This document shows, in pieces, positions 1-25,081 of a DNA stretch of 25,081 bases. Source of the stretch: a virus. The stretch covers positions 1 to 25,081 of IMG/VR virus record IMGVR_UViG_3300030107_003679, one strand, 5' to 3'. The notes under the pieces were generated by a model that had not been told where the DNA came from, ran no database searches, and saw nothing but the letters and a program-made list of their open reading frames with translations. Position numbers and translations under genes: made by a program. Every line of letters begins with the position of its first letter. Positions within the stretch are counted from its first letter, which is position 1.

Positions 1-47
1 TTAAAGTCGTCCAACAGTCAGTATCAATACTGTAGGGGAGACAAAGA

Positions 48-440
48 TTAATGCACTCCTTGATGTACTATCGGTTTATCAGGTTGCCACCCCATAACTT
101 TAAAAAGCCAGTCAACATTGTCTATAGATACATCAACATCTATCAGCTTACACATTTCAACGGCTTTCTTTGCTATTGCCATCCATCTATCCTCTGAAAC
201 TCTTGAGGTTAAAATGCTCATATTTTTTGCTAATACTAGAAGCTCATCTTCATATTTACGTGGATCAGGACAAGACAAAAACACAAACCAGTTTAAGGCC
301 AGATGTTCCTCTGCGTCTGATAAATCTTCGAAGTTATTTTGGTTAAAAATTTCTAATAGTTCTTCAGCTTTAAAACCATCATCTCCGACCGCCCAACATA
401 CTGCTTCAAATATTTCAGCTTCTGTAAATAATCTATTCAT
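48..440 (-). CDS. Hypothetical protein, 130 aa, leftward
   Basis: No family recognised. The product is a mostly helical-looking soluble protein, acidic in its N-terminal half, with no signal peptide or membrane segment visible. It is the second gene of a short leftward pair, directly downstream of the 74-residue gene at 459-683. An AAAGGAG ribosome binding site (450-456) lies 9 bases before the ATG at 440 but only 3 bases before an upstream in-frame ATG at 446, so I prefer the start at 440; the longer form would add Met-Asn. Its orientation opposite to the structural genes suggests a non-virion role, but that is only inference. Confidence 0.7.
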   Translation of the reverse strand: MNRLFTEAEIFEAVCWAVGDDGFKAEELLEIFNQNNFEDLSDAEEHLALNWFVFLSCPDPRKYEDELLVLAKNMSILTSRVSEDRWMAIAKKAVEMCKLIDVDVSIDNVDWLFKVMGWQPDKPIVHQGVH

Positions 441-449
441 ATTCATTCA

Positions 450-456
450 CTCCTTT
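450..456 (-). promoter_or_regulatory. Ribosome binding site deciding the start at 440
   Basis: Reads AAAGGAG on the minus strand. Spacing to the ATG at 440 is 9 bases (normal) and to the ATG at 446 is 3 bases (too short), which favours the internal start. Confidence 0.6.
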
Positions 457-458
457 CA

Positions 459-683
459 TTAACAAACTGATAATTCCTCTAAGTCTATATAACTGTCATT
501 TTCTAACAAAAATTCCACAACCTCAGACCATTCTTGAAACGGCTCTTCTGTCTCATAATTCCAATTCTCATGGATTTCTTCAAATAAGCTTGAAGTAACA
601 AGTATGTTACATTCGTCATTTAAAACTCCGTAGCAATTAATTGCATAATCTCCTGCTGGTGTTTTGTGTTTAATAGTTTTCAT
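459..683 (-). CDS. Hypothetical protein, 74 aa, leftward
   Basis: Small acidic protein of unknown function, rich in Glu/Asp and aromatic residues in its second half. It starts MKTIKHKTPAGDYAINCYG and ends in a free cysteine. The start at 683 is supported by a strong TAAGGAG-type ribosome binding site 9 bases upstream (GGAG at 693-696). It is the first gene after the divergent control region, and a candidate leftward promoter lies at 705-734. Small acidic phage proteins of this kind are often early host-takeover or inhibitor proteins, but nothing in the sequence identifies a target. Confidence 0.7.
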   Translation of the reverse strand: MKTIKHKTPAGDYAINCYGVLNDECNILVTSSLFEEIHENWNYETEEPFQEWSEVVEFLLENDSYIDLEELSVC

Positions 684-704
684 ATTAATAATCTCCTTAG
701 GTAT

Positions 705-734
705 ATATTAACTACAAATAGTAACCTATTACAA
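705..734 (-). promoter_or_regulatory. Candidate leftward sigma70-like promoter
   Basis: On the minus strand, TTGTAA (729-734) and TAATAT (705-710) are separated by 18 bases, just upstream of the two leftward genes. The match is moderate and the DNA is AT-rich, so this is a candidate only. Confidence 0.35.
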
Positions 735-817
735 TAGTTAGAGTAAAATTAACCCCCTATATTTTGCGGTAGTTAATAGCATTACTCTCAGCACTCAAAG
801 ACCAGACGCAAAAAAAA

Positions 818-869
818 TCGGGAACGCTTTAAAAAAAAGCCAATATAAAGTCGGGGACGCCCTAAAAAA
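818..869 (+). repeat. Imperfect 19-bp direct repeat pair
   Basis: TCGGGAACGCTTTAAAAAA (818-836) and TCGGGGACGCCCTAAAAAA (851-869) agree at 16 of 19 positions by my count, with starts 33 bases apart (about three helical turns). Their place in the divergent control region suggests binding sites for a regulator or polymerase, but that is inference. Confidence 0.45.
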
Positions 870-993
870 CCAAGGACAAACACAAGAAATTGTAACATAT
901 TTTTAATAGACACACACAATAAAAGCCTTTAAAAATGCAGAGATCCCGTTACCTGGGGCCATAAAAAAAGTAGTTATATTTAGCCAGATTAAC

Positions 994-1022
994 TTGATAT
1001 AGTTTACTAAGTGTAGTTAAAT
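994..1022 (+). promoter_or_regulatory. Candidate rightward promoter before the 1044 gene
   Basis: TTGATA (994-999) and TTAAAT (1017-1022) with a 17-base spacer precede the gene at 1044 and its GGAG ribosome binding site (1031-1034). The -35 is good and the -10 is weak. Confidence 0.4.
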
Positions 1023-1043
1023 AATGTTAAGGAGATATTAATT

Positions 1044-1352
1044 ATGAAAAAAGAGAGAATAAAAGAAATACTACAGGACTTATTACCCGAAGGATCAACC
1101 GCTTACACACTAGTAACAAAGGTTGCCCCCTCGGGTATGTCCAGGCACATAATGGTGTTAGGATCTGACAGAAAGGGACATGTCCAGAATGTTAGCTGGT
1201 ATATTGCTAAGCTCCTAGACTGGACATATAAAGATAACACCCGCTCTGTCTTTGTTGGTGGTTGCGGAATGGATATGGGGTTCCACTTGGTGTATACCTT
1301 GTCCAGCGAATTGTACGAAGACGGTTACGCTATCGACCAAAGTTGGTTGTAA
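1044..1352 (+). CDS. Conserved small phage protein, 102 aa, function unknown
   Basis: I recognise the general pattern of this protein from many phage genomes, where it is hypothetical. Its marks are a 'SGMSRH' segment near residue 30 and a Gly-rich 'GGCGMDMGFHLVY' segment near residue 75, followed by a short helix and an aromatic C-terminus. No catalytic assignment is known to me. The start is supported by GGAG at 1031-1034, 9 bases upstream. It is the first rightward gene after the divergent control region and its stop overlaps the ATG of a tiny downstream ORF (TAATG at 1350-1354). The family is usually found among early or accessory genes rather than virion genes. Confidence 0.8.
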   Translation: MKKERIKEILQDLLPEGSTAYTLVTKVAPSGMSRHIMVLGSDRKGHVQNVSWYIAKLLDWTYKDNTRSVFVGGCGMDMGFHLVYTLSSELYEDGYAIDQSWL

Positions 1353-1420
1353 TGATAGATATTCTTATTATCATATTTATAGCGTTCTTGGTTTCACTCG
1401 GGGAAAGACCAGAAGATTAA
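1352..1420 (+). CDS. Possible 22-residue membrane peptide
   Basis: A tiny ORF starts on the overlapping TAATG of the previous gene, so it could be translated by re-initiation. It encodes MIDILIIIFIAFLVSLGERP followed by two acidic residues: one strongly hydrophobic helix with a charged tail, the shape of a single-pass membrane peptide. It is too short for usual gene callers. There is no homology argument, and chance hydrophobic reading of AT-rich DNA is the main alternative. Confidence 0.4.
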   Translation: MIDILIIIFIAFLVSLGERPED

Positions 1421-1685
1421 CCAGGGCGCTATACCTCTAGATCATACACACACATACACACACAATAATCATCTCGGGACTCTATACGGGTGCCCTTTAT
1501 ACTGCCAAACTCGGGATCTGTAACCCCATACACCCACACAAGGGGGGGGCGTTTTTACACGCTATACATACACAATATCTCACACATACAAAAACCAATT
1601 TTTTTAACATTTAGGGTACCCATACTGGGGGTGTATATATATTTTGTTTACAAACTAATCAAAATCGGTTAATCTCGCTAGTATT
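1421..1685. other. AC-rich non-coding stretch
   Basis: No convincing gene is seen. The stretch contains ACACAC-type low-complexity DNA (about 1443-1465), a G8 run near 1542-1549, a GGGTACCC palindrome (1613-1620) and a TATATATATT box near 1634-1643. It separates the small accessory genes from the packaging operon and probably carries control signals for it. I could not fit a well-spaced -35/-10 pair with confidence. Confidence 0.4.
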
Positions 1686-1976
1686 ATGCAAAACGAGCTA
1701 GATGTTTTAAATAATATGGCGGTACCAGCAGCGGCAGAACCTGGTGAAGCTGACTTACAAAATGTGCTAGCTAGCTTATCACCTGAAGAGGTTGCTGAAG
1801 CTCGCAAAAGCATGATTGAAATTAGAAAGGCTTTAGAAGAGATGATCGCTCAAGGAGCAACACAAGAACAAATAGAACAAATGTTAGCCGAAATAGGGCT
1901 AACGCTTGATCAACTAGAATACGCCGAACAAGTGTTAGGATTAGCAGAACAAAATGATGTGGGTATTGAAATCTGA
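1686..1976 (+). CDS. Hypothetical acidic helical protein, 96 aa
   Basis: No family recognised. The product is predicted almost wholly helical from composition, rich in Glu, Gln, Ala and Leu, with a probable amphipathic coiled-coil stretch from about residue 25 to 85 and no cysteines or membrane segments. It opens the packaging operon and its TGA overlaps the ATG of the next gene (1974-1978), implying translational coupling. By position it could be the missing small terminase or a partner of the 626-residue protein that follows, but I see no DNA-binding helix-turn-helix to support a TerS call. No clear ribosome binding site precedes the ATG at 1686. Confidence 0.65.
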   Translation: MQNELDVLNNMAVPAAAEPGEADLQNVLASLSPEEVAEARKSMIEIRKALEEMIAQGATQEQIEQMLAEIGLTLDQLEYAEQVLGLAEQNDVGIEI

Positions 1977-3856
1977 TGGGTTTTTTACGTAATTTATTTC
2001 CTGGTATGGTTAGAGGCCTAATGAATCGAGGTATGGCTAGACGTCCTGGTCTCGGTGGATTTTTAGGGCCAATTTTTCGTAATCGTCGAGGTTTATTCAA
2101 TCCTAGTGGTCGTTTAGGTTTTAGTAGGGGTTTCATGTCGAATCCTGTAGATCTCAATAATATTAATTTCCTGAATAGGTTAAGACAGTCCCCTACACCT
2201 TTACTACCAGGTTTGATGCCAGGTATGGGCGACGATCAGTTAACAGATGAGCCTTTGAATCCTTTTCCTGATATGCCTCAGATGCCAGCAATAGAGACAA
2301 GCGATATGCAGATGTTTATTAATCCGCTGACCGGTCAACAAGAAACAGGTTCTTCTACAAGAATGCGGTTTTTGAACGATCTAAAAGCTTATTTTGATGC
2401 TAACCCAGGCGCACAAGATTATTACAATCAAAGTCAAGGACAAACTTCTAGAGCTCCGATGCCTGTACCTACACCAATATCTCCTATACCAGGTAGTGGT
2501 TTTACAAGTGGTTCAATACCTATACCTCCTGGTGGTTTTGATAGAGGGCCTGCGCCTATAAGAGTAGGCGGACCGGTTTTACCAGTTGTTCCACCAACTA
2601 GAACTACTATACCAGGCGTAGGTCCAGCTCCTGAGCCTGCTCCTATAGATATGGATTTATTTTTAGGTGACACTAGGAATCCTGTAGTACCAGGTGTCAA
2701 TCCACCTCGTTCAGATATTATGCCACCAGGTGAATTACCAAAACAACCGCCTGTATTAGGACCAGCACCAAGTATGCCACCAAGGGGTTCAGCTCCGTTG
2801 CCAAAACCTGTGTTTGGCTCAGGTATGGGTATGCCTAATTATCTATCTCCTAATCAACCAGCTAAAACAGTGGTTGGCATGTATTCTACTGGTGGTAATG
2901 TTACAGCAACACCTAAAAAAAAAGTAGGTATTAAAGATTTAGTAAAAAGTGCAGCTCGAGGCGCTTACAAAGCCAAAACCGCACCCCTACAATTAGCCTC
3001 TAGTATTAGTAATTTGGTTGCACCAAATTCTGCTTTAAGTGCAGGGTTAGGTAAACTAGCTACCCCTTTCGCTAAAGGTGGTGATGCTAACTCTTCTGAC
3101 TTTCCTGATTTAAGTGGTGATGGCAAAATTACCCAAAAAGATATTTTGATGGGTAGAGGTGTAATTAAAATGCAAGAAGGTGGTGATCCTGCTAAAAAAT
3201 CATTTACAGATTATCAGCCTGAAGGTTTGCTTAAAGGCACTATCTTTGACTATATCCCTGATGGTTATCAGGTAAGTGCATTCTTACAAGATAAATTTAG
3301 TAGACCTAGACCAATGCAGCCAAATACCATTATCCCTGGTGTACCAAAAGGTGTTACAAAAGAAGAAAACTTTGATGCTGCATTTAGTAAAGCTAGAAAA
3401 CTTTTAGGTCCAGGAAAGACATTTATGTACAAAATGGAAGGTGATACTGACTTTAAAACATACACTACTGATCTCAAAGAGGAAGTTTCAAGAAATGAGA
3501 TAGGTATGGCTAGTGGTGGAATTATTGACCCTACGTTATCTTCAAGAACACAAGCTGATTTAGATCGCCTCTTAGGTGTCGAAAATGCTGTTAAGGCTAA
3601 ATCTTTAATAGACATGACTATGCCTTCAGGTGTTGATGCCGATATGTTGAACTATCAAAATACTTTAAACGCTTTGCGAGAGCTACAGGAATCCCTACCG
3701 GAAAATCAAAAACCATTTTTCAAAGCTGCTGTTCAAGAAATGTTGCAACAACCCGACATGACAGTTACTAACAAATTTATGATGCAGGGCATGCTGAACG
3801 AAATGGATAACCCAAATATGGAAAAAAAAAACCTGATGTCACTATCAGGGATGTAA
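1976..3856 (+). CDS. Pro/Gly/Met-rich phage protein, zero-frame product (626 aa)
   Basis: Function unknown. Residues 1-60 are basic and Gly/Arg/Phe-rich. Residues 80-290 are proline-rich and probably disordered. Around 378-389 there is a calcium-loop motif, DLSGDGKITQKD, that fits dockerin/EF-hand loops (acidic or Ser ligands at loop positions 1, 3, 5 and 12, Gly at 6). 'KGG', 'EGG' and 'SGG' motifs are scattered around it. The last 100 residues look helical. The zero frame ends only eight codons after an A10 run at 3822-3831, while the -1 frame stays open to 4221 and would give a product of about 748 residues. Lying between a small helical protein and TerL, it could be a structural or packaging accessory protein; this is inference. 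Confidence 0.75.
   Translation: MGFLRNLFPGMVRGLMNRGMARRPGLGGFLGPIFRNRRGLFNPSGRLGFSRGFMSNPVDLNNINFLNRLRQSPTPLLPGLMPGMGDDQLTDEPLNPFPDMPQMPAIETSDMQMFINPLTGQQETGSSTRMRFLNDLKAYFDANPGAQDYYNQSQGQTSRAPMPVPTPISPIPGSGFTSGSIPIPPGGFDRGPAPIRVGGPVLPVVPPTRTTIPGVGPAPEPAPIDMDLFLGDTRNPVVPGVNPPRSDIMPPGELPKQPPVLGPAPSMPPRGSAPLPKPVFGSGMGMPNYLSPNQPAKTVVGMYSTGGNVTATPKKKVGIKDLVKSAARGAYKAKTAPLQLASSISNLVAPNSALSAGLGKLATPFAKGGDANSSDFPDLSGDGKITQKDILMGRGVIKMQEGGDPAKKSFTDYQPEGLLKGTIFDYIPDGYQVSAFLQDKFSRPRPMQPNTIIPGVPKGVTKEENFDAAFSKARKLLGPGKTFMYKMEGDTDFKTYTTDLKEEVSRNEIGMASGGIIDPTLSSRTQADLDRLLGVENAVKAKSLIDMTMPSGVDADMLNYQNTLNALRELQESLPENQKPFFKAAVQEMLQQPDMTVTNKFMMQGMLNEMDNPNMEKKNLMSLSGM
3822..3849 (+). promoter_or_regulatory. 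Putative -1 frameshift site: A10 run plus hairpin
   Basis: Ten consecutive A residues (3822-3831) include the slippery heptamer A AAA AAA in the zero frame. Directly after comes an inverted repeat, CCTGAT (3832-3837) and ATCAGG (3844-3849), with a possible G-U closing pair and a four-base loop. The zero frame stops at 3854-3856. The -1 frame is open from 3811 to 4221. Either ribosomal -1 slippage or polymerase slippage adding one A would join them; a homopolymer sequencing error is the plain alternative. Confidence 0.6.
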
Positions 3857-4221
3857 CCGATTTATTTTTCGATCCGAGTGATCCACTAGACTATTTAGCT
3901 TTAAGTCTTGGACCTTTTGCTCCCTTAGCCAAAATTAAAAAAATAGATAAAGGTCAAGAACTTTTAGATAAAGTTTTTGGACAAAAGAAAGCCTTACAAA
4001 AAAAATTGGGGCCTGAAGGCTTTAAAAAACATCAAAAACTAAAAGATCTAAAGACTGAAAAATTTGCCGAGACACAAAAATTAGAGGATGAAATCAATAG
4101 ATTATCTGATGCCACTGGTAAGTCCGCAGTAAGAAAAAGGAATAGTTTGATAGCACGACGACAAACTATAGAAGGTGAAATTATGGATATAGATAAAGAA
4201 ATCTCAGAATTAACTAAATAA
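3829..4221 (+). CDS. C-terminal extension of the 1976 gene in the -1 frame
   Basis: Joined to the upstream frame at the A10 run, this reads on from KKKPDVTIRDVTDLFFDPSD for about 130 residues and ends in a Lys/Glu-rich coiled coil (roughly the last 70 residues). The open frame begins at 3811, after a TAA at 3808-3810, and has no ATG until about 4182, so it is not a free-standing gene with a normal start; the only near alternative is a TTG at 4006. Its stop overlaps the ATG of the terminase gene (TAATG, 4219-4223), the same coupling seen at most junctions here. That is what one expects if this is the true end of the upstream gene. Confidence 0.65.
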   Translation, partial: KPDVTIRDVTDLFFDPSDPLDYLALSLGPFAPLAKIKKIDKGQELLDKVFGQKKALQKKLGPEGFKKHQKLKDLKTEKFAETQKLEDEINRLSDATGKSAVRKRNSLIARRQTIEGEIMDIDKEISELTK

Positions 4222-5681
4222 TGCAATACGACAGCTTATCAGATGCCGAGCTTAAAGAGGCGCTGCTGCTTAAAGAGCGACTTAATTTACTAAATAAACA
4301 AGAAAGTTGTCAAAACAGCTTTATGGAGTTTATTGATCATATTTGGCCTGAATTTATTTGTGGTCGCCATCATAAAATATTTGCTCAAAAACTGGAAGAT
4401 ATTGCTAACGGCAAAATTAATCGTTTGATTGTTAACATGCCACCTAGACACACTAAGTCTGAGTTTGCGTCCACTTACTTTCCTGCTTGGATTATGGGTA
4501 AGTTTCCTAATAAAAAAATTATGCAAACCACTCATACTGGTGAGCTTGCTGTACGTTTCGGTCGTAAAGTTCGTAACATGATGGATTCTAACGAATACAA
4601 AAACGTTTTTCCTGATGTGACTCTATCAGCTGATTCAAAGTCTGCTGGCCGTTGGGAAACGAACAAAGGGGGCGAGTATTTCGCTGCTGGTGTAGGTGGA
4701 GCTATTACAGGTCGAGGTGCGGATCTTTTGATAATAGATGATCCCCATTCTGAACAAGATGCTTTATCCGCTTCAGCTATGGAGTCTTGTTGGGAATGGT
4801 ACACTTCTGGACCACGACAACGTTTGCAACCAAAAGGGGCAATCGTTTTGGTTATGACTAGATGGAACAATATTGATTTAACCCAAAAGTTGTTAGACGC
4901 TCAAAAAGAACCGCTAGCCGATCAGTGGGATATTGTAGAGTTCCCTGCTATTTTTCCTGAAAGTGAAAATCCTTTGTGGCCTGAGTTTTGGTCAAAAGAA
5001 GAACTATTAGGGGTTAAGGCTTCATTACCTAGTATCAAATGGAACGCCCAGTGGATGCAAACCCCAACTGCTGAAGAGGGTTCAATCATAAAAAGAGAGT
5101 GGTGGAACGAATGGCAACACGATACTTTGCCTGGTGTCCAATATATAATACAATCTTATGATACGGCCTTTTCAAAAAAACAGTCCGCCGACTTCAGTGC
5201 CATTTCTACTTGGGGTGTGTTTAGGCCATCTGATGATGCCCCTGATTCAATTATACTTTTGGATTGTCAAAAAGGGCGTTGGGATTTCCCTGATCTTAAA
5301 AAAATAGCGCAAGAAGAATACCGATATTGGGATCCGGATATGGTTTTAATTGAAGCAAAAGCTTCAGGTACACCCTTGACACATGAACTTAGAAGGTTAG
5401 GGATACCGGTCGTTAATTATTCACCCACTAGAGGACACGATAAACACTCCCGTATGCATGCGGTAGCGCCGATGTTTGAGTCTGGTTTGGTTTGGGCACC
5501 CACTAAAGGTTTTGCTGAAGAGATGATTGAGGAGTGTGCCGCTTTTCCGTTTGGTGCACACGATGATTTGTGTGATACAATGACTCAAGCTTTGATGCGC
5601 TTCCGTGAAGGTGGTTTGATTTCTTTGGGATCAGATTATGAAGATGAAGACAAAGCCCCAATAAAAAGAGTATATTATTAG
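4221..5681 (+). CDS. terL: Phage terminase large subunit (TerL)
   Basis: The DNA-packaging motor ATPase and nuclease, acting at the portal vertex of the prohead. The 486 residues are normal for the family. The N-terminal ATPase has a Walker A-like PPRHTKS at residues 74-80 and a Walker B LLIIDD at 169-174 followed by P-H-S-E. A TRW coupling-type motif is near 213-215. The C-terminal RNase H-like nuclease shows the expected acidic residues: D314 in SYDTAFS, E378 in VLIEAK, and D448/D449/D452 in AHDDLCD. It appears complete. The ATG overlaps the stop of the preceding -1 frame, so translation is probably coupled. No recognisable small terminase sits beside it. Confidence 0.95.
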   Translation: MQYDSLSDAELKEALLLKERLNLLNKQESCQNSFMEFIDHIWPEFICGRHHKIFAQKLEDIANGKINRLIVNMPPRHTKSEFASTYFPAWIMGKFPNKKIMQTTHTGELAVRFGRKVRNMMDSNEYKNVFPDVTLSADSKSAGRWETNKGGEYFAAGVGGAITGRGADLLIIDDPHSEQDALSASAMESCWEWYTSGPRQRLQPKGAIVLVMTRWNNIDLTQKLLDAQKEPLADQWDIVEFPAIFPESENPLWPEFWSKEELLGVKASLPSIKWNAQWMQTPTAEEGSIIKREWWNEWQHDTLPGVQYIIQSYDTAFSKKQSADFSAISTWGVFRPSDDAPDSIILLDCQKGRWDFPDLKKIAQEEYRYWDPDMVLIEAKASGTPLTHELRRLGIPVVNYSPTRGHDKHSRMHAVAPMFESGLVWAPTKGFAEEMIEECAAFPFGAHDDLCDTMTQALMRFREGGLISLGSDYEDEDKAPIKRVYY

Positions 5682-5682
5682 C

Positions 5683-5856
5683 ATGTTACAATTTTATTTG
5701 ACGGAATATATTAAAGATGGTGTGACTCAAGATGGGCCTTTAATATGTGCTAACAATCTGAATGAGGCTAACGCCCAAGCACAAGATTTAAATTTAAAGT
5801 TAGTGGGCGAATTATTTCCGCTTATTGATTTATTAGAAGTGGAGCGTGTACACTAA
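5683..5856 (+). CDS. Small hypothetical protein, 57 aa, between terL and portal
   Basis: A short ORF exactly fills the space between terL and the portal gene: its ATG is one base after the TerL stop and its TAA overlaps the portal ATG (5854-5858). The product begins MLQFYLTEYIKDGVTQDGPL, with an acidic C-terminal half and no membrane segment. Exact tiling between two certain genes is the main evidence that it is real. Function unknown. Small proteins in this slot are common in podophage genomes, but I do not recognise a family. Confidence 0.7.
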   Translation: MLQFYLTEYIKDGVTQDGPLICANNLNEANAQAQDLNLKLVGELFPLIDLLEVERVH

Positions 5857-8312
5857 TGGCTATCGACAAATCTATAGAAGCAGTCAATCCTGACAAACCT
5901 ACCTCAGAACTAGAATTAGAAGCACAAGAAGTTTTTGAGCTTGCAGATGAAATAGCAGAAGACGATTTTGAAATTATGCCAGACGGGTCTGCGGTCATGA
6001 GAGAACCACCTAGACCTGATATGAGTGCAGATAACTTAGCAGAAGTTTTAGATGAAAGTACTCTTAATATGATAGCAAGCGATTTGCTAGCAAGTATTGA
6101 GAAAGATAAATCTTCGAGAGAAGATTGGGAAAAAACTTATATGGACGGCTTGAAGTACTTAGGTATGAAGTTTGATGATGATAGATCAGAACCTTTCGAG
6201 GGTGCTTCTGGTGTCATACATCCTTTGTTAGGTGAAGCTGTTACCCAATTTCAAGCACAAGCTTACAAAGAACTATTGCCAGCTAATGGTCCAGTAAAAA
6301 CTTCAGTAGTAGGGTTATACAATTCAGATATCGAAGCACAAGCCCAAAGAGTCAAAGAATTTATGAACTATCAAATCGTACATAAGATGGAAGAGTACGA
6401 TGAAGAATTAGATCAGTTGTTATTTTATTTACCGCTTGCAGGTTCAGCTTTCAAAAAAGTTTACTACGATGATAATTTAGGTCGTGCTATAGCAAAATTT
6501 GTTGCGCCTGAAGATTTAATAGTGCCGTATTACACAACAGAGTTGGAGTCATGTAACCGTATTACTCATGTTATTAAGATGGCAGAAAACGATGTCGTAA
6601 AGTTACAGGCTTCGGGATTCTATCGTGATATCTCTTTAGTTTCAGCACCCGATGCTGAGGTAAACTCTGATGTACAGGAAGAAATAGATAAATTAACTGG
6701 GCAGACCCCTTCGTACGACGATACCGAGGTTGCTATCTTGTATGAGGTGCATACTAATTTAGCTATAGAGGGTTTTGAAGATTTAGGGACTGACGGTCAA
6801 CCGACAGGTGTTAAATTACCCTATATCGTTACAATAGATACCAGTAGCGGTAAAGTGCTGGCAATCAAAAGAAATTACAAAGAAGAAGATCCTCTGAGAA
6901 ATAAAATAGAATATTTTGTACATTACAAGTTTTTACCAGGTTTAGGTTTTTATGGTTTCGGTTTAACTCACATGATAGGTGGCTTATCAAAAGCATCCAC
7001 ATCTATATTGAGGCAATTGATTGATGCAGGTACCCTTGCAAACCTGCCTGCTGGGTTTAAGACGAGAGGTATTAGAATTAGAGATGAAGATACTCCAATT
7101 CAGCCTGGAGAGTTCAGAGATGTGGATGCCCCTGGTGGTTCTTTACGAGAATCAATACAACCGTTACCTTTTAAAGAACCGAGTAACACTTTATTATCCC
7201 TCCTAGGACTTTTAGTGGATTCAGGACAGAAGTTCGCTTCTATAGCTGAAATAAATGTCGGTACTGGCAATCCCCAAGCACCTGTAGGTACCACACTTGC
7301 ACTTTTAGAACGATCTACTAAAGTCCTTTCTGCTATTCATAAAAGATTACACAACGCTCAGAAAAAAGAATTTAGTTTATTAGCAGATGTGTTTCAACAA
7401 TATTTACCACAAGATTATCCCTACGAAGTATCAGGCGGTAATCGTCAAATCAAAGCAACAGATTTCGATCAAAGAGTAGATATTATACCGGTATCTAATC
7501 CTGACATATTTTCCACCTCGCAAAGAATAGCTATGGCGCAGGAAATGATGCAATTAGTTCAATCCAATCCTGAAATTCACGGGCCTACCGGTATTTATGA
7601 AGCTTACCGTAGAATGTACGAAGCTATTGGTGTTGATAACGTTGATAGCATTTTGAAACCGCCACCTAATAACGCTCCTACGCCGGTAGATGCAGGTTTT
7701 GAAAACACTATGTTGTTACAAGGACAACCAGTACAAGCTTTTAAGCAACAAAATCATGACGCTCACATAATCGCACACAAATCTTTGTTAAAAACACCGC
7801 CTGTGAAAACAAATGCAATGGTTCAAGCTGCTATTCACGCTCATATTATGGAACATTTACAAATGAAAGCAGAAATACTAGCAGAACAACAATTACCACC
7901 TGAATTATCCCAACAATATCAAGGATTATTACAAAGCATGCAAAATGCCACAGCTCAAGATGCTAGTATGATGCAAATGCAAGCAAATGATATCTTAGCA
8001 CAGTTCTCTGCTCCAATTTTTGCCCAACTTACAGAAGAATATACTACTGAAGTTTCTGATCCTACTGATGAAGATCCATTAGTAACTATCAGAAGACAAG
8101 AACTAGCTCTAAAAGGTCAAGAATTAGCACAAGATCAAATGCAATTCCTATCAGATCAAGAACGAAAACGTGATGATGCCTTACGTCGTGACCAAATAGA
8201 CAGAGAAAGAATAGATACAACAGAAAGTATAGCTCAACTTAAAGATGAAACGACTAGGGATCGTCTTGAGCAACAAAGAGAGCTTAAATTAATGGACTTA
8301 ACTAAAAAATAG
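5856..8312 (+). CDS. P22-type portal protein
   Basis: Forms the dodecameric ring through which DNA enters and leaves the head. The 818 residues are typical of the long P22-like portals, longer than T7-type ones. After an acidic N-terminus (about 1-90) comes the conserved stretch 'SREDWEKTYMDGLKYLG', then 'EPFEGASGVIHPLLGEAV', which I recognise as a hallmark of this family. The central wing/stem region ends near residue 610. From about 620 onward the protein is Gln/Met/Ala-rich and strongly helical, like the helical barrel of the P22 portal, ending in a charged coiled coil. The gene lies directly after terL as in most tailed phages. Confidence 0.92.
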   Translation: MAIDKSIEAVNPDKPTSELELEAQEVFELADEIAEDDFEIMPDGSAVMREPPRPDMSADNLAEVLDESTLNMIASDLLASIEKDKSSREDWEKTYMDGLKYLGMKFDDDRSEPFEGASGVIHPLLGEAVTQFQAQAYKELLPANGPVKTSVVGLYNSDIEAQAQRVKEFMNYQIVHKMEEYDEELDQLLFYLPLAGSAFKKVYYDDNLGRAIAKFVAPEDLIVPYYTTELESCNRITHVIKMAENDVVKLQASGFYRDISLVSAPDAEVNSDVQEEIDKLTGQTPSYDDTEVAILYEVHTNLAIEGFEDLGTDGQPTGVKLPYIVTIDTSSGKVLAIKRNYKEEDPLRNKIEYFVHYKFLPGLGFYGFGLTHMIGGLSKASTSILRQLIDAGTLANLPAGFKTRGIRIRDEDTPIQPGEFRDVDAPGGSLRESIQPLPFKEPSNTLLSLLGLLVDSGQKFASIAEINVGTGNPQAPVGTTLALLERSTKVLSAIHKRLHNAQKKEFSLLADVFQQYLPQDYPYEVSGGNRQIKATDFDQRVDIIPVSNPDIFSTSQRIAMAQEMMQLVQSNPEIHGPTGIYEAYRRMYEAIGVDNVDSILKPPPNNAPTPVDAGFENTMLLQGQPVQAFKQQNHDAHIIAHKSLLKTPPVKTNAMVQAAIHAHIMEHLQMKAEILAEQQLPPELSQQYQGLLQSMQNATAQDASMMQMQANDILAQFSAPIFAQLTEEYTTEVSDPTDEDPLVTIRRQELALKGQELAQDQMQFLSDQERKRDDALRRDQIDRERIDTTESIAQLKDETTRDRLEQQRELKLMDLTKK

Positions 8313-8331
8313 AGTAATATAAATAACAATT

Positions 8332-8535
8332 ATGATTAAGAAAACAGAAATTTCTAAACTAACAACACCAAAAGTTATGGATGCAAAACAAAGTTATTCT
8401 AACAAAGGAACTGTAAGTTTAAAAAAAGCACAAAAAGTTTCTGTCAATACTAAAGCAACTCCTGGTATGGGCTCCGGTCAGTCAAGAGGTGTAGGTATTG
8501 CAGAAACCGGTAAAAAGTTTTCTGGCGTATATTAA
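8332..8535 (+). CDS. Small basic hypothetical protein, 67 aa
   Basis: No family recognised. Lys/Ser/Thr-rich, low in hydrophobic residues and probably disordered, with a Gly-rich C-terminal half (GMGSGQSRGVGIAETG). It lies between the portal and co-chaperonin genes. Its TAA overlaps the next ATG (8533-8537). There is no Shine-Dalgarno sequence before the ATG; instead the 19-base gap contains TATAAATA (8318-8325), see findings. Confidence 0.65.
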   Translation: MIKKTEISKLTTPKVMDAKQSYSNKGTVSLKKAQKVSVNTKATPGMGSGQSRGVGIAETGKKFSGVY

Positions 8536-8750
8536 TGTCAGTACTTTGGTTAAGAGAAAAGCTCCTTAAACACCTAAAAGATAGGAAAGAAGCTTTGACA
8601 GATACCATATTGGCTGGTGTAAAAGATTTAAGCCAGTACGAATATCTACGAGGACAGTATTCAGCTCTGGTCCAAGTGGAAAATGAATTAAGAGAGCTGC
8701 TAGGAAAAGTTATAGAAGATGACGAAAACGAGTCAAGTGGTAGTTCCTGA
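8535..8750 (+). CDS. Small helical hypothetical protein, 71 aa
   Basis: Predicted as one long amphipathic helix or coiled coil (residues 1-60) followed by an acidic Ser-rich tail (DDENESSGSS). No known family. It starts on the overlapping stop of the previous gene and overlaps the next gene by 32 bases. Small coiled-coil proteins of this size next to portals occur in many podophages without an assigned role. Confidence 0.7.
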   Translation: MSVLWLREKLLKHLKDRKEALTDTILAGVKDLSQYEYLRGQYSALVQVENELRELLGKVIEDDENESSGSS

Positions 8751-9219
8751 CCACGTTGCTAAACAAATAGCTGAGGATAACCAAAAAATCGCAGCTGAAA
8801 ATGAAAAAACAGGACAAAACGTAGAACAAGCTTATGTAGATCCAGCAGTTAAAGTGCTCGATCCCACTTTATTAGACAAATCAGCCTTAGAACGTATGCC
8901 AAATCCTAGCGGTTGGCGTATGTTAATTTTACCTTTTGCAGGTTTAGGAGTTTCTAAGGGTGGTATTGTGTTGACCCAATCCCATGTTGATAGAGAAACG
9001 TTAGCTACCGTGTGTGCTTACGTAGTTAAAATGGGACCTTTATGTTACAAAGACGAAAAATTTGGTAACAAACCTTGGTGTCAAGAAAAACAATGGATAT
9101 TGATCGGCCGTTATGCTGGCGCTCGCTTTAAACTCGGTGATGATGCTGAATGTAGAATTATCAACGATGATGAAGTTATAGCAACCATACATGATCCGAC
9201 CGATATCGTTGCAGTATAG
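8719..9219 (+). CDS. GroES-like co-chaperonin
   Basis: Residues 60-166 match the GroES/Cpn10 pattern seen in phage co-chaperonins: 'PSGWRMLILPF' for the first strand, the mobile-loop sequence GGIVLT (residues 81-86, identical to the loop of E. coli GroES), 'VVKMGPLCY' for the next core strand, and a C-terminal 'DDEVIATI' like the GroES end. The first 60 residues are an extra charged, probably disordered extension absent from bacterial GroES. By analogy with T4 gp31 and other phage co-chaperonins it would cap host GroEL to help fold the capsid protein. It sits a few genes before the scaffold and capsid genes. It begins inside the previous gene with no clear ribosome binding site. Confidence 0.8.
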   Translation: MTKTSQVVVPDHVAKQIAEDNQKIAAENEKTGQNVEQAYVDPAVKVLDPTLLDKSALERMPNPSGWRMLILPFAGLGVSKGGIVLTQSHVDRETLATVCAYVVKMGPLCYKDEKFGNKPWCQEKQWILIGRYAGARFKLGDDAECRIINDDEVIATIHDPTDIVAV

Positions 9220-9227
9220 GAGAAAAT

Positions 9228-10115
9228 ATGTCTGAAGAAACGTTAAATACCAACGAAAGTTCAGAGGAACAAGTAGTTGAAATCGAAGAGGTGATTGATG
9301 CACCTGAAGATGCTGTAGTTGATCAGAGTCAAACTGAAGTAGTCGACGCTGAACTTGTAGAGAGTTCTGAAAGTGACGAAGAACTTGAAGGTTATTCTGA
9401 TAAAGTACAGAAAAGAATAAATTCGTTAACACGCCGTTTACGAGAAGCAGAGAGAGCTAGTGATTCTGCTTACAATATGGCAAATGATTTAAAAAATGAA
9501 AACGATAGGCTTAAAAAATATGCGGTTGACACAAATCAAAATTTGTATAGTGCCAAAGAAGGTGAAATAAGTTCTCAAAGAACACAAGCTACTATAGCTT
9601 TGAAAAGTGCCTTAGAAGCTGGCGATCATGATAAAGCTGCCAAAGCTCAGGACATTTTAGCTAGACTTGCAGTTGAAGAAAATAATGTTAGACAAAATCA
9701 ACAGTATTTATATCAATCGCAAATGGCACAACCCTCACAACCAGTTCAACAACCGCAAATGATAGAACCAAGCGATAAGGCACAAGCTTGGGCTGAAGAA
9801 CGAGAATGGTTTGGTAAAGATACAGTAATGACAGCTGCTACTTTCGCAATTCATCAAGATTTAGCTAATGAAGGGTTTGATCTTGAAAGCGATGAGTACT
9901 ATACTGAAGTCGATGCTAGGTTGAAAAAAAGTTTTCCACAGGCTTTTGAAAAATCTGTAGAAACAAAAAAACCACAGCAAAGAGTTGCTTCAGCTGATAG
10001 AAATACAGAAAGCACAACAGGTAAGAAAAAAATTAAACTTTCTCCATCTGAAGTGCAAATGGCTAAGAAACTAAACGTACCTTTAAATGAGTACGCTAAA
10101 TATGTAAAAAGGTAA
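9228..10115 (+). CDS. Scaffold / capsid assembly protein
   Basis: Predicted internal scaffold that directs prohead formation. The evidence is composition and place: 295 residues, very acidic N-terminus (1-60, many Glu/Asp/Val), a long coiled coil (about 60-165) with Arg/Lys/Glu heptads, a Gln/Pro-rich linker (about 165-190) and a basic C-terminus (about 255-295, KKKIKLSPSEVQMAKKL), the end that in known scaffolds binds coat protein. It lies between the portal and major capsid genes. The start is supported by AGGAG just before the ATG. No protease domain is seen, so scaffold release is probably non-proteolytic or uses another gene. Confidence 0.7.
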   Translation: MSEETLNTNESSEEQVVEIEEVIDAPEDAVVDQSQTEVVDAELVESSESDEELEGYSDKVQKRINSLTRRLREAERASDSAYNMANDLKNENDRLKKYAVDTNQNLYSAKEGEISSQRTQATIALKSALEAGDHDKAAKAQDILARLAVEENNVRQNQQYLYQSQMAQPSQPVQQPQMIEPSDKAQAWAEEREWFGKDTVMTAATFAIHQDLANEGFDLESDEYYTEVDARLKKSFPQAFEKSVETKKPQQRVASADRNTESTTGKKKIKLSPSEVQMAKKLNVPLNEYAKYVKR

Positions 10116-10118
10116 AAA

Positions 10119-10610
10119 ATGGAAAGAGACAATAAGGGTAGGTTTCAAAAACCTGAAAATAACAGAGTTACCCACTCTGCCGATAATCGTGATGCTAATA
10201 TGTCACGCAAACCTTGGGCTCCCCCAAGTATGTTAGAAACCCCACCAGCTCCACCAGGATACGTCTATAGATGGATCAGGGCTGAAGTTTTGAATAGTGA
10301 TGATAAGAAAAATGTTATGGCTAGGACTAGAGAAGGTTTTGAACTTGTCAGGTCTGAAGAAATAGGAGATTTTGAGTTACCAAGTATTCAAGACGGTAAG
10401 CACGCAGGTGTTGTAGCAGTTGGCGGTTTATTATTAGCTAAGATTCCAGAGGAAACAAGAAACGAACGTAACGCATACTATGAAAATAGAACACTCTCTG
10501 CTCAAGAAGCAGTAGATAACGACCTCATGAAAGAATCTGATGCTCGTTCTCCAATAATGTCTCCAAGGAGAACTTCAAGTGTAACGTTTGGAGGCGGTAA
10601 ACGAAAATAA
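10119..10610 (+). CDS. Conserved phage structural candidate, 163 aa
   Basis: Function not established. The N-terminus is polar (ERDNKGRFQKPENN), followed by a Pro-rich segment 'PWAPPSMLETPPAPPGY', then a compact domain with 'YVYRWIRAEVLNSDDKKNV' and 'VGGLLLAKIPEETRNERNAYY' that I associate with small proteins next to capsid genes in marine phage contigs. The C-terminus is basic. It lies between scaffold and decoration-like genes, so a head-associated role is likely but inferred. The ATG is three bases after the scaffold stop. Confidence 0.65.
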   Translation: MERDNKGRFQKPENNRVTHSADNRDANMSRKPWAPPSMLETPPAPPGYVYRWIRAEVLNSDDKKNVMARTREGFELVRSEEIGDFELPSIQDGKHAGVVAVGGLLLAKIPEETRNERNAYYENRTLSAQEAVDNDLMKESDARSPIMSPRRTSSVTFGGGKRK

Positions 10611-10623
10611 TTAAGGAATAATT

Positions 10624-11193
10624 ATGGCAAATCAAGATGCGGCCTTTGGGTTTAAGCTGGTTGGTAATTTGGCAGGTGACAACTTAGGTAAAGTTACAGA
10701 GTACAATATCGAATCAGGTTCAACACAAGGCATATTCTCAGGAGATCCAGTAAAAATGTTAACTGGCGGTTTCATCGACGTAGCCGATGCAGCTGGTGAC
10801 ACAAAAATACTCGGGATCTTCAGAGGTTGTAAATTCGTCGATGCGACTTCGAAAGAAGTTACGCATTCAGCCCATTTCCCTGCTGCTCAAACAGCAACAG
10901 GAGATATAGTAGCATTTGTGGAAGATAATCCATTTAACTTATATGAAGTTCAAAGTTCAGCAGCTTTAGCTAGAACTGATATCGGAGCTAACATAGATAT
11001 CGCTTATACAGCAGGATCAACCTTAACAGGCCAGTCTAAAGCTGAAATAGGTGGTTCTTCTGCTTCAGGTACAGCTAACTACAGGATTGTTGGAGTTTCT
11101 AAAGACTCAGAAAACAATGAACTTGGCGCTGTTAATGTAAATATGATCGTTATGATTAATGAACATGCTTACAAAATAGAAGCTGGAATATAA
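10624..11193 (+). CDS. Head decoration-like protein
   Basis: The 189-residue product starts MANQDAAFGFKLVGNL, a start common to capsid-neighbour proteins in marine and other phages, and is beta-rich with Gly, Thr and Ala, without coiled coil or membrane segment. It ends 'NMIVMINEHAYKIEAGI'. It sits immediately before the major capsid gene, the usual slot of decoration or head-stabilising proteins. The AAGGA ribosome binding site supports the ATG. The role is inferred from position and composition; no catalytic motif is seen. Confidence 0.6.
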   Translation: MANQDAAFGFKLVGNLAGDNLGKVTEYNIESGSTQGIFSGDPVKMLTGGFIDVADAAGDTKILGIFRGCKFVDATSKEVTHSAHFPAAQTATGDIVAFVEDNPFNLYEVQSSAALARTDIGANIDIAYTAGSTLTGQSKAEIGGSSASGTANYRIVGVSKDSENNELGAVNVNMIVMINEHAYKIEAGI

Positions 11194-11206
11194 TAAGGAG
11201 TAAATC

Positions 11207-12115
11207 ATGGCTATAAATAGAGCACAATTAGCGAAAGAATTAGAACCTGGTTTAAACGCCTTATTTGGCATGGAGTATAACCGATACGACAACGAGCATG
11301 CAGAAATCTTTGATACTGAAACTTCAGATAGAGCATTCGAAGAAGAGGTAATGATTGTTGGATTTGGTAATGCACCAGTTAAACCAGAGGGAGAAGGAGT
11401 TTCCTTTGATAATACAAATGAAGGTTTTACAGCAAGATACGAGCATGAAACAGTTGCTCTAGCTTTTGCGTTAACCGAAGAAGCTGTTGAAGACAACTTG
11501 TACGACAGACTTGGTTCAAGATATACCAAAGCATTAGCTAGAAGTATGGCTAACACCAAGCAGATCAAAGCTGCAAGTATTCTTAATAATGCTTTTTCAT
11601 CTTCATTTGCAGGCGGAGATGGTCAACCTTTAGTTTCAACTGCACACCCACTTTCAAGTGGTGCAAGTGGAGCTAACAGAGCGGCTACTTTTGCTGACTT
11701 GAATGAAACTTCATTAGAAGATGCACTTATCAGAATATCTACTCAAACTGATGACAGAGGATTAGCAATAGCGTTGCAAGGACAAAAACTTATTGTTCCA
11801 CCGCAACTACAATTTGTTGCTGATAGACTTCTTAATTCACCAGGTAGAGTTGGTACTTCAGATAACGATATCAACTCCATCAATAATCAAGGTATGCTTC
11901 CAGATGGTTATGTAGTTAACCACTACTTAAATGATCCAGATGCTTACTTTATCAAGACAGATGTACCTGATGGTTTCAAACATTTTGTTAGAAGCCCTAT
12001 GGCAACATCACTTGAGGGTGATTTTGATACAGGAAACATGAGATACAAAGCTAGAGAGAGATACTCATTCGGGTTCTCAAACTGGAGATGTATTGACGCT
12101 TCGCAAGGAGCATAA
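11207..12115 (+). CDS. Major capsid protein (HK97-fold, Mu gpT-like)
   Basis: Predicted coat protein of the icosahedral head. The 302 residues have the layout of gpT-like capsid proteins: helical N-terminus with 'ELEPGLNALFGMEYNRY', a spine-helix region around 'YTKALARSMANTKQIKAA', a 'QPLVSTAHPL' segment near residue 140 and a 'PPQLQFVADRLLNSP' segment typical of the family, then a C-terminal 'MRYKARERYSFGFSNWR'. It has the strongest ribosome binding site of its block (AAGGAG), it follows the scaffold and decoration genes, and an intrinsic terminator comes directly after it. These fit a highly expressed coat gene. Confidence 0.87.
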   Translation: MAINRAQLAKELEPGLNALFGMEYNRYDNEHAEIFDTETSDRAFEEEVMIVGFGNAPVKPEGEGVSFDNTNEGFTARYEHETVALAFALTEEAVEDNLYDRLGSRYTKALARSMANTKQIKAASILNNAFSSSFAGGDGQPLVSTAHPLSSGASGANRAATFADLNETSLEDALIRISTQTDDRGLAIALQGQKLIVPPQLQFVADRLLNSPGRVGTSDNDINSINNQGMLPDGYVVNHYLNDPDAYFIKTDVPDGFKHFVRSPMATSLEGDFDTGNMRYKARERYSFGFSNWRCIDASQGA

Positions 12116-12132
12116 GAGCAATCTTAAGTTTC

Positions 12133-12158
12133 AAGGGGCCTCTTTAGGCCCCTTTTTT
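12133..12158 (+). terminator. Rho-independent terminator after the capsid gene
   Basis: AAGGGGCCT and AGGCCCCTT form a 9-bp GC-rich stem with a CTTT loop, running into a T6 tract. It lies 17 bases after the capsid stop codon and would end the packaging/head transcript. Confidence 0.92.
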
Positions 12159-12160
12159 AT

Positions 12161-12189
12161 TTGCCAAAAAAATTACCTTAGTTTATTAT
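12161..12189 (+). promoter_or_regulatory. Sigma70-type promoter after the terminator
   Basis: TTGCCA (12161-12166) and TATTAT (12184-12189) are separated by exactly 17 bases, each one mismatch from consensus. It begins two bases after the terminator T-tract and lies 58 bases before the next gene, which has an AAGGAG site (12235-12240). It would start the second late transcript using host-type RNA polymerase. Confidence 0.65.
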
Positions 12190-12246
12190 TAAGTAGTTAG
12201 TTGATGAGGCGCATGAAGCGTTCCATTTAAAGATAAGGAGTTCATA

Positions 12247-12969
12247 ATGGCTAACCCACATTTTCAAAATTTAATATTGTTCGCAGGTAATACTGTGGCA
12301 ACTAAATCCAAAAAGGATTTACCTATGTTTCAACCGTACCCGTCTGATCAGACATTCTACGGTTATTTCAACGATTTTATGACATATACAGCATCAGACT
12401 GGACTATTACATCAACAGATGGTGGCTCAGATAGTGGTGAAGTTATACAAATTACTAGTGGCGCAGGCGGTCAACTGTTAATAACCACTAATGACGCAGA
12501 TAATGACTCAGAAGAGTTACAACTCAAAGGTGAGTCATTCTTAATTGATGGCTCAAAAAGAGCTTTCTTTTCAGTAAGATTTAAATTGAGTGATGCTACT
12601 GAATCAGATGCCCTAGTAGGTTTAGCAATAACCGATACTACAGCTATTGATGGCGTGACCGACGGTATCTTCTTTACTAAAGATGATGGCGATACTAATT
12701 TAGATTTTGTTGTTGAAAAAGACTCAACAGAAACTGAAACAACTGGTGTGCATACAATGGTAAATGATACTTTTGTAACAGCTAGTTTTTATGTCGATCC
12801 AAATGCAAGCAAAGTTTACTATGCTATAGATAATGCAGAACCTGTAGGTGTAGTAAATACTAATTTGCCTGATAATGAGGAACTAACAGTTACCCTAGCT
12901 ATCCAAGCTGGCGAAGCAGCAGCTAAAAGTTTAGTTGTCGATTATGTAACTGTTATGGTAGAAAGATAA
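12247..12969 (+). CDS. Beta-rich structural candidate, 240 aa
   Basis: First gene of the second late transcript. After 'MANPHFQNLILFAGNT', an N-terminus like those of virion proteins, the sequence is almost all beta-strand, rich in Thr, Ser, Asp and Gly. Segments such as 'FFSVRFKLSDATESDALVGLAI' and 'FVTASFYVDPNASKVYYAID' look like a jelly-roll (concanavalin/LamG-like) sandwich. That fold call comes from pattern only. A head decoration or head-fibre protein with a carbohydrate-binding fold would fit its place after the capsid gene. The start is supported by AAGGAG six bases upstream. No enzyme motif. Confidence 0.6.
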   Translation: MANPHFQNLILFAGNTVATKSKKDLPMFQPYPSDQTFYGYFNDFMTYTASDWTITSTDGGSDSGEVIQITSGAGGQLLITTNDADNDSEELQLKGESFLIDGSKRAFFSVRFKLSDATESDALVGLAITDTTAIDGVTDGIFFTKDDGDTNLDFVVEKDSTETETTGVHTMVNDTFVTASFYVDPNASKVYYAIDNAEPVGVVNTNLPDNEELTVTLAIQAGEAAAKSLVVDYVTVMVER

Positions 12970-13373
12970 TGGCAGATGCAGTAACTTCACAAACTATTCA
13001 AGACGGCCAAAGAAAGGCCGTCATGAAGTTCACTAATGTTTCAGATGGAACTGGTGAAAGTGCTGTTGCTAAAGTAGATGTCTCAGCATTACAAAAAAAT
13101 GCAAACGGTGACTCTTGCACAAGTGTTACTATCCAAAGAATATACTGGGCCTGTCGTGGTATGGGTGTAGATTTATTATTCGATGCTACTTCTAATGTTT
13201 TAATTACAGGTTTACCAGCAGATAGTACAGGTGACGAGTACTACGATAATTTTACTGGTATACCAAATAATGCAGGAAGCGGTAAAACTGGAGATATTCT
13301 CTTTACAACAGTAGGCCATTCTTCAGGCGATACATACTCTATAATATTAGAGCTTGTAAAAGAGTATGGCTAA
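12969..13373 (+). CDS. Conserved phage protein, 134 aa, probable virion component
   Basis: Beta-rich, neutral to acidic protein with 'QDGQRKAVMKFTNVSDGTGES', 'VTIQRIYWACRGMGVDLLFDAT' and a C-terminal 'DTYSIILELVKEYG'. I recognise the general pattern from marine phage contigs, where it sits between capsid and connector genes; no function is established. Its ATG overlaps the stop of the previous gene and its end overlaps the next gene by 8 bases, so it is part of a tightly coupled operon. Confidence 0.6.
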   Translation: MADAVTSQTIQDGQRKAVMKFTNVSDGTGESAVAKVDVSALQKNANGDSCTSVTIQRIYWACRGMGVDLLFDATSNVLITGLPADSTGDEYYDNFTGIPNNAGSGKTGDILFTTVGHSSGDTYSIILELVKEYG

Positions 13374-13650
13374 AAATATAAAAAGAACAGTAGGTCGTGG
13401 TGGTAACTATCGACCTACTAAATCTGGTGCTGGCATGACCAAAAAAGGTGTAGCAGCATACAGAAGAAAAAACCCAGGATCTAAGCTGAAAACAGCTGTA
13501 ACGGGTAAGGTAAAGCCAGGAAGTAAGGCAGCAAAAAGAAGAAAATCTTATTGTGCTAGATCTCTTGGTCAATTAAAACGAAGCTCTGCTAAAACTAGAA
13601 ATAATCCTAACTCTAGAATTAGGCAGGCTCGCAGGCGCTGGAGGTGCTAA
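13366..13650 (+). CDS. Very basic small viral protein (RRKSxCARS…WRC type)
   Basis: The 94-residue protein is extremely rich in Lys and Arg. It carries 'MTKKGVAAYRRKNPGSKL', 'TAVTGKVKPGSKAAKRRKS', 'YCARSLGQL' and a C-terminal 'ARRRWRC'. This set of motifs recurs in small uncharacterised proteins of marine phages and giant viruses. The charge suggests nucleic-acid binding, possibly packaging with the genome; the conserved Cys residues near 'CARS' and at the C-terminus could pair or bind metal. Both are inference. It starts inside the previous gene (8-base overlap) and opens a run of basic genes. Confidence 0.7.
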   Translation: MAKNIKRTVGRGGNYRPTKSGAGMTKKGVAAYRRKNPGSKLKTAVTGKVKPGSKAAKRRKSYCARSLGQLKRSSAKTRNNPNSRIRQARRRWRC

Positions 13651-13651
13651 T

Positions 13652-13882
13652 ATGAGCTTTTGGGAAAAAGTTGGAAATTGGTTTGGCTGGGTCAAGGTCA
13701 GAGCACGTGATGAAGATGGTCGATATATCGCAGATGATAAATCGACAGCAAAGAATGAAGCCTATACAATGGTACATAAAGATTTGGTTGCTAAACCGAA
13801 ACCTAAACGTAAATACAAAAAACGCAAAAAGGTAGAGGAAGTTTCAAAGAAATCTAAAAATACTAAAAGGAAGAAAAAATAA
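13652..13882 (+). CDS. Small protein with a Lys/Arg-rich tail, 76 aa
   Basis: Residues 1-45 form a small domain with several aromatics (MSFWEKVGNWFGWVKVRA). Residues 46-76 are almost all Lys with some Pro, Arg and Ser (KPKPKRKYKKRKK and KRKKK at the end), a histone-tail-like composition. No family recognised. It is one of at least five consecutive or near-consecutive basic proteins here. Its stop overlaps the next ATG (TAATG, 13880-13884). A DNA- or RNA-binding or genome-condensing role is inference from charge. Confidence 0.65.
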   Translation: MSFWEKVGNWFGWVKVRARDEDGRYIADDKSTAKNEAYTMVHKDLVAKPKPKRKYKKRKKVEEVSKKSKNTKRKKK

Positions 13883-14241
13883 TGGCAATTTCTTATACAT
13901 GGGATGTATCAACCGTTGATACATATCCTACACACTCAGATGGTAGTAACACTAAATCAGATGTAATTTATAACGTACATTGGCGTTTAAAAGCTGTGGA
14001 TGATACCAATAAAGATGCTGACGGTAATAATCATACAGCAGAGACTTATGGTTCACAAAGTTTAGATGTGTCAGATCACACCAGCTTCAAAGCTTTTGCT
14101 AACGTGAAACAAGCCGATGTCCAAGCTTGGGTCGAAGCAGCAATAGGCTCTACTGAAGTTGCTAGTATGAAATCAGGTTTAGATGCTCAAATTACAGAAA
14201 AAATTACACCAACTTCTGTAGTCAAAACCATAAGTAGTTAA
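13882..14241 (+). CDS. Conserved phage protein, 119 aa
   Basis: Begins 'MAISYTWDVSTVDTYP', continues with a beta-rich middle ('VIYNVHWRLKAVDDTNKDAD') and ends with a helical part containing 'VKQADVQAWVEAAIG' and 'LDAQITEKITPTSV'. I recognise the arrangement from a widespread small phage/cyanophage protein whose function is unknown. In contrast to its neighbours it is neutral to acidic. A GTG start for the nuclease gene follows immediately after its stop. It may be a minor virion component. Confidence 0.6.
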   Translation: MAISYTWDVSTVDTYPTHSDGSNTKSDVIYNVHWRLKAVDDTNKDADGNNHTAETYGSQSLDVSDHTSFKAFANVKQADVQAWVEAAIGSTEVASMKSGLDAQITEKITPTSVVKTISS

Positions 14242-14664
14242 GTGTACGAATATAAATGCGAGGTAACTCGTGTGGTCGATGGGGATACAATAGATTGTGT
14301 CCTCGACCTCGGCTTCAGTATTTTACATAAATGTCGTGTTAGACTTTATGGTATAGATACCCCAGAATCTAGAACTCGTAATTTAGACGAAAAAGCCAGA
14401 GGCAAACTAGCCTCTAAGTTCTTAGAGGATTCAATAAAAAATGGAAAAGAAGTAATTTTACGAAGTGAGCTGAAGGACTCTAAAGGTAAATACGGTAGAG
14501 TCTTAGGATCTATAGTGGTAGATGATTTAGACATCAATCAAGCTATGGTGGCACAAAATTTAGCCGTCAAATATTTCGGCCAAAGCAAAGCTGATGTTGA
14601 AGCCGAACACATGTTAAACAGACAAAAGTTAATTGACTCAGGTGCTTATGTACCCGATTTATAA
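14242..14664 (+). CDS. Staphylococcal-nuclease (thermonuclease) family enzyme
   Basis: Predicted Ca2+-dependent phosphodiesterase of the SNase/OB-fold family acting on DNA or RNA. All key residues are present: D15 (in VVDGDTID), R34 and D39-T40 (in RVRLYGIDTPES), catalytic E42 and R86 (in GKYGRVLG), matching D21, R35, D40-T41, E43 and R87 of the S. aureus enzyme. The 140 residues are a complete single domain. No signal peptide is seen, so it should act inside the cell or be packaged. It starts with GTG directly after the previous stop and its 3' end overlaps the SET-domain gene. Its role could be host DNA degradation or genome processing; placement among structural genes is unusual. Confidence 0.9.
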   Translation: MYEYKCEVTRVVDGDTIDCVLDLGFSILHKCRVRLYGIDTPESRTRNLDEKARGKLASKFLEDSIKNGKEVILRSELKDSKGKYGRVLGSIVVDDLDINQAMVAQNLAVKYFGQSKADVEAEHMLNRQKLIDSGAYVPDL

Positions 14665-14983
14665 TAAATTTTATTACAAACCCCTACCTGATTGTTTAGA
14701 AGTAAAAGAAAGCCCTATAGAGGGTCTAGGTCTATTTGCTAAAACTAACATAAAAAAACATTTTGATTGTGGTATGTCACATCTTAAGGTGCCTATTATT
14801 TGTGGTTTTGTTAGAACTTCTATAGGTGGTTTTCTGAACCATTCTGAAAAACCAAATTGTGCTTTATCTTTGGAGTTGGATTGGGACGATTATAAGGTAT
14901 ATAATGTTTTTACGATAAAAAAAATTAAAGCTGGTGAAGAACTAACTTTAGATTATCATGCAGACGGTTTAAATTATGGCTAA
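14648..14983 (+). CDS. Compact SET-domain protein (putative protein-lysine methyltransferase)
   Basis: With the ATG start the protein is 111 residues, the size of minimal viral SET proteins such as chlorovirus vSET. The three SET motifs are in order: GLGLFA at residues 26-31 (S-adenosylmethionine-binding N-terminal motif), FLNHSEKPN at 62-70 (the knot motif, usually 'NHS..PN') and GEELTLDY at 96-103 with the catalytic tyrosine. There is no pre-SET or post-SET Cys cluster. A TTG at 14633 would add five residues but has no advantage. It overlaps the nuclease gene by 17 bases and the next, lysine-rich, gene by 8. The substrate is unknown; the neighbouring basic proteins are candidates (inference). 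Confidence 0.85.
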   Translation: MYPIYNKFYYKPLPDCLEVKESPIEGLGLFAKTNIKKHFDCGMSHLKVPIICGFVRTSIGGFLNHSEKPNCALSLELDWDDYKVYNVFTIKKIKAGEELTLDYHADGLNYG

Positions 14984-15308
14984 AAAGAAGGTAAATAAAA
15001 TAATCAAAGGTCTTAAAAAAGCTAGTAAGACACATGCTAAACAAGCTAAAACTTTAGAAAGTTTAAAGTTAAAAAAAGGTGGTAAAGTAAAGAGTAAGGG
15101 TAAAATATGTCCTGAAGGTAAAGCTTGGGCCAAAAGAACTTTTGATGTTTATCCAAGCGCCTATGCTAATTTAGCAGCATCCAAATATTGTAAAGACCCA
15201 AACTACGCTAAGAAAGCAAAAGGCGGTAAACGTAAAGGTAAAGCTAAAGGCGGTCTTGTATCCAAAGTTAGAGGTCAAGGCAGAGTGATGTCTGACAGAT
15301 TAAGATGA
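14976..15308 (+). CDS. Lysine-rich viral protein with CPxGKAWAKR…YPSAYAN motif
   Basis: The 110-residue, strongly basic protein has a Lys/Ala-rich helical N-terminus (1-40), then a small conserved domain 'ICPEGKAWAKRTFDVYPSAY' followed by a second cysteine in 'SKYCKDP', seen in small phage proteins of unknown function. A Lys/Gly-rich linker (KAKGGKRKGKAKGG) and a C-terminal 'GQGRVMSDRLR' follow. The C-terminal motif is shared with the next gene product. Two cysteines could bind metal. It overlaps the SET-domain gene (8 bases) and the following gene (4 bases), so the three are probably made together. Confidence 0.7.
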   Translation: MAKKKVNKIIKGLKKASKTHAKQAKTLESLKLKKGGKVKSKGKICPEGKAWAKRTFDVYPSAYANLAASKYCKDPNYAKKAKGGKRKGKAKGGLVSKVRGQGRVMSDRLR

Positions 15309-15619
15309 GCAAAGGACAACTACAGTCTTGGTTAGATGAAGAATGGGTCCGTATGGATGCTAAAGGCAATATTATTGGGTCCTGTGGTGGCAGAAAAAAA
15401 GCAGAGGGTAAACCTAGATGTTTACCTAAGAAAAAAGCACAAGGTATGTCAAAAGAAGCTAGAGCCAAAATAGTACAAAGAAAAAGAAGAAAAGACCCAA
15501 ACCCTGATAGAAAAGGTAAACCGATTAATGTTTCTACAAAGTTGAAAAAAGGTGGTTTTATAGCAAAGGGTTGTGGTAAAGTAATGAGTAACCGTAGGAA
15601 GGTTACTACAATAAGTTAG
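15305..15619 (+). CDS. Basic viral protein with GSCGGRKK…CLP motif, 104 aa
   Basis: Starts with a short acidic/aromatic part 'LQSWLDEEWVRMDAKGNIIG', then a conserved 'CGGRKKAEGKPRCLPKKKAQ' segment with two cysteines, then a Lys/Arg-rich helix (KEARAKIVQRKRRKDPNP) and a C-terminal 'GCGKVMSNRRKVTTIS'. The 'W-V-R … CGG … RCLP.KKA' layout resembles small uncharacterised proteins of phages and giant viruses (possibly the DUF5872-like group; not verified). It overlaps the preceding gene by 4 bases. Charge and company suggest nucleic-acid association. Confidence 0.65.
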   Translation: MSKGQLQSWLDEEWVRMDAKGNIIGSCGGRKKAEGKPRCLPKKKAQGMSKEARAKIVQRKRRKDPNPDRKGKPINVSTKLKKGGFIAKGCGKVMSNRRKVTTIS

Positions 15620-15627
15620 GAGTATTA

Positions 15628-15876
15628 ATGCCAGGTCATTACAAAAAAAGCAAAAACGGTAGCATGATGAAAAAATCTAAGGGCGGAAAAATTATGAAGA
15701 AGTCCAAAGGTGGTATGATGATGAAGAAATCGAAAGGTGGCTCCATCATGAAAAAATCAAAAGGCGGCATGATGATGAAAAAGTCCAAGGGTGGCAGAAT
15801 CATGAAAAAGTCTAAAGGTGGTTCAATCATGAAAGCTGGAAATGCAGCTAGAAGAAGAGCAAGATATAGTAGATAG
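15628..15876 (+). CDS. MKKSKGG tandem-repeat protein, 82 aa
   Basis: Almost the whole protein consists of a nine-residue unit, MKKSKGG followed by two variable residues (KI, MM, SI, MM, RI, SI), in six full copies from residue 14 to 67, preceded by a degenerate copy (KKSKNGSM) and followed by an Arg-rich tail (RRRARYSR). About half of the residues are Lys, Arg or Met. No family function is known to me. The composition resembles histone H1-like or protamine-like DNA-condensing proteins, and each repeat offers lysines to the nearby SET enzyme (inference). The AGGAG site supports the ATG. Its stop overlaps the GTG of the next gene. Confidence 0.7.
   Translation: MPGHYKKSKNGSMMKKSKGGKIMKKSKGGMMMKKSKGGSIMKKSKGGMMMKKSKGGRIMKKSKGGSIMKAGNAARRRARYSR
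15667..15828 (+). repeat. Six 27-bp in-frame tandem repeats
   Basis: Units start at 15667, 15694, 15721, 15748, 15775 and 15802. They differ mostly at synonymous third positions while the MKKSKGG amino acids stay fixed, which indicates selection on the protein rather than recent slippage. This is a coding repeat, not CRISPR. Confidence 0.9.
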
Positions 15877-16550
15877 TGCCTAATTTAATAAGTAATATCC
15901 CACATTTCAAATGTTGGGTAAGAAGAGAATTTACCCATAACCACGAAAAATATCACGATGAATATATACATGCTTTAGCTATAGCTGTTAATACTATTCC
16001 TGACAGATCTTTAAGTTTTCAAGTAGTTTTTACAGGCGAAGAAGCTAATTGCGAAGATAACGATGAACCTAACATACACGGTGGTGCTATGTGGGCTCGT
16101 ATGCCTATACAAGGTATGGTTGCTGATATACCTATGGAAGATTTTCCTGATCCTATGGAAGATCATTTAGCACAACCTTGGGACTGTGAATCAAGAGATC
16201 ATAGTGTTGTAGTTATGGACAGAGTTAGCTCCTCACCTTGGTTAGCTAAGATAGATGGAGATTTTTACCAAGCCAAATATTTATTTACAGTTGATTACAC
16301 AAATAACTCTATTGCAGATGACCCTGCACAACACAAACAATCTCATGTATTATATATAACAGAAGATTGTAATTGGAAAGGTAATTTAGTTGCTTTACCT
16401 AACAATAGAGTAAGAGCTACAAGCCCTGCTTTATGGGTGACTGGCGAAGGTGCTCCGGACTTTAAACCGTCTCAATGGGCACATTCTGCTGAGGGTCATG
16501 AAAGTTATTTAGATCCTGCAATTACATTTAATAATTTATATGAGGACTAA
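15876..16550 (+). CDS. Conserved phage protein, 224 aa, function unknown
   Basis: The protein opens 'MPNLISNIPHFKCWVRREF' and carries several conserved-looking stretches: 'DRSLSFQVVFTGEEANCED', 'GGAMWARMPIQGMVADIP' and 'PWDCESRDHSVVVMDRV'. It is rich in Trp, His and acidic residues, with no membrane segment. I recognise it as a recurrent protein of marine podovirus-like contigs lying before the tail adaptor genes, and know of no assigned function. It starts with GTG overlapping the TAG of the repeat gene. A virion or connector role is a position-based guess. Confidence 0.65.
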   Translation: MPNLISNIPHFKCWVRREFTHNHEKYHDEYIHALAIAVNTIPDRSLSFQVVFTGEEANCEDNDEPNIHGGAMWARMPIQGMVADIPMEDFPDPMEDHLAQPWDCESRDHSVVVMDRVSSSPWLAKIDGDFYQAKYLFTVDYTNNSIADDPAQHKQSHVLYITEDCNWKGNLVALPNNRVRATSPALWVTGEGAPDFKPSQWAHSAEGHESYLDPAITFNNLYED

Positions 16551-16552
16551 AA

Positions 16553-17224
16553 ATGGCAACATCAGGCAGTACAAACTTTGAGCCAGATATTACAGAGTTT
16601 GTCGAAGAAGCATATGAAAGATGTGGTTTAGAACTACGTACTGGATATGATCTTAAAACTGCTATTAGATCTGCTAATCTTATGTTGGCCGAGTGGGCAA
16701 ACAGAGGTTTGAATCAATGGACTATCGAAACCGGTACACAAACTGTTACACAAAGCACAAATAGTTATAGTTTAGGAACAGATGTTATAGATATTTTAGA
16801 CGTAACTATTAGGCGTACAGAAGCTGGTGTTACAACTGATATACGTTTGGATAAACTTTCTAGATCAGAGTTTTTTAATATACCAAACAAAGCAACAGAA
16901 TCTAAACCATCACAATATTTTTTAGATAAACAAAATAATCCAACACTTTTTTTATATCCAACTCCAGAAAACTCTACAGATATAATACGGTTCAACAAGC
17001 TTACTAGGATGGATGATGTGGACGATCCAAAAAATACTTTAGATATGCCATTTAGACTATTTCCTTGTTTTGTTGCAGGACTAGCTTATTACATAAGTAT
17101 TAAAAAGAATCCACAATTAACTGCACAATTAAAAAGTATTTACGAAGAAGAGTTTAGAAGAGCGGCTGATCAAGACGAAGATCGTGCTTCTTTCAGAGTA
17201 AGACCTTCTATAAGGATGAGATAA
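16553..17224 (+). CDS. Head-tail adaptor, P22 gp4-like
   Basis: Predicted connector that binds below the portal and closes the head after packaging. The 223-residue product has a helical N-terminus ('ITEFVEEAYERCGLELRTGY … AIRSANLMLAEWANRGLNQW') followed by beta strands and a C-terminal helical 'FPCFVAGLAYYISIKKNPQL' segment. This matches the general layout of P22 gp4/tail accessory factor-type proteins of marine podophages. The evidence is pattern and gene order (upstream of a second adaptor and of the gp10-like gene). The fold call is moderately sure. Confidence 0.65.
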   Translation: MATSGSTNFEPDITEFVEEAYERCGLELRTGYDLKTAIRSANLMLAEWANRGLNQWTIETGTQTVTQSTNSYSLGTDVIDILDVTIRRTEAGVTTDIRLDKLSRSEFFNIPNKATESKPSQYFLDKQNNPTLFLYPTPENSTDIIRFNKLTRMDDVDDPKNTLDMPFRLFPCFVAGLAYYISIKKNPQLTAQLKSIYEEEFRRAADQDEDRASFRVRPSIRMR

Positions 17225-17526
17225 TGGCTTATGCAACTGCTAAATTTGCCCTAGCCCACTGTGATAGATGTGGTTTTCGTTTCAAACTCTTAGAACTGAA
17301 AAAAGAATGGAACGGCTTAAAAGTATGTCATCGTTGTTATGAACCAAAACATCCACAACTAGAACCTACCACAAATGTAGCCGACTCAGAGGCTATTTTT
17401 GATCCAAGACCTGATAAAGACGTTGAGGGTGGTGATGGTAGAGTGTTTACAGATACTGATATCATAGGTATTAATTTTTCAGGTTTTAAAATTACATCTG
17501 CTTTAGGAACAGTTACAATATCATAA
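17224..17526 (+). CDS. Small zinc-ribbon phage protein
   Basis: Two CxxC pairs, C13-C16 and C35-C38, separated by a short beta hairpin (RFKLLELKKEWNGLKV), form a classic treble-clef or zinc-ribbon knuckle. The remaining 60 residues are acidic and then beta-rich (GINFSGFKITSALGTVTIS), like a small virion domain. It is coupled to both neighbours by 1-base overlaps. Similar zinc-knuckle proteins lie between adaptor genes in other marine podophages; the role, possibly in tail assembly, is not established. Confidence 0.75.
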   Translation: MAYATAKFALAHCDRCGFRFKLLELKKEWNGLKVCHRCYEPKHPQLEPTTNVADSEAIFDPRPDKDVEGGDGRVFTDTDIIGINFSGFKITSALGTVTIS

Positions 17527-18185
17527 TGACACTAGCAGAACTAAAAACGTTAATACAAAATTATCTACAAAATACTGAAACTACTTTTGTATCTACTTTA
17601 GATGACATCATAAAAAATACAGAAGATAAAATATTTCAAGAGGTACAGTTTGACAATTTTAGAAAAACAGCTAGTTTGACTTTTACCGCAGGTACTAAAA
17701 CTATAGCTACACCATCAGATTATGTCTTATCTTTCAGTTTTGCTGTCATAGATTCAAGCTCTGATTATCACTACTTAGAAAAAAAACATCCGTCTTTTAT
17801 CCAAGAATACGATGTCGATCCGGCTGATTCAACTAAAAGAGCTTTGCCTAAATACTACGCAGTCAAGGAAAAAGGTTTAAGTTCATCAACTTTATTAGTG
17901 GCACCTGTGCCTGATGCAAACTATAGCGCAGAGCTAAACTATCTGTTCAAACCTAATTCATTAGTAACAGATACAACTGGCACTTGGTTGTCCAACAACG
18001 CTAGAAACTTACTTTTATACGGTTGTTTATTAGAGGGGTATACTTTTATGAAAGGTGATCCTGATATGTTTCAAGTATATGAGGGTAGATATCAACAAGA
18101 GCTTGCACGTCTGAAAAATAGAGCTGAAGGCAGAGGCAGAAGAGACGAATACCGTTACGATTCTTTACGTAACAACGTGAATTAA
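17526..18185 (+). CDS. Second tail adaptor / connector protein
   Basis: The 219-residue product has an N-terminal helical 'LAELKTLIQNYLQNTETTF' and 'DDIIKNTEDKIFQEVQFDNF', then a beta-rich middle with 'TIATPSDYVLSF', and a C-terminal 'NARNLLLYGCLLEGYTFMKG', 'YEGRYQQELARLKNRAEGRG'. This is the pattern of short-tailed phage adaptors (tail tubular A/SU10 adaptor-like) that bridge portal and nozzle. Together with the gene at 16553 it gives two adaptors, as in several podophages. It ends in an Arg-rich tail. Coupled to neighbours by overlapping TAATG. Confidence 0.65.
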   Translation: MTLAELKTLIQNYLQNTETTFVSTLDDIIKNTEDKIFQEVQFDNFRKTASLTFTAGTKTIATPSDYVLSFSFAVIDSSSDYHYLEKKHPSFIQEYDVDPADSTKRALPKYYAVKEKGLSSSTLLVAPVPDANYSAELNYLFKPNSLVTDTTGTWLSNNARNLLLYGCLLEGYTFMKGDPDMFQVYEGRYQQELARLKNRAEGRGRRDEYRYDSLRNNVN

Positions 18186-18916
18186 TGGAACCTGTTAAAG
18201 AACTAGAGGGCAAACATATTGCTATAGTAGGCTTAGGTGCTAGTTGGCAAGATTATAATATTGCTAAAAGTCATGGTGTTAATTTTGATGAAGTATGGGC
18301 TATAAATGCTGTGTCATCTGTCATAATACACGATAGAGTATTTATGATGGACCCAGCTTCGAGATTTCTAGATTCAGAGGATGCCGGTAAACAAACAGCA
18401 GGTATGCGTAAAGTTTTGTCATCGCATCAAGGTCCAATTTATACTTGTGAATTAGATGAAAGATGTCCAGGGCTTGTCGAATATCCTATTAATGAAGTTA
18501 TGCAGGCAGGTAAATCTGCCTACTTAAATAATACGGTTGCTTATGCGGTTGCTTTCGCTTACTGGTGTAAAGTAGGAAAACTATCTCTATTTGGCGTAGA
18601 TTACAGTTATAAGGGCAATTTACACTTTGCAGAGCAGGGTAGAGGGTGTGTAGAATACTGGCTCTCTAAACTTGAATCTGAAGGTGTCAGCATAGGTATT
18701 GCTAGATCTTCTTCTTTACTAGACCAAAATGAATCTGCTGAAGATAAATTATACGGATATCACAGGTTAGATGATCCTATGGTTGTGTTACAAAATGATA
18801 CTGGTAATTATAGAGCTATGCGTAGGAGTGAGTACAGACAAAGAGCAGTGCCCGAGCCTAAGCCAAAAAAGTTTGTAGCAGGACGAGAAGACCCACCTGA
18901 ACCAAAAAAGTGGTAA
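18185..18916 (+). CDS. Rossmann-like protein (MptE/DUF115-like)
   Basis: Starts with a nucleotide-binding-like strand-loop 'KHIAIVGLGASWQDYNIAK' (near residues 10-28), then 'DEVWAINAVSSVI', 'RVFMMDPASRFLD' and 'KLSLFGVDYSY'. This is the pattern of the DUF115/6-hydroxymethylpterin pyrophosphokinase MptE-like group and the related sialyltransferase-like fold. Several phages carry such a gene among tail genes. A sugar- or nucleotide-transfer role, for instance modifying virion or host glycans, is possible but not shown. The last 40 residues are Pro/Lys/Arg-rich and probably disordered. Confidence 0.6.
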   Translation: MEPVKELEGKHIAIVGLGASWQDYNIAKSHGVNFDEVWAINAVSSVIIHDRVFMMDPASRFLDSEDAGKQTAGMRKVLSSHQGPIYTCELDERCPGLVEYPINEVMQAGKSAYLNNTVAYAVAFAYWCKVGKLSLFGVDYSYKGNLHFAEQGRGCVEYWLSKLESEGVSIGIARSSSLLDQNESAEDKLYGYHRLDDPMVVLQNDTGNYRAMRRSEYRQRAVPEPKPKKFVAGREDPPEPKKW

Positions 18917-18924
18917 TATAAGTT

Positions 18925-19362
18925 ATGGCTATTACATCAACTTTAACAACTTCTTTCAAAAAAGAATTATTACAAGGCGTACATAATTTTAACAAAGCTA
19001 GTTCACCCGATACTTACAAGTTAGCTTTGTATTCTAGTTCTGCTTCATTAGATGCAAGTACAACTGCTTTTACGACAAGTGGCGAAGTTTCGGGTACAAA
19101 CTATACTTCAGGAGGCGCAACCTTAACACTAAAAACTGGCACACCTACAACAGATGGCACCACAGCGGTAGTTGATTTTGACAACCTAACTTTTTCTAAT
19201 GTTACTGTTACTGCTGCTGGAGCTTTGATTTACAACTCGAGTGACAGCAATAAAGCGGTTTGTGTGATAGATTTTGGTAAAGATATTACCGCTACTGCAA
19301 GTGATTTAACTATTACTTTCCCTTCAACAGGAGCTTCCAATTCTATAATTAGATTGGCATAA
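18925..19362 (+). CDS. Phage structural protein, 145 aa
   Basis: Begins 'MAITSTLTTSFKKELLQGVH', followed by 'SPDTYKLALYSSSASLDAST' and a Thr/Ser/Gly-rich beta region. This start is common to a small structural protein in cyanophages and other marine phages, usually near tail or fibre genes. Function not assigned. No Shine-Dalgarno sequence is visible; the 8-base gap from the previous gene contains a TATAA element (18917-18921). It probably belongs to the tail or fibre-attachment set. Confidence 0.65.
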   Translation: MAITSTLTTSFKKELLQGVHNFNKASSPDTYKLALYSSSASLDASTTAFTTSGEVSGTNYTSGGATLTLKTGTPTTDGTTAVVDFDNLTFSNVTVTAAGALIYNSSDSNKAVCVIDFGKDITATASDLTITFPSTGASNSIIRLA

Positions 19363-19369
19363 TACTGAT

Positions 19370-20347
19370 ATGTCTAGTTTTGAAAACGATTTGAGACTTA
19401 AGGAAATAGCCACTGGTGCTGAGTCAGGCACTTGGGGCACTTCTACCAACACAAATTTATCTTTAGTAGCTGAAGCTTTTAGCTTTGGTACAGAAGCTAT
19501 AACTACAGATGCTGACACACATACTACCACAATAGCAGATGGTGCAACCGATCCTGGTAGATCTTTGTACCTGAAATATACAGGAGCTTTAGACAGCGAT
19601 TGTACAATTACTCTAGCGCCTAATACTGTTAGCAAAGTTTGGTTTATTGAAAACGCTACAACAGATTCAGGTAGTGGTGGTCCATACAATATAATAATTA
19701 GTCAAGGCTCAGGCTCTAACGTCACTATACCTAACGGCTCAGTCATGGCAGTTTATTCAGATGGGGGCAGTAGTTCTGCTAATGTCGTCTCAGTTTTAAC
19801 AGATGTAGTTTTAACTGATTCGGTAAAAATTACAGGCACAACTCCAACTTTAACAATAGGAGATGGTGGCGAAGAAGATACAAAAGTAGTATTCGACGGT
19901 AACGCAGGAGATTTTCATGTAGGTTTAGATGATTCTTCTGATAATTTAGTTTTAGGGGCTGGCACTACTTTAGGTGCAGAGCCTAGAGTTGAAATAGATA
20001 AAGATGGTGGTGTGCAAATAATATCTGATGCTCCTACAAACGGACAATTAAAATTATCAGATATTGGTGCAAACGCCGATCAGGCAATTTTGAGACATGA
20101 CTCAGGAGTTCTTTCAATAATATCTACACAGGCTTCTGATACCGTTGGTTCGATACAAATACAAGGTCAAAGCACAAGTGGTACATTCACCTACATTACT
20201 TTTGCTAGCTCAGGCACTACAACCGACAAGGATATAGAGATTACTACATCTAGCGCATCAAAAAGCATCATATTGAGATCACCAGATGGCTCAAGATTTA
20301 GAATCACAGTAGATAATTCAGGAAACTTATCAACAGCATCTGTTTAA
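19370..20347 (+). CDS. Fibre-like virion protein, 325 aa
   Basis: The start 'MSSFENDLRLKEIATGAESG' and 'TWGTSTNTNLSLVAEAFSFG' recurs in virion proteins of marine phage contigs. The middle is beta-rich, Ser/Thr/Gly/Asp-rich like beta-helix fibres. The C-terminus 'GSRFRITVDNSGNLSTASV' resembles the 'RIRIDSSGNLGI' motif at the end of this window in the long fibre gene. The protein is likely part of a tail fibre or its baseplate-like base. No endosialidase or peptidase motif is seen. Confidence 0.65.
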   Translation: MSSFENDLRLKEIATGAESGTWGTSTNTNLSLVAEAFSFGTEAITTDADTHTTTIADGATDPGRSLYLKYTGALDSDCTITLAPNTVSKVWFIENATTDSGSGGPYNIIISQGSGSNVTIPNGSVMAVYSDGGSSSANVVSVLTDVVLTDSVKITGTTPTLTIGDGGEEDTKVVFDGNAGDFHVGLDDSSDNLVLGAGTTLGAEPRVEIDKDGGVQIISDAPTNGQLKLSDIGANADQAILRHDSGVLSIISTQASDTVGSIQIQGQSTSGTFTYITFASSGTTTDKDIEITTSSASKSIILRSPDGSRFRITVDNSGNLSTASV

Positions 20348-20355
20348 TGTATAAT
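20327..20355 (+). promoter_or_regulatory. Candidate promoter with perfect TATAAT before the lysis cassette
   Basis: TATAAT (20350-20355) lies 17 bases after TTATCA (20327-20332). The ATG of the first lysis-region gene is at 20364, so the transcript would start at or only a few bases before the start codon. The -35 lies within the end of the previous gene. AT-rich DNA makes chance matches likely. Confidence 0.4.
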
Positions 20356-20363
20356 CTTTTTTT

Positions 20364-20570
20364 ATGGACGAAAAACAATTTTTAATTACATCGTTACAAT
20401 TAATTGAGGTATCCTTAGCAAGAGGTGCTGTCAAAGGAGAGGAAGTTAAAGTTATATCAGCTATGCGAGATTACATCTCACAAGGTTTACAAAAGTATCA
20501 AGAACCTGTCTCAGAGCCTGTAGAAGAATTAGTTGAAGAAACAGAAGTAGCAGAGGAGGCTGAAGAATGA
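20364..20570 (+). CDS. Small acidic hypothetical protein, 68 aa
   Basis: The N-terminal half is a helix ('MDEKQFLITSLQLIEVSLAR' followed by 'GAVKGEEV'); the last 20 residues are almost all Glu with Val, Ala and Pro. No family recognised. It is the first gene of the lysis region and overlaps the next by ATGA (20567-20570). There is no ribosome binding site: the ATG follows a T7 tract and a TATAAT box. Its role could be structural or regulatory; nothing decides. Confidence 0.65.
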   Translation: MDEKQFLITSLQLIEVSLARGAVKGEEVKVISAMRDYISQGLQKYQEPVSEPVEELVEETEVAEEAEE

Positions 20571-20665
20571 TAGATTACATATTAATTTTAATTTTAGTTG
20601 GTGTTATTGGATATCTTTGGGTATCTAAAAATAAACCAGAATGGCTAGAAAAGTTTAAAAAATAA
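20567..20665 (+). CDS. 32-residue single-pass membrane peptide
   Basis: Starts on an ATGA overlap and encodes one N-terminal transmembrane helix (IDYILILILVGVIGYLW) followed by a short basic tail (KNKPEWLEKFKK). It stops one base before the GTG of the holin candidate. Exact tiling between neighbours and clear membrane character make it likely real. In a lysis cassette such a peptide could be an antiholin, a pinholin-like partner or a small spanin part; the sequence does not say which. Confidence 0.65.
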   Translation: MIDYILILILVGVIGYLWVSKNKPEWLEKFKK

Positions 20666-20666
20666 A

Positions 20667-20888
20667 GTGGCCAGAAAAACAGCAGCAGATGTTCACCTTG
20701 AATTATCTGTGCATCAAAAAGAAAGTGCAGAAAGATGGAAAACTGCATTTAACAAATTTGTTGATATAGAGCTCGAACTAAAAGAGTTACAACAAAAAGT
20801 ATCAGGCGGTTTGACTACACTCATAGTTTTATTAGTAGGTTTAATATGTAGTGTAGTCGCCTTACTAATCGAGGGTATAATTTTATGA
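20667..20888 (+). CDS. Holin candidate with coiled coil and C-terminal membrane helix
   Basis: A 73-residue protein starts with GTG. Residues 8-46 form an amphipathic coiled coil (ELSVHQKESAERWKTAF and ELELKELQQKV), and residues 49-73 are one hydrophobic helix (LTTLIVLLVGLICSVVALLI). This layout resembles XhlA-type small lysis proteins. Its end overlaps the lysozyme ATG by four bases (ATGA, 20885-20888), the classic holin-endolysin coupling. As a holin it would open the inner membrane to release the signal-less lysozyme. The role is assigned by topology and context. Confidence 0.7.
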   Translation: MARKTAADVHLELSVHQKESAERWKTAFNKFVDIELELKELQQKVSGGLTTLIVLLVGLICSVVALLIEGIIL

Positions 20889-21331
20889 TAAGCGATAATT
20901 TAGAACAAAAAGTTTGTGAACAGCTAAAATTACATGAAGGCTTTGTTTCTCATGTATACGAAGATTCAACACCTGAAAAATACTTAACCATAGGTTACGG
21001 TCGATTAGTAGACAGCCGTTTAGGTGGTGGCATATCCCAACAAGAAGCAGAATATCTTTTAGTAAATGATGTTAAAAACTGCGTAAAAATACTTTCAAAA
21101 GAAATAGATGCTTGGTCCGAACTGAGCGAAAACAGAAAAATAGTTTTAATTAACATGTATTTCAATCTTGGTAATAGATTATTTAAGTTTAAAAACATGC
21201 TAAATGCTTTACATGCAAAAAATTATGTAGAAGCTGCTGACCAAATGTTGGACAGTAAATGGGCAGAGCAGGTTAAGGGGCGTGCTCAGGATCTAGCTCA
21301 TATTATGAAAACTGATAGCATACACGAATAA
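20885..21331 (+). CDS. Endolysin: T4-type lysozyme (GH24 muramidase)
   Basis: Cleaves the MurNAc-GlcNAc bond of peptidoglycan at the end of infection. The catalytic E-D-T arrangement is visible: E18 in 'KLHEGFV', D27 in 'VYEDSTP' and T35 in 'LTIGYGR'. E18-D27 spacing equals E11-D20 of T4 lysozyme, with a two-residue insertion before the Thr. 'INMYFNLGNRLFKFKNMLNA' matches the conserved C-terminal helical part. At 148 residues it is close to T4 lysozyme (164). It has no signal or SAR segment, so it needs a holin. It overlaps the upstream holin candidate by four bases. Confidence 0.93.
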   Translation: MISDNLEQKVCEQLKLHEGFVSHVYEDSTPEKYLTIGYGRLVDSRLGGGISQQEAEYLLVNDVKNCVKILSKEIDAWSELSENRKIVLINMYFNLGNRLFKFKNMLNALHAKNYVEAADQMLDSKWAEQVKGRAQDLAHIMKTDSIHE

Positions 21332-21379
21332 TCTATATCTAGCTTAAATCAAAACAACGAGATAGAATATCTTAATGTT

Positions 21380-23254
21380 ATGGCTATAAAAAAATTAAGC
21401 TTCAAAGCAGGTATTGACAGAGAAGGAACCGCTTACGATTCAGAGGGTGGTTGGTTTGACTGTAACTTAGTAAGATTTAGATTTGGTCGACCAGAAAAAT
21501 TTGGTGGTTGGCAAAAACTTACAAGTGACACATATCAAGGGACAGCTAGAGCCTTACATAACTGGATAAGTAACACAGGTGAAAAATATTTAGGGGTTGG
21601 TACAAATCTAAAATATTATGTTGAGTTCGGCGGTACTTTTGCTGATATAACACCAATTCGTAAAACTTCTACAGATAGCATTACTTTTGGTGCAACAAAT
21701 GGTTCTAGCACCATAACTGTGACTGATAACAGTCACGGCGCAGTAGCAGGTGATTTTGTTACTATAAGCGAAGCAGTTTCTTTGGGTGGCAACATAACAG
21801 CATCAGTTTTAAATACTGAACACCAAATAGTTACAGTGCCAACCGCTAATACTTACACTATAACAGTATCAGCTACAGCTAATAGTTCTGATGCTACTTC
21901 AGGGGGAGGCGGTAGTGGTGTAGATGGTGTTTATCAAATAAACGTTGGTTTAGATGATTTTGTTGCTGGTACAGGTTGGGGCGTAAATGGGTGGAATACA
22001 GGGACTTGGGGCTCAACTAACTCTTTATCTTCACTGAATCAACTTAGATTATGGTCACACGATAATTTTGGTGAAAATTTAATAATCAACGCAAGAGGGG
22101 GTTCCATTTACAGATGGGTAGAATCAGACGGTACGGGCACAAGAGCTGTACAATTATCAACAGTAGGTAGTGCAAGTAAAGTGCCTACAGTAGGTTTGCA
22201 AGTTTTAACGTCAGAAACCGATAGGCATTTGATAGTTTTAGGAGCAGATCCTATATCAGGCGGTAATAGGACTGGTACTATTGATCCTATGTTAGTTGCT
22301 TTTAGTGATCAAGAAAATGAAATAGAATTCAATCCAACAGTAACAAATACAGCAGGTTCTGTCAGGTTATCGTCAGGTTCACAAATTATTGGTGGCGTAA
22401 AAGCAAGACAAGAAATAGTAATTTTTACAGATACTTCTGTTTATAGTATGCAATTTATAGGGCCACCTTTTACTTTTTCTATAAATTTAATAGATAATTC
22501 TACTGGGTTGATTGGTCCCAAAGCTGCTATAACAGCTCCTGGTGGTGTATTTTTTATGTCATACGATAGTTTTTATTTGTATAGTGGTGCAGTACAAAAA
22601 ATACCTTGCTCGGTAAAAAACTTTGTATTTAACGATCCTACTAACGGCCTTAACGTAGATCAAGCTTTTAAAATTTTTGCTTTTTCTAATAAAGAACACA
22701 ACGAGGTCGGTTGGTTTTATCCTGGTAAAAAAGATTCAGATGGTAACACAAATTCAGAAATAAACCGTTATGTCATATATAATTATGAAGACGGTATTTG
22801 GTATTATGGACAGTTGGTGAGGACTGCTTGGTTGGACTCAGGAGTTGAACCTTTCCCACAAGCCGTCAAAGCCCCAAATTTATTTCAACACGAAGTAGGC
22901 TTTGATGACGACGGATCAGAAATGACTGGTGTATTTATAGAGTCAGCTGATATTGATGTAGAAGATGGAGAACAATTTGTTTTTGTAAGCAAACTCATAC
23001 CTGATTTCAAATTTATATCAGAGCAAGAGGGTAATGTAAAACTAATTACAAAAACACGTAATTTCCCTGGTGACTCACTCAGTCAAAGTTCTAGTTCAGT
23101 AATCACCCCGTCTACACAACAAGCGTTCATCAGATCAAGAGGCAGACAATTTGTCCTTAGAGTTGAATCTAATGATGGTGACGCTGGTAATATTGGAGCA
23201 GGATGGAGGTTAGGTGCTACTAGATTAGAACTTAGAAGCGACGGGAGAAGATAG
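21380..23254 (+). CDS. P22 gp10-like packaged-DNA stabilisation / tail hub protein
   Basis: The 624-residue protein has the start 'KLSFKAGIDREGTAYDSEGG' followed by 'WFDCNLVRFRFGRPEKFGGW', a hallmark of P22 gp10-like proteins in marine and enteric podophages. The rest is repeated beta strands, consistent with a beta-propeller or nozzle component; 'WYYGQLVRTAW' and 'NRYVIYNYEDGIW' look like propeller blades. In P22, gp10 sits below the adaptor and closes the particle. A Thr/Ser-rich insertion at about residues 95-180 may be a domain added to the core. The last residues 'GAGWRLGATRLELRSDGRR' match the family end. Confidence 0.75.
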   Translation: MAIKKLSFKAGIDREGTAYDSEGGWFDCNLVRFRFGRPEKFGGWQKLTSDTYQGTARALHNWISNTGEKYLGVGTNLKYYVEFGGTFADITPIRKTSTDSITFGATNGSSTITVTDNSHGAVAGDFVTISEAVSLGGNITASVLNTEHQIVTVPTANTYTITVSATANSSDATSGGGGSGVDGVYQINVGLDDFVAGTGWGVNGWNTGTWGSTNSLSSLNQLRLWSHDNFGENLIINARGGSIYRWVESDGTGTRAVQLSTVGSASKVPTVGLQVLTSETDRHLIVLGADPISGGNRTGTIDPMLVAFSDQENEIEFNPTVTNTAGSVRLSSGSQIIGGVKARQEIVIFTDTSVYSMQFIGPPFTFSINLIDNSTGLIGPKAAITAPGGVFFMSYDSFYLYSGAVQKIPCSVKNFVFNDPTNGLNVDQAFKIFAFSNKEHNEVGWFYPGKKDSDGNTNSEINRYVIYNYEDGIWYYGQLVRTAWLDSGVEPFPQAVKAPNLFQHEVGFDDDGSEMTGVFIESADIDVEDGEQFVFVSKLIPDFKFISEQEGNVKLITKTRNFPGDSLSQSSSSVITPSTQQAFIRSRGRQFVLRVESNDGDAGNIGAGWRLGATRLELRSDGRR

Positions 23255-25081
23255 TGGCTAAACTGCTACAAACTAATTTACCCTTTGCTCAAGGCCCTAA
23301 TGTCACATCTGAGACCTTCAACCAACTTGTAAGGGTCTTAGAAATAAATTTAGGCTCGGTTGATCCTGATAACACTTTACAGCTGACCACGGCTGAAAGA
23401 GACACTCTGAACTTTAATATAGGTCAGATCATCTATAACACTTCTACTACGACTTTACAGTATTGGGATGGTTCTGCTTTTCAAAACATATCATCTACAG
23501 GTGCTATCACATTAAACATAACAGATGGTTCCAGCAGTATTGCAATAGATCTATTTAGTGAAACTCTATCCTTGCTAGGGGGTACAGGATTAACCGCTAC
23601 AGCTTCAGGTAATGGTGTTACTTTTGCAATAGATTCTACAGTAGCAACTTTAGTAGGATCTCAAACTTTAACCAACAAGACTATAGATGTTGATAATAAT
23701 ACATTATCAAATATAGAAATAGATAACTTCAAAGCTTCTGCTATTGTGACAGAATCAGAGGGTATTGCATCCAACGATAATGATACTAGTGTACCGACCT
23801 CTGCTGCTGTTAAAGACTTTGTAGATACACAAATAACTGCCGAGGATTTAGATGTTACTGACGGTTCTGCTAGTATAGCGATCGACCTTAACAGCGAAGT
23901 ATTAGGTATTTTAGGTGGTACAGGTTTGACTTCTAGCGCATCAGGCAATAACGTTACTCTTTCTGTTGATGCTGCACAATCTCAAATAACAACTGTAGGT
24001 ACGTTAGATTCTGGTGCAATTAGTTCTGGTTTTGGTGCAATAGATATCGGCTCTTCAAACTTGACCGCTACGGGCACTATTTCGTTAGGAGCTACTTCTT
24101 TCAACGATAACAATATTACAAACGTAGGTTCTATTGCTCTAGACACAATTACAAATGATGGTACAGATATTACATTAGATTCTAGTGGCGATATTATTTT
24201 AGATGCAGACGGCGCAGACATTTTGTTAAAAGATGCTGGGACAACCTTTGGTGAGCTAACTAATTCTTCGAGTGATTTTATAATTAAATCTAGTGTTAAT
24301 AATAAAGATATTATCTTCAAAGGTGTTGACGATAGTAGTGCTATAACTGCTCTGACATTAGATATGTCTGATGCCGGTTCAGCAACTTTTGCTAGTAATG
24401 TCACTATTTCAGGCAATCTAACGGTTTCAGGTACCACTACAACTATTAACACTACTAACTTAGAAGTTAAAGACAAGAACATAACTTTAAATTTTGGTGC
24501 TGGAGATACCTCGTCTAACGCTAACGGTGCAGGTATAACCATACAAGACGCAGTAAGTGCATCAACAGACGCTACTATCTTGTGGGATAGTACAAACGAC
24601 GAGTTTGATTTTTCACACAAAATTACCACACCATCTATACAAACATCAGGAGCATCAACTATTGATGAATTAACAGTTTCTAATGATACAAACTTAAGTG
24701 GTGGTCTAGATGTAGCTGGTGATGTGACTATAGCCGATAAACTAGGACATACAGGCGATAGCAACACTTTTTTTAGATTTCCTAGTGCCGATACAGTAAC
24801 AATAGAAACAGCAGGATCGGAAGCTTTTAGAGTAGATAGTTCGCAACTAGTAGGGATTGGCACAACGTCACCCAGCCAACCTTTAACAGTTAAAGCAGAC
24901 AATACAAGTGCTAAATCTATAGCTTTAATTTCAAGAGATGCTAATGATGTAGCAGGTTTACAATTTGTTAAAACTAATGGCAATCAAAATGCTCTTGTAG
25001 ATGTGACAGGTGAGAATCTAAGATTTTACACAGGCACTACAGAACGTATAAGAATAGACAGTTCAGGCAACTTGGGTATCG
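23254..25081 (+). CDS. Tail fibre protein, 5' part (runs off the window)
   Basis: The frame opens with GTG overlapping the previous stop (TAGTG) and stays open for 609 codons to the right edge, so the gene is incomplete here. The N-terminus 'KLLQTNLPFAQGPNVTSETF' is probably the virion-anchoring part, followed by Thr/Ser/Asp/Gly-rich beta sequence. A 38-residue unit is present twice (23521-23634 and 23857-23970). Near the edge are 'VGIGTTSPSQPLTV' and 'ERIRIDSSGNLGI', typical of trimeric phage fibres and often found ahead of an intramolecular chaperone or receptor-binding tip. It would recognise the host surface. Confidence 0.8.
   Translation, partial: MAKLLQTNLPFAQGPNVTSETFNQLVRVLEINLGSVDPDNTLQLTTAERDTLNFNIGQIIYNTSTTTLQYWDGSAFQNISSTGAITLNITDGSSSIAIDLFSETLSLLGGTGLTATASGNGVTFAIDSTVATLVGSQTLTNKTIDVDNNTLSNIEIDNFKASAIVTESEGIASNDNDTSVPTSAAVKDFVDTQITAEDLDVTDGSASIAIDLNSEVLGILGGTGLTSSASGNNVTLSVDAAQSQITTVGTLDSGAISSGFGAIDIGSSNLTATGTISLGATSFNDNNITNVGSIALDTITNDGTDITLDSSGDIILDADGADILLKDAGTTFGELTNSSSDFIIKSSVNNKDIIFKGVDDSSAITALTLDMSDAGSATFASNVTISGNLTVSGTTTTINTTNLEVKDKNITLNFGAGDTSSNANGAGITIQDAVSASTDATILWDSTNDEFDFSHKITTPSIQTSGASTIDELTVSNDTNLSGGLDVAGDVTIADKLGHTGDSNTFFRFPSADTVTIETAGSEAFRVDSSQLVGIGTTSPSQPLTVKADNTSAKSIALISRDANDVAGLQFVKTNGNQNALVDVTGENLRFYTGTTERIRIDSSGNLGI
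23521..23970 (+). repeat. Duplicated 38-residue module in the tail fibre
   Basis: Copies at 23521-23634 and 23857-23970 share 27 of 38 residues by my count, including TDG, SIAIDL and LGGTGLT. They lie 336 bases apart and suggest domain duplication within the fibre shaft. Confidence 0.75.

Follow-up and report, generated by a model that had tools for sequence, protein, structure and literature searches.

The window, by which we mean the whole stretch of 25,081 nucleotides that was analysed, is part of a 26,021-base IMG/VR virus record (IMGVR_UViG_3300030107_003679, L001 in our comparisons). Its gene order around the locus is a 96-aa ORF, the zero-frame gene, terL and the portal gene (Table 1); the portal protein matches the SU10 portal family, and matches to GroES, the major head protein and a tail fibre follow. 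Because terL, portal, GroES, major head and tail fibre are all matched, the region belongs to the late genes of a tailed phage, which is probably a podovirus. The zero-frame protein carries the motif FPDLSGDGKITQKDI from residue 376 and has the C terminus ..MEKKNLMSLSGM directly before its stop codon. Looking at the sequence, we found the A10 run, the end of the zero frame and the −1 frame, open from 3811 to 4221, where the original prediction had placed them, and the same was true of the TAATG junction with terL. The −1 frame had been said to lack an ATG until about 4182; the first one is indeed at 4183, though a TTG occurs at 4006. The fused product counted from the coordinates has 748 residues, in agreement with the predicted sizes of 626 and about 748.

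Table 1. Features around the A10 run, in positions of the window.
Feature	Position	Strand	Remarks
96-aa gene upstream	1686..1976	+	Looks homologous (by eye) to the zero-frame partner in six other contigs
Zero-frame gene	1976..3856	+	626 aa, Pro/Gly/Met-rich; short product
A10 slippery run	3822..3831	+	A AAA AAA at 3823-3829 in zero-frame register
−1 frame extension	3829..4221	+	130 residues counted from the run's last Lys; DVTDLFFDPSDPLDY motif, then helical hairpin/coiled coil
Hairpin directly 3' of the A10 run	3832..3849	+	Arms 3832-3837 / 3844-3849
+1-frame stop TGA	3834..3836	+	Ends 5 nt past the run; third frame closed
Zero-frame stop TAA	3854..3856	+	25 nt after the A10 run
TAATG, extension stop/terL start overlap	4219..4223	+	Without Shine-Dalgarno-like word just upstream
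terL, terminase large subunit	4221..5681	+	Adjoins the extension; PHROG 38 match

In a structural model of the extension, helices span residues 41–93 and 100–131 (mean pLDDT 73.3), which fits the coiled coil proposed originally, and the first 41 residues, including the conserved motif, are below pLDDT 50. None of 162 matches in a PDB fold search with this model reached E 0.001, and Pfam and PHROG comparisons of both frames gave sub-threshold or coiled-coil-like matches only. The long form would have a C-terminal domain made of DxTDxxFDPxxPxDY and a coiled coil. From its place among late genes, the extension may act in the virion or in its assembly.

We then looked at relatives of this locus. 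Queries of IMG/VR used the upstream protein, TerL, the extension itself and two alignments of it, and one DNA pattern; three of these searches are represented by the best 80 of 379, of 82 and of 116 confirmed loci. The extension domain gave 207 matches in 277 sequences, corresponding to at least 81 distinct copies. Of the 81 listed, 42 show the frameshift arrangement, in which the upstream frame ends soon after an A9 or A10 run and the domain lies in the −1 frame; 26 have the domain within one continuous frame and 10 have it as a stand-alone domain with its own ATG, while L129, L041 and L160 are assigned to no class (L200, a separate upstream piece of L160's contig, carries the slip site). Automatic classing had first put 47 copies in the frameshift class, 24 in the fused class and 10 in neither; doubtful rows were then inspected, whereupon L114, L235 and L237 (stand-alone), L135, L147, L261 and L268 (fused) and L041 (contig end) left the frameshift class and L071, L151 and L156 joined it. 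The 42 frameshift copies are related to one another and so are not 42 independent events; they group into 7 clusters at 50% identity, 14 at 70% and 27 at 90%. The zero-frame proteins are poorly conserved, with a mean column identity of 33%. An exact scan for the site of the second clade (clade 2) found 45 contigs.

At all 42 frameshift sites among the matches listed, the slippery site is in the zero-frame register and the frames overlap; the run is A9 in 11 and A10 in 31 of them. At these same sites the zero-frame stop lies 4–41 nt and the +1-frame stop 5–18 nt after the run. Closure of the +1 frame was considered as proof of polymerase slippage, an argument weakened by the fraction of comparable positions, 0.518, that have a stop within 18 nt. 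The run begins at codon base 2 in the window's group and in the second clade and at base 1 in the L012 and L013 groups, and in L071, which has A9 among A10 relatives, the −1 relation is still kept. Run and split frame are kept in L003, L004, L012 and 30 second-clade copies, and also in L010, L011, L013, L014, L088, L090, L092 and L258, where a −1-frame stop is found just 5' of the run. No close relative was seen with an intact single frame and no run; where the run is missing, the domain either continues the upstream frame or is a gene by itself. Within 300 nt upstream, A9 or longer was found in none of the 39 other copies listed, two of which (L129 and L041) have less than 100 nt upstream.

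Differences between near relatives in the −1 frame are mostly at third codon positions, which argues for selection on the encoded protein. L012 and L090 differ by 17/8/53 at the three codon positions over 140 codons, with 0/0/12 in the first 40 codons, and the window and L003 by 10/4/19 over 132 codons. Distant pairs are less clear, L116 and L133 differing by 54/39/52 without third-position excess. Judged by these counts, the −1 frame is evolving as a protein from the run onward. We also counted A runs away from the slip site in 155 frames (196,473 nt, slip site left out), the expectation coming from synonymous permutation. Runs of A9 or longer were seen 2 times (8.7 expected), A8 9 times (23.4 expected), A7 75 times (86.2 expected) and A6 234 times (202.3 expected). 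For A7 the ratio of seen to expected was 0.40 and 0.71 in the two heptamer-bearing registers compared with 1.42 in the third. By their lengths, the two off-site runs of A9 or longer are probably the A9 at window positions 2915–2923 and its A10 counterpart at the same place in L003. This second run of the zero-frame gene is read in frame, and both other frames stop soon after it (by eye), so that a slip there would only lead to truncation.

Altogether, 42 distinct copies with the same split and the depletion of A9 or longer runs elsewhere support the −1 frameshift reading of the original prediction. We conclude that the conserved A9/A10 run is very probably the site of a programmed −1 frameshift, so that one gene would yield two products, in the window a 626-aa protein that ends with the upstream frame and a 748-aa protein that runs on into the extension. 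The slip would occur on the homopolymer itself: either RNA polymerase inserts an extra A or the ribosome moves back by one base. Both machines are possible, and the sequences make us lean slightly to the polymerase, because the run is never shorter than nine, registers differ and adjacent hairpins are not conserved; the register-dependent A7 depletion and the stronger folding 3' of the site point to ribosomes. Programmed transcriptional slippage calls for an A or T homopolymer at least about nine long, and each of the 42 sites listed has one. When 8 records were scanned with PF00940 for a phage RNA polymerase, neither the records nor the controls gave a match, so that the outcome carries no information.

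A −1 frameshift made entirely by ribosomes, at A AAA AAA or A AAA AAC and with help from downstream RNA structure, competes only with the polymerase half of our reading, and we rate it at somewhat under an even chance. Ribosomal slips at such heptamers operate in E. coli dnaX and in phage tail chaperones. An A9 or A10 run contains a heptamer in every register, and A7 is depleted off the site only in heptamer-bearing registers, as a ribosomal slip would have it; ribosomes, however, need only about 7 A, and no listed site has fewer than nine. Folding was assessed by z-scores from a home-made dinucleotide shuffle. Over 60 nt around the motif, clade-2 sites (mean z −1.92, n=30) fold better than copies without the frameshift (0.05, n=37; p ~1e-7, kinship ignored), and 3' of the site the mean z was −1.61 for 32 sites and −0.20 for 128 control stretches, kinship again ignored. 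The structure alignments, named A5, A6 and A7, covered 20, 8 and 17 of the 42 sites, respectively. A predicted structure of 20 pairs, with no double changes, is common to eight sites of one subclade; minus its last helix it showed, over 17 clade-2 rows, 14 cells changed on both sides compared with 7.7 in shuffles, which also favours a ribosomal slip. In contrast, RNAalifold gave no common structure on 20 clade-2 sites of the 42, the predicted folds being specific to lineages, and an alternative stem showed no double changes. The position of the stems argues in the same direction: in clade 2 they start at least 14 nt past the run, and in the window and the L012 group 0–2 nt past the slip heptamer, compared with a usual slip-site-to-stem distance of 5–9 nt. 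The hairpin of the original prediction does exist in the window, 2 nt past the zero-frame heptamer 3823–3829, with a predicted −8.0 kcal/mol for the fold of the 24 nt after the run. A role as a general stimulator is not supported: the same hairpin was found only in the window, L002 and L003, and a different adjacent hairpin in L012, L090 and L092. An adjacent hairpin common to the family was thus rejected.

That the extension is instead a separate gene with an internal start and no fusion is improbable. The domain can live alone, as the stand-alone copies indicate, but in 40 of the 42 frameshift copies listed (all except L071 and L156) the −1 frame offers neither ATG nor GTG nor TTG ahead of the domain, and the sequence is conserved as protein from the run itself. 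Long A runs are error-prone and our sequences are metagenome contigs, but a homopolymer sequencing or assembly error, or a decayed pseudogene, is hardly tenable for a family in which 42 distinct sequences, their runs of two lengths and their flanks not alike, share the out-of-frame relation, the −1 frame is under selection and the 39 other copies listed have no such run; the frameshift is almost certainly real.

Copies in a single frame bear on the long product of the programmed frameshift. In L147 and its kin, one frame contains an FPDLxGDGK motif and then the DxTD motif (18–55 and 63–93, respectively, in L147). This module order is the one expected of the fused product, and it therefore supports, and does not prove, the long product as a working form; the matched parts of L147 are short (39 and 31 residues). 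Among other continuous-frame copies, L109, L112 and L117 have the domain in, or apparently in, a large protein, which in L109 and L117 resembles one sited between extension and terL in other phages. In six of the 45 contigs found by the exact scan (L179, L180, L184, L193, L196 and L197) the cassette lies directly before terL; its extension is another one, 120 to 636 codons long, and the upstream partner looks by eye like a homologue of the 96-aa protein of the window. In each of the 15 pairs compared, the third codon position is the most variable. As read from these contigs, the cassette would be modular: it goes with either of two upstream genes and with extensions of at least two kinds.

The neighbour 3' of the extension is terL or a large protein preceding terL. 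At 41 of the 42 sites listed, the start codon of this long frame lies −14 to +12 nt from the extension stop, 21 of those sites having a stop/start overlap of the TAATG or TGATG type, and a Shine-Dalgarno-like word was found at 4 of the 41 starts. The same test on the window was positive at 12 of 27 listed starts, so that the absence of such a word at terL is not unusual; it is therefore only as a hypothesis that we propose that frameshifting may also gate the next gene, terL in the window. Translation through the extension would then help to deliver ribosomes to that gene. The most complete scheme is a polymerase-slippage switch that would put a coiled-coil tail on a share of the upstream protein and bring ribosomes to the abutting next gene, so that a single homopolymer would fix the proportion between two virion or packaging products as well as the amount of packaging motor. 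We offer it tentatively, and taken as a whole it is rather unlikely.

Programmed frameshifts of tailed phages are known mainly from tail chaperones and a few capsid genes. The present gene does not fit a tail assembly chaperone: it does not lie between tail tube and tape-measure genes, and neither frame had a Pfam match above cut-off or a PHROG chaperone match. In the portion of PMC5009743 available, the lambda gpG/gpGT chaperones are sited between tail tube and tape measure, whereas the window's gene is just before terL and others are before the large protein preceding terL. The frameshifts of phage A2 head and virion proteins, from the same portion, are likewise recoding in structural or packaging genes, with different genes and sites, and Streptomyces phage Hau3 has a bypass within the terminase itself, whereas here the gene before terL is concerned. 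The excerpt of the PRFect paper (PMC10885494) gives known cases as mainly tail chaperones (2397 of 2476 joined genes). The transcriptional slippage of Thermus dnaX, Shigella mxiE and IS elements described in PMC1088944 is alike in that a run of about nine A (A9/T9) is soon followed by stops in the two remaining frames; the Thermus dnaX run is A9. The long product would need the slip here, as it does in mxiE, whereas in Thermus dnaX the slip shortens the product. The same paper also reports selection against A/T runs as evident from nine in a large share of genomes. The present case differs in that it is a gene of a tailed DNA phage and slippage is proposed from sequence.

The TerL proteins of the pelagiphages HTVC023P and HTVC027P, of 023Pt_psg01 and of DSL-LC04 are 59–63% identical to that of the window. 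In phage records, tblastn gave no match for the window's zero-frame protein (E up to 0.01), for the L012 and L101 extensions (E up to 1) or for the L101 zero-frame protein; in the same records, three pelagiphages were weakly matched by the start of the fused protein of L147. A scan of genome contigs with alignment A3 found no relative. Literature searches on pelagiphage frameshifts, terminase-linked programmed frameshifts and related subjects showed no report of this gene among the entries listed, and the word frameshift is absent from the main text, in the portion available, of PMC9599517 on HTVC023P-type phages. What is new is the place of this conserved, putatively programmed frameshift, beside terL and across a sizeable uncultured group of marine phages. 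Plain gene calling would shorten the protein and lose most of the extension in these genomes, and the natural in-frame and stand-alone versions of the domain offer a comparative system for the extended product and for the choice between polymerase and ribosome.

Some minor observations were made on the way. Stand-alone extension genes with their own ATG occur in L114, L115, L118, L119, L121, L159 and L161; in L121 and L161 the gene is directly before terL, has no upstream partner and follows an AT-rich stretch with TTTTTTGCAAAA-like words. Positions 15628–15876 of the window encode a small protein built of MKKSKGG repeat units. L192, an unrelated phage, has the same A10 cassette on its reverse strand; in the reversed locus the site lies near 5742 and immediately precedes a tape-measure-like gene. 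This is the classical place of the chaperone, and the arrangement resembles an ordinary tail assembly chaperone frameshift (genes named by eye).

Follow-up and report, generated by a model that had tools for sequence, protein, structure and literature searches.

A mini-SET gene in the variable capsid–adaptor stretch of marine podoviruses: probably an accessory methyltransferase, with basic-protein genes as a separate feature

Genes between capsid and adaptor

The window, by which we mean the whole 25,081-nucleotide stretch analysed, belongs to a 26-kb IMG/VR virus record and carries a podovirus-like structural module, with genes for the terminase large subunit, portal, a GroES-like protein, capsid and SU10-type adaptor, among others. 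Its terminase large subunit is 59–63% identical to those of pelagiphages HTVC023P and HTVC027P and of two other phages, and SAR11 phages are among its nearest relatives by this protein. The interval compared between phages was anchored on the left by the major capsid protein gene (11207–12115; phrog_371, E 9e-21) and on the right by the SU10-type adaptor gene (16553–17224; PF24175, E 2.5e-13). Both anchors, and all genes of the block between 13366 and 15876, lie on the + strand.

Within this block, an open reading frame with an ATG at 14648 (14648–14983) encodes a predicted mini-SET protein-lysine methyltransferase of 111 amino acids, assigned by PF00856, phrog_28741, AlphaFold2/Foldseek and sequence motifs. 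The sequence-only reading had reported that this gene overlaps a gene for a lysine-rich protein by 8 bases, and the overlap with the basic gene at 14976–15308 (phrog_27331, net charge +30) is exactly that. It had also counted four more very basic genes within 1.3 kb, which the net charges bear out. Two lie upstream, a DUF6321 protein (13366–13650; PF19846, 48.3 bits against a cut-off of 28.5) with a net charge of +31 and no acidic residue, and a protein of net charge +16 (13652–13882) that Pfam and PHROG searches placed in no family. The other two lie downstream: a phrog_23735 protein (15305–15619, net +22) with a C-terminal GGFIAKGCGKVMSNRRK motif, and the protein described in that reading as made of MKKSKGG repeats (15628–15876, net +29, no acidic residue), in which six exact units were found. 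The upstream basic genes are separated from SET by two non-basic genes that the earlier description lacked, encoding a DUF7936 protein (13882–14241; PF25590, E 7e-21) and a staphylococcal-nuclease-like endonuclease with a GTG start (14242–14664; PF00565, E 1.3e-14; phrog_452, E 1.2e-37). The nuclease-like gene overlaps SET by 17 bases. It is itself optional in the block, and may stand before or after SET (compare L108).

Several other features of the block were observed. In 67 fetched loci, 67 distinct and mostly basic proteins carry a motif, GGFIAKGCGKVMSxRRKxTT, that is invariably located near the C-terminus, and the product of 14976–15308 ends in a variant of it; the motif may serve as a short signal for targeting or packaging. 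The DUF6321 protein carries an RKS[YF]CAR core and an RRWKC-like end, and stands alone in pelagiphages. A gene for a protein of 224 amino acids (15876–16550), located between the basic genes and that for the adaptor, matches phrog_3704, which is labelled ferredoxin. This label is doubtful, because the protein has no Pfam match, is highly conserved (median dN/dS 0.052) and is present in most relatives.

The SET protein and its likely activity

The product of 14648–14983 had been described as a 111-residue SET protein with all three core motifs, and the open reading frame, the profile match and the motifs confirm this. A search against PF00856 gave E 3.3e-11 and 44 bits, above the curated cut-off of 22.4, and phrog_28741 was matched with E 1.4e-24. 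The motifs are GLGLFA, GGFLNHSEKPNC and GEELTLDY, so that both the NHSxxPN(C) and the GEEL-x-x-x-Y signatures are present within 111 residues. A weak partial match to an NCBIfam effector with a SET domain lay far below its cut-off and was disregarded.

The protein was modelled with AlphaFold2 from a 40-sequence alignment whose rows came only from the window and the fetched loci, four rows from annotated phage records being left out; the model has a pLDDT of 87.8. Its top Foldseek match in the PDB was chlorovirus vSET (3kma, E 2.2e-6). In VIA alignments it gave Z 11.5 with vSET (rmsd 2.5 over 89 residues, 33% identity) and Z 12.3 with MLL1, and the matches from the two methods, which include vSET, MLL1, EZH2 and others, place it in the SET fold. 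A vSET profile matched residues 15–104 with E 1.7e-10. The SET fold covers the whole protein, which is thus a minimal SET, lacking pre- and post-SET domains.

Nineteen columns were invariant in the alignment of 29 viral sequences, and 15 remained so across 40 viral and bacterial members. These 15 include N64, H65, N70, E98 and Y103, positions that in SET enzymes contact SAM or provide the active-site tyrosine. Loss of the catalytic tyrosine in homologues had been named as an observation that would count against the proposed modification system; Y103 is kept in 40/40 aligned members. The 40-sequence alignment also reveals a conserved signature of the family's own, YxPLP, LGxSH and RTPLGGF. The median pairwise dN/dS of SET was 0.145, compared with 0.078 for the capsid protein and 0.107 for DUF6321, and the gene is under purifying selection. 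This selection, together with the invariant active-site residues, indicates that the SET protein is probably an active SAM-dependent protein-lysine methyltransferase. The stretch from G42 to N64 is short, and model confidence is low for the final residues, as might be expected of a methyltransferase relic or a non-catalytic binding domain, but the active-site Asn/His and Tyr show no variation among the 40 sequences and the dN/dS is low, and we regard such a loss of function as very unlikely.

SET and basic genes in related phages

The sequence-only reading proposed that SET methylates its lysine-rich neighbours, which would bind packaged or host DNA, in a chromatin-like system. The close linkage and translational overlap within the window's lineage favour this proposal, as does the composition of the basic proteins, which are lysine-rich and carry repeats; moreover vSET, the nearest structural neighbour, methylates a basic DNA-binding protein (PMC7019647). 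Three close relatives, L092, L094 and L095, argue against it. Their capsid proteins are approximately 93% identical to that of the window, and they have no SET gene: the basic gene found downstream of SET in the window comes immediately after the stop codon of the nuclease gene. The DUF6321 proteins of all three are 98–100% identical to the window's, and the MKKSKGG proteins of L092 and L094 are 100% identical to it. In the absence of the enzyme, then, two proteins proposed as its substrates are retained in identical or nearly identical form.

We compared 105 distinct loci spanning capsid to adaptor, 27 with SET and 78 without. A gene was counted as basic if it encoded at least 40 amino acids with a K+R content of at least 22% and a net charge per residue of at least 0.15. 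The loci were drawn from searches seeded with different genes, and the fractions given for the intervals are therefore not population frequencies. Intervals with SET held 2–7 basic genes (median 4, n=27) and those without held 0–7 (median 3.5, n=78), a difference with p 0.013 when interval length was unrestricted. Among intervals of 3–4.7 kb the means were 4.38 and 4.08 respectively (p 0.44); the difference thus vanishes when lengths are matched. At least one basic gene was present in 73/78 SET-less intervals, and the co-occurrence across relatives on which the chromatin-like proposal was to be judged shows no mutual dependence of SET and basic genes.

Individual gene families gave the same picture. 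No basic family was positively associated with SET over the 105 intervals, and DUF6321 occurs in intervals with or without it. The b15305 family was rarer where SET was present (20/27 intervals, against 76/78 without; p 0.0009), which also speaks against the basic proteins as dedicated substrates. Comparison was possible for three basic families, and in these the proportion K/(K+R) was the same with and without SET, giving no signal of lysine retention. A SET gene elsewhere in the genome was found in 0/15 long SET-less records (35–59 kb, possibly still fragments). When SET is mapped onto a tree of the capsid protein (94 rows, quick method), its state changes at least 12 times, and SET has been repeatedly gained or lost; seven independent pairs on this tree, a comparison of low power, showed no link between SET and a large basic array.

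One observation in favour of the chromatin-like proposal is that SET adjoins a basic gene in 24/24 capsid–adaptor cases, against 16 expected from random slots. The ferredoxin-labelled gene, however, adjoins a basic gene in 82/82 cases against 56 expected, while p12247 does so in 0/38. The excess for SET probably stems from a contiguous block that holds the SET insertion. Because the ferredoxin-labelled gene matches it and the loci are related, we give the adjacency little weight, without dismissing a real preference of SET for basic neighbours.

Many other SET genes have surroundings that lack basic genes. Enough flanking sequence was available for 52 distinct SET loci, and a basic gene lay within 1.5 kb of SET in 24/25 from the window's lineage, compared with 4/12 of the most distant viral SETs. 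The exception in the window's lineage is L023, whose SET protein is 76% identical to the window's and whose gene lies in a different module, between genes for a 2OG-Fe(II) oxygenase and a DUF3799 nuclease (L023 3518–5400); no basic gene lies within 1.5 kb of it. Other SET genes neighbour those for a UvrD helicase, DNA polymerase A (PolA), a glycosyltransferase or an aminopeptidase. By tblastn, SET was detected in four isolated or single-cell phages: P-SSM7, where it lies two genes after nrdB, P-RSM6, where it lies beside baseplate genes, pelagiphage Kolga and AG-345-P14. A DUF6321 match lies approximately 7 kb from SET in P-SSM7, and no match to DUF6321 was obtained in Kolga, P-RSM6 or AG-345-P14 (a fragment). 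Kolga, a phage of SAR11, and P-SSM7 and P-RSM6, phages of Prochlorococcus, are in culture; the cultured HTVC023P and HTVC027P yielded no match to SET. Overall, 338 phage records contained DUF6321 and 6 contained SET.

Bacterial sequences extended this range. In three flavobacterial or Bacteroidetes MAGs a mini-SET lies within an arginine-synthesis operon, argG-argC-SET-proC-argD (L351 2824–7206, also L333 and L340); the neighbours were typed in one, and the gene lengths are the same or similar in the other two. In Porticoccaceae the mini-SET gene stands beside one for a FabF-like ketoacyl synthase. Some other MAG contigs that carry a mini-SET may be phage.

Of the chromatin-like proposal, then, the SET protein with its catalytic motifs and its fold match, including that to vSET, is supported. 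A dedicated system that unites it with the basic neighbours is not supported, and we consider the proposal as first formulated unlikely. The variable capsid–adaptor stretch has its basic genes independently of SET, as a feature in their own right.

Possible targets and known systems

We consider it likely that SET is an optional accessory methyltransferase of some HTVC023P/HTVC027P-like marine podoviruses, with a non-dedicated target and separate from the basic genes. SET looks like a roaming accessory enzyme because near-identical phages keep the basic genes without SET, and other phages and bacteria carry SET without basic neighbours. Some of these podoviruses carry the gene in their variable capsid–tail-adaptor region, and its product would methylate a host protein (of translation, the nucleoid or metabolism) or another non-dedicated protein during infection. 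A host protein is a better guess for the target than a neighbouring one. Accessory status is also compatible with a SET protein that, when present, methylates lysines of the phage's own basic proteins and so adjusts their binding to the packaged or injected genome. This would be an optional virus-encoded chromatin-like modification in bacteria; we think it improbable.

A more specific form of the accessory explanation is that SET acts on a broadly conserved host protein, such as a ribosomal protein, elongation factor, chaperonin or nucleoid protein, and redirects host physiology during infection. The sequence-only reading had itself named a host ribosomal or nucleoid protein as an alternative target. 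Members of this mini-SET family are found both in unrelated phages and on bacterial chromosomes and share no neighbour, which fits a partner that is a common cellular protein. The contexts would also fit a different target in each lineage, and we put the chances of a broadly conserved host target at a little under even.

The accessory enzyme is of interest in a field, the methylation of protein lysines by bacterial viruses, that has seen little study. SET has spread over podoviruses, Kolga (a pelagiphage of another type) and T4-like cyanophages. That so small a protein is conserved, repeatedly acquired and spread over several phage types suggests that it has a useful target in marine bacteria, and the near-twin phages with and without SET offer a natural comparison for finding it.

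Among known proteins, the SET protein of the window most resembles vSET of chlorovirus PBCV-1 (A612L; PDB 1n3j, 3kma) in being a minimal single-domain viral SET. vSET is packaged in the virion, and its substrate is Lys27 of histone H3 in a eukaryotic alga (PMC7019647). The window's protein differs in belonging to a bacterial virus and in its YxPLP, LGxSH and RTPLGGF signature. Counterparts are known from phages as well: the window's protein matches phrog_28741, and a 'SET domain containing protein' of uncultured Caudovirales phages is already annotated in BFVD/UniProt. A search of one literature library on SET proteins of phages, pelagiphages and cyanophages and on DUF6321 found no paper describing them, and the main text of the HTVC023P-type phage paper mentions neither SET nor methyltransferases.

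The product of 13366–13650 is a member of the DUF6321 (PF19846) modules of cyanophages and pelagiphages, which are widespread without SET; in cyanophage Sf-FS3, DUF6321 makes up the C-terminal end of a long protein that carries a structural annotation (PV340856.1 152672–154582). The mini-SETs of Flavobacteria, Porticoccaceae, SAR86 and Saccharibacteria are equal in length to the window's protein and share its invariant columns. They differ in being apparently chromosomal, in arginine-synthesis or fatty-acid-synthase neighbourhoods without basic genes. The SET protein of the window belongs to an uncharacterised mini-SET family of marine phages and bacteria that is already represented in phage databases.
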